From contig NHDG01000065.1 in the NCBI GenBank assembly GCA_002167285.1, positions 1 through 62,707 of the forward strand: a stretch of DNA of 62,707 nucleotides. Direction: 5' to 3'. The notes beneath the pieces are model-generated. The model did no database searches, had not been told where the DNA came from, and saw nothing but the letters and a program-made list of their open reading frames with translations. The first letter of the stretch is position 1; every line of letters begins with the position of its first letter. A program made the translations under genes and the position numbers. The stretch comes from Planctomycetia bacterium TMED53 (GTDB lineage Bacteria > Planctomycetota > UBA8108 > UBA1146). Below are positions 1 to 62,707 of this stretch, one piece after another.

Positions 1-144
1 CGCAGCACCCGCGGGTAATCCTGGTAGGAGATCCAGCGGCTTCCCTGCACGGGCGATGACGCTCCCATCCGATTCAGGATCAAAGATCAGTCCTTTGACG
101 CTTTGAGTGCCGACATCCAGTCCCAGATAGTGCTTTTGGCCCAT
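1..144 (-). CDS. FGGY-family carbohydrate kinase, N-terminal fragment (cut by left edge)
   Basis: Only the first 48 codons are visible; the gene continues beyond the left edge. The ATG at 142-144 follows a good ribosome binding site (GGGAGG, about five bases upstream). The product begins MGQKHYLGLDVGTQSVKG, which carries the first phosphate-binding motif of FGGY sugar kinases (GLDVGTQSVKGLIFD). These enzymes phosphorylate sugars such as xylulose, glycerol or gluconate in the cytoplasm. A xylose isomerase gene lies about 8.4 kb away on the same strand, so xylulokinase (XylB) is a reasonable guess, but substrate residues lie outside the window. The 163 bases between its start and the next gene show nothing else. 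Confidence 0.8.
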   Translation of the reverse strand, partial: MGQKHYLGLDVGTQSVKGLIFDPESDGSVIARAGKPLDLLPGLPAGAA

Positions 145-307
145 GTTGCCTCCCGGTGTGCCAGATTAGCTGCAACTTTCTCTGTACTCAATCTGGGAAA
201 GAAGTTCAGCCTTCATATCCTCTCTTCGATAGGTTGATTGGGAATCTTCCAGCAGATATGAGGCCTGTTCAGTTCGCTTAAATGCTTTGGTTTGATTCAA
301 AAAGTGA

Positions 308-2785
308 TTAGTCGAAGAGTTTTCTCGCTGGACGGACACCGAGGACGCGGTGGAAGAATTGGAGGTCCGCTGCGGGGCGATTCGATACCCTTGAATCCGC
401 TGCCTTGGAGACAAAGCAGCCACCTCTGAAGGAGCGCATGAGAGTTTCTTCAGAGGGTAAGCTACCCAGTGGGGCTTCGATAAATAGATCACGACACCAC
501 TCTCTGACATTTCCGATCATGTCATGAAAGCCAAATCGATTGGCTGGGCGAATCCCGACCGGAGTATGAAAAGGAGGCCGGGTGATGGATCCTTCGAGAC
601 GAGGCACGGGGTAGTCGATGTGATAACGGTCGGCGGGAAGATCTTCCAGTGAGCCGACAGGAAATGGAGTCTCTGTGCCACCGCGACAAGAGATCTCCCA
701 TTGAGCTTCAGTCGGCAAATCTAGATTCCAGCGTGGCAGCCACTTGTGGCAATCGCTCCAGGAGATCTGTTCTAAGGGGTGAAGCCCACTCCAGACGTAT
801 TGAATTCCATTCAACGGCTTTTCGAGTCGGGTTGGACCATAACCACTGGGATTTACACCGCTGAGTCGCTCCCATTGTGCTTGGGTCATCTCAAACTTTG
901 ATAGGAAGTAGGCCGGTTGATCAACCTGAAGAGGTGGGCCCTCCCAGTTTTCGGTATCAGGGTCAAAGTGGGGCAGGGCCGGTGATTGAGCCTGGGATCC
1001 AATCCAGGAAGTTGAGCCGGGAACCAGAATCAGAACGATTCCCATCTCAGGGGTGAGAATCAGCTTTCCTGAACCATCTCTCTTCGCAATCGCTCCACTA
1101 TGAAGGTGGGAAAACTCCCATAATCCAGATTGGGGATCTACTCCGATGGGGATGAGGTCTTCTTGGGGAGAGAGATCGAGGTCTTTCGAATAGCGCGAAG
1201 AAGCATTGATCTCATTCAGGGCGATTTGCCATGCTTGCTGCCATTGGTCGAGGTGGGTTTGTTGCTGTTGGACGTATTGAAGACGGCGGCGAACGCCCCA
1301 GCCATGCTCGGGATGAATGCCCATTCCGGCAAGGCCGTGTTGAGGATGGTGGAAGTCTTCGATTCTGTTGATCAGTTTTGATAACTCCCGGAACCACCAA
1401 GCATCCTTTGCATCTGAGAATTGGGGAGGGTTTGAATTGGGAGAAATAGCCCGTGACCTGATTTGCTCAAGAGCTTGCTGCTGTTGTTTTAATGACGGGC
1501 TTGATCGCTCTTCGCCGGAAGAATCGGTTTTTATAGAGCCATCGATCAGCTCATTTGCCCGATCAATCCAACTTTTGTAGGCGGCCACCTGATTCAGATG
1601 GGGTGGCCACAGTTCATCCGCTTCAAGGATCAACTGATCGATTTCCTGATCGAGCGAAAGAGACATGACTTCAGTCAATCGGTCGCTGGCGATCGATTTT
1701 TGCTGGTAGGCAAATCCACCGAGGACGGCCACCGCAGCAATGAAGACCACGGAAATGAAAGTGAGGGCCGTAAAGAAAGGGTGTCTGCGAACCCATTTTT
1801 TGAGGAGGTACATTCCTGAGGGTGGGCGTGCCAAGATCGGCTCTGTGCCCAGGAGGTGACGTTCGATGTCATCGGAGAGAGCCTGGACAGTTGGGTATCT
1901 GCGTTGGGGATCAGATTCCAGTGCCTTCAAAATGATCCAGTCCAATTCGTTACGAACTGAAATGTGATCCAATTTTGATCTTTGTTTTTCCAATCGATTA
2001 CTGGGGCGACAAGGGATCTCCTCCTTCAGAACCCGAAGAATCTCCGTCTCGTGTAAGTCTTTCAGATTGTCAAATGGAGATTCGCCGCATACGAGACGGT
2101 AGAGGATCCCTCCGAGTGAGTAGACATCACTGCGGATGTCTGCATCTGAACCATGACTCCATGCTTGTTCCGGGCTGATGTAATCCCAAGTACCGAGGAC
2201 GTATCGGTCGCCGGTCATCAAGGTTTTTTCGGTGAGTGGATCGGAGAGGGCTTTAGCGATACCAAAGTCGATCACTTTGGTATGGGGGACGCCATCTTGT
2301 TCGGAAACGATGACGTTTTCTGGCTTCAGGTCTCTATGTAAAATTCCGCGAGAATGAGCATGCTGAACAGCTGAGCAGATTTGCTGAAAGATATTTAGGC
2401 GAAGGGCCAGGGTTGGGGATGTCTCCTCAACCCAATCCAATAACGTTAGACCAGGAATGAACTCCATGACGAAGTAGGGGCTGCCATTCTCCATCGTTCC
2501 GCTACCGATGACTTTGGCAACATGATCGTGATTTAGCCTCGCCAGTGCATGCATCTCAGCATCAAAGCGGGCGAGAATCTCGCGGGTACCCATGCCGAGG
2601 CGAACTACTTTGATGGCAACGGTTCGCTTGAGGCCTGAGAGCTCCTGGCATTGGTAAACCTCACCAAAGCCACCTTCACCGATCAGGGAGATGAGTTTGT
2701 ACCCCGGTATGTGAATCTCTCCAGCAGAGGTTTCTTTTGAATCCACAAGGGTCTTTCTGGGGCTATAGGCCAATGGATAACCCAT
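308..2785 (-). CDS. Membrane Ser/Thr protein kinase with C-terminal FGE-sulfatase-like domain
   Basis: This 825-residue protein is a Hanks-type kinase followed by a membrane segment and an extracytoplasmic domain. The kinase domain (about 27-310) has an intact Gly-rich loop (GEGGFGEVY), the VAIK lysine, catalytic loop HRDLKPENV, DFG and SPEQA. A hydrophobic helix sits near residues 337-360, then a Gln-rich possibly coiled linker. The last ~220 residues match the FGE-sulfatase/SUMF1 fold (PTEAQWE, GNVREWC, FRGG). The cysteine pair used by true formylglycine-generating enzymes in the segment after FRGG is absent, so this is probably a sensor or binding domain. Kinases with this C-terminal fold are known (chlamydial Pkn1). 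It is divergent from a paralogous kinase. The ATG start lacks a clear Shine-Dalgarno sequence. Confidence 0.9.
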   Translation of the reverse strand: MGYPLAYSPRKTLVDSKETSAGEIHIPGYKLISLIGEGGFGEVYQCQELSGLKRTVAIKVVRLGMGTREILARFDAEMHALARLNHDHVAKVIGSGTMENGSPYFVMEFIPGLTLLDWVEETSPTLALRLNIFQQICSAVQHAHSRGILHRDLKPENVIVSEQDGVPHTKVIDFGIAKALSDPLTEKTLMTGDRYVLGTWDYISPEQAWSHGSDADIRSDVYSLGGILYRLVCGESPFDNLKDLHETEILRVLKEEIPCRPSNRLEKQRSKLDHISVRNELDWIILKALESDPQRRYPTVQALSDDIERHLLGTEPILARPPSGMYLLKKWVRRHPFFTALTFISVVFIAAVAVLGGFAYQQKSIASDRLTEVMSLSLDQEIDQLILEADELWPPHLNQVAAYKSWIDRANELIDGSIKTDSSGEERSSPSLKQQQQALEQIRSRAISPNSNPPQFSDAKDAWWFRELSKLINRIEDFHHPQHGLAGMGIHPEHGWGVRRRLQYVQQQQTHLDQWQQAWQIALNEINASSRYSKDLDLSPQEDLIPIGVDPQSGLWEFSHLHSGAIAKRDGSGKLILTPEMGIVLILVPGSTSWIGSQAQSPALPHFDPDTENWEGPPLQVDQPAYFLSKFEMTQAQWERLSGVNPSGYGPTRLEKPLNGIQYVWSGLHPLEQISWSDCHKWLPRWNLDLPTEAQWEISCRGGTETPFPVGSLEDLPADRYHIDYPVPRLEGSITRPPFHTPVGIRPANRFGFHDMIGNVREWCRDLFIEAPLGSLPSEETLMRSFRGGCFVSKAADSRVSNRPAADLQFFHRVLGVRPARKLFD

Positions 2786-3006
2786 CTAACTACTGAACGA
2801 GGCAAAGAAAAAGTACAAAATTTCAGAGATATTTGTATTTGGTTTCGATTAATTAGTGTTTGGGATTTAAGGTTGTTTGAAGAAGAAATGAATATTTGAT
2901 TGAGTGTTGCTTTTATGCTTGTGAGAGCGAAGTCTGTGAAGACTGAGGTGTGTTTTCTTGGGTGGCGTTCAGCGTGGTTCTGCATAAGAAACCAGGGAGA
3001 ATTTTG
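2786..3006. promoter_or_regulatory. Divergent AT-rich region between two kinase genes
   Basis: These 221 bases separate two kinase genes read outward and must hold both promoters. The part from about 2810 to 2900 is clearly AT-rich against its surroundings. No strong dyad or consensus promoter stands out. The right end carries the ribosome binding site (GGGAG) of the downstream kinase. Confidence 0.5.
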
Positions 3007-5838
3007 ATGTCTTCTGATGGCGAACAGCGCTACCCGGGTATTGAGGGTTTGAAGGTGCTCTCTCTCGTTGGTGAGGGTGCTTTCGGTGAGGTTTATCACT
3101 GTCAGGAGTTAGGCGGTGATAAGAAATTATGTGCTGTCAAAGTGATTCGGTCTGGGCTCGCTACAAAGCAAATTATTTCCAGGTTTGAATCTGAGTCGAA
3201 AGCTCTTCAGCGTTGTAATCATCCCAATATCGCTGCCGTATACAAAGTTGGTCTGACTTCTACAGAGCAGCCTTTTTTCATGATGGAATACTGTAATGGG
3301 GTTCCTCTTTCTGAATGGATCAGAAAAGAAAACCCTGACCTAAAAAGTCGAGTATATGTTTTCTCGCAAGTGGTCGCTGGTGTCGAACATGCGCATTCAA
3401 GAGGGATTATCCATCGAGATTTGAAACCAAAGAACATTATGGTCGATGATTCCGGGGATAAGCCGGTCGTGAAAGTCATCGACTTTGGACTTGCGAAGGC
3501 ATTGGATAACCCGCTACGGGATGTTTCGACCATTACAGCAAGGAAAGCCGGCATTGGAACTTGGGATTACATGAGTCCCGAACAGGCCGCTGGCTTAGAC
3601 GGTTGTTACAGCGTTTCGAGTGATGTTTATTCACTGGGTTGCGTGCTGTTCTTTTGTCTCACAGGAGTTCCCCCACACAATGGATTGGCACAGCTGCCTG
3701 AGTCTCTTCGATTGAAAAAGTTAAACGAGGACTTCGCCCCCCATCCCAGCAAAGTGAATTCCAATTCCGAGCTTCGTGGCGAGGGTTACTGTCGGGATCG
3801 AATCCCCAAGGGTCTTGAATGGATCGCGCTCAAGGCGCTTTCTATCGATCCGTTGCAGCGCTATTCGAGTGCAAGTGAATTCTTGCTCGACTTAGAGGCG
3901 GAAACTACTCAAAGCAACCCATTACTGGCTCGATCTCCTAATCGATTCTATAAGTGGCAGTTTTATGCTCGCCTTCACATGTGGGCGATTTTGTTGTTTA
4001 CGGGAGTCGTTTCTGTTCTCGCCTTGAGTTTGGTCATCGTTCTCAAAGAAAGAGACCAGGCTTGGGAAAGCGAGTTAAAAGCACAGGCGGGTTTGCAGGA
4101 GTTAGATCACAGAGCCAAGCAGCTAGAGCGAATGCTAGAAGTCCATGCAAATACATTAAGAGACTTCCATATCCCAGAGATGGCAGAGACTTTGAAGTCT
4201 GAGTTTGCGAAGAGAAGTACTAATCAAGCTGTCGAATCGCTTATCGGTAGCCTTGAGCCCGAGCGTGCCGAAGAATTCAGGAAAACATTTGAAGAGCAAA
4301 TCGACTTCCATGCGATCACTCGTGATGTGATTGAGATGGCATTTTTCGATGACCTTGAAAAAGCATTGGCAGAGTTTTCCGACGATCCAATTCTTTCTGC
4401 GCGTTGGGGTCGAATTTATGCGCAATCACTGATGAGAAGTGGGAATCCGGGGGCTGCTTATGAATTGCAGAAAAAAAATCAGTCCACCTTCGATGCTATA
4501 GGTCCCTTCAAAGAAGAAGCGTGGAAGTCTCGCTTTGAGTTGGTCATGATTTGTTCAGAATCAGGCCGCTACTTGGAAGCTATGAGTGAGTTAGAAAAAC
4601 TGGTCACCAATTTGGAGAGCTTGGAGAAGTTGTCCTTGATCGAGCAGTTTGATTTTTATGCAAAAGCGGGTTGGTTACGTCAAAAGCTTGGTCAGTACGG
4701 GATCGCACACGAAAACTACCAGGCTGCACTCGATTTCTATCGTGCTAATAACCTTGAGGACCCTGGTCGGGAGGTGACTCTGCTTTCCAATATTGGGACT
4801 TTGTGCAATACCAAGCGTAAGTTTGAGGAAGCGAAGGATTACTTTGAAGTTGCCGAGAAGCTGGTGAGGGAATCTGGCGCGGAAGTATTGCCCAAGACGC
4901 GGGTCTCATTGTTGAACAATATGGCGACGCTGGAATTGAATATGGGCCGCTATGAGGAAGCAACGGCCTCTCTATTGAAGACGTTAGAGATCTCTCGGAA
5001 TAGTTTGGGAGCAGGGCATGGCAAAACTTTAATTTGCTTAAGCAATTTAGCCGTATGTTTTCAATACCAAGGTGATTTGGAAAAATCACTAAAGCTATAT
5101 CTAGAAGTTTTTGAGAAGCAGCAGCGAGTGCTTGGCCGAGGTTCCTATGAATACTTCGTAACACTCAATAATTTGGGATCGAACTACAAAAAGCTTTCAA
5201 GATATGACCAGGGTAGAGCCATGTATCTAAAAGGTTTAGGCGAGATCGAGAATTATCTTGGGCCAAATCATCCGTTGGAGTTCGTTCTATTGTTGAATCT
5301 CGCAGTGTTGGAGATGAAGGCCAAAAATCATCAAGCTGCTCTTGAAGCATTTTTAAATGCTCGCGAGTTTGGAATGCGAAGTAGAGGGAAAGAAGATTCG
5401 GACATCCTCTTTGCTGACTCAAATATCGGGTATTTATACAGTGTTTTGGGGGAGGCTGATGCAGCATTACATGAGTTGAAGTCAACGGTCCCTATGCATA
5501 TTCGAGTGTTGGGTGTCGATCATTCCGATACTCGCTTGGCGCTGAACGATTTTCTTGAAGTTTTGGGAAGCTTTTCGGATCAGGTTCGATTTGATTCTGA
5601 GATCTCTGCCCTCCTTTCGAGTTTGGATAACTCTGTTGCGAGTGTTGGATTCGTTCCTGCCTTGATTGCGCACAGAAGAGCAGTGCTTGCCCTGGGTAGG
5701 GGGGACTTTTCTGTAGCAAAATCTCAACTTGAGGTGGCTTTAGAGGCTTTGAAGGGGCAAGAGGATCAAAATCAGGAGTTATTGAAGGGGCTGGAGAGAC
5801 TGCGAAAAGAGATTGAATCAGAAGCGCAGAAGTCTTAA
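3007..5838 (+). CDS. Membrane Ser/Thr protein kinase with C-terminal TPR repeats
   Basis: The 943-residue product has an N-terminal kinase domain (about 13-300): Gly loop GEGAFGEVY, AVKV lysine, HRDLKPKNI, DFG and SPEQA are all present. One membrane helix follows near residue 325-350 (WAILLFTGVVSVLALSLVIV), then a short coiled coil and many TPR units to the C-terminus, recognisable by the alternating NIG/NNLG and Y-A pattern. It probably phosphorylates proteins in the cytoplasm while the TPR part binds partners across the membrane; the target is unknown. I chose ATG 3007 because GGGAG precedes it and the kinase domain follows at once; an earlier in-frame start at 2950 has no support. Its stop overlaps the stop of the convergent Nudix-FolB gene. 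Confidence 0.92.
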   Translation: MSSDGEQRYPGIEGLKVLSLVGEGAFGEVYHCQELGGDKKLCAVKVIRSGLATKQIISRFESESKALQRCNHPNIAAVYKVGLTSTEQPFFMMEYCNGVPLSEWIRKENPDLKSRVYVFSQVVAGVEHAHSRGIIHRDLKPKNIMVDDSGDKPVVKVIDFGLAKALDNPLRDVSTITARKAGIGTWDYMSPEQAAGLDGCYSVSSDVYSLGCVLFFCLTGVPPHNGLAQLPESLRLKKLNEDFAPHPSKVNSNSELRGEGYCRDRIPKGLEWIALKALSIDPLQRYSSASEFLLDLEAETTQSNPLLARSPNRFYKWQFYARLHMWAILLFTGVVSVLALSLVIVLKERDQAWESELKAQAGLQELDHRAKQLERMLEVHANTLRDFHIPEMAETLKSEFAKRSTNQAVESLIGSLEPERAEEFRKTFEEQIDFHAITRDVIEMAFFDDLEKALAEFSDDPILSARWGRIYAQSLMRSGNPGAAYELQKKNQSTFDAIGPFKEEAWKSRFELVMICSESGRYLEAMSELEKLVTNLESLEKLSLIEQFDFYAKAGWLRQKLGQYGIAHENYQAALDFYRANNLEDPGREVTLLSNIGTLCNTKRKFEEAKDYFEVAEKLVRESGAEVLPKTRVSLLNNMATLELNMGRYEEATASLLKTLEISRNSLGAGHGKTLICLSNLAVCFQYQGDLEKSLKLYLEVFEKQQRVLGRGSYEYFVTLNNLGSNYKKLSRYDQGRAMYLKGLGEIENYLGPNHPLEFVLLLNLAVLEMKAKNHQAALEAFLNAREFGMRSRGKEDSDILFADSNIGYLYSVLGEADAALHELKSTVPMHIRVLGVDHSDTRLALNDFLEVLGSFSDQVRFDSEISALLSSLDNSVASVGFVPALIAHRRAVLALGRGDFSVAKSQLEVALEALKGQEDQNQELLKGLERLRKEIESEAQKS

Positions 5839-6644
5839 CTCCTCTTTAAGCGCACGACTTCGACGGCACTGCAGTTAGCCCCTGGGATAGCATTCGGTTT
5901 TTCTGCCCGAACTTTAACCTTTTCTACAGATTCAATTTCCAAGCAATACTTCGCGACTTCTTCAACCAGTGTTTCCAAGAGAAGGAACTCCCTTTCAAGG
6001 ATCATGGATTTGGTATTTTCTGCAAGTTGGAAGTAATCGACGGTATGTGATACGTCTTCCGATTGGCTTGCCTTGAGGAAGCAGGTTTCTAACTCCAGGG
6101 ATAGCCGAAAGGGTTGGGTGTTCACTCGTTCTTCTGGAAGGATCCCGATGATGCAGTCGAACTCGAGTTGGTCGACTATGACTGTTCCCAATGCCCGATC
6201 AGGATTGCGCCTTGTATCCATTTTTAATCGCTTTTGATTCACCGGGTCACTCAACAGTTCTTTAGTAGGAGAGTTCAACTCCAGCTCAAGAGCAATTGCA
6301 GGTGTTGCCCAGCAATGGTCGTCTGATTCTTCGTTCGTGATGACTTTTGTTTCGTTGGTTTTGGCCAAGAATGCATGAGAGATGAAATGTGCCGAGTGAT
6401 GGAAGTCTTCTGGCTCGCAGATTTCTTGAACCATCAAGCTTTCCAGGTGATCTATGTCTAGTCCGGTTTCTTCTTTGACTTCTCGGATGAGAGCGACTTC
6501 CAACCCCTCACCGTATTCCACCTTTCCGGCAGGCAGGGCCCATCTCCCAGACCATTTTGGAGATTTGAGTAGGAGAACTTCACTCGACTGATTCTGTATC
6601 AATGCTGCGACTGCAGTGATGGGCCTGGGTGATTCTGAATTCAT
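5835..6644 (-). CDS. folB: Nudix hydrolase-dihydroneopterin aldolase (FolB) fusion
   Basis: This 269-residue protein joins two enzymes. Residues 1-135 are a Nudix hydrolase with the Nudix box intact (GKVEYGEG, then REVKEETGL). Residues 148-269 are dihydroneopterin aldolase, which makes 6-hydroxymethyl-dihydropterin in folate synthesis. Its expected residues are present: GILPEER with the active-site Glu, TVDY with the Tyr, LLETLVE and AEKPNAIPG with the catalytic Lys. In folate synthesis the step just before FolB needs removal of pyrophosphate from dihydroneopterin triphosphate, in some bacteria by a Nudix enzyme. The fusion therefore suggests, but does not prove, a two-step folate enzyme. The ATG overlaps the stop of the upstream ELM1-like gene (ATGA), so translation is probably coupled. 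It is last in the operon. Confidence 0.9.
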   Translation of the reverse strand: MNSESPRPITAVAALIQNQSSEVLLLKSPKWSGRWALPAGKVEYGEGLEVALIREVKEETGLDIDHLESLMVQEICEPEDFHHSAHFISHAFLAKTNETKVITNEESDDHCWATPAIALELELNSPTKELLSDPVNQKRLKMDTRRNPDRALGTVIVDQLEFDCIIGILPEERVNTQPFRLSLELETCFLKASQSEDVSHTVDYFQLAENTKSMILEREFLLLETLVEEVAKYCLEIESVEKVKVRAEKPNAIPGANCSAVEVVRLKRS

Positions 6645-7585
6645 CTTTGAATTTGCCTTCTGGCTTTGAGTAACTCTGAAATTTTCAAACCGACTTCCTT
6701 GGTAGGATCAAGGATTTGAACTGGTTGAGGCAGTTTTACTACAGGGGAATTGAAAATGTGGGCATGGCCTGCTGCGACAAGCCTTCGGATGGTATCGGCG
6801 TGGTATATCTCTAGCGCTTCTTCGTCGCAGGTCACTAGCAGAGGTTTGCCAGTGATGGCCGCTTCGCAGCACATCGATAGGCTGTCACCTGTGCAGAAGA
6901 TGATATCCGAGTTGTCGAGGATATTCTGATAACCTTCTGATCCACTTTCAGTCCAATCAATAAATTCCTCTTCGACGTTAGAGAGAATTTTGCGCAGGGC
7001 TATCAGGGATTCAACAGGCGTCCTTCTGCTGTTGGTAATCGTGAACTTGCCATTCCACAGGTCGGCTTGACGGAGAAGGCGGTCGCCTAAGCGGGAGGCG
7101 TATTCAGGGGTAAATCCATCGCAGTAGCGTGTATTGCCTCCTAGTAGGAGTGCTAACTTCGGCGGTTCGGAACAGGTATTTTTCGTTAAGGGGCTCGGTC
7201 TGAATTTGTGAGGGACTCCTAAAATCGTTAAGACTCGATCCCCCGATAACTGGGAGTGGGGTGGTGCGACGATCAGATCGTAGCGGAGAATATCGGGGTC
7301 TAGATCATCGGGAAGAATCGAAGCTAGAAAGACGGTCATTGGGCTGCCGACTTGATCCGCTAGCTTCAAGCCTAGACTGGAGGTGTCCTCACCTGTTCCG
7401 CCGATCAAAATGTCATGATTTTGGTATGGAGCAGGATCTGAAGTGCCTTCGATGACCAATTGTGCCTCTGATAGAGAAACCCGGGTCATCTCTGCGCCGA
7501 GCCATTCTGAGACTCCCAGGCGGGCATTGATTTCTCCCGTGTATTCGCTTTCAAGAATCAAAATGCGAAGCTGGTGAAGACTCAT
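6641..7585 (-). CDS. ELM1-family (mitochondrial fission ELM1-like) protein
   Basis: The 314-residue product resembles the ELM1/DUF1022 family, found in many bacteria and in plant mitochondria and structurally like GT-B glycosyltransferases. Supporting signs are LLLGGN near residue 150, the SRRTP motif near 188, the TGDS motif near 242 and EAAITGKPL. No enzymatic activity is established for the family. I chose ATG 7585 because AAGGA precedes it; the longer open frame starting at 7693 runs inside the upstream gene. It follows the FAD reductase by two bases and overlaps the Nudix-FolB start, so it belongs to the same operon. Why it travels with sugar and folate genes is unclear. Confidence 0.78.
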   Translation of the reverse strand: MSLHQLRILILESEYTGEINARLGVSEWLGAEMTRVSLSEAQLVIEGTSDPAPYQNHDILIGGTGEDTSSLGLKLADQVGSPMTVFLASILPDDLDPDILRYDLIVAPPHSQLSGDRVLTILGVPHKFRPSPLTKNTCSEPPKLALLLGGNTRYCDGFTPEYASRLGDRLLRQADLWNGKFTITNSRRTPVESLIALRKILSNVEEEFIDWTESGSEGYQNILDNSDIIFCTGDSLSMCCEAAITGKPLLVTCDEEALEIYHADTIRRLVAAGHAHIFNSPVVKLPQPVQILDPTKEVGLKISELLKARRQIQR

Positions 7586-7587
7586 TT

Positions 7588-8577
7588 TTATTCCTTGCGC
7601 AGATCTTCTTCGATGGCTTTCGCCACTGTGGCCCCACCTGCAAGGGCGGATACAACCGATGGCGGCCCCTGCTTGAATAAGTCTCCGCAGCAATAGATTC
7701 CCTCAGTTTTGCATCGACCTCTGGCATCATGGATGGGGTAACCGTGGTCATTGAGTGGCAATTCGAGTTTAGAGATGAGCCCTCCCAGCTGATCGAACCT
7801 CGGAATGAAGCCAAGGCGGAGGTAGATGCGGTCAACCTGGATCTTATGTAGTTCCTGCTCCGCCCTCAATGCGACATCGATTCCCGTTTCTGCAGGAAGA
7901 ACCGATTCGCAATCGGCTTTGATGAGCTCTAATTTTTCCGAATCAATGAAATCTTGTATGCGAGACTGGATCAGCGATTGAGCTTTCGGTGTTGATCTGC
8001 AAACCAAAGTGACTTGAGCGCCAGCGGTGAGAAGATCGTTGGCGGTAAAGAATGCATTATCCGCACCACCGATCACTAAAGCTCTCTCCCCAAGGTGACT
8101 GTTTTTACCAGTGAGGTGCCCGAGGGGATCGCTATCAATTTTGTCACTGAGAGTTGCGTCAATTCGCCTTCCAAGAGCTTCAGTTCCACGTGGTTTCACT
8201 CCTGTTGCCAAGACGATCGCCGCACTTTCAAACTCGCGACTTTCTCCATTGGATGAAAATGAGATTTGAAAACGGTGGGGGCCCAGTGGGTTCACTGAAA
8301 CAGCGCTCACCCCGGTTTCTACTTCAAGGTCTGATTCGGAGCATTGCTCCATCAGTTTTTTGGCGAGATCGACACTCGTAATCCCCGGCATCCCAGCGAT
8401 CCAGCGGTTCGGCCTGTCGATCAAGGATGGGGTTCCTCCCGGTAAAGCAGCAGACTCGAGGATCACTGGTTTATGGCCAAGATTCTTTAACCACAAGGCG
8501 CAAGAAATTCCTGCGGGACCTCCTCCAAGGATTGATACAGTGGCGGAAGTGTGCGCCAGTAACGGGACGGATTTCAT
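7588..8577 (-). CDS. FAD-dependent NAD(P)H oxidoreductase, thioredoxin-reductase-like fold without CxxC
   Basis: The 329-residue product has two Rossmann motifs: an FAD site near the N-terminus (GGGPAGISCALWL) and a second nucleotide site at the centre (VIGGADNAFFTANDL). The C-terminal FAD motif is present (YCCGDLFKQGPPSVV). The length and fold fit the thioredoxin reductase superfamily, but the redox-active CxxC of thioredoxin reductase is not in the central domain. It is thus closer to ferredoxin/flavodoxin-NADP reductases or other diflavin-type members. ATG 8577 is preceded by AGGAA and lies ten bases after the xylA stop. The electron acceptor is unknown. Confidence 0.85.
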   Translation of the reverse strand: MKSVPLLAHTSATVSILGGGPAGISCALWLKNLGHKPVILESAALPGGTPSLIDRPNRWIAGMPGITSVDLAKKLMEQCSESDLEVETGVSAVSVNPLGPHRFQISFSSNGESREFESAAIVLATGVKPRGTEALGRRIDATLSDKIDSDPLGHLTGKNSHLGERALVIGGADNAFFTANDLLTAGAQVTLVCRSTPKAQSLIQSRIQDFIDSEKLELIKADCESVLPAETGIDVALRAEQELHKIQVDRIYLRLGFIPRFDQLGGLISKLELPLNDHGYPIHDARGRCKTEGIYCCGDLFKQGPPSVVSALAGGATVAKAIEEDLRKE

Positions 8578-8587
8578 GATTCCTGTT

Positions 8588-9760
8588 TCAGCGTGCGCCG
8601 AGGAGATGCTCCATGAGGATTTGGTCGAGCCTTTCCCAACGTAGTCCTCTGGCACCAATGGCATCGGCATCAATGTTCAGTGCTTTGATCTCTCTAGCAT
8701 TATCAGCACTGTAGGAACCGAGTAAGCCATCGATGTCAGGATTTTTCATTTCTGCGATCAGTTCGCGGACTTCAGAGTCCGCATCGAAAGCTTGGGCTTT
8801 CTCTTTGAGGATCTTATAGGTGCGCATGCAGCCGCGAGCGAACTCCCAAACGCCTTCTAGATCCTCAGTTCGGTATGCGTGGGCGTCGAAGTGACGACTT
8901 CCTTCCCAACGTGGTGTGCCCATCGTTCCTTCCAACAATCTGACGAGCAGGAATGCTTGTTTTGGATCTTCGGCGCCGAAGCGGAAGTCTTGGTCGTAGC
9001 GACCAATCTTTTGACTATTCAGATCGATGTGAAACAGTTTCCCAGCCTCCATCGCTTGTCCGACACCATGGACAAAGGAGAGCCCCGCCATCGTTTCATG
9101 GGCGACTTCTGGGTTAACACCGACCATTTCAGAATGCTCAAGAGTTTCGATGAAATGAAGCATATGACCCGTTGTTGGAAAGTAGATGTCGCCCCGCGGT
9201 TCATTGGGTTTGGCTTCGAGGGCAAATTTCATTGTGTAGCCCTGATCTTTTACATAGTCACAGAGGAAGTCCATCGCTTCACGAATCCGCTGAATCGCGC
9301 TGCGAGGATCTCTGCACGCTTCCACTTCTGTTCCTTCACGGCCACCCCAAAAGACATAGGTTTCAGCGCCAAGCTCAACACCGAGATCGATGCCTCGCAT
9401 CGTTTTTTGAAGGGCGAAAGCTCTTACTGCAGGATCGTTGGAGGTAAACGCTCCATCTTTAAAGATCGGATGGGAAAAAAGATTCGTGGTCGCCATCGGA
9501 ACGACGATCCCACTCTCATCGCAGGCGGATTTGAATCCGGAGACGATGTCATCGCGCTCGCTCGAACTCGCGTCGAAGGGAACTAGATCATTATCGTGAA
9601 GATTAACTCCGTACGCTCCAATTTCTCCGAGCTTGCGAACGATGTCACAAGGATCTTGAACAGGACGTACCGCTTCACCAAAGGGGTCACGGCCTGGGTT
9701 GCCAACAGTCCATAGGCCAAAAGTGAATCGATCTTCTGGAGTGGGGGCGTAACTACTCAC
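8588..9760 (-). CDS. xylA: Xylose isomerase, Streptomyces-type class I
   Basis: XylA interconverts D-xylose and D-xylulose (and glucose/fructose) in the cytoplasm using two divalent metals. The 390-residue product matches the short Streptomyces-type class. Visible active-site residues are His and Asp in GVNLHDNDL, the Glu and Lys in [11 protein letters not shown], Glu and His in NPEVAHE, the Asp cluster in IDLNSQ and YDQDFRFG, and Asp in [12 protein letters not shown] chose GTG 9760 because the protein then opens [19 protein letters not shown], which is where family members begin, and GAGGAG precedes it. A longer ATG frame from 9793 overlaps the dehydrogenase gene. It sits between Gfo/Idh/MocA and FAD reductase genes in the operon. 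The aromatic residue usually found after WTVG is replaced. Confidence 0.95.
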
Positions 9761-9762
9761 GA

Positions 9763-10911
9763 TTAACGCTCCTCTGCAGGCATTTTGACCCAACTCTGGA
9801 TCTCATTGGATTCTAGTGCTGCTCCGATGAACTGGACTCCGCGGACGCCGTCCTCGATATCTGGAAAGGGGCGATCGATGGAGGAGGATTCATTTCGAAC
9901 TGCCGCAGCGAAGTTGGTGTAAATGTTGGCGAATGCTTCCAGATATCCTTCAGGGTGTCCTGCCGGTGTTCTCGTCAACGAACCGGAGGCTTCACCCACT
10001 GCGCCGGTGGCGGTTCGTAAGTTTCTGGTGACCCCATCTTCAGCGGTGAGTTTGAGGTCGTTGGGGTGTTCCTGATCCCATTCGAGGGCACCTTGGGTAC
10101 CAAATATTCGAATCTTGAGACCATTCTCGCGACCGAAGCAGACTTGACTGGAACACAAAGTGCCGGTGGATCCCCCGGCCATTTTGAAGAGGATCATGTC
10201 GTCGTCGTCGAGAGCCCTGCCGTCAACGAAGGTGTTGAGAACTGCGAAAACCGATTCGACCTGATCTCCGGTAATGAACTCCAGCAGTTGATGGGCGTGG
10301 GTACCGATATCGCCCAATGCTCCTACGGGGCCAGATCTTTTTGGGTCGGTGCGCCAGTCCGCTTGTTTCTGACCACTTTCTTCAAGCTTGTCTGAGAGCC
10401 AGCCCTGAAGGTACTCGACGTAGATTTTTCGTATCTGGCCCAACTCACCAGCAAGGACTCGTTCTCGTGCTTCGCGAACCATAGGAGAGGCAGAGTAATT
10501 ATGGGTCAGGGCGAAGACTTTTCCAGTTTCCTTAACAGCAGCGTGCATCTCCTGAGCTTCCTCCGCAGAGATGCAAAGGGGCTTGTCACAAATCACATGG
10601 AACCCGGCCCGTAGTGCACTACAGGTGGGGCCATGGTGAACGTGATTAGGAGTGACGATGCTGATCGCTTCGATCCGCTCTGACTCGGGAAGACTTGCTT
10701 CCGTCTCGATCATCTGTTGCCAGGTGTCGTAGCAGCGAGCTGGATCAATCCCTAATTCGGAGCCCGTGAGCTTGGTGTTTTCAGGATCTCTGCCGAAGCA
10801 GCCAGCAACCAAATCGAATTTGTTGTCCATGCGCAAGGCGATCCTATGAACCGCTCCGATGAAGGCGCCCTGACCTCCGCCGATCATGCCGATGCGAACA
10901 CGTGAGGACAT
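9763..10911 (-). CDS. Gfo/Idh/MocA family NAD(P)-dependent oxidoreductase
   Basis: The 382-residue product has an N-terminal Rossmann dinucleotide site ([15 protein letters not shown]), the family motif with its lysine (CDKPLC) and the catalytic-region motif GDIGTHAHQ. These enzymes oxidise or reduce sugars, inositols or sugar derivatives with NAD(P). The neighbouring TIM-barrel isomerase and xylose isomerase suggest a sugar or cyclitol substrate, but the sequence alone cannot say which. It starts eight bases after the upstream isomerase stop and ends two bases before the xylA GTG, so the three are surely co-transcribed. Confidence 0.92.
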
Positions 10912-10919
10912 GGAGTTAC

Positions 10920-11975
10920 CTAGCTTTCAAGTCCGAGAATTCGGCGATTCAATGTGGGATCGCTGCCGCCGGCGAAATCGTCAAAGGAGGATTCTGTGAC
11001 CGAAATAATATGTTGGGAATCAAAGTCGGCAGCCTTGGCTGCCCCCGCAGATTTATCTTCGTAGGGGCATTCCCATTCGACGACTGCCCAGCCGTCAAAT
11101 CCATGGCGAGTCAGAGCGGTAAAGATCCCTTGGAAGTCGATTGCTCCGTCACCTGGGGTTCTGAAGCGACCTGGGCGATGCTTCCAGTCAAGATAGCCAC
11201 CGTAAACCCCACTTCTTCCCGATCTCACAAGCTCCGCATCCTTGACGTGGAATGATTTGATTCGTTCGTGGTAGATGTCGATAAAGTCGATGTAATCGAG
11301 GGCCATCAACTCGAAGTGGCTAGGATCGTAATTGATGCAGGCTCTTGCATGTTCGTTGACTTCTGCGAGGAACATTTCGAAGGATGCTCCATCGTGAAGA
11401 TCTTCGCCGGGGTGGATTTCAAATGAGCAATCGACCCCGCACTCTTCAGCGTGATCCAAAATAGGTAGCCAGCGCTGACCCAGCTCCTTGAAAGCTTCTT
11501 CGATCAGACCTTCTGGGCGCTGTGGCCAGGGGTAAACGTATGGCCATGCGAGTGCTCCGCTAAAAGTGACCATCGATGTCAGGCCCAAATTCTTACTGGC
11601 AGTCAGGCAGTTACGAACTTGCTCGATAGCCCATTCGGTTCGCTGTTGTGGTTTCCCACGGACAGACTCATCTGCAAAGCCGTCAAACATTGCATCGTAG
11701 GCGGGATGAACCGCAACCAATTGGCCCTGAAGATGGGTCGACAATTCGGTGACGGTCAAACCTCTGGATTCAAAGTGTCCGCGCCAATCATCGCAGTAGT
11801 CTTTAGATTGGGCAGCGAGGTTAAGGTCGATGCATCGAGAGTCCCATGTTGGAATTTGAACCCCGGTGTAGCCGAGGTCTCGGCACCAATCGAGGATGGT
11901 ATCGAGCTGATTGAATGGGGCCTCGTCGGCCATGTATTGCGCCAGGAAAAGGGCGGGGCCCTGGATCGATGCCAT
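10920..11975 (-). CDS. Sugar phosphate isomerase/epimerase (AP endonuclease family 2 TIM barrel)
   Basis: The 351-residue product fits the xylose-isomerase-like TIM-barrel family that includes IolE, IolI and hexulose epimerases. Metal-ligand motifs are visible: SFEIHPGED with the Glu, NYDPSHF with Asp and His, FHVKDAE with His and Asp, and VVEWECPYED near the end. It probably isomerises or dehydrates a keto-sugar or cyclitol made or used by the adjacent dehydrogenase. The ATG is preceded by a perfect AGGAGG with eight-base spacing, the strongest ribosome binding site of the operon, consistent with this being the first gene. Confidence 0.9.
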   Translation of the reverse strand: MASIQGPALFLAQYMADEAPFNQLDTILDWCRDLGYTGVQIPTWDSRCIDLNLAAQSKDYCDDWRGHFESRGLTVTELSTHLQGQLVAVHPAYDAMFDGFADESVRGKPQQRTEWAIEQVRNCLTASKNLGLTSMVTFSGALAWPYVYPWPQRPEGLIEEAFKELGQRWLPILDHAEECGVDCSFEIHPGEDLHDGASFEMFLAEVNEHARACINYDPSHFELMALDYIDFIDIYHERIKSFHVKDAELVRSGRSGVYGGYLDWKHRPGRFRTPGDGAIDFQGIFTALTRHGFDGWAVVEWECPYEDKSAGAAKAADFDSQHIISVTESSFDDFAGGSDPTLNRRILGLES

Positions 11976-12421
11976 GAATTACCTCCTAAATTTCACCTGC
12001 GATCCGGGTTTCAAATCCTCGACCCGCAAGACTCGCAGATGACGACTATTTCTGAATGGCTGGCAGTGAAACTGGGTGAACCGTGCAGGTGAGGGGAAAC
12101 TCACTGGCAGGCCGCGATTGCACTGCGAGCAATAGGACAAAATCAGGGAGATTGGGTGGGGCGTCAAGGGTCCAGGGGATCCCTTAAGAGTGGCAAAAAG
12201 GCCGGAATTGAGGAAATTCATCGGAAAAAACAGGGGAATTGACGATATCTTTCGGAAAGTTCGTCCTGTTTTACGCATCCACGGGATTCAACAGAGTGTG
12301 TACGGCGTTTTTGAGACTGTTCAAGGTGGAATTGCCAATAGAAGTACTCTCTGGAGTTCTACCGAGAATTTGAATCGAAGAGTGTGACCGCTCTGGGGCG
12401 GCTTGGAGAAAGGAATCTTTC
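11976..12421. promoter_or_regulatory. Divergent 446-base intergenic region
   Basis: This region separates the minus-strand sugar operon from the plus-strand hydrolase-kinase pair. The left end carries AGGAGG for the operon and the right end AAAGGA for the hydrolase. Two short open frames (minus 11979-12278 and plus 12190-12387) lack family features and are not called. No strong dyad or RNA element was recognised; promoters for both directions are inferred from position only. Confidence 0.4.
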
Positions 12422-13033
12422 ATGTCGGACAAGACAGCTTTGCTATTGATCGGGTTTCAGAATGATTACTTCCACAAAAGCGGGATTTTGACGGGTGCTC
12501 TTGAGGACACAGAAGGTAGAGACCGGATGTTGTCGAATACTCTGAAGTTGATTGAAGCGGTTAAAGACAGGGAGGACTTTCTTGTAATCTCTACACCGAT
12601 TCAATTCACAGAAGATTACTCCGAGCTAAACCAGCCCACAGGGATATTGAAATTGATTAAAGAGACTGGAGCGTTTTTGAAGAACTCCAGCGGATCAGAG
12701 ACGATTGATGAGTTTTCAGATTTCTCTGACTCCATTGAGGAGATCAAAGGTAAAAGGGGTTTGAATGCATTTTCGAACACCAATTTGGAATCGTATCTTC
12801 GGGATCACGGTGTGACTCGAGTGGTTCTTGCAGGAGTGGTTACTTCAGTGTGCATCGATTCAACTGGTAGATCTGCTCACGAGAAAGGTTTTGAAGTAAC
12901 AGTCGTTTCGGATTGCACTGCTGGAAGAACCGATTTTGAGCAGAAGTTTTACTGCGATCAGATTTTCCCATTGTACGCTTCTGTGAAAACCAAGGACGAA
13001 GTTTTGACATTGAAACCCGAGGTGTCTAGGTGA
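12422..13033 (+). CDS. Isochorismatase-like cysteine hydrolase
   Basis: The 203-residue product belongs to the isochorismatase-like cysteine hydrolase family (nicotinamidase, ureidoacrylate and related amidases). The triad can be read: Asp in LIGFQNDYF, Lys in KGKRGLNAF, and the nucleophilic Cys in VVTSVCIDSTGRSA. The substrate is not predictable; nicotinamidase-specific metal ligands are not evident. AAAGGA lies just upstream of the ATG. Its TGA overlaps the GTG start of the downstream histidine kinase, so the two are translationally coupled. The hydrolase could make or remove a small signal, though this is inference only. Confidence 0.88.
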   Translation: MSDKTALLLIGFQNDYFHKSGILTGALEDTEGRDRMLSNTLKLIEAVKDREDFLVISTPIQFTEDYSELNQPTGILKLIKETGAFLKNSSGSETIDEFSDFSDSIEEIKGKRGLNAFSNTNLESYLRDHGVTRVVLAGVVTSVCIDSTGRSAHEKGFEVTVVSDCTAGRTDFEQKFYCDQIFPLYASVKTKDEVLTLKPEVSR

Positions 13034-14616
13034 CCGATGAAGACTTGACCCGCTCTCAAGAACTTCAAATCGAGGCGAACAACCGGCTGATTGAAGAGTT
13101 GGCTGGAAAAAATAAGAAGCTGGATGATTCACGCAAGAGGTTTCAGGACTTGGTGGATCAACTTCCTTGCGTCGTCATCCGGTTTGACGAGCAAAGGCAA
13201 ATCCAATACGTCAACAAAACATGGTCGGCTTTCTTGGGAGGTGAGATCTCTTCGATATTGGGAATGTATCTCGAGGATCTCGTTCACGAAGAAGATCGAT
13301 CTCACCTGGCAAGAAGTCTTAGTAAGAACTCTACCGTTGAATTGCGTTTTAAGACCGATTGCGGTGACTATCGCTGGATGCGCTTCAGTTGGCAGCTGGT
13401 TCAGGAATCCGTTTATCAGGGACTGCTGGTTGACCTAATGGAAACTCGCGAACTGGAAGAACTCTTGCGCAGATCGCAAAAGATGGAGGCGATCGGCAGG
13501 CTTTCTGGAGGAGTTGCGCACAACTTCAACAACTTGCTCACCGTGATTATGGCTTCCGGCGACAGGCTCTCAAATGCGATATCTGAAACGAATATCGGAG
13601 CAGCCAAGGAGGTTGAGCGGATTCAGTTTGCGGTTCGAGAGGCGGCAAGGGTCACCACTCAATTGCTAGCATTTAGTCGTCAGCAAGTTTTGTCTCCAAG
13701 TAATTGGGACATGAATGACGTCCTCAGTGACGGAGAGATCTTGTTGCATGATTTGGTTAAAACCCATGGAGTTGAGTTGTCCATTTTGAAATCTGAGGTG
13801 GGCGATCTCCCGATTCATGTGGATAAATCTCAAATCAATCAGGTTTTGATGAACCTTGTATTAAACGCGCGAGATGCGATTAAGGGCCGAGGTTTCATCA
13901 CTGTCAGCATCGATAAAACCATGGTGACGCGTCAAGAGGCTGCAGATCACGATCTTGATCCCGGAGAATTTGCGATTCTCCGTGTTCAGGATGACGGTAT
14001 GGGAATGGCTCCGCATATTCTGGAAAAAATCTTTGAGCCTTTTTTCACGACTAAAGATATTGATCAAGGGATCGGTTTCGGATTGGCCACGAGCTACGGC
14101 ATTATGCAACAAAGTGGGGGCTTCATTCGTGTGGCTAGCTTAGAAGGTGTGGGAAGCACTTTCGAAGTGCTGTTGCCGATTTGTCACAGCGTCGATTCTC
14201 CAATTGAGGAGGAGCAGGTTTCTGCTGAGCCGACAAAAAAAATAGCGCGGATCTTGGTCGTTGACGATGAGGAAATGATTCTGGAGTTGACATGTGATGC
14301 GCTCAAGGAAGAGGGGCATGCGGTAGTCGGTGTGACCTCCACCGAAGACGCTATCGCCCAACTGAGTGGTGAAGCTGGGGAGTTTGATCTACTGATTACG
14401 GATGTGGTGATGCCCGGCGGAGGTGGACGGCGTCTCGTGGATTTAGTGCATTCGAGGGCTCCGCAAACGCAAATTATTATCGTATCTGGGTATGATCGCG
14501 ACTTTCTCGGGGACGATCAGTCCTGCGGTACATTTATGCAGAAACCCTATGCCATTGCAGACTTGCTTGATCAAGTTCAAAGCGTGCTTTCTAAGGTGAT
14601 TCCAGGTAAGCCCTAG
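13030..14616 (+). CDS. Hybrid sensor histidine kinase (PAS-HisKA-HATPase-REC)
   Basis: The 528-residue protein has no membrane helix. A short N-terminal coiled coil (about 8-40) is followed by a PAS domain (about 40-145), a dimerisation/phosphoacceptor domain with His164 in GGVAHNFNNLL, and an ATPase domain with N box NLVLNARDAI and G boxes DDGMGM and GFGLATSYG. A C-terminal receiver (about 405-525) has VVDDEE, the phosphoacceptor Asp in LITDVVMPG and the Lys in MQKPY. It is a cytoplasmic sensor likely passing phosphate to its own receiver or on to another protein; no DNA-binding domain or separate regulator is adjacent. The GTG start is preceded by GAGG and overlaps the stop of the hydrolase gene. 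Confidence 0.94.
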   Translation: MTDEDLTRSQELQIEANNRLIEELAGKNKKLDDSRKRFQDLVDQLPCVVIRFDEQRQIQYVNKTWSAFLGGEISSILGMYLEDLVHEEDRSHLARSLSKNSTVELRFKTDCGDYRWMRFSWQLVQESVYQGLLVDLMETRELEELLRRSQKMEAIGRLSGGVAHNFNNLLTVIMASGDRLSNAISETNIGAAKEVERIQFAVREAARVTTQLLAFSRQQVLSPSNWDMNDVLSDGEILLHDLVKTHGVELSILKSEVGDLPIHVDKSQINQVLMNLVLNARDAIKGRGFITVSIDKTMVTRQEAADHDLDPGEFAILRVQDDGMGMAPHILEKIFEPFFTTKDIDQGIGFGLATSYGIMQQSGGFIRVASLEGVGSTFEVLLPICHSVDSPIEEEQVSAEPTKKIARILVVDDEEMILELTCDALKEEGHAVVGVTSTEDAIAQLSGEAGEFDLLITDVVMPGGGGRRLVDLVHSRAPQTQIIIVSGYDRDFLGDDQSCGTFMQKPYAIADLLDQVQSVLSKVIPGKP

Positions 14617-14720
14617 CTACTTCGATTGCCCACTGTTGCAACTTCACCGCGACTTTGCCAAACTCCCAAAACCAGTGTGTGACCTTCATCGCAACCCACC
14701 GGCAAAGGAGTGCAGCTCTC

Positions 14721-16727
14721 ATGTCTTCCAAATATCTGACTTCTCCACCAGCAACCGAGGAAGTTCCTAAAGGGATTCCCTACATTATTGGAAATGAAGC
14801 GGCAGAGAGATTTAGTTTTTACGGGATGAAGGCGATTCTTGTCATCTTCATGACTCAATATTTGCACCTGTTGCCGGGGGCCACGAGCGATGAGGCGATG
14901 AGGAATTCCGAAGCGATTGCAAATTATCATCTCTTCACTTCTTTAGTTTACTTTACTCCGATCATGGGAGCTTTATTGGCAGATATTCTGTTTGGGAAGT
15001 ATCTGACGATTCTCTCTCTGAGTTTGGTTTACTGTGCTGGTCACGCTGCTCTTGCCTTGATGGGCCTTTCTGAATCCATCGATCCTCAAGTCGCGCTGAT
15101 TTCTGGGTTGATCCTGATCTCGATCGGTTCAGGAGGAATCAAGCCTTGTGTCTCTGCTCACGTGGGAGATCAGTTTGGTAAGAAAAATGCACACTTATTA
15201 ACTAAAGCATTTGGTTGGTTTTACTTCTCGATCAACTTCGGCGCTTTCATTTCGACTCTTTTGACACCATGGCTGCTGAACTGGTACGGGCCACATTGGG
15301 CATTCGGCATACCCGGTGTTCTGATGGCCATTGCAACCGTGCTCTTTTGGATGGGACGAAATGTATTCGTTCACATCCCGGCCGGTGGAATGGATTGGTT
15401 TAGGGAGACATTTAGTGAAGAGGGCCTGAAGGCAATCGTGAAGGTGTCGATAGTCTTCCTGTTTATTGCCGTCTTTTGGTCATTGTTTGATCAGACCGGC
15501 TCTTCTTGGGTTCTCCAAGCTGAAGATATGAATCGTCAGTGGCTCGGAGTGACTTGGCTCTCTTCGCAGATACAAGCGATCAATCCGATCATGATTTTGA
15601 TTTATATCCCGCTATTCCAGTTTGTGGTGTATCCAGCGATCAATAAAGTTTGGCCTTTGACTCCGATCAGGAAGATTGCGCTAGGTTTGTTTATTACCGC
15701 TGGCGCGTTTGCCATCGTTGCGATGACCCAAGCCTGGATTGACCAGGGCGAGCGTCCAAGCATTGGTTGGCAGATTCTGGCTTACGCCATTCTGACATTT
15801 GCAGAAGTGATGGTTTCGATCACTGGCCTTGAATTCGCTTACACTCAAGCACCAAAAAAGATGAAGTCTGTCATCATGGCGCTGTTCTTGTTTAGCGTTT
15901 CATTGGGGAACACCATCACTGCAGTTGTGAACAAGTCGATTACGATCGACAGTGGTGTGCAAGTGGCCCGGGAGAATATTGACGAAAGTGCCAGTGGCGA
16001 CCTTCAAGAGTACGAGTTTTCTTCGGGGGACAAAGTCATCTTCAGTAAATCTGAGGATGGGAATTGGAAAATGAGCTCGATAGATTTGGTCGACGATACA
16101 GTCTTCTTGGAAGCCCGAGATCGGGTCGGAGCTTTTTGGAATGAAAATGATCGGCTTCCCAACAATGAAGCGGGTGCCGCTCAAATTTCAGGACTCCAAG
16201 ATAAGTATCAGAACCCCCTCCGGTATCTGCTGCTCAACAGCAAAAATTTCCATATCTATTCGGATGGTCCCGATGGGGTCGCTGAGACAGAGGACGACGC
16301 CTGGATTGTTGTCACAAGGACCTGCCTATCAGTTTCTGAGCAGCAAGTCGCGAGTGAGCTGGGGGACGATCAAGTCAGTTCATACACATGGCTCGAAAAA
16401 CGCCAGGCTCAGATTGAACTAAACAAGCTTGCGGTCGAAGAGCGTCAAGGGCGAACATTCGAGGAGTTCCTTCCTACGAGGGAGGCCGTTGAAGCTACAA
16501 CGATTGCTCCGCAGCAGTTTGAATCTTCAGTGAGCTCCAAGTTGGGTGGAGATGTGACAGTCAAAGGAGCTTCCTACTTTTGGTTCTTTACTCAACTGAT
16601 GCTGGGTACGGCCTTTTTCTTCATGGCGGTGGCTTACTTTTATAAGGCAAAAACTTACATTCAAGGAGACGATGAAGACGAAGCTGCTGGATCAGGAGAA
16701 GGGGCTGATAGTCCCGAAGAGAATTGA
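14721..16727 (+). CDS. POT/PTR-family proton-coupled peptide transporter with large periplasmic insertion
   Basis: The 668-residue product imports di- and tripeptides with protons. The POT signature in TM1 is present (NEAAERFSFYG), and about eleven helices can be followed to NTITAVVN. A hydrophilic insertion of about 170 residues then precedes the last helix (YFWFFTQLMLGTAFFF). By topology this loop is periplasmic. Part of it (DRLPNNEAG, YQNPLRY, YSDGPDGVAETEDD) resembles the C-terminal domain of type II secretion pseudopilin GspG. ATG 14721 follows AAAGGAG; an upstream in-frame ATG at 14655 would add a poorly hydrophobic extension. Its stop overlaps the start of a metalloprotease gene (TGATG), which suggests coupled peptide release and uptake. 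Confidence 0.93.
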   Translation: MSSKYLTSPPATEEVPKGIPYIIGNEAAERFSFYGMKAILVIFMTQYLHLLPGATSDEAMRNSEAIANYHLFTSLVYFTPIMGALLADILFGKYLTILSLSLVYCAGHAALALMGLSESIDPQVALISGLILISIGSGGIKPCVSAHVGDQFGKKNAHLLTKAFGWFYFSINFGAFISTLLTPWLLNWYGPHWAFGIPGVLMAIATVLFWMGRNVFVHIPAGGMDWFRETFSEEGLKAIVKVSIVFLFIAVFWSLFDQTGSSWVLQAEDMNRQWLGVTWLSSQIQAINPIMILIYIPLFQFVVYPAINKVWPLTPIRKIALGLFITAGAFAIVAMTQAWIDQGERPSIGWQILAYAILTFAEVMVSITGLEFAYTQAPKKMKSVIMALFLFSVSLGNTITAVVNKSITIDSGVQVARENIDESASGDLQEYEFSSGDKVIFSKSEDGNWKMSSIDLVDDTVFLEARDRVGAFWNENDRLPNNEAGAAQISGLQDKYQNPLRYLLLNSKNFHIYSDGPDGVAETEDDAWIVVTRTCLSVSEQQVASELGDDQVSSYTWLEKRQAQIELNKLAVEERQGRTFEEFLPTREAVEATTIAPQQFESSVSSKLGGDVTVKGASYFWFFTQLMLGTAFFFMAVAYFYKAKTYIQGDDEDEAAGSGEGADSPEEN

Positions 16728-17539
16728 TGCTTAAAGCCTTGTCTTTGTTGTTGGTTGCCATGGGAGCTTGGCCTCTTGCTGATGAGTCCACAGCTCCCAA
16801 GGTGACCACCGTTGAAGTCATTCAGGGAGGGTGGGGGGATGCCTCCACCGAAGAGGTGCACAAAGTCCTCTTGTCGGTCATCGAGTGCATTGAGAATAAG
16901 TCGGGTGTTACTCTGGGCGTGAATGTTCGGGTGGAGTCTAGAGGGGGGCCTGTGCTCCTCTCTCGCAGAGATCCGGATGGAAGTTTCAGAATTCGCCTCC
17001 AGATCGAAGATCGTTATTGGGGCCAACTGATTTACCAGTTCTCCCACGAGTTTGCTCATATTCTGGCCGGCCACTATAAATCCATCGGGGAGCACTTTTG
17101 GTTTGATGAGGCTGTTTGCGAAGCGATGAGCTTTCAGGTTTTGCATTTGTTAGCAGAGAAATGGAAGCACTCTCCACCCCAAGAAGGTTTGCGAAATTAT
17201 GCCCCTTTGTTGTCGGAATATGCGGATCACATCGCGTCTTTGTGTTCTCCCGTCGAAGAATCAAAGATGGCAGTTTGGTATCGGGATAACAAGGAAGCTC
17301 TGACCAAACCGGAACAAAATCGATCGGTAGTCCGTGTGATGAGCAGGCATCTATCGGTTTGGCTACAAAGGGAAGGTTGGTTATGGGAGAGGATTCCTAC
17401 CCTCGGGGCAAGTGGAGTTGTTGTCGAAGGGGTCATTGGCGATTCAATATCCGGTAGAGTTCGCCGCTGGCTCGCAGACGCTAAACCCGAACAGCAACTA
17501 TTTGTGGATCAAATGTCGCGCTGTTTTTCAGGGCGTTGA
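16727..17539 (+). CDS. Small exported gluzincin-type metalloprotease-like protein
   Basis: The 270-residue product begins with a hydrophobic signal-like segment (LKALSLLLVAMGAWPLA). It has a zinc motif HEFAH near residue 108 followed about 22 residues later by WFDEAVCEAMS, the arrangement of gluzincins in which a downstream Glu completes zinc binding. I cannot assign a named family. The ATG shares a base with the stop of the peptide transporter, so co-expression is very likely and a role in peptide release is plausible. It converges on the methyltransferase gene, with only two bases between their stops. Confidence 0.75.
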   Translation: MLKALSLLLVAMGAWPLADESTAPKVTTVEVIQGGWGDASTEEVHKVLLSVIECIENKSGVTLGVNVRVESRGGPVLLSRRDPDGSFRIRLQIEDRYWGQLIYQFSHEFAHILAGHYKSIGEHFWFDEAVCEAMSFQVLHLLAEKWKHSPPQEGLRNYAPLLSEYADHIASLCSPVEESKMAVWYRDNKEALTKPEQNRSVVRVMSRHLSVWLQREGWLWERIPTLGASGVVVEGVIGDSISGRVRRWLADAKPEQQLFVDQMSRCFSGR

Positions 17540-17541
17540 AT

Positions 17542-18612
17542 CTATGTGGACGTGGGTTGCTCGATGAGCCAGCCATGATCTTGAAGCTCGTCTAGTTTGA
17601 GTTTTACTTCACCGAGAACATACAGGTACTCGGTATTTTTTAGGTGCGAAACTTTGCCGACCTTTTCTCCAGATGGTGCATGGATTCCGATTTTCGCACC
17701 TACATAACGAGAGTGGCTCCTAGATAAAGTCTGAAGCTTTCCATACTTTTCCAGTAACGCCTCCATCTCTGATTTAGGCAGATAGCCCTCATCGCTAAAT
17801 GAAATAATTTTGATAGGGGCAGAAAGGTTTTGAATTAGCTGCTCCATGGCAGCATGGATCCCTGGCCTAGAATTGAAATCACTACGTTTGTCTCTGCAGT
17901 CGATTCTTTTGCAAGCAACGCCATATACTTCAGGTTGATCCCAGCGGACAAGGGTTTCCCAAACGTGATAATTGCCAATGTACTTGTGTTGGTTGTAAGG
18001 GGGGTCCAGGTAAGCGACGTCAGTATGTAGTTTTTGGGCTGCTTCTTGAGCCTCCAGGCAGTGAGCTTCTGCTTTTCCCAATGGGCTTCCAGGAATCAAC
18101 TCAGGCACTCGCAGTTGAAGGGGTTGTAGTGATCTCTTTGACCATTCCTTCAGATAAGCCATTTGGACACCCACCGTTGAATCGACACGGTCGGCAGCCT
18201 CCATCAGCATGGCAAGAAGAACACATTCCAATTCCTCATCGAGTTCCATGCGTTGAATCTCATCCCTGATGGCCTCAATCCTGGAGCCGTTCTCAGGAGT
18301 GAAATATCGACTCTTTCTACAATAAGTCTCGGTAAACCAACCGTCTTTCGTCGGAATAGTATGAAGGTGGTCGATCAATTTAACGATTTCATTGGTTCGA
18401 TCGGGGTCACAAACAACATGGGCGGTGGCCAGGACCCAGGCGTAGCGGTTCCAGTCATTTAGAATTACCTGCCAGCCCGCTTTTTTCATTTCGTGACCGA
18501 CTCGAGAGGTGCCACTGAAGAGGTCGAGGAATCGACCTCGTTTGGGAATCGAATCGACAACACTGCGAATGCCGGGGATCAGTAACCGCTTTGAACCGAG
18601 ATACTTGATCAA
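17542..18612 (-). CDS. D12-class DNA N6-adenine methyltransferase (solitary)
   Basis: The product, about 356 residues, carries the D12-class order: motif X (KYLGSKRLLIPGI), the SAM motif FLDLFSGTSRVG, and catalytic DPPYN followed by QHKYIGNYHVW. It should methylate adenine N6 at a specific site; the recognition sequence cannot be read. No restriction endonuclease gene is adjacent, so it is an orphan enzyme or lost its partner. I prefer TTG 18612, preceded by GGAAGG at seven bases and giving MIKYLGSK, the usual family start. ATG 18651 has no ribosome binding site, and the frame opens at 18693. The C-terminal ~90 residues beyond the catalytic domain are not recognised. Confidence 0.87.
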   Translation of the reverse strand: MIKYLGSKRLLIPGIRSVVDSIPKRGRFLDLFSGTSRVGHEMKKAGWQVILNDWNRYAWVLATAHVVCDPDRTNEIVKLIDHLHTIPTKDGWFTETYCRKSRYFTPENGSRIEAIRDEIQRMELDEELECVLLAMLMEAADRVDSTVGVQMAYLKEWSKRSLQPLQLRVPELIPGSPLGKAEAHCLEAQEAAQKLHTDVAYLDPPYNQHKYIGNYHVWETLVRWDQPEVYGVACKRIDCRDKRSDFNSRPGIHAAMEQLIQNLSAPIKIISFSDEGYLPKSEMEALLEKYGKLQTLSRSHSRYVGAKIGIHAPSGEKVGKVSHLKNTEYLYVLGEVKLKLDELQDHGWLIEQPTST

Positions 18613-18768
18613 GACAAGCCCTTCCGGCAATTTCCGCTGTAATTTGACCATGCGTTGGGCAAGCCATTGATGTAGGATAAAGATATTATTCAATTTATGA
18701 ATTTCACGTCAATGTCCCTTTTGTTTTTTGTTGCGTGATTTATCCAGCCTGCGATTGGTCATAATGAG

Positions 18769-20751
18769 ATGAAGGACTTTCAAAATTTGAGAAACGGGAT
18801 CAAGGTTTTATTTTTGCTCCTCGGCGTCGTCTTTGTTGCTCCAGCCCTTGAGGGGCAGTGCCCTCCAGGTTCATGGGTCTTGACGGGTCAGGTTGTCGAT
18901 GAAGCGGGGATCGGAGTCGGTGGACTCGATTTGGATTTGACAGATCCTGTGACGGGGCTGCAGTTGATACTCTCCGGTGATTTTACCTTTGCAGATGGGG
19001 CCTTTAGCATGACTGTCTGCCAGGTGACTGCTCCCGGAAACTACTTACTGCACGTGAATCCAGCCCAATCTGATTTGTACTTTCCCCTCGAAAATGTGCA
19101 GATATCTCTCAATGGAGATGCCAGTTTGGGCGTATTTGCTCTCGAAGCCGCGGCGATTGTCGAAGGCAGAGTCGTCGGTGAAAATTTCGAGTTCTTACCA
19201 TTTGTAGATCTCGATTTTGTAGATTCTGTGACAGGGATCGCTCAGCCATTCTCCGGTGATTTTACGATTGCTGACGGTACCTTTTCGACCAAGGTTTTGC
19301 CGGGCTTCTGGGATGTTCAGTTCACCGCGAGCCTGGCGAGTACCACACTGGATATGGTGCCGCGAGAATTGAGAGACACATTAATCACAGGCGTCACAGA
19401 TCTTGGTGACGTTCGTTTACGGGAAGGAAGAACGCTTTCCGGCACAGTGGTCGATCTTTCCGGGGTTCCTGTATCGGATGCAGACATCGATGCACGTGAC
19501 TTGATGACCGGCGAAAAGATCGTCACTCCTGGTGATAACACTGACGGTAGCGGAGCTTTTCAGGTTTTAGTTCCTGTGGGGCAATTTGAAGTCGAGATCG
19601 ACCCGCCTTTTGGTTCGACTTTGGTACCAATTCTGACCACCGTAGATGTCCCTGCAACCGGTCTAGATGTCGGAACCATTACCTTGGAGCAGGGAGTTGC
19701 GGTCACAGGTTTGGTGGTCGATTCAGTACTTAATCCCATCGCTGGTACCGATTTGGATTTCATCATTTCTGCCACAGGTATTGAAATCCAAACCGCTCAT
19801 GATAACGCGGATTCCTCCGGGGTTTTTTCGGTACAAGTCGTGCCAGATACCTACGACATCGCATTTAGGCCTAGCTTTATCACCGGGTTCGCGCCTTTGG
19901 TTGTTCCCGGAAATGTCATCGCCGCTAATACGGACCTTGGTAATGTGACACTTCCCGCCGGGATAGCCCTTACAGGTACGGTCCTTGCTGGAGGCACCGC
20001 AGTCACCGATGCGACGATCGAGTTGTTTGATCCAGTTTCAGGTCAGCCGACTTATCTATTCGGTAATGACACCGATGGATTGGGTGCATTTGCCATCCGT
20101 CAAGTTTCGGGAATTTATGATTTATTGGTGATTCCGCCGCTAGGTAGTGGTCTTCCCTCTTACAGCCAAGCTGGGATCGACCTGACTGCCGATGTGAATT
20201 TGGGCATCGATCTTCTGGGGACTCCTCCTCCTACTCCACCAAGCTCGATTGCGTCCCTCAATTGTTGTTGTCCATCGGATGTCGTTCTCGACTGGGTTCT
20301 GGGTGAGCCCGATTACGACTTGATACAGATTTTTCGGCAGGGATCGTTTTTGACGAGTCTTTCTGGAGATTCAACCAGTTTCTCAGATACGACCGCTCCA
20401 CCGGAAGTTGTCGAGTACCAAGTGATTGCCATTCGAAACGCCCTGGTCAGTTCACCTGTGGGTTGCACACTCGACAACACTCCTGGCACCAATCCACTTT
20501 TCGTCAGGGGAGATGCAAATGATGATGGCAATGTGAACGTCGCAGACGCGATATCCACCTTGCAGTATTTGTTTAATGGTGCGGCGACCCCCGATTGTCT
20601 CAGTGCGCTCGATGCCAATGACTCCGGCAGTGTCAATATTGCAGATGCGATTCACGTACTCGGCTTCTTGTTCTCGGGGGGGCCTCCGCCAGCGAACCCG
20701 TTCCCCAACCCCGGACAGGATCCGACGCCTGGCGCCCTCCCATGTATTTGA
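18769..20751 (+). CDS. Secreted protein with five carboxypeptidase-regulatory-like repeats, Fn3-like and dockerin-like modules
   Basis: The 660-residue product starts with a signal peptide (IKVLFLLLGVVFVAPAL). Five repeats of about 85-100 residues follow, each with a G-x-V-V/V-x-G strand pattern and a DGAFS or DGSGAF turn, typical of carboxypeptidase-regulatory-like (transthyretin-like) beta sandwiches. An Fn3-like segment near 500-575 opens after PPPTPPSS and includes a CCC run. The C-terminus is dockerin-like, with two calcium-loop helices (RGDANDDGNVNVADA and DANDSGSVNIADA) and LFSGG. The tail ends DPTPGALPCI, a shorter form of the Cys tail seen in its relatives. It is likely extracellular and structural. 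No clear ribosome binding site precedes the ATG. Confidence 0.87.
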   Translation: MKDFQNLRNGIKVLFLLLGVVFVAPALEGQCPPGSWVLTGQVVDEAGIGVGGLDLDLTDPVTGLQLILSGDFTFADGAFSMTVCQVTAPGNYLLHVNPAQSDLYFPLENVQISLNGDASLGVFALEAAAIVEGRVVGENFEFLPFVDLDFVDSVTGIAQPFSGDFTIADGTFSTKVLPGFWDVQFTASLASTTLDMVPRELRDTLITGVTDLGDVRLREGRTLSGTVVDLSGVPVSDADIDARDLMTGEKIVTPGDNTDGSGAFQVLVPVGQFEVEIDPPFGSTLVPILTTVDVPATGLDVGTITLEQGVAVTGLVVDSVLNPIAGTDLDFIISATGIEIQTAHDNADSSGVFSVQVVPDTYDIAFRPSFITGFAPLVVPGNVIAANTDLGNVTLPAGIALTGTVLAGGTAVTDATIELFDPVSGQPTYLFGNDTDGLGAFAIRQVSGIYDLLVIPPLGSGLPSYSQAGIDLTADVNLGIDLLGTPPPTPPSSIASLNCCCPSDVVLDWVLGEPDYDLIQIFRQGSFLTSLSGDSTSFSDTTAPPEVVEYQVIAIRNALVSSPVGCTLDNTPGTNPLFVRGDANDDGNVNVADAISTLQYLFNGAATPDCLSALDANDSGSVNIADAIHVLGFLFSGGPPPANPFPNPGQDPTPGALPCI

Positions 20752-20838
20752 GTGTGTTCAGGGGGATACAGGATTAGATTCTTGAATCCCGATCAGGAAG
20801 CAGGAGAATCGAGGAATACTATCCATCGAGGAGGCGTC

Positions 20839-23712
20839 TTGATCACAAGTGTCGAAAACTGCGCGGGAGCTGTAGCCAAACCGCGTCTAGTCATCTTACT
20901 CACTGTCATCGCCATCAGCTTAGGGGGATTCCTCGAGGCTCAGAGCCGAGTGTGGTACGTCGATGATGATGCTTCAGGTTTTGGCGGAACTTCGTGGTCT
21001 GATGCTTTCAGCGATTTACAAGAAGCACTTCTTTTGGCTCTCCCGGGTGACGAGATCAGAGTCGCTGGCGGAATTTATTCGGCAGATCTTGGTGGTGGGC
21101 AAATCCCTGGAGATTCAGCCGCAAGATTTATTCTCCCTGGCGGTGTCATCTTTCAAGGAGGATTTGCGGGAGTCCTCGCAAGTGATCCGGATCTTTGGGA
21201 TCCTTTCCTCTACGAAACGATTCTCGATGGCATGCTTCAGGGAATTCATGTTTCCGCAGCAACAGGCATCGACACCCCATTCTGTGGCCTGAATCGAGAC
21301 TTTCCCTGCGCGACAATCCAACAAGGCATCGATCGGGCAGTGGAAACTGATCTTCAAATCGTCAGAGTCCAAAGTGGTGAGTACAACGGAACAATTGAGT
21401 TGGCTGATGGGCTGATGATCCATGGTGGATACGATGCCGATTGGAACTGGGCATCCGCTGAGACTGCAGGGCATGAGACGAGATTGCTCGGAGGGATCAA
21501 TGCCGATGGCCAGGCGGTGACTGTTGAGGCGAGAGGGTTGATCAGCGGATCCAATCTAGCTCACCTCATCATCGAAGGCCCTGATGCCAATGGGGCAGTC
21601 TCTGGAGTTGCCCGAAGTTCTTACGGCCTCCACGTGGTCGATTCCCAGCTGAGTTTGGTGGGAGTCATCATCCAGGGGGGATCTGGTGCGGCGGGATTTG
21701 TAGGTCAGCCAGGGACTAACTTGTCTGGAAATCCAGCAGCCTCTGGCCAAGGAGGAGGGAGTAGCGATTCCTACTTCTCTTTCTGTGACGCCACAGCCTT
21801 TGGAGCAGGGGGGCTGGCTGGAGGTGGCGGCCCAACAGGGGGCGGCAATGGCGGCGGTGGTGGCACCATGGACAGTAACTGCTGCGGTACGATCCCCAAT
21901 CCTTTCTGTGACAACTACGATGCGACTTCAGGTTCAGCCGGAGCAGATGGCGCTGGCTTACCTGGTTGGGGTCAAGGTGGTGGTGGTGGAGGAACCTGTT
22001 CCGCAGGTGGGGACGGAGCACCTGGTTCACCTGGATCAGCGGGACAAGGTGGTTCCGGCGCGCCGGCGGGTGGTGCCCTTGGGGGACTTTACTGGGTCGG
22101 TAATTCGGGAACCTCTGGACAAACTGGGACTGCCGGCGGCGGCGGCGGTGGTGGTGGTGGTTCCGGAGGTTGTGATTCAGGAACAGACAGCTACGGAGCA
22201 GGCGGCGGTGGCGGTGGCAGTGGAGGTATCCCCTCGCCGAACGCAGGAAGCGGTGGAAGCGCCGGCGGCAGCAGCTTCGGTATCTTTGTGCTAGGAAATA
22301 GTACTGTTGAACTCAAGCAGTCGTTGATCGTTCGAGGATTCGCAGGCGATGGCGGAGTTGGTGGATCGCCAGGTTCCGGTCAGTTTGGTGGAATCGGCGG
22401 AGCTGGAGGAAGTGGAGCCGGAGGATCTCCCGGTGCTGGACGTGGCGGCGATGGAGGAGACGGCGGATCGAGTGGTGGAGGCGGTGGAGGCAGTGGCGGT
22501 AGTAGTTTTGCTGCATGGAGCGACGGCGTCGCGATCACTGCTTTCGACACCATCGTTACAGCGGGCTCTGCCGGATCGGGCGCCGCTGGAGGGGTGAACC
22601 CTGCACTCGATAGTGTGACTTCAGGTACTCCTGGAGCCTCAGGGCAAGTCTTTGACGGGCTTGATCACATCTCGACCGACGATCTCCCAGCGGGTCCAGT
22701 CGATCGCTCTATACAGATCCTGGAGGTCACAGGAGAAGACAGCCAAATCACGGGTATGATCATCAAGGGGAGTGCCAATATCGGTGGTGAAATCCCGGTC
22801 ATCGTCGGTGGCCAGGGACATGAGTTCCGTAACTGTGAATTTTTACAGCTCTTCTCTTCTGCCACCGCTTCAATTCAAATCTCAGGTTTCACGGTTTTTG
22901 AAAACTGCCGAATTGAGAAGTGTCAGTCGCAAGTTGGGCCTGCCCTTGATCTACAAATCGATACGATCTGTAGATTGGAAAGTTGCATCTTGGCCGGAAA
23001 TCGTTCCGGGTCTGGGCCATCGGTCATGAGTGCTGCCTCAGGAGCGGTGTTATTGATGATCAATAATACCGTGACAGGAAATCTAAATACGATCTCTGGC
23101 GGAACCATCGCTCTGGATGACCAAGCGCAGGTTTTCATGCAGAACAATATTTTCCATAACAATGCTTCACTTGATCCGATGCTGCAGCTGCCATCGACAG
23201 CTGTTTTGTTGCGCAACATCGTCGAGGGAGGCTGGCCAGGCGATAACTTCGACCTCAATCCCGAATTCACCGACGTTGCTGTAGGAGATTTCACACCGGG
23301 GCCCGGATCGCCTTGTGTCGATCAAGGGATATCCGCGGCCTCTTCGACCGCTACCGATTGCTTTGGGTTGCCACGCATCGTGTGCCAGGGAGTTGATATC
23401 GGAGCGGTCGAGAGACAAATCTGCGGAGATGGAGATTCTGTCGATTTTATTCGCGGCGATTGCGACACCGATGGCTCGTTGGGATTAGCGGATGCCGTGG
23501 TGCTGCTCGAGTATCTCTTCACCGGTGGAGCTTTGACGTGTATCGCTACCGGGGATGTGAATGACGACGGAGCTCTGAATCTCGCAGATCCTGGGTCGTT
23601 ACTCGCCTATCTCTTCATCGGAGGTGTCGCGCCACCCGCACCATCGGGGGCTTGTGGCCAAGATCCTGATGGATCCTTGATTGCTTGCGAGGTATATCCG
23701 GCTTGCCCTTGA
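20839..23712 (+). CDS. Secreted glycine-rich beta-helix-like protein with dockerin-like C-terminus
   Basis: The product is about 957 residues if translation begins at TTG 20839, preceded by GAGGAGG at four bases; an in-frame GTG at 20752 is the other choice. A signal segment (VILLTVIAISLGGFLEAQ) follows. The region after it (VWYVDDDASG, then SDLQEAL and GDEIRVAGG) is typical of right-handed beta-helix proteins with the choice-of-anchor pattern, and beta-helix turns return near 650-870. Between them lie about 300 residues extremely rich in Gly, Ser and Ala (about 21680-22620). The C-terminus has dockerin-like loops (RGDCDTDGSLGLADA and GDVNDDGALNLAD) and a Cys tail ending CP. It is probably a surface adhesin or matrix protein. 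Confidence 0.87.
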   Translation: MITSVENCAGAVAKPRLVILLTVIAISLGGFLEAQSRVWYVDDDASGFGGTSWSDAFSDLQEALLLALPGDEIRVAGGIYSADLGGGQIPGDSAARFILPGGVIFQGGFAGVLASDPDLWDPFLYETILDGMLQGIHVSAATGIDTPFCGLNRDFPCATIQQGIDRAVETDLQIVRVQSGEYNGTIELADGLMIHGGYDADWNWASAETAGHETRLLGGINADGQAVTVEARGLISGSNLAHLIIEGPDANGAVSGVARSSYGLHVVDSQLSLVGVIIQGGSGAAGFVGQPGTNLSGNPAASGQGGGSSDSYFSFCDATAFGAGGLAGGGGPTGGGNGGGGGTMDSNCCGTIPNPFCDNYDATSGSAGADGAGLPGWGQGGGGGGTCSAGGDGAPGSPGSAGQGGSGAPAGGALGGLYWVGNSGTSGQTGTAGGGGGGGGGSGGCDSGTDSYGAGGGGGGSGGIPSPNAGSGGSAGGSSFGIFVLGNSTVELKQSLIVRGFAGDGGVGGSPGSGQFGGIGGAGGSGAGGSPGAGRGGDGGDGGSSGGGGGGSGGSSFAAWSDGVAITAFDTIVTAGSAGSGAAGGVNPALDSVTSGTPGASGQVFDGLDHISTDDLPAGPVDRSIQILEVTGEDSQITGMIIKGSANIGGEIPVIVGGQGHEFRNCEFLQLFSSATASIQISGFTVFENCRIEKCQSQVGPALDLQIDTICRLESCILAGNRSGSGPSVMSAASGAVLLMINNTVTGNLNTISGGTIALDDQAQVFMQNNIFHNNASLDPMLQLPSTAVLLRNIVEGGWPGDNFDLNPEFTDVAVGDFTPGPGSPCVDQGISAASSTATDCFGLPRIVCQGVDIGAVERQICGDGDSVDFIRGDCDTDGSLGLADAVVLLEYLFTGGALTCIATGDVNDDGALNLADPGSLLAYLFIGGVAPPAPSGACGQDPDGSLIACEVYPACP

Positions 23713-23728
23713 TGAGAAGCAAAAGCAA

Positions 23729-25450
23729 TTAGGGGCAAAAACCAGCGCTGCAAGTTGTCGAGCCAGGTGTAGGGTCAATTGCGCAGGTTCCATTTCCGGG
23801 GGGGGGTAACGGGGCCCCTCCGGAAAACAAAAAGTCTAGGACCTGAACAGCATCTGCCACATTCACCGCATCATCGTCATTTGCATCGAGTGCAGATAGG
23901 CAGCTGGGAGTCGCTCCCGAAGAAAATAGGAATTCGAGAATGGTAACGGCATCCGCAAGATCGATGTTGGCGTCGTTATTGGCGTTTCCTCGGATGAATG
24001 CAGAAACGGGATTCCCTGCGACGTTGATCTCCCCGTTGGTGCGACTTGGGGAGTATCCGGCTCCATTGTTTTGCACGATTACTGCGGATACTGGCGGTAA
24101 GCCGGCAGTGGCGGGCAGTTCCAAAGCGATCACTGTTCCGGTCGGTGTTTCTTCGTGAACGCGGCCAGATAACTGACAAAGGGTTCTCGAAGCGCCCGCT
24201 GGGATGTGATCGATGTCGAATGAGTCGTAAAGCAGAAAAAGATTGGTCAAACCCTGAACCCCATCGGTTTCGACGAGGAAGTACTCTGCACCTTCGGCAT
24301 CTGAACCGGATAAATCTGCGTCCTCGATGGTGAAGAGTAACGGGTCGTAATCCACAGGAATTGAAAACCCTTCAGTGGGGAGTTCCAAAGATGCTGACAC
24401 TGGAAGAACCAATGCTTGACCTGGCTGGGCTGTCAAAGTGGGTAGGCTGACTGAATTGACCGGGACGGAAACTTCGCTCGAACAGGAGGCTGGGGCTGAA
24501 GAGAGACCAAAGAGAAGGCCTCTGACTTCGTACTGATTTAATCCCGGCTCAGGGCTCGAGTCGAGAAACCCGGTCGCATCGCCAACGATGGTTGCCAGGC
24601 TGGAGCCGTTTCTGAAGATTTCTATCTCGGCGTAATCGCTGCTGCTTTGCCAGTTTAGTTGAACCGCCTCTCCCGCGACGGAGCAGGTCAAAGAAGTGAC
24701 CGGCTGAGGAGGAGCGATACCGCCTGATAGGGAAAACGTTTCCTGGGCTATGACTTGGATTCCTGACGAGGAGGTGAGAACTGTCTCGACTTGAAGATCT
24801 CCACCAAATGGAGAGTGTGTCAGAATCGCGGGGGTATTCCAAACCAAGGGAACGTTGAACCCGAGCGCGCCACTGAGAGGAAGGCTGCCTGCATCTGAGA
24901 CATCCATCACTGCTCCGGAATCTCCGGCAAGGTTTGTGTAGGTGATATTGAATGCGGTCGCTCCGGTGGGATCAGGAATGCCCAGAAAGGCGAGCCCTGG
25001 AAGGACATTTCCTGTGACTTCTGTAACGACGGCATTCGCCGTAAGTGTATTAGGGCCGACGGAGATCACTTGTACTTCCGCGATGATCAATCCTTCCACA
25101 GTCAAAATGGGACTGGGAACTAAGAGATCAACGATCAAGCCACCGATCTGCTGTCCCGCAGAATAACCGTCGAAAGAGAAGGAGCCGCGATCAAAATTGA
25201 CGACCAAGCTTGCAGGCCCTTCTTGACCTTCAGCGAAGAAAGCAGTCTGAGCAAACCCGGATGGCAATCCAGCTTCAAGGTTGTCAAAACTGGTCGACAA
25301 CGTCGGAGCGAATTGGGCTTTCAAATCAGTGACAGGCATACTCAGTAATAAACTCAGTATGAATAGCGCCCAAACGAAGATCTTCGTTTGGGGAAAGTAA
25401 CCGTTCGAAAGAGTATTTCTATTTGATAGCTGGCCCATTTGATCCTTCAA
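23729..25450 (-). CDS. Secreted Fn3-like/cohesin-like protein with dockerin-like C-terminus
   Basis: The 573-residue product has an N-terminal hydrophobic signal (FVWALFILSLLLSMPVT). Residues 50-235 are an unrecognised beta-rich domain. An Fn3-like segment (about 240-320; LNWQSSSDYAEIEIFRNG) is followed by a cohesin-like or Big-like beta sandwich (about 330-460; GFSIPVDYDPLLFTIEDADL). The dockerin-like end has two loops (RGNANNDANIDLADA, DANDDDAVNVADA) and a Cys tail ending GFCP. TTG 25450 is preceded by GAGGAGG; ATG 25438 with AAGGA is equally possible. It converges on the Gly-rich gene with only 16 bases between the stops and no obvious terminator. Confidence 0.88.
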   Translation of the reverse strand: MKDQMGQLSNRNTLSNGYFPQTKIFVWALFILSLLLSMPVTDLKAQFAPTLSTSFDNLEAGLPSGFAQTAFFAEGQEGPASLVVNFDRGSFSFDGYSAGQQIGGLIVDLLVPSPILTVEGLIIAEVQVISVGPNTLTANAVVTEVTGNVLPGLAFLGIPDPTGATAFNITYTNLAGDSGAVMDVSDAGSLPLSGALGFNVPLVWNTPAILTHSPFGGDLQVETVLTSSSGIQVIAQETFSLSGGIAPPQPVTSLTCSVAGEAVQLNWQSSSDYAEIEIFRNGSSLATIVGDATGFLDSSPEPGLNQYEVRGLLFGLSSAPASCSSEVSVPVNSVSLPTLTAQPGQALVLPVSASLELPTEGFSIPVDYDPLLFTIEDADLSGSDAEGAEYFLVETDGVQGLTNLFLLYDSFDIDHIPAGASRTLCQLSGRVHEETPTGTVIALELPATAGLPPVSAVIVQNNGAGYSPSRTNGEINVAGNPVSAFIRGNANNDANIDLADAVTILEFLFSSGATPSCLSALDANDDDAVNVADAVQVLDFLFSGGAPLPPPGNGTCAIDPTPGSTTCSAGFCP

Positions 25451-25508
25451 AAGACCTCCTCATGATCTATCTAGGATAACCACCGAATTGTCCAGAAACG
25501 ACTGCTGT

Positions 25509-26987
25509 TTAGGCGATGGCTTCCCAAATCGGGTCTGCTCCTTCTACGCCGACCAGTTTTTCATCGAGGCCGGCATGAAAGTAGCTCAGCCTATTGGGAT
25601 CGAGTCCCATCAACTGAAGTACGGTTGCATGCAGATTTTTGACGTGTAGAGGGCGTTCTATCGCTTCGGCTCCCAGTTCGTCGGTCGCACCGATACTGAC
25701 ACCACCTTTGGTCCCTCCACCGGCCATCCACATGGTGAATCCATAGGAGTTGTGATCCCTACCGGTGGTGTGTTCATACTCTGCAGTAGGCTGGCGGCCG
25801 AACTCTCCGCCCCAGACGACCAGTGTTTCATCGAGCATTCCGCGTCGTTTTAGATCTTTGAGCAGGCCGGCGATGGGGAGATCTGTGGCACCGGCGTGTT
25901 TGTCATGATTGAACTTGAGATCACCATGGGCATCCCAATTATTGTCGTCATGGTTTCCTCCAGAATAAATCTGGATGAAGCGAACACCGCGTTCTGCCAG
26001 TCTTCGAGCCATCAGGCATTTGCGACCAAAATCTGCAGTCTTTTCTCGGTCGAGGCCGTAGAGGGATTTGGTTTCTTCGTCTTCAGCATCGATATCGACC
26101 GCTTCCGGCGCACTGCTTTGCATTTGAAATGCCAGTTCATAGCTGGCGATGCGGGCCGCAAGATCTGGATTGCCAACTCTTGCAGCGGCATGGAGTTCAT
26201 TCTCCGCTCTCAAGTGATCGAGAACTGATCTTTGAATTCCACCACCGAGTAACTCTCCCGGTTCGAGGTCGAGAATTGGCGGCCCCTCTGATCTCAGAAC
26301 CGTGCCTTGGTATTGAGCTGGCATATATCCACTCGACCAATTCTTCGCTCCTGAAATCGGGCCCCCGGTCTTGTCGAGCATGACGACAAACCCAGGTAAG
26401 TTTTCGTTGAGGGTTCCTAATCCATAATTGACCCAAGAACCCAAGCATGGGGCTCCGCTGAGGACTTTGCCGGAGTTCATCATCAACATGGCAGAGCCGT
26501 GAAGAGGGGAATCGGCGGTCATCGAATGGAGGAAGGTTAAATCATCCGCCATCGAGCCGACGTTTGGAAAGAGGTCACTGATGTATTTGCCGCATTCGCC
26601 GTAGGGTTGGAAATTCCATTTGGGGCCGACGATACGACCTTTTGAACGATGCCCTCCGCGACCAAAGGTTTTGACTTCGACAGTTTTGTTGTCGAGGGGG
26701 TAAAGGGCTGGTTTGTAGTCGAAGGTATCGACATGACTCGGCCCGCCGTACATGAAAAGGAAGATGACGGTTTTTGCTTTTGCTGGAAACATCGCTGCTT
26801 TTGGAGCCAGAGGACTGGTGTAAGCGGTTACGCCATCAGCAGCGAGGCTTTGATTGGCGAGGAAGCCTTGCCCCAGCATTCCGCCGAGAGCTAAGGAGGT
26901 GAAACCAGCTCCCGCTTCCCAGAGGAATTCTCTTCGTGTGCGGCCACAGAAGTTTTTTGAGTTGTCGTCAATTCTTTTCTTTGGCAC
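25509..26987 (-). CDS. DUF1501 family protein, Tat-exported
   Basis: The product, about 492 residues, belongs to the DUF1501 family, abundant in planctomycetes and structurally related to sulfatases and alkaline phosphatases. The N-terminus has a Tat signal (RTRREFLWEAGAGF then a hydrophobic run). Family motifs include MYGGPSHVDTFD near the start of the mature part, then LHSMTADSPLHGSAM, GGNHDDNNWDAH, GGEFGR and TGRDHN. The reaction is not established. GTG 26987, with AAAGG upstream, is my start; the frame extends to 27029, overlapping the DUF1553 gene by 23 bases. It directly follows DUF1549/DUF1553, its usual partner, and the pair is certainly an operon. Confidence 0.92.
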   Translation of the reverse strand: MPKKRIDDNSKNFCGRTRREFLWEAGAGFTSLALGGMLGQGFLANQSLAADGVTAYTSPLAPKAAMFPAKAKTVIFLFMYGGPSHVDTFDYKPALYPLDNKTVEVKTFGRGGHRSKGRIVGPKWNFQPYGECGKYISDLFPNVGSMADDLTFLHSMTADSPLHGSAMLMMNSGKVLSGAPCLGSWVNYGLGTLNENLPGFVVMLDKTGGPISGAKNWSSGYMPAQYQGTVLRSEGPPILDLEPGELLGGGIQRSVLDHLRAENELHAAARVGNPDLAARIASYELAFQMQSSAPEAVDIDAEDEETKSLYGLDREKTADFGRKCLMARRLAERGVRFIQIYSGGNHDDNNWDAHGDLKFNHDKHAGATDLPIAGLLKDLKRRGMLDETLVVWGGEFGRQPTAEYEHTTGRDHNSYGFTMWMAGGGTKGGVSIGATDELGAEAIERPLHVKNLHATVLQLMGLDPNRLSYFHAGLDEKLVGVEGADPIWEAIA

Positions 26988-27006
26988 CTGAAAGTACCTT
27001 TCTGAC

Positions 27007-29832
27007 TTAGTCGATAAAAACAAATTCATTGAGATTCAAAATGGTGAGGCAAAACACGCTAAGTAGTTTCGTTTCATCGAGGTCGTATTTTTTACGAAGT
27101 TCTAGCAGGAAGTTGAAATGTCGATCAATCGTCGATTCGGAGACGCTCTTCTGAGTTGCCAGCTCCAATCCACGTTGGACTTTTGATCGCAAATCTGAGC
27201 ATTCCTTATTGAGCCGTTCTGCAAATCGGGTGGCTTGTACCTGAGAAAACTCACTATTGAGAAGAGTCAGGGCCTGGGTTGGTTGAACCGTGTTGAAACG
27301 GACAGGGCAAGAAGTATCGGTATCTGCCAAGTCGAAGGTGAGAAGTAGAGGGTGCAAGAGTGAGCGTTTGACTTCGATATAAATGCTTCTTCTACGAGCG
27401 AGAGGGTCATCAGGGTTTTTGTTCCAAGCATCGTTTGGTCGAGACGCAGTCGCCAATATCTCTTTAGGCATCGGCGGATGGACACTAGGACCCGTCAGTT
27501 CGAGGCTTAGATTTCCACTGACTGCCAGAACTGAATCTCTAATCTCCTCTGCGGAGAGTCTCCGACTGGGAAAACGCCAATACAGTTTATTCACGGGATC
27601 GATCTGGGCAGCAACTGAATCAAATTCTCCAGAAATTCGAAACGCCATGCTCGTCACCAATTGGCGAATCATATGCTTCATACTCCAGTTGTTTTCGACC
27701 AGTTCCAAAGCCATGGCATCGAGTAATTCTGGATGAGATGGCGGCAGACCGAAGACTCCGAAGTCGTTAGGAGTTCCAACGATGGGGCTGCCGAAGATGT
27801 GTTGCCACAGGCGATTGACGAAGACCCTTGCAGTACGAGGGTTTCTAGGATCAGTGAGCCATTTCGCCAGAGCCAATCTGCGTCCACTCGTCTCGCCATC
27901 TTCAGGCGCAATGATGGCGGCTTCTTCTCCACCCAAAAACTCTGGGAATCCGGGAGTCACGATTTCTCCGGGTGAAGAGAAATTCCCACGTTCACGAACA
28001 TGGCTTACTGGTGCACGAGAAACTTCCTGAGCGGAAAGTATATACACGAGTTCTCTGGTAGGTTTGTTGTCCTGGAAGATTCGATTGACCGCTGATTTCA
28101 TCCTAAGTGATTCAGGTGTACCCAGATGTTTTTTGACAACTTCGACGAACTCAGGAAGAAGGCCTCGGCCTTGATGCAAGCTTTCAATTTCAGCGTCGGT
28201 TAATGTTCGATCCCAGAAGCAAAGATCATCGAGAAGGCCATTGTAACTTGCGCCCCCTTTTAAGAGTCGCCCGATCAATAGTCGATCAGGGGCGGTCAAG
28301 GGTTGAGTACTGCCTTGAGCAAAACGCTCGTCTTCCGGCAGATGCTTGGTGCCATCTATCCAAAGAGCAATTTGCCCAGTGGTTTGATTGCGGGTGAAGC
28401 AGACATGGTGCCAGAGATTGTCGACCATGCCCTTAGGACCAGAGACGAAGGTCTCAGGATTTCCAGTACCTGCTGCAACCCTGCTCCCCAGAAGTGAAAT
28501 TCCATAATCATTAAGAACTCCATTGAGTTCACCGTCGACCAATCCAGTCCCCAGGAACCAGCGGCGGTCATCTCCATTCCCCGAGCCTTTACGGTCGGTC
28601 TTAAACCAGAAAGAAATGGTGAAATCATTTTCAACGGGGCGAGGGATGGAGAGATGGCTACGTCCAGTCAGTTTTAGTGCTGGTGTATTATCGCGTCCAT
28701 TTTCAAATTTGATTTCGCCCTTTACGTCGACTCTGGGAATATCAGGAGTATCAAAATCCAGTTTCAAAACTAAGCCTGATAGGAGCGATGGATCTACACT
28801 TGAAGCAGCATCTTCTCCCCACCTCGCCTTGATTTCATTAACGAGATTTTCCACCTCCTTGAGATCACCGGATCTCCTCGTTTTCCAAGAGGTGATTTCA
28901 GCATCAAAGTTGCTCGTTCCGAGATCGGCGGGGAGCCAACGGGTGAAATGATCGGTACTGATGGCGTTGCCAGCATTATCGTCATAAGGCTTGAGCCCCT
29001 CGAAAAAGGAGAGCATTCGGTAATAGTCACGGATGGGAATCGGATCGCCTTTGTGGTCGTGACAGCGGGCGCAACCCATACTGATTCCAAGCATCGATCT
29101 ACAAGTGGTATCGAGCATGCTGTCGAAGTCGTTGTAGATGGCCTGATTGGGGTCGGCCGATTCATCATCGCGAATTCCAAGGTGTAAAAACCCAGTAGCG
29201 ATATGACTTGATAAACTCTCTTCATCAATTTCATCGCCGGCGAGTTGCTCGGTGAGGAAGCGGTCGTAGGGCATATCTGCATTGAATGCATCGACTACCC
29301 AGTCACGGTACTTCCAGGCATTGGGTTTTGGACGATCTCGCTCGTATCCGTCCGTCTCTGCCCAGCGCACCAAATCGAGCCAGTGTCTTGCCCAGTGAAC
29401 ACCGAATTGTTCTGAGGCGAGGAGTTGATCGACCTGTCTTTCCCAGCGTCCGGAAACTTCAGAGTTGAGAAATGCCTGAACCTCTTCAGGGGTGGGGGGA
29501 AGACCGGTGAGAACGTAATGAAGTCGGCGCAATAAGACTTCCGGTTCAGCTTCTGGTGCAGGGGTGATTCCCGCTTCTTCAAGTGCAGTGAGCCAATGAA
29601 AGTCGATAAAGTTCTTGGGTAAGTTGTTATGGATTTTGAGTGTCGGCAGCTCAAGTTTTTCAACAGGGATGTCGCACCAAGCAGGTTCTGGAGTAGGTGT
29701 TCTTTCCTGTGCTGCGTCGTCTTCGAGGAATGTTCCTGCGATGGCAGGAAGTACCGAGACGAACATGATCACGATGGCGATCGTTTTGATCGCGGTTGTG
29801 GAAGAAGAGACACAACGGTCGATTGAAGCCAT
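27007..29832 (-). CDS. DUF1549-LamG-DUF1553 secreted protein
   Basis: The 941-residue product has an N-terminal hydrophobic segment (IKTIAIVIMFVSVLPAIAG) and three modules. DUF1549 (about 85-280) includes ARHWLDLVRWAETDGY and a single CARCH haem-like motif. A LamG/concanavalin-like sandwich (about 390-565) includes FTISFWFKTD and WHHVCFTRN. DUF1553 (about 630-890) includes FVNRLWQHIFG and PSRRLSAEEIRDSVL. The family is planctomycete-typical, often with a cytochrome-c-like domain at the front; that domain is missing here, leaving only one CxxCH. A role in handling polysaccharides has been proposed for such pairs but is unproven. It is first in an operon with the DUF1501 gene. GGGAGG lies twelve bases before the ATG. 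Confidence 0.92.
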   Translation of the reverse strand: MASIDRCVSSSTTAIKTIAIVIMFVSVLPAIAGTFLEDDAAQERTPTPEPAWCDIPVEKLELPTLKIHNNLPKNFIDFHWLTALEEAGITPAPEAEPEVLLRRLHYVLTGLPPTPEEVQAFLNSEVSGRWERQVDQLLASEQFGVHWARHWLDLVRWAETDGYERDRPKPNAWKYRDWVVDAFNADMPYDRFLTEQLAGDEIDEESLSSHIATGFLHLGIRDDESADPNQAIYNDFDSMLDTTCRSMLGISMGCARCHDHKGDPIPIRDYYRMLSFFEGLKPYDDNAGNAISTDHFTRWLPADLGTSNFDAEITSWKTRRSGDLKEVENLVNEIKARWGEDAASSVDPSLLSGLVLKLDFDTPDIPRVDVKGEIKFENGRDNTPALKLTGRSHLSIPRPVENDFTISFWFKTDRKGSGNGDDRRWFLGTGLVDGELNGVLNDYGISLLGSRVAAGTGNPETFVSGPKGMVDNLWHHVCFTRNQTTGQIALWIDGTKHLPEDERFAQGSTQPLTAPDRLLIGRLLKGGASYNGLLDDLCFWDRTLTDAEIESLHQGRGLLPEFVEVVKKHLGTPESLRMKSAVNRIFQDNKPTRELVYILSAQEVSRAPVSHVRERGNFSSPGEIVTPGFPEFLGGEEAAIIAPEDGETSGRRLALAKWLTDPRNPRTARVFVNRLWQHIFGSPIVGTPNDFGVFGLPPSHPELLDAMALELVENNWSMKHMIRQLVTSMAFRISGEFDSVAAQIDPVNKLYWRFPSRRLSAEEIRDSVLAVSGNLSLELTGPSVHPPMPKEILATASRPNDAWNKNPDDPLARRRSIYIEVKRSLLHPLLLTFDLADTDTSCPVRFNTVQPTQALTLLNSEFSQVQATRFAERLNKECSDLRSKVQRGLELATQKSVSESTIDRHFNFLLELRKKYDLDETKLLSVFCLTILNLNEFVFID

Positions 29833-29962
29833 GAGTGGGTCTTGCCTCCCTGAAGTTGGTTACAGGTCCTGATCCGTTAAGCGAGCCCTGAAAGCTGCGT
29901 TTGATTTTACAGGTGGTGCCGGCGGAGCCAAGAACCCACAAATCAGTTCTCTCCTCCAAAGT

Positions 29963-30006
29963 TTCGAATTCCAAGGATTCGAATTCCAAGACCTTGAATT
30001 TCAAGG
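29963..30006. repeat. Two tandem 15-base repeats plus a 15-base dyad upstream of the DUF1553 operon
   Basis: TTCGAATTCCAAG occurs at 29963 and again at 29978, at a 15-base period. It is followed at 29992-30006 by CCTTGAATTTCAAGG, a dyad with perfect seven-base arms around one base. The dyad arms resemble the end of the tandem units. The cluster lies about 130 bases before the DUF1553 ATG, in the only non-coding stretch between it and the HD gene (29833-30053). It could be a multi-site operator; no regulator is identifiable. Confidence 0.7.
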
Positions 30007-30053
30007 TTTCAGGGGCCCGATCATGGCTTGGGAGCAATGGGGGTAGAATCGCT

Positions 30054-30596
30054 TTAGACGATGACCTCTTCTTCATGGGGTCTGAGTGCCTCGATGATAA
30101 ATTGGATGTGATCAGTGAGATCGACCCCGAGCAATTCGACCCCTGTGTTGACTTCTGATCGATCTACTCCCGCAGCAAAGTTTTTGTCCTTGAGCTTTTT
30201 TTTCACAGATTTGGGAGTGAGGTCTTGGAGCTTATTGGGGCGCAATCGGGCAACGGCGATGATGAGGCCGGTCAGTTCATCCGAAGCGAGTAGAGCTTTA
30301 TCGAGGAGAGATTCACACTTGTAGCCCCACTTCGTGTAGTGGCAATGGATGGCATGCGCTTTTTCTCCTTCTCCTCTTTCTTCGAGGAGGGCTGTGATGA
30401 TCTTGGGATGTTCTTCAGGATGTTTTTCGTAATCGGCGTCGTGGAGTAAGCCAGTGATGGCCCAATGATCCGCATCTTCCCCATACTTCTTTGCGTACGC
30501 TTCCATGACGATCTCCACAGAGCGAACATGCGCCAGCAGTGCCGGGGATTGCATCAGTCCTTGGAGGATCTCACGGGCTTCTTCTCGCGTCATCAT
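30054..30596 (-). CDS. HD-domain phosphohydrolase
   Basis: The 180-residue product has the HD metal-binding pattern: His in LLAHVRSVE, then LLHDADYEKHPEEH with the paired His-Asp and a further His, and a downstream Asp in ASDELTGL. This matches small cytoplasmic HDIG-type hydrolases acting on nucleotides or phosphate esters; the substrate is unknown. ATG 30596 is followed at once by a second ATG (30593); AGGAG is nine bases before the first. It starts 16 bases after the aminopeptidase stop, so the two are probably co-transcribed. Confidence 0.88.
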   Translation of the reverse strand: MMTREEAREILQGLMQSPALLAHVRSVEIVMEAYAKKYGEDADHWAITGLLHDADYEKHPEEHPKIITALLEERGEGEKAHAIHCHYTKWGYKCESLLDKALLASDELTGLIIAVARLRPNKLQDLTPKSVKKKLKDKNFAAGVDRSEVNTGVELLGVDLTDHIQFIIEALRPHEEEVIV

Positions 30597-30612
30597 TTGG
30601 CATGACTCCTAT

Positions 30613-31866
30613 TCAAGAGGTCTTATTTGCCATCGCGGATTCAATTTCTTCGATGGTCTTCGGAATGTTGCCAGTCAGATTTACCGGTCCAGCAGCGGTG
30701 ACGAGAATATCGTCTTCGATGCGGATGCCCATATTTTCGTCAGGGAGGTATATCCCAGGTTCGATGGTAATGATGGCTCCTTCAGGCACGACGGTATCCG
30801 GTTGCACATCGTGGACCTCGAGGCCGATGGGATGCCCGACGCCATGGGGGTAGAAATCTCCGAACCCGGCATCGGTGATGATCTTACGGGAGATCGAATC
30901 CAACTCCGCATAAGCGATTCCTGGTTTTACAGCGGCAATCGTCGTCTCCATCGATTCGAGGACGATTGAGTAGACCTCTTTCTGTCTCTCTGTGAAGCGA
31001 CCATTTGCCGGGTAGGTTCTCGTCACATCTGAGCCGTACCCACATGGGCCATCGCCGTACCTCGCGCCACTGTCGATGACGACCAAGTCACCATCAGCGA
31101 TGACCGCGTCATTCGACCTGTAATGAAGGATTGTGGCATTGAATCCACTACCGACGATGGAGCCGTAGAAGGGCCCTCTCGATCCGTGAGAACGGTAAGC
31201 GTGCTCTGCCGCTTCTTGGATATCAAATTCGGTGATCCCTGGAGTGAGTTTTTCAAGGATTGCAGTAAACCCCTTTGCCGTAATCTCAGCGGATCGTTCG
31301 ATCATCGCTTTTTCAGCGGCAGATTTGACCGCGCGTTGGGAAGGGATCAAGCGGCTACCGTCATCGATCTGGAAACCAGGAATTCTCTGCTGAAGTTTTT
31401 GAAACACTTCCAGATCGGGGCCGACGGGTTGCTCGTGGTGTGCGATGGGGTGAAGGCAGGTACCTTTGAGGGAGCTCTTACAAGCGTTAAGGAGCATCTG
31501 TGGGAAGGCCGAAGTTCGCATCAGCGCTTTGAAACCGTGCTTTTCACGAAGTTTTGCATCGATCGGGCCACGCCAACCATCCCAGCGTTCCAATTCGGGA
31601 AGGTGTGGTTCGAGGAACAGTACTTCTTTGCGGCTGGGATTGGGATCATTTGGGTTGAGGAGGAGAATCGCTCCCGGCTCATCGATGATGCCGGTCAAAT
31701 ATTGAAAGTTGAGATCGGGCTGGAAGTCGTCATGCAGTCCACCACCTTTTCCCGCAAAGATCACCGCTGTCGCACCATTTAGGTTCGATGCGAGTTGTTT
31801 GCGTCTGTCGGCATATTCTTCACGGGAGATCGTCAGTCGATCCCTGATATCAGAGTTGTGGGCCAT
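30613..31866 (-). CDS. pepP: Xaa-Pro aminopeptidase (M24B, aminopeptidase P)
   Basis: The 417-residue product has the N-terminal aminopeptidase P domain (about 10-150; FQYLTGIIDEPGAILLLN) and an M24 pita-bread catalytic domain. All five metal ligands are visible: Asp in VVIDSGARYG, Asp in GSDVTRTYP, His in GVGHPIGLEVHD, Glu in ITIEPGIY and Glu in GIRIEDDI. It removes an N-terminal residue ahead of proline, in the cytoplasm. I chose ATG 31866, which has AAAGGA just upstream and leaves no leader; the frame opens 93 bases earlier with no support. Confidence 0.94.
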   Translation of the reverse strand: MAHNSDIRDRLTISREEYADRRKQLASNLNGATAVIFAGKGGGLHDDFQPDLNFQYLTGIIDEPGAILLLNPNDPNPSRKEVLFLEPHLPELERWDGWRGPIDAKLREKHGFKALMRTSAFPQMLLNACKSSLKGTCLHPIAHHEQPVGPDLEVFQKLQQRIPGFQIDDGSRLIPSQRAVKSAAEKAMIERSAEITAKGFTAILEKLTPGITEFDIQEAAEHAYRSHGSRGPFYGSIVGSGFNATILHYRSNDAVIADGDLVVIDSGARYGDGPCGYGSDVTRTYPANGRFTERQKEVYSIVLESMETTIAAVKPGIAYAELDSISRKIITDAGFGDFYPHGVGHPIGLEVHDVQPDTVVPEGAIITIEPGIYLPDENMGIRIEDDILVTAAGPVNLTGNIPKTIEEIESAMANKTS

Positions 31867-32077
31867 GGCGGTTCCTTTGCATCGGGCAAGTTGGCGTGCG
31901 GGAAACTGATTGAGCTCCAACTCCACAATCGGAAAAGCTGTCAGGAGCTCAAGGCGCATTATCTGCGAAATATTGGATCATGGTAGGGGCGTCAATCGCC
32001 AAACTTCTCGGGAGTTGCCGTCACAATCTTGATGAAGGGCTTAAAGAGCAGGAGACTCTTCACTACGGAGGCCAAAC

Positions 32078-33328
32078 ATGAAGAATCCCCAGGGGTTGAG
32101 AATCGTTGCCGGCATCGTCGCTCTGATCGCGATGTGGATGTGCTACTCGTTGTTATCTCTGCATGCATCCCAATCCCCTGATCTTGGATTGTTAGCAGGT
32201 GTATGCGGGGATTCAGGGGAAAGCTGTTCATCTGTCGTCAATGGACGCTGGGGAGTGTTTCCTCCTGGTGAAGAAGGGGCAGAGGGACCATTTCCCGGGA
32301 TTCCCGTGGCCGCGCTGGGCTGGGTTTACTACACGATCCTCGCTTCCTGGTTTCTTCTCCTCGGTCCCCATGGAGCGAGTTGCAGAAAGCTCACATTACT
32401 GATGTTTGGGCTCAATGGACTTGGGGTTCTGGGCTCTTTGTTTTATTCGGCCGTGATGTTTTCTGAGATCGGGACCACCTGTGGGTTGTGCCTGGTCAGC
32501 CACTTTTGCAACGTCTTGATCTTCCTCTGTTTTTTCCTTTTAAGGCCTCTTGATAAGAGCGTCGAAGAGAACTCAGAGAAGTTATCGCCGAGGCATTTGG
32601 GTGCAGTCGCTGTCGTCGTGTTTTTCAGTTTCGTAGTGTCTTCGTTAATCCTCGCTGAGGGAAAAACGAGTGCACGGTTTGCAGCACTCGAGGAACAGAC
32701 TCGAGAACTCACTGAGTTAGCGAAGGATGTCGAAAAGATTGAAACTGCCTACCGAAGCTCTCCCCAAAGGTTTGAGCAGGAGGCCATCAGGGCCGACGAC
32801 CCTAAGAGTCAGACGACCCGGGGGCTACGTTATCAACTGGTCGTCTTCTCAGATATTCAGTGCTCGAATTGCGCTCGCTTCGAGGATTATCTGAAATCGA
32901 CGATCCTGCCGATTTGGAATGGGCACTTGGAGGTGGTTTGGAAGCACTTCCCCAATACGACGGATCATGAATATGCTCAGATCGGTGCCCAAGCTCTCGA
33001 AGCAGCACGGATTCAGGGAAAATTTTGGGAGCTGAAGGAGCACTTACTCAAATTGCGTAATGCACTGGGAACGATCGATTGGCAGGAGGCCGCAGCGTCT
33101 CTCGGAATGGATTCCCGGAAATTTATGCAGGATCTCAACTCCCCAGCGGTCAAAAGGAGAATTGCTGAAGATGTCGCCTTGGCCAGGAAAGCAGGGGTCA
33201 GGGGGACCCCCGGAGTATTCCTAAATCGCCGCCTTGTGAGCCGATTAATGCGAAAAAGCCCAGGATTCTGGGAGTTGCAGGCGGAGTCCCTGAGGGATAT
33301 TCGGGAATCAAAAAACCAGGACTGGTGA
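32078..33328 (+). CDS. VKOR-DsbA fusion disulfide-forming membrane protein
   Basis: The 416-residue product joins a vitamin K epoxide reductase-like membrane domain (about 1-200) to a periplasmic DsbA/thioredoxin-fold domain (about 240-405). The VKOR part has the quinone-side CGLC motif (TTCGLCLVSH) and a loop Cys pair (GVCGDSGESCSSV) that relays electrons. Helices run near 8-27, 75-95, 105-130 and 140-155, with one more near 175-195 before the linker. The DsbA part has CSNC (FSDIQCSNCARFED) and the cis-Pro loop GTPG. It would oxidise exported proteins and pass electrons to quinone in one chain. GGAGG precedes the ATG. Many Cys-rich secreted proteins here could be clients. Confidence 0.93.
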   Translation: MKNPQGLRIVAGIVALIAMWMCYSLLSLHASQSPDLGLLAGVCGDSGESCSSVVNGRWGVFPPGEEGAEGPFPGIPVAALGWVYYTILASWFLLLGPHGASCRKLTLLMFGLNGLGVLGSLFYSAVMFSEIGTTCGLCLVSHFCNVLIFLCFFLLRPLDKSVEENSEKLSPRHLGAVAVVVFFSFVVSSLILAEGKTSARFAALEEQTRELTELAKDVEKIETAYRSSPQRFEQEAIRADDPKSQTTRGLRYQLVVFSDIQCSNCARFEDYLKSTILPIWNGHLEVVWKHFPNTTDHEYAQIGAQALEAARIQGKFWELKEHLLKLRNALGTIDWQEAAASLGMDSRKFMQDLNSPAVKRRIAEDVALARKAGVRGTPGVFLNRRLVSRLMRKSPGFWELQAESLRDIRESKNQDW

Positions 33329-33672
33329 TCAGAATTCCACCAGCTGTCATCTGGGACATTGTGTGATCGCGACAGATTGATACTATCAAAGGTGTAGAGA
33401 CTGTTTTCGCGAGGTGGTGTGTCTACGGATCTGTGACTTATTTGAGCCCTCACGGGGCTTCTTTTGCACATTTCCGGAATTTCAAAGGGCCGAAGGTCAG
33501 GTCCAACCTCCCACAGACTACAGCTCACGTTGACGCTTTTGATGACATCCCAAATTTTCACACCCTGCGTCAGCGGTAAAGTTACTAAATTTTGAACTGG
33601 GTTCAGTGCGTGACGCGCTACGCGTCATGTACAGAGATTAATTTCACACTGAGGTGAATGGCGAGGAATCTC
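33329..33672. promoter_or_regulatory. Intergenic region before a cohesin/dockerin-like gene, with a 17-base dyad
   Basis: These 344 bases carry no convincing gene. The notable element is TGACGCGCTACGCGTCA at 33611-33627, with perfect seven-base arms around CTA, about 45 bases upstream of the next start. No T-run follows it, so an operator is more likely than a terminator. No terminator for the VKOR-DsbA gene was recognised. Confidence 0.5.
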
Positions 33673-35055
33673 ATGTTTTCAAGGTTCAGCATCTTCTTTG
33701 TTATGCTGTTTTGTGTAATCAGCATCAGCGGAGTACAGGCTCAGGATCCAACCTTTTCTTTTACGGCGGCGGATCAATCTGTTCCGGCAGCTGCTGGATC
33801 AGCCAGTTTCTCTTTGGACTTTAACTTGATTCAAACGAGCGGCCTTATCGAGGATACGAGAGGGTTCTCTTTCTCTTGTGCTCATGACCCCGCATTGTTG
33901 GCAGTCGTACAAACGGGAACAGGTACTTTTGAGCCGGAAACTCTGGGGCCCCTCAATAGCCTCAATGGTGGAACTGGCCCCGACTTCATCCAGGGTGAAA
34001 TCTTTCCCAATGGATTTACCTGCGGGGTGATTTACGCATTCATCAATGTTTCACAGACGATCTCCTACGATGTTCCTCAGCCGGTGATTCGTGCGAATTA
34101 CGAAACGCTTCCAGGGGTACTGGACGGCCTGACCGAGGATTTGACCACTCAAATCACTCAAGGGTCGGGACTGGGTTCTCCTGAGACCGCCACAGTGGTG
34201 GTGATCGGTGCGGGTTCCTCTGCTCCCGCGACTCTTGAGACTTCAAATGTCACGATTCTCCTCGATCCACCACTTTCCTTTACCTGTAGAGCCGACGATG
34301 CCGCTGCCAACTTCAATGGCGCATCCGGTGAGGGTACTGCCGAAGTGGGAATCTCTGTTTTTGAGAACATCCTTCCTGGTGGCGCTGCCAGTGATACTCA
34401 AGGCTTCTCCTTAGGGCTCTCCTACGACAACACGGTCCTCAATGCCACAGGAGTCTCTCAAGGTGCGACTCTTCAGGCATTGGAGCAGGGTCAAGGTGCT
34501 GAGTTCTTCGAAGTGAGTTTGGTGGCTACCGGTTTGACCGTCGGAGTGATTTACGACTTCCAGGGACAGTCCCTGATTCCATACGCTACTCCGGATCAGG
34601 TTCTCAATATTGCATTTGATACAGTGGCAGCAAACTTGGCTGGCACTGCTCCCGGAGAAATCATCCAGGCGACACTGACCCCCACTGAGGGACTCGGCCC
34701 CACCGGTGTGACCCTTGTAATGGTGGTGGGAGGAAGATCGGTTTCGATGACGTCTGAGAGCGGAGTGCTGTCTTTAACCTCTCTCGGAGGATTCGACCGT
34801 GGTAACTGCAATGCCGATGGCCAGTTTGACCTCGCAGACGTGATTAAGCTTTTGGGCGGACTCTTTACGGGAGACCCCCTGAGCTGCTTGGATGCTTGCG
34901 ACGCCAATAACGACGCGTTGCTGGACATTGCGGATGCGATTCGAATGTTGGGCGTCCTCTTCTCTGGAGATCCTCCAATGGATGGTGCCGGCACTTGCGC
35001 ACCCGATTCGGATGCTGCTTCGCTCGGTTGCGATAGCTTCCCTCCTTGTGAGTAA
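33673..35055 (+). CDS. Secreted protein with two cohesin-like domains and a dockerin-like C-terminus
   Basis: The 460-residue product has a signal peptide (FSIFFVMLFCVISISGVQA), then two similar domains of about 160 residues. Each begins with a FTAADQS or FTCRADD strand and contains a GFSFSCAHDPALL or GFSLGLSYDNTVL motif, GPDFIQG or GAEFFEV, and CGVIYAF or VGVIYDF. This pattern resembles cohesin beta sandwiches but is not a certain match. The C-terminus has dockerin-like loops (GNCNADGQFDLADV, DANNDALLDIADA) and a Cys tail ending CE. Start: ATG 33673 with GAGGA at five bases; ATG 33658 is in frame. A strong terminator lies just downstream. Confidence 0.87.
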   Translation: MFSRFSIFFVMLFCVISISGVQAQDPTFSFTAADQSVPAAAGSASFSLDFNLIQTSGLIEDTRGFSFSCAHDPALLAVVQTGTGTFEPETLGPLNSLNGGTGPDFIQGEIFPNGFTCGVIYAFINVSQTISYDVPQPVIRANYETLPGVLDGLTEDLTTQITQGSGLGSPETATVVVIGAGSSAPATLETSNVTILLDPPLSFTCRADDAAANFNGASGEGTAEVGISVFENILPGGAASDTQGFSLGLSYDNTVLNATGVSQGATLQALEQGQGAEFFEVSLVATGLTVGVIYDFQGQSLIPYATPDQVLNIAFDTVAANLAGTAPGEIIQATLTPTEGLGPTGVTLVMVVGGRSVSMTSESGVLSLTSLGGFDRGNCNADGQFDLADVIKLLGGLFTGDPLSCLDACDANNDALLDIADAIRMLGVLFSGDPPMDGAGTCAPDSDAASLGCDSFPPCE

Positions 35056-35068
35056 ATTTGGTTTTTAG

Positions 35069-35120
35069 CCCCTGGCTACATTCAGCGATGGAAACGTCGG
35101 AGATGTAGCCAGGGGTTTTT
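35069..35120 (+). terminator. Intrinsic terminator after the two-cohesin-like gene
   Basis: Arms of 13 bases (35069-35081 and 35103-35115, CCCCTGGCTACAT with its complement) are separated by 21 bases and followed by TTTTT at 35116-35120. It lies 14 bases past the stop codon. Confidence 0.9.
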
Positions 35121-35358
35121 AGAATTGAAGTGGTCACCAGTAAAGAATGAACTGGCCATTTCACATCAGGAATCTCGATAGATTCCAAGAGAGTGCTGAG
35201 GAATGCGACCAGTGATTGCATTCAACGGGTGTGTTTGAGGAGTGAATATTTCGACCCTCTCCAATGGGAGAGGAGGAGTGAGCTCGGGCTCTATAGCTGA
35301 GCTGGGCAAAAGCAAATTTCCGCATGATAGCGGTATTTTAGTACATGAGAGGTTTGAA

Positions 35359-37239
35359 ATGGTTGCAAAGCCAGTTACTTCAATCTTGAAGATATTTTTG
35401 GTTGTCGTCGCGACTATGGGAATCGGTATCCAGGCTTCAGCTCAGGTGTTTGAAGTCTCTTCTCCCAATCCTTCAGTACCCGCGGGCTCTGGATCGGCGA
35501 ACTTTGATCTGATCTTTTCCATCGAGCAGACTTCCGGTGCATTCATCGATACCTGTGGATTTTCGTTTCAGTACTCGCACGATCCAGCGGTCCTTCAGTT
35601 CAGTGGAACAGGTGCTGAACCCACCGGTGCGCTTTCTGCCCTCGACAGTGGCCAAGGCCCAGGATTCTTTGATGGTCAGACATTCACCACTGGATTCACC
35701 GTTGGTACGGTCTACTCATTTTCATTCCAGGAAACGATTGTTTTCGATGTTCCCAAGCAAGTGGTCTCGGTGGGTTACTCGGCGGTCCCTTCCGCAATCG
35801 CAAACCTTACTGCGGAATTAATCACTGTTGTGAACTTGTCGAATACGCTCGGCAGTCCGGTGATCGACAACATCATTTCAAATTGTAGTGGTGGCACAGA
35901 GACCCTCTTAGGAGCAGATTGCTTAGTCACCTTGTTGCCAGCACCTCCTTTGAACTACGAGATTTCAACTCCTGATCAGAGCCTTCTTGCCACGCAAGTT
36001 GCCAGCCAGGGGATCGCGGCTGATTTCCGAATTGTCCAGCAGCAGGATGACCCTGCCGATATTACGCCGACGAATGGATTCAGCTTTGCTTACGGTCACG
36101 ATTCTTCCCTCTTGAATATCGACTCAGTTACTCAAGGGCCAGATTTGGCGGGCCTAAAGGGAGGAAGCGGGCCGGAGTTTTTCCAGGAGAGCCTGTTTAC
36201 CAATGGGGGAGCGGTCGGCTGTTTGTACGACTTCCAAGTGACAGAGACGCTGACCTTTGATAGTTCTCTCCATGTCGCTACTTTCAACTACAGTGCTGTC
36301 CCGGGGGCATTTACGAATCTCAGTGATCCGGTAGATACCGTCATTCAGCAATCTACGGTTTTGGGAACGCCCGCGATCGAGAGCGTGGTCGTTATCAATG
36401 GCGGGACGGCAGTCCAAGCGATTTGTCAGCCTGCAACATTCTCAATCCAGCCGACTCCGGCATATACCTTGAGTGCTCCCGCGCAAACAGCCTCATTCTC
36501 ATCGGCGACAGGGAATGGAAGTTTTGACGTTACTTTTGAGCTTCAGGAGGACTCTGGGAACCCTGGTTTTCCTAACAACACTCAAGGCTTTTCGATCGGC
36601 CTTGGTCATCCGGAAGGGCAGTTGTCCGTATCTGGAGGAGCTGAGGCTGGCGTCGTTGGTGATTTGAGCAACGGTTCAGGCCCCGACTTTTTTGACATCA
36701 ATACGTTTTCGAACGGGATCACCTTTGGTTGTGTTTACTCATTCACCGATCCAGGTGGAAACGTTCTCGTCTTTGATGTCGGTCGGGCAGTGGTGACCGC
36801 AAGTTATGATACCGTTCCAGGAGCATTCGTGGGTCAACAGGATCCGATCTTGCTTTCCCTAACGGAAAACAATGGCTTAGGTACGCCTGCGGTGGAGCAG
36901 GTCGTGGTCGTCAACAGTCAATCACAGAGCATGTTTGTTGCCGGTTGCACAGTAGAGCTCTCCCCAGGTGGAGGTTTCGATCGTGGAAACTGCAATGACG
37001 ATTCCGGTTTTGATATTGCAGATGCGGTTGTGTTGTTGACTTACCTGTTCCTAAGTGGGTCAGTGAACTGTGAGCTTGCCTGCGATGCCAATGACGACAA
37101 TCAGCTGAATATCGCAGATTCAGTTTTCGTACTTTCAGCTCTTTTTACTGGCGGGCCCCAGCCTCCAGGAAATGGATCATGTGGTCCGGATCCGACTCCG
37201 GGTTCACTGACTTGCGATACCTTCAACTCCTGTCTGTAA
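35359..37239 (+). CDS. Secreted protein with three cohesin-like domains and a dockerin-like C-terminus
   Basis: The 626-residue product has a signal segment (ILKIFLVVVATMGIGIQASA) and three consecutive cohesin-like units of about 165-180 residues, paralogous to those in the preceding gene. Recurring motifs are GFSFQYSHD, GFSFAYGHD and GFSIGLGHP, then GPGFFDG, GPEFFQE and GPDFFDI, then VGTVYSF, VGCLYDF and FGCVYSF. The dockerin-like end (GNCNDDSGFDIADA, DANDDNQLNIADS) precedes a Cys tail ending CL. I chose ATG 35359, with GAGAGG at six bases; the frame opens at 35242 without support. A 12-base hairpin follows. Confidence 0.87.
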   Translation: MVAKPVTSILKIFLVVVATMGIGIQASAQVFEVSSPNPSVPAGSGSANFDLIFSIEQTSGAFIDTCGFSFQYSHDPAVLQFSGTGAEPTGALSALDSGQGPGFFDGQTFTTGFTVGTVYSFSFQETIVFDVPKQVVSVGYSAVPSAIANLTAELITVVNLSNTLGSPVIDNIISNCSGGTETLLGADCLVTLLPAPPLNYEISTPDQSLLATQVASQGIAADFRIVQQQDDPADITPTNGFSFAYGHDSSLLNIDSVTQGPDLAGLKGGSGPEFFQESLFTNGGAVGCLYDFQVTETLTFDSSLHVATFNYSAVPGAFTNLSDPVDTVIQQSTVLGTPAIESVVVINGGTAVQAICQPATFSIQPTPAYTLSAPAQTASFSSATGNGSFDVTFELQEDSGNPGFPNNTQGFSIGLGHPEGQLSVSGGAEAGVVGDLSNGSGPDFFDINTFSNGITFGCVYSFTDPGGNVLVFDVGRAVVTASYDTVPGAFVGQQDPILLSLTENNGLGTPAVEQVVVVNSQSQSMFVAGCTVELSPGGGFDRGNCNDDSGFDIADAVVLLTYLFLSGSVNCELACDANDDNQLNIADSVFVLSALFTGGPQPPGNGSCGPDPTPGSLTCDTFNSCL

Positions 37240-37269
37240 GGCAGTGAGGGTTTAACTCGATCGATTCGA

Positions 37270-37298
37270 GCCGCTGGATCAGATCGTGATCCAGCGGC
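37270..37298 (+). terminator. Probable terminator hairpin after the three-cohesin-like gene
   Basis: Perfect 12-base arms GCCGCTGGATCA (37270-37281) and the complement (37287-37298) flank the loop GATCG. Only a weak T-rich stretch follows, so termination may be partial. Confidence 0.75.
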
Positions 37299-37300
37299 CT

Positions 37301-37314
37301 TGTCATATTTGACA
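37301..37314. promoter_or_regulatory. TGTCA-N4-TGACA dyad upstream of the M4 protease gene
   Basis: TGTCATATTTGACA at 37301-37314 is followed by GGT. A near-identical site (TGTCATAAATGACA, then GGT) lies at 60574-60587, upstream of another dockerin-like gene. The matched sequence, flank and gene type suggest a shared operator; the regulator is unknown. Confidence 0.5.
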
Positions 37315-37537
37315 GGTTTTGTTCAGAAATCTGTCCACGGGGCAATTCGCTGCCAGAGAGTCAGTGTTTGCCTACTTCTCGCTGTCCGATTACGATAGGA
37401 GCAATGGGCTGCTTGCATTCGAACCGATTCGCCTAGATCGCCCGTGGAATAGCTATCAAAGTTACTTCCCGCTGAATCATTCGAGTTCGCAAGCGATGAC
37501 AACATTTCTTACTTCTAACTTGGTGAGGAACTTTTCC

Positions 37538-40500
37538 ATGACGCTTCAATTTCAAAAAGCTCTGTTTTCGATGCTTTTGATCAGTGTGGGAATGCTTCAT
37601 TTAGCGGCAGTTTTACCAGCCCAAGAACAACTTCTTGAAGGCTTGGAGATTGAGAAACGATTTAATCCGGCAACTGGGAAGTTGCATTTCATCAAGGGGA
37701 TCGGTCGATCGCCACTGCCTCTTCCAAAAGGAGTTGAGCCCGATCTCGAGGATCCGATGCAGGCTCTTCGTCACTACGGTGCTCTCTTCGGTGTCGATGC
37801 TCCGGATGTTCAACTCACCAAAGTTCGCACGGAAAAATGCCCTTTGGGACAGATCCACCACACCTTTCAACAGGTATATCGGGGTGTTGATGTGTTGACA
37901 GGTGTCCTCAAGGTTCATCTGGCCAGTGATGGTTCGCCCCTTACGATTAATGGCGACTATTATTCGATTCCAAAGAAGCTGGAGATTTCCCCCAAGATAA
38001 TGGCTGAGCAGGCTTTGGAGCTTGCTGCCAGACACCTGGGACAGGATGTCCTCCTCGAAACTTCAGCACCCCAATTGGTGATCGTCGATCCCGGTTGGTA
38101 TGGAGATGATTCGATCGGTTCGCCTGTTCTCGCCCATCATTTGGTCGCAGAAGGCGATGGGATGATGGCAGAAAATATTCTCGTGGATGCTCGCTCTGGC
38201 GTTCTTCTCGACCATTGGCCAGCGGTTCACAGCGCGCTCATCAGAGAGATTTATGATGGATCCGGTGGTGGTGGACTTCCTGGAGCTTTTGCCAGGGGTG
38301 AGGGTTCACCAGCGAGTGGCGATATCGATATCGATAACTCCTACGACACCTGCGGAGATCTTTATCGGGTTCTCTCAGATGCTCTGGGTAGAGATGGTTT
38401 GGATGGTTTCGGCGGTTCGATGATCATCACGGCGAACTGGACTGACAACATTTGCCCTAACGCCATTTGGAATGGTACTCAGGGCGCATTTTGTTCAGGC
38501 CTTGGAACCGATGATGTTATCGCCCATGAACTTGCCCACGGATTGACTCAGTTCACTGCAAACCTCATCTACCAGAATCAATCGGGACAACTGAATGAGG
38601 CGATGTCGGATATCTTCGGAGAAGCCATCGACCTTTGGAATGGCGATGCTTCCGAGTCAGGTGCACCCGGAGGTACACCTTGGCCGATTCCAGGAACCAG
38701 TGGGCCTGGTGTCGATACTCCGAACACCGCGCGCACCGGTTGTGGGGATGGCTCAGCTCGTTGGAGAATGGGTGAGGAATCTTCTTTCGGCGCGATTCGC
38801 GATATGATGTTCCCTGAGTGTTTTAACGATCCTCCCAGCACGACCGACCCCCTCTACAATCAAAATGCCTGTGGTCCCTTCGATAATGGTGGGGTTCATA
38901 TCGGTAGCGGTGTTCTCAATCACTCTTTCGCGATGCTGGTTGACGGCAAAACCTACAATGGGCAAACGATTACACCTATTGGGATGACGAAAGCGATCGC
39001 CGTTTACTTCCGTGCCTTGACTGTCTACATGACTCAGGCCACCGACTTCCCAGAGGCCGAAGTCCATCTCAATCAGGCTGCTGCTGATCTTATCAATACC
39101 AACCCCATCGATCCCCGCACTGGAGTCGGTGGAGGAGTCTTTACTCAAGCAGATGCGGATATGATTGCCGCGGTGATGACCGCAGTGGGCATGTCTGAGT
39201 TGGTCTGTGGTCAGGTACCTCCTGGTCCTCCACCGGCGAATGACGATTGTGCCAACGCTGTTCCGGTCTTCCTTGGACTCACAGACATCGATAGCAACAA
39301 CGCGACCACCGGTGGCCCCGGACCGGATGATTCTGCTTGCCCCGGGACAGCCATCGGCGCATGTGGAAATGATATTTGGTACAGCTACACACCGGCTGAG
39401 AACGGTTTGCTCACTGTCAGTACCTGCGATATCGCCTCTTGGGATACGGATCTGCAAATCTTCGATGGCGATTGCGGTGCGCTAAATATGATCGCCTGTA
39501 ACGGAGATTCAGCGGGTTGCTCTACATTTACTTCTGAGGTCAATGATGTGGCTGTCGTGGGTGGAACCACTTACCTCATCCGAGTTTCGTCTTGGAGTGA
39601 AGGGACGACAGGTACCGGGCAAATGAATGTGACCTTTGTTCCGGATACTGGCCCGGGTGTTGAGAATTGCACCAATGGTGCAGACGACGACGGGGATGGA
39701 TTGGTCGATTGTGAAGATGCAGATTGCTCAGGGAATCCCTCGTGCATTCCTCCAGCAGCAGGAGACGAATGCGTCTCTGCTGAGATCGCTTCTCTCGGCT
39801 CGAATCCTTTTGACAGTACTAACGCAACGACGGGAGCGGATCCGATTCCCGATGCGGCCACGTGTAGTCAGGGCTTAGGTAGTATGCTGGGCGATATCTG
39901 GTTCATTTACCAACCGACTGAGTCGGGGTCCCTCTTTGTGACAACATGTTCAATCGGAAGCTTTGACAGTGACCTCGTAGCATACACGGGATCTTGCGCT
40001 TCCTTGGTCACCTTGACTTGTAATGGTGACGTCAATCAAAACCCTTCGACAACGTGTCAGCAGTACTGGTCTGAGCTCACCATGGATGTCACCGCCGGTG
40101 AAACCTACTGGTTTAGGATTGGCGCGTGGGGAACTCCCCATCCTGGAAACGGCTCGCCGGGTCCTGGTGAATTGACTCTCGAATTGACTCCTTCTGGCCC
40201 CGTTGAAAATTGCTCTAACGGAGTTGATGACGATGGTGACGGTCTCGCCGATTGTGAAGATACAGACTGTGCCGCTGACCCAGCTTGTTTGCCGGCGATC
40301 CCCGGTAACGAATGCGATCTCGCCCTTACCGCGATTCTTGGGTCCAACCCGCTTGATACTACGTCAATGACAACAGGAGCCGATCCCATCGACGACTCCA
40401 ACTGTACCGGAGCTTTCCTCGGAGAGTTTGTTCAAGATGTTTGGTATGTCTTCACTCCGTCAAGTACCGGTGAGTATGTCATTGCCACCTGTGACACCGT

Positions 40501-42355
40501 TAACTTTGACTCAGATATTTTGGTTTACAGCGGGACCTGTGGCGCATTAACCCCGATCGCTTGCAATGGGGATGGAACCAACTGCGCTGGGCTGACCAGC
40601 TCCGTCACCGTTAACCTGAACAGTGGAGATCCGATACTTATTCGGGTAGGAGGCTGGAACCCTGCCGCTGTGGGAACCGGTACCCTTGAAATCAGTACGA
40701 CTGCGCCTCCTCCACCTCCCGAAAATTGCTCCAATGGGATCGATGATGATTTAGATGGACTCGCCGATTGTGAAGATACCGACTGCATCGCTGATCCCGA
40801 TTGCATCTGCGAAGCAGCATTAAACTTCTCGTGTGATCAGGGCAGTGGGAATTCGGTCAGTTTGAGCTGGACCAATGGAGAAGCCTACCAGTCGATTGAA
40901 ATCCTCAGGGACGGTGCACTTCTGACAACATTGCCGGGAGACAGCACTGGGTATGTGGATTCGTCGGTCGCAGTTGGAGCGAGAATTTACACCCTTGCAC
41001 CTACATGTAACGTCAGTCAGGCAGCCCCAGTCAGTGTTTGTGAGGTGGATGTAGTTCAGCAGATTGGCTTCATGTTTAGTGTTGCCGATGTGAGTGGTTC
41101 ATACAGCCCAAGTGGCGCGACCTTTGGAGCGTCGATTTCGCTCATGGAGCTGGCGACGAATGCTGGATTCCCCACCGAAACGGCAGGATTCTCATTCGGG
41201 CTTGCCCACGATGAAAACCTCTTCGAGTCGACTGGTGCGCAAGCAGTTGGTCCCCTTGCCGATTTGGATGCAGGCTCCGGCCCAGCGTTCTTTGATGTTT
41301 CCAACTTCGCGAATGGCGTCACTCTCGGCTGTGTTTACGACTTCTCTTTGACCGAGTCAATCCAGTTTGTTTCAGCTACAGAAATCGTTTCCATTGATTA
41401 CAGTGCGCTGCCTGGAGCGCTTTCCAATTCCTCAGGGACCGTCAACTCTTCCCTGAGTTTCGTTGAGACTCTTGGCTCGCCACCAGTGGAAATGATTATC
41501 TCCACTGCTTCAGGGTCGGCAGTCGCTGCTGGTGGAAATTCTTCGAGCATCACCTTGGATCCAAGTGGGTTCATCATGACCGTCGTCGATCAATCTGTGG
41601 ATTACCCTGAATCGACAGGAGCCGCTTCCTTCGCTGCTGCGATTACCTTTGAGGAAGATTCTGCAAATCCGGGCTTCCCCAACGGCACACAGGCATTTTC
41701 ATTGGGAGTGGTCCATAATCCGGGGCTATTGTCAGCTGACGGTGCAACAGCGGGTGATCTCCTTTTGGCTCTCAATAGTAATTCCGGTCCTGATTTCTTC
41801 GATGTGAATTCCTTCAGTGATGGAATGACGATTGGGTGTGTTTACACATTCGTCGGTACTGACGTCCTCAGTTTCGCGACTCCTACGGAAGTGTTGACCT
41901 TGAACTACAACACCGTGGAAGCAGCGTTGATCGGGGCTTCAGAATCAACTACGACGCAGCTTCAATTCTCAGAAGCTCTGGGATCTCCGCCTGTTGAGCT
42001 CGTAGTGGTGGTGGGTTCCGGTTCCCAGGGAGTTCAGGGGCAAAACGGTACCATCACTCTGAACCCAGTCGTTGGTGGAGGATTTATCAGGGGAGACGTC
42101 AACGATGATAGTTTGCTTAATCTCGCTGACGCGGTCTTCCTTCTCGACGGCCTCTTCCTCGGAGGGGTCATCACCTGTAGAGATGCCGGTGATACGAATG
42201 ATGACGAACTCAATAACGTCGCCGATGCGGTTTACCTGCTGAGTTACCTCTTCATCAACGGGCCTGCGATACCTGATCCTGGAAGTTCTGGGTTCTGTGG
42301 GCCTGATCCTGCAGGGACTGCGCTCGATTGTGGCGAGTACAATTCTTGCCCATGA
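37538..42355 (+). CDS. M4 (thermolysin-like) metalloprotease with PPC-like, Fn3-like, cohesin-like and dockerin-like modules
   Basis: The 1605-residue product is the largest here. After a signal peptide comes an M4 propeptide (about 35-215; FTP-like) and the M4 catalytic domain (about 230-560), with HELAHG at residue 330 and downstream QLNEAMSDIFGE giving the third zinc ligand. Three PPC-like domains follow, each opening NDDCANA, GDECVSA or GNECDLA. They alternate with three acidic segments (ENCxNGxDDDxDGLxDCxDxDC). Then an Fn3-like unit, two cohesin-like domains (GFSFGLAHDENLF, AFSLGVVHNPGLL) and a dockerin-like end with Cys tail NSCP. It is probably a secreted endopeptidase anchored by its C-terminal modules. 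I chose ATG 37538 (GAGGAA at seven bases); the TTG frame from 37319 lacks a leader. Hairpins flank the gene. Confidence 0.93.
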   Translation: MTLQFQKALFSMLLISVGMLHLAAVLPAQEQLLEGLEIEKRFNPATGKLHFIKGIGRSPLPLPKGVEPDLEDPMQALRHYGALFGVDAPDVQLTKVRTEKCPLGQIHHTFQQVYRGVDVLTGVLKVHLASDGSPLTINGDYYSIPKKLEISPKIMAEQALELAARHLGQDVLLETSAPQLVIVDPGWYGDDSIGSPVLAHHLVAEGDGMMAENILVDARSGVLLDHWPAVHSALIREIYDGSGGGGLPGAFARGEGSPASGDIDIDNSYDTCGDLYRVLSDALGRDGLDGFGGSMIITANWTDNICPNAIWNGTQGAFCSGLGTDDVIAHELAHGLTQFTANLIYQNQSGQLNEAMSDIFGEAIDLWNGDASESGAPGGTPWPIPGTSGPGVDTPNTARTGCGDGSARWRMGEESSFGAIRDMMFPECFNDPPSTTDPLYNQNACGPFDNGGVHIGSGVLNHSFAMLVDGKTYNGQTITPIGMTKAIAVYFRALTVYMTQATDFPEAEVHLNQAAADLINTNPIDPRTGVGGGVFTQADADMIAAVMTAVGMSELVCGQVPPGPPPANDDCANAVPVFLGLTDIDSNNATTGGPGPDDSACPGTAIGACGNDIWYSYTPAENGLLTVSTCDIASWDTDLQIFDGDCGALNMIACNGDSAGCSTFTSEVNDVAVVGGTTYLIRVSSWSEGTTGTGQMNVTFVPDTGPGVENCTNGADDDGDGLVDCEDADCSGNPSCIPPAAGDECVSAEIASLGSNPFDSTNATTGADPIPDAATCSQGLGSMLGDIWFIYQPTESGSLFVTTCSIGSFDSDLVAYTGSCASLVTLTCNGDVNQNPSTTCQQYWSELTMDVTAGETYWFRIGAWGTPHPGNGSPGPGELTLELTPSGPVENCSNGVDDDGDGLADCEDTDCAADPACLPAIPGNECDLALTAILGSNPLDTTSMTTGADPIDDSNCTGAFLGEFVQDVWYVFTPSSTGEYVIATCDTVNFDSDILVYSGTCGALTPIACNGDGTNCAGLTSSVTVNLNSGDPILIRVGGWNPAAVGTGTLEISTTAPPPPPENCSNGIDDDLDGLADCEDTDCIADPDCICEAALNFSCDQGSGNSVSLSWTNGEAYQSIEILRDGALLTTLPGDSTGYVDSSVAVGARIYTLAPTCNVSQAAPVSVCEVDVVQQIGFMFSVADVSGSYSPSGATFGASISLMELATNAGFPTETAGFSFGLAHDENLFESTGAQAVGPLADLDAGSGPAFFDVSNFANGVTLGCVYDFSLTESIQFVSATEIVSIDYSALPGALSNSSGTVNSSLSFVETLGSPPVEMIISTASGSAVAAGGNSSSITLDPSGFIMTVVDQSVDYPESTGAASFAAAITFEEDSANPGFPNGTQAFSLGVVHNPGLLSADGATAGDLLLALNSNSGPDFFDVNSFSDGMTIGCVYTFVGTDVLSFATPTEVLTLNYNTVEAALIGASESTTTQLQFSEALGSPPVELVVVVGSGSQGVQGQNGTITLNPVVGGGFIRGDVNDDSLLNLADAVFLLDGLFLGGVITCRDAGDTNDDELNNVADAVYLLSYLFINGPAIPDPGSSGFCGPDPAGTALDCGEYNSCP

Positions 42356-42387
42356 TTTGATCGGGTAAGTTGGATAGACTTCTCAAG

Positions 42388-42418
42388 AGGAGTGGCGTTA
42401 TCACGCCACTCCTTTTTT
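42388..42418 (+). terminator. Intrinsic terminator after the M4 protease
   Basis: Arms AGGAGTGGCG (42388-42397) and CGCCACTCCT (42404-42413) flank TTATCA and are followed by TTTTT. It also lies against the stop codon of the convergent cupin gene. Confidence 0.92.
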
Positions 42419-42420
42419 CA

Positions 42421-42780
42421 TCAAATTTCTTCGTACGACTCCACAGTGATATCCGCTTTGACGTCTCCTGTATGTTTCGTACTCATCGGTTCGAAGAGTA
42501 AAATGTGAGTTTCTTCTTCGGCGATGGGTTTGTGTTCTACACCTTTGGGGACGATATAAAACTCTCCTGGGTTGACGACGACTGTTTGATCTCGCATTTC
42601 AAGCTTCAATTGACCCTTCATCACCATAAACAATTCGTCTTCTTCATCGTGTTTATGGAAGACAAATTCACCTTGGACCTTGGCGATGATCACCTGTTGC
42701 CCGTTGAGTTCACCGATTCGTTTTGGCGACCAATGATCATTGAAGAGGGAAAATTTTTCAGAGACGTTAACGACGTTCAT
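42421..42780 (-). CDS. Small single-domain cupin
   Basis: The 119-residue product is one cupin beta barrel. Motif 1 is HKHDEEDELFMVMKG and motif 2 is PGEFYIVPKGVEHKP, which together supply the metal-binding His and Glu residues. Such small cupins bind metals or sugars or act as isomerases or dioxygenases; no specific role can be given. The gene stands alone between convergent and divergent neighbours. The 178 bases upstream (42781-42958) are shared with the divergent LOG family gene and show no clear dyad. Confidence 0.88.
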   Translation of the reverse strand: MNVVNVSEKFSLFNDHWSPKRIGELNGQQVIIAKVQGEFVFHKHDEEDELFMVMKGQLKLEMRDQTVVVNPGEFYIVPKGVEHKPIAEEETHILLFEPMSTKHTGDVKADITVESYEEI

Positions 42781-42958
42781 GGAGGACCGCTTTCAGTGCT
42801 GCAAAAATTCGAGGATTTGCTGACCTCATCAATCTATCGAGTCGATTCTGTCAGGCAAGTGGCCACTGCTTTCGCTTTGACGGAGGATTCCAACTCACTC
42901 CTTGACCTGACCCTTTCCCGGTTGACGATGTCGCCACCGTTTAATCGAGAGGAATGAT

Positions 42959-43516
42959 ATGGAAATCGCAGTTTACTGCTCTGCCAGTGAAGATATTCGA
43001 GCTCCATTTCTAAATGATGCTGAAGATTTGGGGGCAGCTATCGCCTCCAGCAATAACGGCCTGATTTTTGGTGGTGGAAATATCGGCTCGATGGGCAGGC
43101 TTGGTCGGGCGGTTCATCAGGGAGGCGGCAGAGTAACCTCTGTAATACCCCGCTTTTTCGATGATCAGGGACTCACTCTCGAGGAATCAGACGAAGTCAT
43201 CTTTACTGATGAGATGCAGGAACGTCGCAAGATCATGTGGGAAAGAAGTTCTGGGGCGATCGTTTTGCCTGGAGGGCTGGGGACGCTGGAAGAGGCGGTC
43301 GAGTTTTTGGTACTCAATCAGCTGTCTTTGATCGATCGACCGCTGGTCTTTGCCAATGTTGATTGCTATTGGCAGCCGTTCTTCGATTTGATCGAGCATA
43401 TGTTGGAAGAAAAGATGCTCACGAAGGAGCATTCGCAATTGTTTCATGTAGCAGATTCCGGTGTCAAATCCCTGCACCTTTTGGAATCCCTTTGCAGCTC
43501 TACAGGTGACCGCTGA
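42959..43516 (+). CDS. LOG family phosphoribohydrolase (TIGR00730-like)
   Basis: The 185-residue product matches the LOG family. Members cleave nucleoside 5'-monophosphates such as AMP or cytokinin riboside monophosphate to base and ribose 5-phosphate. Visible motifs are YCSASED near the N-terminus, GGGNIGSMG, and the signature region RRKIMWERS with LPGGLGTLEE. GAGG lies six bases before the ATG. The stop shares one base with the start of the DinB gene, so the two are translationally coupled. Confidence 0.93.
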   Translation: MEIAVYCSASEDIRAPFLNDAEDLGAAIASSNNGLIFGGGNIGSMGRLGRAVHQGGGRVTSVIPRFFDDQGLTLEESDEVIFTDEMQERRKIMWERSSGAIVLPGGLGTLEEAVEFLVLNQLSLIDRPLVFANVDCYWQPFFDLIEHMLEEKMLTKEHSQLFHVADSGVKSLHLLESLCSSTGDR

Positions 43517-44046
43517 TGGCAGACTTCGAAGGCGATCGCAGTAACTTACAGCAGGAAGGGGTCCGTAGATTGACCTCTTCTTTGGGGGCGATCATGGCAC
43601 TGGCGGAATCTGTTCCAGAAGAGGATTCTGATTGGATTCCTGATCAGGGGCAGTGGTGCTTAAGGGAAATCGTTGGCCATTTGATCGACGGTGATCGAGA
43701 AATTTTTCGAATGAGATTGGAACTTCTGTTTTCAGGAAGCCTTGAAGAGTGGCCTAGCATGGATCCTGAGGAGTGGGTGTCTGAGCGGAAATATCGTGAA
43801 AGAACCCTGCGTGAGCTGCTGAGGTTGTTCCAGGATGAGCGTCAAAGGTCTCTCGCTTGGTTGGCGAGTTTGGATGAGCCGGATTGGTTCCTTGAGCGAG
43901 ATCTACTGGATGGGCCATTGAAAGCCGGCGATCTACTGCTGTCTTGGTGTACTCATGACACCTTGCATTTGGATCAAATTTCCCGCTGGTGCGTTGCCAA
44001 GGCGCGGCAAGATCATGACCACTTTGGTGATGATTTCGCCTATTGA
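43516..44046 (+). CDS. DinB/YfiT-like metal-binding four-helix protein
   Basis: The 176-residue product belongs to the DinB superfamily. The three metal-binding histidines are likely in VGHLIDGDREIF (about residue 55) and in THDTLHLDQISRW (about 155-160). Members are often thiol-dependent transferases or isomerases, or unknown. The start shares one base with the stop of the LOG gene. It converges on the thioredoxin-fold gene, with 33 bases between. Confidence 0.88.
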   Translation: MADFEGDRSNLQQEGVRRLTSSLGAIMALAESVPEEDSDWIPDQGQWCLREIVGHLIDGDREIFRMRLELLFSGSLEEWPSMDPEEWVSERKYRERTLRELLRLFQDERQRSLAWLASLDEPDWFLERDLLDGPLKAGDLLLSWCTHDTLHLDQISRWCVAKARQDHDHFGDDFAY

Positions 44047-44079
44047 TCGATCTGCATCATAGTAGATATCAGTCCACAC

Positions 44080-44841
44080 TTATTCTCTGCGACGGGGAGG
44101 TATGTGTGGATCTGAGACTTTGATCTCTGTTTCCCATGATTTGTTGAGACGCTGGCCTCTGGAGACGTGCCGGCGATAGTTCTTTTGGGCTGGCCTTGCC
44201 GATTGAAGCGCTACTGAGAGAGCCGCTTTAATTTCTTTAGTGGAGGCGTTCGCGGAGAGTTTCTTGAGAGAGGTGGCTTTAAGGCCGAACTCTCCTGGCT
44301 TGCAGATGTAGATGGCGGGACCTTCTACAGGTAATCCGATGGCCTGCACTTCTTCTTTGTTGTCAGTGGAGCTCCAACCAAGTCGCCCCCTAAAGGGTGC
44401 TTCCCAAGCGAGCTGACGCAATTCCACCATCGTCGATTCAGAAACTCGGTCTGCCAAGACCAAGAGTTGGCGATCGCAGGCTGCGACGTTCAGCGACCGG
44501 CGCAAATCCTTGGAAACGGGTAAGGGGGGGAGTCCAGATGGATTTTCTTTTCCCGGATACTTTTGGGCGATGGCGTGAAGTTCGAGGGCGAGGATGGTCG
44601 ACTCCCAGCCAACGGATCCCCCGAAGGCCATCTGAGGAGTGCGCCCAGAACGACTCAATCGCGTTTTTCCATCGGGGGCCAACATGACGAACACAGTGTT
44701 TTCAAGTTCACCATTGCGTCCACGGTATAGCTTTTTGAGAAGCTCGCCTTCTTTCGCATCTTCATAAGTAGAAAGGCGGGCACAGACAAATTTTTCTGAG
44801 AGTCTGATGACTTCTGGGTCGGACCAGAAACTCTGATCCAT
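44080..44841 (-). CDS. Thioredoxin-fold protein, C-terminal part after an in-frame TGA
   Basis: This 253-residue frame is in the same reading frame as the upstream 44857-45120 frame, separated only by TGA at 44857-44859 and five sense codons. It begins inside a thioredoxin-like domain: MDQSFWSDPEVI is the helix that in related thioredoxin-fold proteins (DUF255/SSP411-like) follows the redox motif, and ENTVFVMLAPDG is a later core strand. The rest (about 100-253) is not recognised; it is Lys/Arg-rich near the end. It has no signal peptide of its own, and the ATG at 44841 has only a weak AAGAG directly upstream, so independent translation is unlikely. The best readings are one protein of about 346 residues with TGA read as selenocysteine, or a recently interrupted gene. 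Confidence 0.75.
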   Translation of the reverse strand: MDQSFWSDPEVIRLSEKFVCARLSTYEDAKEGELLKKLYRGRNGELENTVFVMLAPDGKTRLSRSGRTPQMAFGGSVGWESTILALELHAIAQKYPGKENPSGLPPLPVSKDLRRSLNVAACDRQLLVLADRVSESTMVELRQLAWEAPFRGRLGWSSTDNKEEVQAIGLPVEGPAIYICKPGEFGLKATSLKKLSANASTKEIKAALSVALQSARPAQKNYRRHVSRGQRLNKSWETEIKVSDPHIPPRRRE

Positions 44842-44859
44842 CTCTTGTTTTCCCGGTCA
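44812..44859 (-). other. In-frame TGA with downstream hairpin candidates (possible bacterial SECIS)
   Basis: On the minus strand the TGA (44859-44857) sits between Trp (GIPGIW) and PGKQEM. About 27 bases later, TTCTGG and CCAGAA (44829-44824 and 44817-44812) form a hairpin with a six-base loop, putting the loop about 33 bases from the TGA. A second, weaker stem starts 11 bases after the TGA with a GG-leading loop. Bacterial SECIS elements lie within this range and usually carry G early in the loop. Short hairpins arise by chance, so this is suggestive only. Confidence 0.4.
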
Positions 44860-45120
44860 CCAAATTCCTGGAATCCCTCTGCACTGGGGTGCGGCGGAGA
44901 GGAGCAAGATCGCTTTACCAGTTCTTTTCGCTTCGGCTGTGGCAGCGTCCCAAGTTCCAATCCAGGCGATCCCTTTAGGGTGCTGAAACTTCTCAGCGAC
45001 CGCAGGTGCTTTCTTTGGAGTACCTTTCGGGTCATCGAGGCTGACACCCGGAAGTAAGCCCAAAGGAGGAACTGAGAGAGTGGTGTTCACCAGTAGCAGA
45101 AGTGGAAGCAGATTGAACAT
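44857..45120 (-). CDS. Thioredoxin-fold protein, N-terminal part with signal peptide, ending at in-frame TGA
   Basis: The 87-residue frame begins with a signal peptide (FNLLPLLLLVNTTLSV) and enters a thioredoxin-like fold: TWDAATAEAKRTGKAILLL is the typical helix-strand before the redox site, and AAPQC with GIPGIW is where the active site should lie. The frame then stops at TGA 44857-44859, in mid-domain, and resumes in the same frame. No CxxC is seen; if TGA encodes selenocysteine, the redox residues would be the Cys of APQC and Sec eight residues later. It would be exported to the periplasm or envelope. Divergent from the LamG/phosphatase gene 74 bases away. Confidence 0.7.
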   Translation of the reverse strand: MFNLLPLLLLVNTTLSVPPLGLLPGVSLDDPKGTPKKAPAVAEKFQHPKGIAWIGTWDAATAEAKRTGKAILLLSAAPQCRGIPGIW

Positions 45121-45194
45121 GGAATTCTCCTCTTCTATATCTCAAGATAACCCCAGTTTTGAACTCAAGTTTCTTTTTGTTGGAGGATTAACGG

Positions 45195-47117
45195 ATGTCC
45201 CCCCAATTCTACCGTGTATCGCCATCTGATTTCAGTGAGAAGTGTCAGCGAAATTATTGGCTGTGGCTCTTGATGCTCATCTGTGCCCTACAATTCGGGT
45301 TTGTTGTTGAGGCCCAACAGGATTCCCTGGAATCCCCATTCTTACAATGGGAGTTTCGGGCGTCCTACTTGGATGACGATGGTTCTTTCCGCTCTCGCGA
45401 TGGTCGAATCACTGGGAGTATCAGTGGAGATCTATCACTGAAGAATTCCGAGAGCGGAGTCTCATTGCTCGCAGAGGGGGGCAGCGGAATGCTGCTGCTG
45501 GGGGAGTCTTATTCAAAGCTTAAGGATCATTTACCTCAGCGTGAACTGACCGTCTCTTGCTGGGTTTCTCAGGATGAGATTCTCGAGTGGGGAGGCCTTT
45601 TAGGATTTCTCCAGGATAACGGCGACTATGAAAAGGGTTGGGTACTGGGATCGACAAAGGGGCAAGCTTGCTTGGCGATCGCTTCCAAGGGGGCTGATGA
45701 TGGGAATGGGAAGCTCACTTATCTTTCTGGAGGAGATCCGCTTCAACCGGGCCGGTGGTATCACATCGCCGGAAGCTACGATGGTGAGAGGATGGCAGTA
45801 TATGTAGACGGAAAACTCGTTGCTGAATCGAATGATCAGAGTGGCGACATCTTGTATCCGGATCGTGCTCCATTTGTTATTGGCGCTTATCGAGACGACA
45901 ATGAGTTTCATCCCCACGTTGGAGCGTTACAGGATTTCCGATTATGGAAAACGGCTTTGACCGCCGAGCAGATTGCCATACTTCATCGGAACAAGCCGGC
46001 CTGCGCTTCTGCCGATCCACCGAGACCACCTTTGAAATTTACGGTAGCTCCTTGGTTACAGTGGGCTGAAGAGGATGGAATCACCGTTAGTTGTGAGACT
46101 TCCATGGATTGCCAGGTGGTCGTTGAGTACGGCCTCAATTCAGAACTGGGAAAAGCGGCCAGGTCTTCAGCTTCTGGCAGAATGCACCATGTGAAGTTGT
46201 CTTCCCTAGAAAAAGGAACTCCCCACTTCTACAAGGTGACTGCTATTCGGAAAGGTAAGGGAGAGGAGGTCTTGGAGTCTCCGATCTTGACCTTTCAAAC
46301 AAAAACCGATGCGGACCAGGCATTTGGATTTATGGTTGTGGGTGACACTCAGAACAATCCTCAAGTGACTGCAGCAGTGACGGACCTAGCATGGGGACAC
46401 CGACCCAATTTTGTCATTCATTGCGGAGACTTGGTGGGTACCGGCTCAAACAAGCGAGAGTGGGTTCACGAGTTTTTTGCTGGAGCATCTCGGTTGCTAC
46501 AAAGGGTTCCGATTTATCCGAGCTTGGGCAATCACGAACAAAATGCCCAACTTTACTACGACTACTTCACGCTTCCTGACCCCGAGTACTATTACGACTT
46601 TGAATGGGGTAATACTCACTTTGTTGTGATCGATACGAATAAACCGATTCGGCCTGACTCTGATCAGGTGAGGTGGCTAGAGAAAACCTTGGCGAGGAGT
46701 TCTTCTGACTGGAAGGTGGTGTATCACCATCACCCAGCTTGGACCTCCGACGAAAATGATTACGGGAACACTTGGAAGGGATCTTCAACCCAGGGAGTCA
46801 CGGCGATTCAGAAGCATCTGGTTCCGATCTACGAAAAGCATGGGGTCGACGTGGTTTTCAATGGGCATATCCATGTGTACGAACGAACCTGGCCAATTCG
46901 TAATGGCAAGACGGTTGGTCCAGGGGAGGGAGTTGTTTACATTACTGGGGGAGGCGGAGGTGGGCACCTCGAAGGTTTCGCCCCCAATAGAACCTGGTTC
47001 AGTAACAATAAACGTGTCGATCACCACTTTCTCATCGTCAACGTCAATGGGAAGCAGATGGAGATTTCTGCATACGACATTGATGGTCGGTTGTTCGACA
47101 GAATCATTCTCGATTAA
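45195..47117 (+). CDS. Secreted LamG plus purple acid phosphatase-like metallophosphoesterase
   Basis: The 640-residue product has a signal segment (WLWLLMLICALQFGFVVEA), a LamG-like sandwich (about 45-255; LTVSCWVSQDE, WYHIAGSYDG), an Fn3-like purple-acid-phosphatase N-domain (about 270-375) and a metallophosphoesterase (about 380-610). The metal-binding motifs are complete: VGDTQ, CGDLVG, GNHE, HHHP and GHIHVYER. It should hydrolyse phosphate esters outside the cytoplasm, perhaps on a glycan or nucleotide; the LamG part could bind a carbohydrate. GGAGG precedes the ATG. The DUF4261 and NeuC-like genes follow closely on the same strand. Confidence 0.93.
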   Translation: MSPQFYRVSPSDFSEKCQRNYWLWLLMLICALQFGFVVEAQQDSLESPFLQWEFRASYLDDDGSFRSRDGRITGSISGDLSLKNSESGVSLLAEGGSGMLLLGESYSKLKDHLPQRELTVSCWVSQDEILEWGGLLGFLQDNGDYEKGWVLGSTKGQACLAIASKGADDGNGKLTYLSGGDPLQPGRWYHIAGSYDGERMAVYVDGKLVAESNDQSGDILYPDRAPFVIGAYRDDNEFHPHVGALQDFRLWKTALTAEQIAILHRNKPACASADPPRPPLKFTVAPWLQWAEEDGITVSCETSMDCQVVVEYGLNSELGKAARSSASGRMHHVKLSSLEKGTPHFYKVTAIRKGKGEEVLESPILTFQTKTDADQAFGFMVVGDTQNNPQVTAAVTDLAWGHRPNFVIHCGDLVGTGSNKREWVHEFFAGASRLLQRVPIYPSLGNHEQNAQLYYDYFTLPDPEYYYDFEWGNTHFVVIDTNKPIRPDSDQVRWLEKTLARSSSDWKVVYHHHPAWTSDENDYGNTWKGSSTQGVTAIQKHLVPIYEKHGVDVVFNGHIHVYERTWPIRNGKTVGPGEGVVYITGGGGGGHLEGFAPNRTWFSNNKRVDHHFLIVNVNGKQMEISAYDIDGRLFDRIILD

Positions 47118-47131
47118 CCCGGCAGGTAATC

Positions 47132-48010
47132 ATGATCTCGATCATCCCACTGAAGGCAGCGCCTGATCATTCTCTCTCGGAGCTTGGGGATCTTCTCAGG
47201 GATCTCCTGGGAGAAGAGACCATCGTCCGTTTGGCAGACGAAGGACAGACCGTCGTTGCCGAAATCGCCGGGGTCACGATCAAGGTCACTCTTTGTGAGG
47301 AATCGGTTCCCGCAGAGATCATCGATGGCCCACTCGCCGCAGCATGGTATTGGGAGGAAGCGAAGGAAGCCTTGGCTGGGCATTCTGCCCACTTCGTTGT
47401 CGTCGTGTCAGATCCAAGGTTACCCAAAATTGTGCCTTTTGATGATGGATCAGGAAATGAACCCCAGATGGAGCCATTTTCTGAGAGTGGGGTTATCGAG
47501 ATCTATCCGGAGGCTCCTGCGGCGCCACCTTTGAGTGCGGAGCACATTCGTTACTCCGTACAGGATGCACTCTTGTTGACGAGGGTCTCTCTTTCTTTGG
47601 GGTCTCATTGCTCACCCCTTGCGGTTTATTGGGATGGTTCGACATCCATCCACTCATGGTCCGCATTCGAAGAATCATGTTCGGCGATGACGCCAACAAA
47701 TTTACCACTACGAATCTGGATCGATTTTCGACTCTGGGAGGCGAAGGATGGATCAAGGGGATTGGTAACGCGGGGAATGTCCGCCCTTTGTCAGAGGGAA
47801 CTGGAAGTGATCGGGTCAACGAGTAGCGCGCAGCAAATTCGTGCTTGGAGCTACACTGTCGCTCACTACTGCTTGGAAAAAACAAAGGTTTTGGAGCATG
47901 GCCAAGCGGTTGGAATCTCCCCTAAAGAGTGGATCCGTACATGGATCGTTAACAGCCGCCTCGAACCGGGAACTTGGGCGACATGGCTCGATCTTGAGGC
48001 GGAGGAGTAA
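47132..48010 (+). CDS. DUF4261-like protein of unknown function
   Basis: The 292-residue product has no signal peptide or membrane helix. The C-terminal half resembles DUF4261: a segment with TRGMSALCQRELEV, then a helix, then LEHGQAVGIS. The N-terminal third (AHFVVVVSD strand) fits the same family. Function is unknown. It begins 14 bases after the phosphoesterase stop and ends four bases before the NeuC-like ATG, so the three form an operon. Confidence 0.7.
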   Translation: MISIIPLKAAPDHSLSELGDLLRDLLGEETIVRLADEGQTVVAEIAGVTIKVTLCEESVPAEIIDGPLAAAWYWEEAKEALAGHSAHFVVVVSDPRLPKIVPFDDGSGNEPQMEPFSESGVIEIYPEAPAAPPLSAEHIRYSVQDALLLTRVSLSLGSHCSPLAVYWDGSTSIHSWSAFEESCSAMTPTNLPLRIWIDFRLWEAKDGSRGLVTRGMSALCQRELEVIGSTSSAQQIRAWSYTVAHYCLEKTKVLEHGQAVGISPKEWIRTWIVNSRLEPGTWATWLDLEAEE

Positions 48011-48014
48011 GGTC

Positions 48015-49202
48015 ATGAAAAAAATACTCGCCTTGTCGACAAGTAGAGCCGATTGGGGCCATCTTTCTTCGCCCCTGAGGCATCTGCGTGATACTCCCGG
48101 ATTAGAAGTTTCACTGGCCGCACTCGGTGCACATCTTTCCCCTGAATTTGGTGTCACAGTCGATGAAATCATCGCCGACGGATTCGAAGTCCATCATCGG
48201 GTCGAGTGTTTGCTCAGCAGCGATACCGCACAAGGAATGGCGAAGACGATCGGCTTGGCGACTTTGTCGCTTTCAGACTTGTTTGCTACTGAATGCCCGG
48301 ACCTTTTGCTGTTGATTGCAGATCGTTATGAAATGTTGGCTCCCGCCTCGGTCGCACTGGCTCACGGTATTCCTATTGCACACATCGAAGGTGGAGAAGT
48401 CTCCGAGGGAGCCATCGATCATGCGGTTCGTCAGTCATTGACCGCGATGTCTCACATACACTTCGTGCCGACGGCGACTGCCCGCAAGAGGTTACTCGCA
48501 GCTGGAGAAGAGCCATGGAGAATTCATCAGGTAGGTGCGCCCAGTATCGACCATTTGATCGCAGGGGATTCTGCTTCCGAAGAAGACGTTCGTAGTACTT
48601 TGGAATTGGACCCGGGCGTCGCGCCCGTGGTCGTGGCATGGCATCCGACGACACTCGACGGTGATATTGCTCGCGAAACGAATCCCTTTTTCGAGGCACT
48701 TGAAGAGGTGGATCTACCGTTGATCTTTTGTTTTCCAAATGCGGATGCAGGAAGCCGAGAGATTCGCGATCGTGCTCGCGCTTACTGTGATCGTAAAGAC
48801 TCGGCGACGATGCACGTCAACTTGCCGCATCACCTTTACTGGGGATTGCTCGGTTGTGCACGAGCCATCATCGGCAATTCTTCTAGCGGTATTATGGAGG
48901 CGCCAGCTTTGGCCCTTCCGTGTCTGAATGTGGGCCGTAGGCAACAGGGTCGCGAGAGAAGTCGCTGCATCGTCGACGTGGCCGCAGATAAGAATGCGAT
49001 TCGCAGTGGTCTCGAAATCGTCTGTGATCCGGGTTTTAGATCTTCCCTTGAAGGAATGACCCACGCATATGGGGATGGTCGCGCGGGGGAGAGAATCGCC
49101 GCGATACTTGCAGATTTGCCAGAGAAGGAAGATCTATTGCTGAAGAGAGCGATCCCTGCAGATCTGATTCCGCAAGTGCCCGATTGGTCCTCCCGCTCAT
49201 AA
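48015..49202 (+). CDS. UDP-N-acetylglucosamine 2-epimerase (hydrolysing), NeuC-like
   Basis: The 395-residue product fits the hydrolysing epimerase family (NeuC/WecB/GT-B fold), which turns UDP-GlcNAc into ManNAc and UDP for sialic-acid-like sugars. Supporting motifs are TSRADWGHLSSP at the N-terminus, ADRYEMLAPA, HIEGGEVSEGAIDHAVRQ, VAWHPTT and GNSSSGIMEAP. NeuC members show these His, Asp and Glu positions. No NeuB or NeuA gene is in the window, so the pathway is incomplete here. ATG 48015 is supported by GGAG and AAGG just upstream; the frame open from 47841 lies inside the DUF4261 gene. Its stop converges on murJ, six bases apart. Confidence 0.9.
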   Translation: MKKILALSTSRADWGHLSSPLRHLRDTPGLEVSLAALGAHLSPEFGVTVDEIIADGFEVHHRVECLLSSDTAQGMAKTIGLATLSLSDLFATECPDLLLLIADRYEMLAPASVALAHGIPIAHIEGGEVSEGAIDHAVRQSLTAMSHIHFVPTATARKRLLAAGEEPWRIHQVGAPSIDHLIAGDSASEEDVRSTLELDPGVAPVVVAWHPTTLDGDIARETNPFFEALEEVDLPLIFCFPNADAGSREIRDRARAYCDRKDSATMHVNLPHHLYWGLLGCARAIIGNSSSGIMEAPALALPCLNVGRRQQGRERSRCIVDVAADKNAIRSGLEIVCDPGFRSSLEGMTHAYGDGRAGERIAAILADLPEKEDLLLKRAIPADLIPQVPDWSSRS

Positions 49203-49208
49203 CGTGTA

Positions 49209-50879
49209 TCAGCGACCGATTCTTCCTGTGGCCGTATTGAAGACGAGCCACATCTGCTCGACCTCACGAATCTTCAGGATCCTGCCGATCCAAGTCGTCA
49301 GTAAGATTCCAAATGACACTGCACCAAGAAGGAGTAGTAGATCCTTTCCCGTAAAGTCGGGAAGCAATATTTGCATTTGATTCAGGAGATGAAATGCGCC
49401 CTGGTGCACGAGGATGCTGAGTGCGAGGAGTTTTATCCCTTGCTTCCAACGCAGTCGTGGCAGCGACAGGGATTTACGAATCAGTAACTGAAGTGCGAGC
49501 CAGGAAAGTAATGCGGAGATGCCATAGGACTGAGCGATCAACCCTGTGGTGATTTCAAAAAATCCACCGAGAAGAATACCGACTTGCAATGCGAGACCAA
49601 AAAAGGTGACTGCGAGCACCGCTCTTCTCAAGCCGAGAGTGATGGCGGTCCGTTGCAATCCGATGTTTAGAGTTGCAAATGGAATTGCCAGGCAATACCA
49701 CATCAAAATCGGGGCGGTTTCATCCGCTGCAGCTGTCGTAAACTTTCCCCATACAAAGAGGGATTCAATGACCGGTGTTGAGGTCGCCATCAGTCCTGCG
49801 GCAGCAACCATGCCGACGAAGACGGTCAATCTCTGGTTACGAGTAAACATTCTCGCCAGTTGACCCCGTTGTCCACGACTGAGGAGATCTGCAGATTCAT
49901 CTCCTGCGACGATTCCGCTACTCACCCCGATCAGGGCGATGGGAAAGAAGTGGAATCGAAATGCGATTTCAAGACAGGTCAAACTTCCGTCGCCGAGCCC
50001 TGAGGCGAGGTGAAATGCGAGGAGTGAGTAGGATTGCACCAATACCTGGCTGATCAAAAGGGATCCAAAATCGAGGAGGAATCTCCTTTGCCCGGGGACT
50101 CGCAAATGGAGTGTTGGTCGCGGAATCGGGGCAATTTTGCTGACATCCCGGGCCATCAGAAGGACACCGATGGCGGCTCCTCCCAAGAACGCCCAGATCC
50201 ACGTCTGAGCGCGTACGAGTTCGTCGGGAGTACTGAGTAGCAATACCACTCCGGAGGCGATCAGGGCTAGATTTTGGAGGATCTGAGGCCTCATCGTTTG
50301 CGGGTCTCGACGGTGGCAATGCAGCAACCCTCTAAAGATCGCAATGAAGGGGATGATCGCCAAATAGGGCAGCAGAAGACGGAATCCAGTGATGGCCTGT
50401 TCGCGCTGCTCGAGATCCTTAAATGGGAAGATCGTGTCGATCACCGCTTCTGCTTGCCAATAGAGAAGTGCAAGGGTGATCAGCGACAGCGTCGTGACTG
50501 CACTGAATGCAGCGCTCGCAAATCGCTGGTTCGCTTGTGGGTCTGCTGATCGTTGCTGTTCTCGATAAGCGGGGGAAAAGGATGCCGAGAGTGCTCCTTC
50601 TGAAAGCATGTCCCTGAGCATCACCGGAATTCTGAGGGCAGCGCGCAGAGCGTCTGAACTTCCATTGGCTCCGAAGAGTGCCGCTAACAGGATGTCCCTG
50701 AAAAGTCCCAGGATTCTGGAGCCCAACATGTAGATACCGATCTGACCAACTCTGCGGATCTCCTGGTCGGCATTCTTATTTTGTGAGCTCACTCCATCGC
50801 GAGTTTTCCCAGCACGAATATTCCCATCACGATTCTCTGAATCGGGGGAATCCGCAGCAGGGAAATTTGGGGGATTCAT
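49209..50879 (-). CDS. murJ: MurJ/MviN-type lipid II flippase
   Basis: The 556-residue product has the fourteen-helix MOP-superfamily layout. The family motifs are GSRILGLFRDILLAALFG near the start and AFSPAYREQ, after ALRIPVMLRDMLSEGALSASF. MurJ moves lipid II across the inner membrane for peptidoglycan synthesis, so its presence fits a wall-containing planctomycete. The first ~45 residues are hydrophilic and unlike the family, but GGAG precedes the ATG. The gene is solitary; downstream it converges on the NeuC-like gene. Confidence 0.93.
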   Translation of the reverse strand: MNPPNFPAADSPDSENRDGNIRAGKTRDGVSSQNKNADQEIRRVGQIGIYMLGSRILGLFRDILLAALFGANGSSDALRAALRIPVMLRDMLSEGALSASFSPAYREQQRSADPQANQRFASAAFSAVTTLSLITLALLYWQAEAVIDTIFPFKDLEQREQAITGFRLLLPYLAIIPFIAIFRGLLHCHRRDPQTMRPQILQNLALIASGVVLLLSTPDELVRAQTWIWAFLGGAAIGVLLMARDVSKIAPIPRPTLHLRVPGQRRFLLDFGSLLISQVLVQSYSLLAFHLASGLGDGSLTCLEIAFRFHFFPIALIGVSSGIVAGDESADLLSRGQRGQLARMFTRNQRLTVFVGMVAAAGLMATSTPVIESLFVWGKFTTAAADETAPILMWYCLAIPFATLNIGLQRTAITLGLRRAVLAVTFFGLALQVGILLGGFFEITTGLIAQSYGISALLSWLALQLLIRKSLSLPRLRWKQGIKLLALSILVHQGAFHLLNQMQILLPDFTGKDLLLLLGAVSFGILLTTWIGRILKIREVEQMWLVFNTATGRIGR

Positions 50880-50957
50880 GGCATCTCCGGTCCTGATAGT
50901 CGGCGCAGCATGATAGCGGAGTTTTTGAGGTGAAGGCAGCCCGATTTTCCGAGGATG

Positions 50958-50991
50958 AAAAAGAGGCCCGGGAGTTTTGACTCCCGGGCCT
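50958..50991 (-). terminator. Intrinsic terminator after the 51-54 kb dockerin-like gene
   Basis: Read on the minus strand, 12-base arms AGGCCCGGGAGT and ACTCCCGGGCCT (50991-50980 and 50975-50964) flank CAAA. A five-base T-run follows at 50962-50958, one base after the stem. Confidence 0.92.
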
Positions 50992-51017
50992 CCAGTGACC
51001 TCTGATTCCGATTTAAA

Positions 51018-54000
51018 TCAGGGGCAGGGGTCGTAAGCAGCGCAGTCGAGCGGATCGTCGGTGGGATCAGGTCCACAGACACCGAAAGGATCGGGAAGAG
51101 GACCGGAGCCACTAAAGAGACTACCTAGGGCGGCGATCGCATCGGCAATGTTGATGCCGCCGTCGTCGTTGGCATCACAAGAGTCGAGGCAAGGCCCTTC
51201 TGGACCGCCGGAGAAGAGGTTGCCAAGGACGAAAACTGCATCGGCGATGTTGAAGGCTCCATCCGCGTTGCAATCACCACGCTGGAACCCTCCTCCTGGA
51301 GGGGCACCACCGGTCAGGAAGTCGTAGTAGGCAGCGACGAGGGCATCCCGGTCACCGCCATATCCACCCAGCTCGAAGGAGGCGCAGATTACTCGTCCTC
51401 CGGTGTCAGGGGTATACGCGGTGGTCACACCGTAATCGACTCCGAGAGCATCGTCGTACTTCCATACCAGGCCAGCAGTTCCTCCTGCGGGTTCTGCAGT
51501 TGCCGGGATCAGAATGTTGTTGAAGTCATTCGGATTTCCGGTCGTGGATTGATTGTCCTGGTTGTATGGGACGTTTTGATTGGCCGACATATCGAGACCG
51601 ACACCGCTATCGAGGCCATCCAGAGAGGAGAGGGAATCGTTGTCATCCTGTGCGTAAGGTTCCGCTACTCCATCGCGATCATCGAAAGCTGAAATCGGGT
51701 GTTGGAAACTCCAGTGATCAGCGCTCTCGAAGTAGATGGCCATTCCTGCTTCTGCAAGCGAGGCGATCAAGTTGGCTTCCTCGCTATTGAGTCGCGCGTT
51801 CGTTGGGAAGGTTCCGAGGACGATCCATACTTGCGAGACTTGGGCGGGATCGAGGCAGGCGTATTCGTCAATCTGCATGCGAACCAATTTGGAGTTCACA
51901 CCCGCTGCAACAAGACTCTGTTGGATCGCGGCACCGGTATCATTCGAACCGGTATCTCCACCGTCGAAGAGGCCTTCCATAGCGATGACGATGGCGTCTT
52001 CACCGTTGTAGCTGTAGTGGTCGGTAAAGCCGGAAGCCTCACCCGCACCGGCGGTGCAGTTACCACGCACGATGTAGTTCAGGAAGCCCTCCGGTGGAGA
52101 GGCGTCTGAGTAAGTGGTGGCGTCACCCGGCAGATTGGCGACGACAACACCGTCGCGCTCAATCGTGATGCCGGTGTAAGCACTATTGTTGACCCAAGTC
52201 AGATCTACGGTGTCGAGGGAGCAAGAGCTGGTCACCGTTAAGTCGGTGGGGACATTGCATTCGACAGCACAGACTTGAAGTGCCCAGCTGGAAATCGTCG
52301 CTGTGGCTGCGGTGTTGGTGATGGTCAGGGTCCAATCGCCACCGATGGTTTCACCGTCAAAATCGGCGAGGGTTCCTGGCCCTGAAGGAATCAACGATCC
52401 GAAGCCGTCATTGTTACCCGTGACATCATCGAATCGGCCGATCAGGTCTGTTCCCGCAGCGTTGTCGTGGAGTCGAATGCTGGTTCCGGCAGGGGAGAGG
52501 AGATCCATCTCGATACCGCTGAGATCAGGAGCAGACAGGTTCATGTCCACATCAAGGTCAGCGATTCCAACCAGGGAAGCTGGATCGATACTGATGACAA
52601 AGTTTTCGACCCCGGAAATATCCGCAGGCTGAGAGATCATGACGCTCCAATCATCGAGAACTCCGCCGTTGGTGTTGAAGAAGGTATCAGCGATGAAGAT
52701 GGTCCAGCTACCAGCTGCAGGTGTTCCATCGAAGTCGGCCAGGGATCCCGTGCTTTGAGAGAGAGCGTAAGGCTGCATGCGGGCACCACTGAAGGTCGTT
52801 ACACTGCCGTAGGGGGCTCCCTCATCGTCAAAGATCAGGTTCATGTTGTCATCAGAGTTGTTATTTACGTTTTGGTAGAGGCGAACTTGATCATTGTTTG
52901 GAGCGATCAAGTCGATGTCGAGGTTACCGATGAAGCCGTGGGTGATATTGACGCCCACATCGAGGTCGTCGATGTTTCCGGCTGCGGTCACCGTGATGGT
53001 GTCGAAGGTGAAGTTCGCAGCGGGATCACCGACGTACTCGATCACGGCTGCTGGCGCATTGGAATCAGTGATGCCGATAAATCCATCAAAGGAGAGGTTT
53101 GGATTCGGGAACTGGTGGCAATCAGCGGGGGGGCAGCTGACGTCCAAGGTCAGTTCTCCACGTTCACCATTGAAGCCTCCGATTTGCACCAGGTAGGTTT
53201 CTCCAGCGACAGCATCGAGGAAGATCTCTGGTTCACCGGAACCGGTGCAGCTTCCCGCGTCGCACGCCAGTTCTGAAGCGGCATCTGGTGGGCATGCCGA
53301 AGTTCCAGGGTAGATCGCCATCTGCGGGTTGAAATTGGCGCTGCCACAGGTACTGAGAAGCACTATTCCACTGCAACTTGCGGTGTAGAGGTACCAGACG
53401 TCATTCAACGTACTGCCTCCACAGGAGGTTGGACCGTCTGTCGTTGCTCCATAAGTGGTGACCGCAAAAGTTCCTTCACCGATACCGGTGGCTCCAACGC
53501 AATCATCATTGGCAGGGGCCGGTGCGCAGAAGGGGTCTCCAATGCAATCGTCATCGAGACAGTCGATGAGTGCGTCACCGTCATCATCGAGGCCATTGTC
53601 GCAGATCTCTGGGCACACATTGGGAAGGCCGGGGGTGTCGATCGTCAGATCACTGAAAGATTGGATTTCCCAATCGCCAGTACCATCGGGACAGCGGACG
53701 ATGTGACCCGGGACGAACGTCCCCTCAGGGCCAACGGTGTTGGCGCAGTAGATGAGCTCGCCATCAACCGGCAACCCGGTGACAGGATCGAGCTCGTTTT
53801 CAAGCAGTGCGATGCAGTCTACCACTGAGGTCCATGGGGTTACGTCGAGATTGCCGTCATCATCGGTATCGAGGTCATCGCCACTTGCTCCCGAGAAGCC
53901 TTCAACCAGCAGGTGAGTGACATTATCACTATTTTCAAAGTTGAGATCTGCTGTCAGGCTTGCAGTTCCGAGAGTGAAACTACTTTCTGCAACAACAAAT

Positions 54001-54257
54001 ACCCCACTGAGGTCGATTTGGGTTCCCGCCAAACTGACGACTGCTTCGATGGTGCCACTGGCAGTTGATCCATCGCCAATCACGATGTAGGTCAAAGCTG
54101 TCAGGCTCGTGTTGGGGGGGCCCCAAAGCTCGAAGTATTCATCGGTATCGCTGCTAGGCATATCGATGCGAATTTCATTGATCGTCACTTGACCGTATGA
54201 AGTTCCGGAAACGATGAAGAAAAGGACCAGAAGAATCCCTGATAAAACTCTGTTCAT
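51018..54257 (-). CDS. Giant secreted protein: LTD-like, PPC-like, two P-domain-like, Fn3-like, EGGD and dockerin-like modules
   Basis: The 1079-residue product has a signal peptide (VLSGILLVLFFIVSG), then a lamin-tail-like domain (VTINEIRIDMPSSDTDEYFE). An acidic Cys segment (CDNGLDDDGD) leads to a PPC-like domain (ANDDCVG, NDVWYLYTA). Two proprotein-convertase P-domain-like sandwiches follow (HGFIGNLDIDLIAPN, then a second). After an Fn3-like unit comes the EGGD domain (VWIVLGTFP, IYFESADHWSF, SFELGGYGGD). The dockerin-like end (GDCNADGAFNIADA, DANDDGGINIADA) has a Cys tail ending DPCP. It is surely extracellular; no catalytic residues were found. ATG 54257 is preceded by AGGAGG at eight bases. 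A strong terminator follows. Confidence 0.88.
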   Translation of the reverse strand: MNRVLSGILLVLFFIVSGTSYGQVTINEIRIDMPSSDTDEYFELWGPPNTSLTALTYIVIGDGSTASGTIEAVVSLAGTQIDLSGVFVVAESSFTLGTASLTADLNFENSDNVTHLLVEGFSGASGDDLDTDDDGNLDVTPWTSVVDCIALLENELDPVTGLPVDGELIYCANTVGPEGTFVPGHIVRCPDGTGDWEIQSFSDLTIDTPGLPNVCPEICDNGLDDDGDALIDCLDDDCIGDPFCAPAPANDDCVGATGIGEGTFAVTTYGATTDGPTSCGGSTLNDVWYLYTASCSGIVLLSTCGSANFNPQMAIYPGTSACPPDAASELACDAGSCTGSGEPEIFLDAVAGETYLVQIGGFNGERGELTLDVSCPPADCHQFPNPNLSFDGFIGITDSNAPAAVIEYVGDPAANFTFDTITVTAAGNIDDLDVGVNITHGFIGNLDIDLIAPNNDQVRLYQNVNNNSDDNMNLIFDDEGAPYGSVTTFSGARMQPYALSQSTGSLADFDGTPAAGSWTIFIADTFFNTNGGVLDDWSVMISQPADISGVENFVISIDPASLVGIADLDVDMNLSAPDLSGIEMDLLSPAGTSIRLHDNAAGTDLIGRFDDVTGNNDGFGSLIPSGPGTLADFDGETIGGDWTLTITNTAATATISSWALQVCAVECNVPTDLTVTSSCSLDTVDLTWVNNSAYTGITIERDGVVVANLPGDATTYSDASPPEGFLNYIVRGNCTAGAGEASGFTDHYSYNGEDAIVIAMEGLFDGGDTGSNDTGAAIQQSLVAAGVNSKLVRMQIDEYACLDPAQVSQVWIVLGTFPTNARLNSEEANLIASLAEAGMAIYFESADHWSFQHPISAFDDRDGVAEPYAQDDNDSLSSLDGLDSGVGLDMSANQNVPYNQDNQSTTGNPNDFNNILIPATAEPAGGTAGLVWKYDDALGVDYGVTTAYTPDTGGRVICASFELGGYGGDRDALVAAYYDFLTGGAPPGGGFQRGDCNADGAFNIADAVFVLGNLFSGGPEGPCLDSCDANDDGGINIADAIAALGSLFSGSGPLPDPFGVCGPDPTDDPLDCAAYDPCP

Positions 54258-54530
54258 TTCACTTACCTCCTGAACTGGACTCACGTGAATCTGTTCAAAT
54301 GAAGTCGTAAACTACCTTGATTAACCCTGCCAAAGACGGGGTAGTAGTGTCCAACATGGACGGGTACACCTCCCAGAGGAATCGTTTCAGAAACGGATTT
54401 CTCTGACCTCAAAAGTAAACCGATTGGATGAAAATCACCCACATCTCATCGTAAAGGTCTGAGGAGGCTGCCGCAACATTCCCGGCCCTTATTCTCTGTG
54501 AAGAAAATCAGAAAATCCCATGATGGAGAC
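54258..54530. promoter_or_regulatory. Leader region upstream of the 51-54 kb gene
   Basis: This stretch, with the adjacent terminator, makes a 347-base gap between two minus-strand giant genes. It holds the AGGAGG of the downstream gene at its left end. Apart from the terminator at 54531-54568, no dyad or open frame of interest was found. Confidence 0.4.
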
Positions 54531-54568
54531 AAAAAAATGGGTGGTGAGAGTTTTCTCTCACCACCCAT
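54531..54568 (-). terminator. Intrinsic terminator after the 54-58 kb dockerin-like gene
   Basis: On the minus strand, 14-base arms ATGGGTGGTGAGAG and complement (54568-54555 and 54550-54537) flank a four-base loop, followed by seven Ts (54537-54531). It is 36 bases past the stop. Confidence 0.94.
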
Positions 54569-54604
54569 CAAGCGGATCTTAAGGATCCTTTTTACAACCG
54601 CTCT

Positions 54605-57600
54605 TTAGCAGCCGTTGTAGGTGTCACAGGTCAGACCGTCATCGGTCGGATCAGGTCCGCAAACACTAGGTCCAGGATCTGCCGGAGCAGGACCACCGGA
54701 GAAGAGTGCAGCAAGACCGTAGATGGCGTCTGCAATGTTCACTCCGCCGTCGTCATTCTGGTCACAGCTGTCAGCACAACCACAGGGTGTTCCACCGGAG
54801 AAGAGGGCTGCCAAAAGGAAGACCTCATCCGCGATGTTGAATCCACCGTCTTGGTTGGTGTCACCACGCTTGAACTGGGGACCTCCACCTCCACCGCCAC
54901 CGGCGATGAAGTCGGCGTAGTCGGTGGCAAGTGTCGTCTGATCACCGCCGTAGCCGCCGAACTCCCAAGATTGAACCACAGTGTTACCACCGGTGGTGTT
55001 GGTGCTGGCGATACCCGTGTTGTACTGAGGGATCGGAACGTTGTTGACATCGACGAGCGCATCGTCGGAAGCCCAGATCACACCTGCGCTAGCGACGCCA
55101 GCGTCAGTGGTGGCAAGGGTCAACTGGTCTGTCCAGTCGTCATCAGCTTGGTCTTGGGTGTAAGGGATATCCTGGTTGGCACTCATATCGAGGCCTTGCC
55201 CGGAATCGAATCCGTCCATTGCAGTGAAGGTGTCATCTCCGTCACCGGTATCGTAGGTCAAGTCATCGACACCGTCACGTCCATCAAAGAGGGAAGGCAC
55301 ATGGATAAATCCGAAGTGGTCGCCACCTTCAAAGTAAACACCCTTACCTGCTTCACCGAGGGCTGCCAAATCGTCGCCTTCTGCGGCAGTGATTCGGTAG
55401 TCGTTAGGAACGGTACCGGTCATTGCCCACACATTCGTTACGTTGGCATCGAGTGCACATGGGTAATCGAGCCAGCTTGCGCGGACGAGAGCAGCATTAC
55501 GACCTGCGGAGGTCAGAGCGCTGAGAAGCAAATCACCACTATCCGTGATTCCGACATCCCCGGCATCTGCCAAGCCTTCAACAGCAAAAATCAGATCGCT
55601 GTAATCGGTGTATGTGAGAACGCCGACGATCACGGCTGCAGGGTTGGGGCCGCCACCACAGTCAGTGACGACTTCGTAGACGTAAGTTCCATCGGCGACG
55701 CCAAGGTCGACGTAGGAGTTGTCGGTTGCACCCAGAGTTGCCACAGATACGCCGTCACGAAGAATCTCCTGTGAAGCGGCGTTGGTGTTCGGGGTCCAAG
55801 TCAGGGAGACGTCACCATTGGTGCAGTCAGCAGTTCCTGCAAGGTCAGCAGTCGGCTGGCAGTCATTGATGGTGTACTCAAGGGTTCCGATACCCGCGGC
55901 GTTGAAGGTGCCGAGGCGAATCAGGTACTCCTGGCCTGCGACTGCAGGGATCACCGCTTCTGCCAAGAAGATCGCACAAGCAGGGTTATTGGTCGGGTTG
56001 GCACCCACGTTGGCATCGTCACTGCATGCAATCACTAATGAAGGATCGTCGAGCAGTGCTGCATCGTAAGTGTATACCGCCAACATCGAGTCGCCTCCGG
56101 TAATGGTATTACCGGCGCTACAGGTACTCACGAGTACGTCACCATCGAAGCCTGCAGTCCAGCGAACGAAGATGTCGTTGGAGATCTGATCTAACCCTGT
56201 TCCAAAGTCACAAATCAGCAGATCAAGAGGTTGTCCGATGGTTGTGGTGTAAGGGGTGGCGATCTCCTGCTGGTAGGTTCCAGACGCAATCACAGATGCG
56301 CCTGAAGGCCAGTTGTTGGCCGGAGAAGTTTGAAGAGTACAGCCGGCAAAGTTGATGATGCTGCCGGTTCCGCCTGGACCAGTCCAGGAAGAGATCAGAA
56401 CATCGGTGTCCTGGTACTCAAACTGAGCTGCCGTGGTGAATGTCAGCTGTGTAGAATCGACAGTCGCTTCCACATTGCCGTCGACTTCGATGACCCAGGA
56501 AGCTGCTCCGCCGGCATCGTCCCAACTCAGGTTCCAGGTGGTATCACCAGGGGTCTGATTGCACTGGAGATTGGCGATACCACCGGCAGAACCACAAGTT
56601 CCTGCAACGGCGACGGAGTAACCGATGTCCATGACGTAACGGTTTTCAGGGAAGCCAATTCCTGAAAGTGGGGAGGGTGTATTCAGACCACAATCAAGAG
56701 AAACGATGTAGCTACTGCCATTTTCAACTGTGGCATCGGTACTGTTCATGAACCAAGAGTGCCCTTCTGCTTGGCCGTCGGGAGTGTAGATCTCGACGAC
56801 GAGTCCAGCACTGGGGCCGTAGCTGGTCATGCACTGAAGGGCGTTGTCGGTGGCTCCAAGTCCATCAGGGTCGACCACACCGGTTCCGAGAACGAAGTTG
56901 ATCGCCGGGACGCCGACTGCTAATGGAACCTGGAACTCTTCTTCGTAGACCATCAACATCGTTGCATTACCCGGATCAGGGGTTTGGGCGACGTTCGTGC
57001 CTGCGGTGTAAGTAAAGTTCTGGGGGCCGCCACCATTGGTATCGATGATGAGGCGAACGCGAATCGGTTGGGTTCCTGAGCCTCCTCCACCGGGGACGGC
57101 CTCTGCGGTGGTCGTGACGCACTCGACGGTGATTTCGTCACTGATACCATAGCCATTCACCAAGTCAAAGGCTCTCAGGTAGGAGTTGTTAGCGTGAAGG
57201 TTATTAGCCTGGCAAGCCACACAGCCGACCAGTGTCGGACCTGCAGCGTAAGGAATCATGGATCCAGCAACGGTGGGTGGGCAATCCTCGGGACGGTAAA
57301 TGTAGCAGCAGGTCAAAGAAGAGGTCTCAGTACCAACGACTCCTTCAAGCTCGACCCTTGTTGCACCTGCGGAAACACCATTGAAAGTCCCGGTGACCGG
57401 GCCGGCGGTTCCATCCAGCTGACCTGACAGAACTCCGTTGAGGTAGTAGTTCACCGTGTCGTACTGCACGGGGTTTTCCCAAGTAAGGGTTGCTGTGTCT
57501 GAAGGAGCGTCATACTCGCAGACTAAGGCAGCCGGAGCGGCGATTGCGACAAAGGAAACTTCCATATCGGTCACACCGATGGAAGCGGCATCGAATCCAC

Positions 57601-58057
57601 CCACACGAATGAGATAAGATTCACCGCCAAGAACGGGGACATTTGCCATGCTTGAGCCGAAGTTGGCACAAGCGAGGCCGCAGGAGTCTCCACCGTTGCC
57701 ACTGCAAGCTAGCTCAACCAAGGCACCACAGCCACCTACTGCGTCGTACATGAGGATCGAAGTATTGAACAGTGCATTCGCACAGGTACTAAAGCTGACC
57801 GCTCCATCACTGGGCGCAGTCCAGCTGAACCAAACATCGGCATTGACAGTTCCAATGTCACCACCGACACAAATGGTACTATCTGGTAGTGCCGGGTTAC
57901 TATCGGTTGCAGCAGAGGTGTCGACCTGAACAGTCAACGAACCCGTTGCGGTCAAAGCGATGGGTTGTGCGTTGGCACACTCATCCGCACCCTGCGCGCC
58001 GACGACGCCGCAGGAGAGTAACGTAAATATCGCCACCAAAAACGGTAGGTGTCTCAT
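54605..58057 (-). CDS. Giant secreted protein: PPC-like, Fn3-like, EGGD and dockerin-like modules
   Basis: The 1150-residue product has a signal peptide (LPFLVAIFTLLSCGVVGA), a PPC-like domain (GADECANA, DVWFSWTAP), an Fn3-like unit, and an unrecognised domain of about 220 residues (265-480). More Fn3-like units and a second PPC-like domain (DIFVRWTAGFDGDVLVSTC) follow. Near 870-1060 lies the EGGD domain (VWAMTGTVP, VYFEGGDHFGF, SWEFGGYGGD). The dockerin-like end (GDTNQDGGFNIADE, DQNDDGGVNIADA) has a Cys tail ending YNGC without the usual final Pro. No enzymatic signature is seen. AGGAAGGG precedes the ATG. It shares the EGGD module with two neighbours. Confidence 0.88.
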   Translation of the reverse strand: MRHLPFLVAIFTLLSCGVVGAQGADECANAQPIALTATGSLTVQVDTSAATDSNPALPDSTICVGGDIGTVNADVWFSWTAPSDGAVSFSTCANALFNTSILMYDAVGGCGALVELACSGNGGDSCGLACANFGSSMANVPVLGGESYLIRVGGFDAASIGVTDMEVSFVAIAAPAALVCEYDAPSDTATLTWENPVQYDTVNYYLNGVLSGQLDGTAGPVTGTFNGVSAGATRVELEGVVGTETSSLTCCYIYRPEDCPPTVAGSMIPYAAGPTLVGCVACQANNLHANNSYLRAFDLVNGYGISDEITVECVTTTAEAVPGGGGSGTQPIRVRLIIDTNGGGPQNFTYTAGTNVAQTPDPGNATMLMVYEEEFQVPLAVGVPAINFVLGTGVVDPDGLGATDNALQCMTSYGPSAGLVVEIYTPDGQAEGHSWFMNSTDATVENGSSYIVSLDCGLNTPSPLSGIGFPENRYVMDIGYSVAVAGTCGSAGGIANLQCNQTPGDTTWNLSWDDAGGAASWVIEVDGNVEATVDSTQLTFTTAAQFEYQDTDVLISSWTGPGGTGSIINFAGCTLQTSPANNWPSGASVIASGTYQQEIATPYTTTIGQPLDLLICDFGTGLDQISNDIFVRWTAGFDGDVLVSTCSAGNTITGGDSMLAVYTYDAALLDDPSLVIACSDDANVGANPTNNPACAIFLAEAVIPAVAGQEYLIRLGTFNAAGIGTLEYTINDCQPTADLAGTADCTNGDVSLTWTPNTNAASQEILRDGVSVATLGATDNSYVDLGVADGTYVYEVVTDCGGGPNPAAVIVGVLTYTDYSDLIFAVEGLADAGDVGITDSGDLLLSALTSAGRNAALVRASWLDYPCALDANVTNVWAMTGTVPNDYRITAAEGDDLAALGEAGKGVYFEGGDHFGFIHVPSLFDGRDGVDDLTYDTGDGDDTFTAMDGFDSGQGLDMSANQDIPYTQDQADDDWTDQLTLATTDAGVASAGVIWASDDALVDVNNVPIPQYNTGIASTNTTGGNTVVQSWEFGGYGGDQTTLATDYADFIAGGGGGGGPQFKRGDTNQDGGFNIADEVFLLAALFSGGTPCGCADSCDQNDDGGVNIADAIYGLAALFSGGPAPADPGPSVCGPDPTDDGLTCDTYNGC

Positions 58058-58373
58058 AGGTGAAAACCCTTCCTGGTTTTTGAATCTCTCTCATGAGATT
58101 CGGATACACACGAGTAAATCCTCCGGGGCAAATCCCAGAGAAAGTCTCTTTGGAACAAAACAAAAACTGACCTGAAGGCAATAGTGGAGGTTCTTGTCCG
58201 GGACGGAAGTGAAGCAGGTCGGGGTCATGGACGCCGATAACATCGCTTTCTTCCGGAAAAAAACCAGCTTTTCTTGCCTAAGGTACAATTAGCCCATTAA
58301 CCCCAAATTTACCGATCAATAGCTCTGGGTCAACCACCTGCCAAGGTGGGAAGAGGAACGATCAGGACTGATT
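58058..58373. promoter_or_regulatory. Intergenic region between two giant genes
   Basis: These 316 bases lie between the stop of the 58.4 kb gene and the start of the 54.6 kb gene. A short imperfect dyad near 58335-58350 (CCACCT with AGGTGG) lacks a T-run, so it is not called a terminator. No open frame is convincing. A promoter for the downstream gene is assumed. Confidence 0.35.
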
Positions 58374-60380
58374 TCAGGGACAATTTGCCGAGTTTTCGCA
58401 ATCCAAGTCCTCAGCGGAGGTTGGGTCTGTCCCACATGCGCCAGCGGGCTGGGGTAAATCCGGGGATCCGGGAATAAAGAGGTGGGAAAGAAGGTAGATG
58501 GCATCCGCTAAATTGACACCTTCATCGTCATTGCAGTCGGCGGCATCTCGACATTCGATCGGGGCTGCTCCGGGAACGAAGAGAGATTCCAAAACCAAAA
58601 TGGCATCGACCAGATTGACCGAGTCATCAAAGTTGATGTCACCGCGACGAAATTCGGAGTCGATGGCGCTTCCTCTGAACTCCATGACGGTATGAACATC
58701 GGGGAATCCCATATCTGTCAGTGAAGTAGGGGTCAGGGTCGAGCAGAACGGGGCGGTGAACCAGGTCTCATCTGTTTCTCCCCCGAAGTTAGAACCGAGT
58801 ATCAACAGATGCCCATCGAGACTTCCATCGGGAAGGTGGACTTCGACAACAAGGTCGATTCCACAAGGGACCTCGATGGGAGCGTCTAGCGTTAAGCAAT
58901 AGTTCAGCAGCTCGAATTGGGGAACTTCAAAAGTTTGTTCATGGAGAAGAATTAGTTCTGCTGGATCGTCAATCAACCCGCCATTGAGGTCTTCATAGAC
59001 TCTGATCATCAAAGGTTGCGTGAGGAAGGAAGTTCCTGGGTCAGATTTTTCAATCCCAACCCTCACCGCTTCCAGATGGAACCCATTCGATAGTTGAAAT
59101 GGAGTTGTGCAGGGAGATAGTCTACGCCAGTAAGATTGTTCTCGGTGTCCGGTGGCGTCCCCGCAAAAAGGAGTTCCTTGTTCTAGGGATTCATTATCCA
59201 GCGAATGGCTCAGCTCTATTGAGGTCGGATTACAACCCGGGACGAGGAGGTCGCAGGATGCTGCAGGTGTCCAGCTGTTTCCTGAATATCCTTGAGCTTC
59301 AAGTCTGATCAGTGATGGCAATGATGAACTCAAGCCTTGCCATGACCCTGCATTGGCTGAAACGGTGTCAATGAGGATTCCATTGACGCGAATCTCCACC
59401 CACTGAGCGGGTGTATTGATGTTCCAAGAGGTAAGGATGGTTCCATCGCTCAAGGCATTGCATGAGAAATCTGAGAGAGGTGGGATCAAGACTGGGCAAT
59501 CTGAATGACCCTCAACGATAGATATCGTATTGCTGGAATTATCGACGACCCAGTAACTCATCATGCCAAATGGGTCGGCGAGGGGAGACACCGCAGGGCG
59601 CGAGCTCTCGATACCGTTAATAAAAAACCCATGATTGCTGAGGTCTACTGGAGCCAATGCCACGGAGCTCTGAGTCGAAACGGAAGAGACGGTCGTGACT
59701 CTTCCAGCGAGATCATTGCCGTGGGGAATGGCGAGGCGATCACAGTCAGCACGGTATGCAAGGCCATTGCCTAAGCCTGCAGAATCGGGGTGCTCGACTG
59801 AAACCCCCAGATAAGTCCCGTCGGTAATCGACAATAAGTCGTATCGATCAGTGGTGATGTCCGCAGCCCAAAGTCCATTTGCGCCATCCCAGCAAATTCC
59901 ACCGATGAATCCGCCACCTTGTAACTGGGCGATACCTACCAGAACTGGATTAGATCCATCCGCATCTGTACGCCAGATTTCGTTGGGACCCGGAGGGTTA
60001 ATCACACCCCAATATAGGAAAGAACCATCCGTCGTCACGCCGGTGACCGATATACCTGCGGACGGATTGGGGATTGGCCCAATCGAATCGAGGGTGAGGG
60101 CGTCATAAACCCAACTCTCCCCACTGAACAACTCGGCGACAACAAGGATCGGCTGCGCCCATGGGTTGTTCTCAGGCATGTAACAAACGCCGTACGCACT
60201 CGTTCCAGAGAGGGGGAAGGGGCCCGCGACCAAATCTGCCGGATTCATGGGAGCCGGATTGGTACCGCTCGATGGAGTGACTGCTTCTAGCAATCCCCGA
60301 GGGATCGTTTGTCCATTGGCCCAGCCGGGGGCGCTGATCAACAGGAGTAGAATCAGGGTCGTGATGCCACCGATTCTCAT
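58374..60380 (-). CDS. Secreted propeller-like/Fn3-like protein with dockerin-like C-terminus
   Basis: The product, about 668 residues, has a signal peptide (TTLILLLLISAPGWANG). Residues 25-290 have repeated strands with GGFIGGICWDGANGLWAAD and WVVDNSSNTISIV, typical of a beta-propeller, though the repeat count is unclear. An Fn3-like unit (SWNINTPAQWVEIRVNG) and a beta-rich region follow. The dockerin-like end (GDINFDDSVNLVDA, DCNDDEGVNLADA) leads to a Cys tail ending ANCP. I chose ATG 60380, with GGAAG at nine bases and an ideal signal peptide; the ATG at 60419 has no ribosome binding site. A TGTCA-N4-TGACA dyad lies about 195 bases upstream. Confidence 0.86.
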   Translation of the reverse strand: MRIGGITTLILLLLISAPGWANGQTIPRGLLEAVTPSSGTNPAPMNPADLVAGPFPLSGTSAYGVCYMPENNPWAQPILVVAELFSGESWVYDALTLDSIGPIPNPSAGISVTGVTTDGSFLYWGVINPPGPNEIWRTDADGSNPVLVGIAQLQGGGFIGGICWDGANGLWAADITTDRYDLLSITDGTYLGVSVEHPDSAGLGNGLAYRADCDRLAIPHGNDLAGRVTTVSSVSTQSSVALAPVDLSNHGFFINGIESSRPAVSPLADPFGMMSYWVVDNSSNTISIVEGHSDCPVLIPPLSDFSCNALSDGTILTSWNINTPAQWVEIRVNGILIDTVSANAGSWQGLSSSLPSLIRLEAQGYSGNSWTPAASCDLLVPGCNPTSIELSHSLDNESLEQGTPFCGDATGHREQSYWRRLSPCTTPFQLSNGFHLEAVRVGIEKSDPGTSFLTQPLMIRVYEDLNGGLIDDPAELILLHEQTFEVPQFELLNYCLTLDAPIEVPCGIDLVVEVHLPDGSLDGHLLILGSNFGGETDETWFTAPFCSTLTPTSLTDMGFPDVHTVMEFRGSAIDSEFRRGDINFDDSVNLVDAILVLESLFVPGAAPIECRDAADCNDDEGVNLADAIYLLSHLFIPGSPDLPQPAGACGTDPTSAEDLDCENSANCP

Positions 60381-60572
60381 ACTTGTAATCTTCCGGGTCT
60401 TCAAATCTCTATCGCTCATCGTCGTTGGTCCGCCGTTGGGATAAATAGCAGTTGAAATCCGGATCGCTCAATAATTGGGGGCTCAGTTGTATCCGGCGTT
60501 TGAATAACGTTCTCAGGTAAATTAACGGTCATTCATGAGGCAAGCGAGACGATTCTGACTCTTGAGATATGT

Positions 60573-60588
60573 CTGTCATAAATGACAG
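60573..60588. promoter_or_regulatory. TGTCA-N4-TGACA dyad upstream of the 58-60 kb gene
   Basis: CTGTCATAAATGACAG at 60573-60588 has perfect seven-base arms and is followed by GT. The core matches the site at 37301-37314 at 12 of 14 bases. The rest of the 397-base gap (60381-60777) holds only this dyad, the terminator of the right-edge gene and a T/A-rich stretch. Confidence 0.55.
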
Positions 60589-60687
60589 GTATGGCAGGTG
60601 GGGGTGTACAAAACCGCCGAGTCTGGAAGTGAAATTAGGGGGAGGTATTGAGTCTCTTCAACAGTGAAGCAACAACAAAGTAGACTC

Positions 60688-60725
60688 AAAAAAAGGGCCC
60701 CTCTGCTTCGCGCAGAGGGGCCCTT
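60688..60725 (-). terminator. Intrinsic terminator after the right-edge dockerin-like gene
   Basis: On the minus strand, 14-base arms (60725-60712 and 60706-60693, AAGGGCCCCTCTGC and complement) flank a five-base loop, followed by a run of Ts (60694-60688). It lies 52 bases past the stop. Confidence 0.94.
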
Positions 60726-60777
60726 GAAGAAAGTCACCTAAGAGAAAGGCAACCTTCTTGATCCTATCCAGCCAAGC

Positions 60778-62707
60778 TTATGGGCATGGCGGGAAGGACA
60801 CACAGTCGAGCACATCAGTATCGGTCGGATCGACTCCACAGCTGGTCGGTGTCGGAGCAGGTCCGCCACTGAACAGGGCTGCTAGAGAGAAGATCGCGTC
60901 CGCAATGTTGACTCCACCGTCGTCGTTGGCGTCACAGGCGTCCGAGCAGGTTCCGGCAGGACCTCCACTGAAGAGTGAAGCCAACAGGAAGATGGCGTCT
61001 GCAATGTTGAATCCACCGTCAGCGTTGCAGTCACCACGGACAAACTCAGGCAGAGAAGGTCCGCCACCACCACCGAAGGCAGCGAGCATACGCGCAGCAA
61101 GATCAGTTTGATCGCCACCGTAACCGCCAAACTCCCAGGATTGGACGAGGACGTTTCCGATTGGTGAGCCACCGAGATCTTCGTTCTGACTGTATGCACC
61201 AGTGAAGTAGGCGCCGCCCGCTTGTGCCCAGATGGCACCCACGTTTGGTCCGCCAGCTTCAGGGCCAACGGTCAACTGGTCAGTCCAGTCATTACCCGCG
61301 GCATCCTGGTTGTAAGCCACTCCGACCAGATCACTCCAGTTGACAGGGTTTCCACCACCGTCAACGAGAAGCGTATCGAGGCCATCCATGGAGGTGAAGG
61401 TATCGTCACCGTCGGTAGCGCTCAGCACTCCGTCGTAGTTATCAAAGGATCCACCTGGTGGGTTGAATCCCCAGTTGTCGCCACCTTCGAAGTAGACGTT
61501 GACACCTGCTTCAACCCAGGCACCCATGGCATCCAGGTCTGCAGTCGTCATGCGACCATCATCTGGGAAGGTACCACTCATGATCCAAACGCGATCGTAA
61601 GTGCCGATGACGTTACCCACGAGATTGCTGGGGAAGTCAGCGACAGAGAGGAAACCGATACCATTCGCAGTCAAGGCTGCGCTGAGGGCGGCTCCACTAT
61701 CGACCAAGCCTGCTCCAGCAAGGTTTTCAGTGACGACGATCAAGTCGGTTTCGCCACCAGAGGCGCAGGAGACTGTGACGGTGATGTTGGCGAGGTTACC
61801 TGCAACACCACCCGCACAAATGCCGGTGACGGTGTAGAGGTAAGAGCCATTAGCAAGTCCGAGATCTGAGTAGCTCACGGTTCCTGCAGGAAGGCCGCTG
61901 GCAATCACGACTCCATCACGACTCACGTCGTAGTTGTCGTAGCCCGCATCGACCCAAGTCAGGAAGACCTCGTCGGTGGCGCAGTCATGTGATCCGGTCA
62001 AGCCGGTGATGGCGTCACCACAGAAGTCGTTGATGGTCAGGGTCACCTGTCCGGCGGTACCTGCTCCGAACCCACCCACACGAACGTAGTAGGTTTCACC
62101 AGCGGTGCTGAGGAAGCTTCCGTCGGAGTGGAAAGCCTGGCAGTTCGGGTCAGCGACGCCATCGCCCTGGCAATCGACCTGGGTGAGGGAAGCGCAGTCA
62201 CCAGAGAACCACTCGACATCGGTGTCGAATCCAGCGGGGTCACAGGTGGTCCACTCGATGAGGCCATCGAAAACAGCCGTGTAGGTGTACCAGCCGTCAG
62301 TGCTCATTGCACCGAAGAATGTGCCACCTGGGCAGTCCGCAGGGTTGGCGCTGTCAGTCAATCCGGTCGTATCGATGAGGTTGCCACCCGCAACTAATGG
62401 AAGCGCAGTGCAGCACTCGTCTGCATCAACGATGCAGCAGTTGGGTGTACCAATGCAGTCTGCATCGAGGCAGTCCGCAAGGGTATCTCCGTCGTCATCG
62501 ATTCCGTTGTCACAGATTTCTGTTCCACAAACAGCGGTTCCGCCGCAATCAGGGTCGAGGCAGTCGATGGCTCCATCGAGGTCATCGTCGATACCATTGT
62601 CGCAAATCTCACTGGAGACTGCACAGTTGACGGTGAGCTCGTAAAGGCCTTGGCCAGCGCCGAAGCCGTGGACGACGATGATGTAATCGATACCGGCAGT
62701 GGCGGTC
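60778..62707 (-). CDS. Giant secreted protein, C-terminal part (cut by right edge): PPC-like, Fn3-like, EGGD, dockerin-like
   Basis: The frame stays open from 62707 to the stop at 60778, so about 643 codons are visible and the N-terminus lies outside. A start at 62361 would cut a domain in half and is rejected. From the left of the protein: the end of an unrecognised domain (YIIVVHGFGAG), two acidic Cys segments (EICDNGIDDDGD), a PPC-like domain (DGWYTYTAVFDGLIEWTTCD, YYVRVGGFGAG), an Fn3-like unit (VFLTWVDAGYDNYDVSRDG) and the EGGD domain (VWIMSGTFP, VYFEGGDNWGF, SWEFGGYGGD). The dockerin-like end (GDCNADGGFNIADA, DANDDGGVNIADA) leads to a Cys tail ending PPCP. It is secreted by inference from its relatives. 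Confidence 0.9.
   Translation of the reverse strand, partial: TATAGIDYIIVVHGFGAGQGLYELTVNCAVSSEICDNGIDDDLDGAIDCLDPDCGGTAVCGTEICDNGIDDDGDTLADCLDADCIGTPNCCIVDADECCTALPLVAGGNLIDTTGLTDSANPADCPGGTFFGAMSTDGWYTYTAVFDGLIEWTTCDPAGFDTDVEWFSGDCASLTQVDCQGDGVADPNCQAFHSDGSFLSTAGETYYVRVGGFGAGTAGQVTLTINDFCGDAITGLTGSHDCATDEVFLTWVDAGYDNYDVSRDGVVIASGLPAGTVSYSDLGLANGSYLYTVTGICAGGVAGNLANITVTVSCASGGETDLIVVTENLAGAGLVDSGAALSAALTANGIGFLSVADFPSNLVGNVIGTYDRVWIMSGTFPDDGRMTTADLDAMGAWVEAGVNVYFEGGDNWGFNPPGGSFDNYDGVLSATDGDDTFTSMDGLDTLLVDGGGNPVNWSDLVGVAYNQDAAGNDWTDQLTVGPEAGGPNVGAIWAQAGGAYFTGAYSQNEDLGGSPIGNVLVQSWEFGGYGGDQTDLAARMLAAFGGGGGPSLPEFVRGDCNADGGFNIADAIFLLASLFSGGPAGTCSDACDANDDGGVNIADAIFSLAALFSGGPAPTPTSCGVDPTDTDVLDCVSFPPCP

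Follow-up and report, generated by a model that had tools for sequence, protein, structure and literature searches.

The question raised by this locus is whether a TGA that interrupts a thioredoxin-fold gene of Planctomycetia bacterium TMED53 is a stop codon or a codon for selenocysteine (Sec). The gene occupies positions 44080-45120 of the window, by which we mean the whole 62,707-nt stretch of DNA that was analyzed, and, like all of its features given below, is on the minus strand. It would encode 346 residues followed by a TAA stop, with the in-frame TGA at codon 88.

Gene layout and conservation of codon 88

A ribosome binding site recognized from the sequence (AGGAG, 45127-45131) lies 6 nt 5′ of the ATG at 45120, from which 87 codons lead to the TGA (44857-44859) and a further 258 codons to the TAA at 44082-44080. 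A reading of this DNA from sequence only had described two open frames in one frame, parted by nothing but a TGA, and our reading of the minus strand agrees that TGA 44859-44857 is the sole break between them. The motif around codon 88 is C-x7-U, ending in GIW-U-PGK. The mechanical list of open reading frames holds only the 253-codon piece that starts at Met94 (44841), and standard gene calling cuts each gene of this family at the UGA. Since 13 further TGA-split frames were found within the window using a loose definition, the split frame by itself was not taken as sufficient, and the case for a selenoprotein was built on homologues.

Homologues were sought in 294 relatives, in 392 genomes of the phylum and in 400 relatives of one distant member. 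Codon 88 is TGA in all 55 Sec-type homologues read (43 genes, G078, another ten, and G411), which come from about 50 genomes and at least 15 taxonomic families; conservation of this order excludes a chance in-frame TGA. The main alignment comprises 41 homologues with 32-67% identity to the window gene; the reading frame 3′ of the TGA is conserved as far as the C-terminus, and G85, W87, U88, C113, R115, N141, and W329 are among the invariant residues. A scan of a genome collection with a single query sequence returned one close relative only, the viral contigs and plasmids scanned contained no relatives, and Rfam gave nothing meaningful on the gene.

The SECIS-like hairpin and the Sec machinery of the host

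Bacterial SECIS elements carry an apical loop with a G in its first two bases, ~16-37 nt from the UGA. The window gene has a 9-bp hairpin of this form at 44820-44840, the loop of which (GUU in the RNA; GTT at 44831-44829) begins 25 nt 3′ of the UGA. Two short hairpins with SECIS spacing had been proposed from the sequence; one hairpin of that kind, 44840-44820, is real. The hairpin was tested on a 48-nt ungapped alignment (A2), with columns 20-28/32-40 as the stem. Stem cells were paired in 92.4% of cases vs. 23-53% in slid versions of the stem, 31 cells were changed on both sides vs. 10 in shuffles, and the covariation score of 0.364 (vs. 0.204 in shuffles) was reached in 0/500. Folding of the alignment with no stem given beforehand recovered a nearly identical stem, and 89 of 99 stem positions were paired in 11 sequences outside the stem definition. 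A SECIS-like hairpin with covariation is thus found at the right distance, where a SECIS prediction had been suggested.

The stem also leaves its mark on the protein. Ser97 is encoded by AGT in 37/37 cases, compared to 60/867 (7%) in the rest of these genes, and Arg96 by AGG in 16/20 compared to 61/1047 (6%), in tests that ignore relatedness. In addition, Q96 occurs with W99 (13/13) and R96 with L99 (19/20). As far as these aligned genes can tell, the stem forces codon choice and couples residues 96 and 99. Almost every TGA gene preserves the hairpin; it is degraded in six homologues with Cys at codon 88, which retain only 4-6 of the nine stem pairs and have lost the AGT loop codon. Folding-energy z-scores against synonymous shuffles were modest (mean −1.5; p < 0.05 in 40% of genes; z of −0.05 for the window gene). 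The probable reason is that the amino acids, too, are tied to the stem; covariation and codon choice are stronger tests than a shuffle energy z-score.

The host genome is a 2.98-Mb draft (83% complete, 125 contigs), and the search for selA, selB, selC, and selD that had been recommended found all four. Contig C8 carries a cluster of selC (C8:19228-19321; tRNA-Sec with a UCA anticodon), selD (C8:19509-20435; L094:4400-5436), and selA (C8:20605-21699), while selB (C96:107251-109128) is located apart from it. The host's selD has an in-frame TGA of its own, in the motif CAGUAAK, and is itself a selenoprotein gene.

Cysteine forms and other explanations of the TGA

We suspected early on that this was an obligate-Sec family without a Cys form, but that suspicion was overturned by Cys homologues in the wider search. 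The searches found homologues without an internal stop in seven genomes of one taxonomic family (f88), and the codon-88 position is Cys (TGC or TGT) in all six that were read. The aligned codon is therefore TGA or Cys, and the earlier placement of the TGA at the redox motif, where relatives carry Cys, is borne out: in the alignment, codon 88 falls on the first active-site Cys in Thioredoxin_7/TXNDC12-like proteins. No selA match was found in the six Cys-form genomes, two of which are 98-99% complete, and the same search did find selA in the Sec-type genomes G343 and G411. In the first set of genomes, selA occurs in 40 of 42 family-positive genomes vs. 170 of the 252 remaining ones (Fisher p 7e-5); the two family-positive genomes lacking selA are both drafts in which selB scores above its cut-off. 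In a FastTree tree the Cys genes fall into two distinct clades, each embedded among Sec genes, with G643 next to G343 (support 0.999) and the other five together (1.0) and joined to G054 (0.916). At least two Sec-to-Cys switches would be the simplest reading of this tree, which has only a midpoint root and in which transfer is possible.

Could the TGA be explained without Sec? An isolated in-frame TGA could be an error in a draft assembly of 83% completeness and 125 contigs, and the sequence-only reading had itself cautioned that this one might be a fresh mutation or a sequencing error. The caution is refuted by conservation of the codon across the phylum: with the same TGA shared by 55 genes of about 50 genomes and followed by a frame that is conserved to the C-terminus, a fresh nonsense mutation, a pseudogene or a sequencing error has a negligible probability. 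We give just as little credence to two separate genes, or to translational re-initiation at Met94. An ATG does lie 15 nt after the TGA (44841), but no more than 24 of 41 homologues have Met94, so there is no conserved independent start at this point; furthermore, a split would cut the Thioredoxin_7 domain, and the Cys homologues continue through the site without a stop. Decoding of the UGA as Trp, leaky termination or genome-wide reassignment is likewise very improbable, even though plain readthrough, too, would preserve an open frame after the TGA. TGA serves as the terminal stop of other genes in the window and of many homologues, and the genomes without selA have Cys at codon 88, never Trp. 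Moreover, reading the codon as Trp or as a leaky stop leaves both the hairpin and the association with selA and selB unexplained.

Taken together, a conserved TGA, Cys homologues and a hairpin are what comparative analysis ordinarily accepts as proof of a bacterial selenoprotein, and by this route the in-frame TGA is genuine and almost certainly inserts Sec. We are thus highly confident in predicting a functional selenoprotein gene, in which UGA 88 would be read as Sec, directed by the hairpin 25 nt downstream and by the host's SelA, SelB, SelC, and SelD, and of which the product would be a putative exported thioredoxin-fold oxidoreductase.

The predicted protein and its relation to known families

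The product is likely an exported protein of two domains, an N-terminal Sec-containing thioredoxin_7 domain and a C-terminal degenerate thioredoxin fold. Its hydrophobic N-terminus constitutes a putative signal peptide (about codons 1-20; 45061-45120), and a hydrophobic 10-mer (>1.8 Kyte-Doolittle) is found near the start of 39 of 43 homologues, making export likely. The Thioredoxin_7 domain (Pfam PF13899; residues 52-118; 44767-44967) scores 26.9 bits in the window gene vs. a cut-off of 27, and 37 of 41 homologues match the model at E ≤ 0.01. When aligned to TXNDC12, Sec88 coincides with the first active-site Cys, and the second active-site position is Lys or Tyr; hence, in place of the CxxC motif of PF13899, the family has UPGK or UPGY, and CPGK in its Cys forms. 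Two other cysteines are conserved. Cys80 (44881-44883), eight residues before Sec, is present in 39 of 41 aligned homologues, and in the two that lack it, both paralogues, a Cys stands 9 or 11 residues ahead of Sec instead. Cys113 (44782-44784), in a predicted strand after the active-site helix, is present in 41/41. The C-terminal domain (about residues 206-308; 44197-44505) has no CxxC and was recognized with AlphaFold2 and Foldseek. Using shallow two-sequence alignments, AlphaFold2 was confident only in this C-terminal part, the top Foldseek match of which is the thioredoxin domain of yeast Grx3 (3d6i; E 9.5e-4); from the same two-sequence alignments (mean pLDDT 44 and 53), the N-terminal Sec domain gave no confident model and no useful fold match.

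On these grounds the protein may be a thioredoxin-fold thiol/disulfide (or peroxide) oxidoreductase, in which Sec88, standing where the usual CxxC begins, would be the attacking nucleophile. Because the second Cys of the CxxC is replaced by Lys or Tyr, Cys80 in the preceding loop is the most likely resolving thiol, with the invariant Cys113 as an alternative. Binding of a partner or substrate is the probable role of the degenerate second domain. The mechanism, though not the assignment of Sec, has a rival in a one-Sec enzyme, a reductase or peroxidase in which Cys113 or an external thiol would resolve Sec88. Cys113 and Arg115 are invariant, and two paralogues have Cys80 shifted by one to three residues, both of which observations favor such an enzyme; on the other hand, a Cys 8-11 residues before Sec occurs in every TGA homologue with the loop inspected. 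We consider resolution by Cys113 or an external thiol quite possible, albeit somewhat doubtful, and retain Cys80 as the preferred resolving residue.

The genes around the locus (42421-48010) encode a cupin, a LOG/lysine-decarboxylase-like protein, a DinB_2 protein, a metallophosphatase with Laminin_G_3, and a DUF4261 protein. Their order is kept in a close relative (L048), in part in a member of the same family (L097), and no further; outside close relatives, the gene neighbors give no pointer to a pathway. Elsewhere in the window, a PSD1 (PF07587) domain protein is encoded at 27121-27882 on the minus strand, one of five PSD1 domains in the genome, which are in keeping with a planctomycete source, and large secreted proteins at 37319-42355 and 51018-54284 have repeated NG-DDD-DG-DCED motifs and C-terminal dockerin-like GD-N-D-ADA repeats.

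With ~55 members, this is a probable new, previously unlisted family of putative exported thioredoxin-like selenoproteins in the Planctomycetota. We lean, if only slightly, toward a fuller picture of a phylum-wide, ancestrally Sec-containing family with C-x7-U, an invariant strand Cys, Lys or Tyr at the second CxxC position and a fused degenerate thioredoxin domain, in which the SECIS stem dictates amino acids (R96/L99 to Q96/W99) and Sec was replaced by Cys at least twice in genomes without selA. Such an apparently new and widespread family matters in a phylum with a little-described selenoproteome. It also offers a clean natural experiment, in which genomes with the machinery have Sec and those lacking selA have Cys, and a case of an RNA stem that visibly constrains a protein. 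Some selenoprotein methods filter candidates by Cys homologues (PMC12013277), and such filters could easily miss this family since its Cys forms were found here in one taxonomic family only. No NCBIfam model scores above its cut-off for the family, and an inventory from 2026 that covers 119 families of prokaryotic selenoproteins (PMC13188914) has no entry with its motif and architecture. In the literature on the motif and on selenoproteins of planctomycetes, taken apart from GenBank and from the supplementary lists of PMC4807772 (candidates in two planctomycetes), we found no description of it.

Comparison with known systems places the family among thioredoxin-like proteins and sets it apart from each. 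Of 41 members, 37 match PF13899 Thioredoxin_7, whose active-site position and following helix align with the window gene; in contrast to that domain, the window gene has Sec for the first active-site Cys, lacks the second (UPGK), and has an extra loop with Cys80. The nearest NCBIfam family, the Trx7/PDZ domain-containing (seleno)proteins (trx7_PDZ_seleno, NF041199), likewise has a Thioredoxin_7-type domain and is described as a selenoprotein family, but its Sec motif is given as CxxU (PMC13188914), whereas the window gene has Sec at the first active-site position and a thioredoxin-like C-terminal domain. The NF041199 model gives members of our family 13-24 bits vs. a cut-off of 300, over the first 60-70 of its 390 positions, and does not match the window gene. 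The VPGUxxT selenoproteins (NF041383 and NF041382) are also thioredoxin-like, and their models give weak partial matches to the family (e.g., 13.8 bits vs. 275). Several distant Thioredoxin_7 proteins of the same phylum carry at their active site an in-frame TGA, in the motifs UPAC, UPPC, USVC, UMLC or CTUNNG (loci L117, L118, L120, and L121 in G060, G312, G106, and G029; L116 and L119 in G073 and G052), which suggests several more candidate Sec thioredoxin_7 families. Those with UPAC, UPPC, UMLC or USVC have motifs of the UxxC type, known from thioredoxin-fold selenoproteins such as thioredoxin and thiol:disulfide interchange protein (PMC13188914, Table 1). Like these UxxC selenoproteins, the window gene has Sec at the attacking position of a thioredoxin fold; unlike them, its motif has no second Cys, and a Cys is found eight residues before Sec instead.
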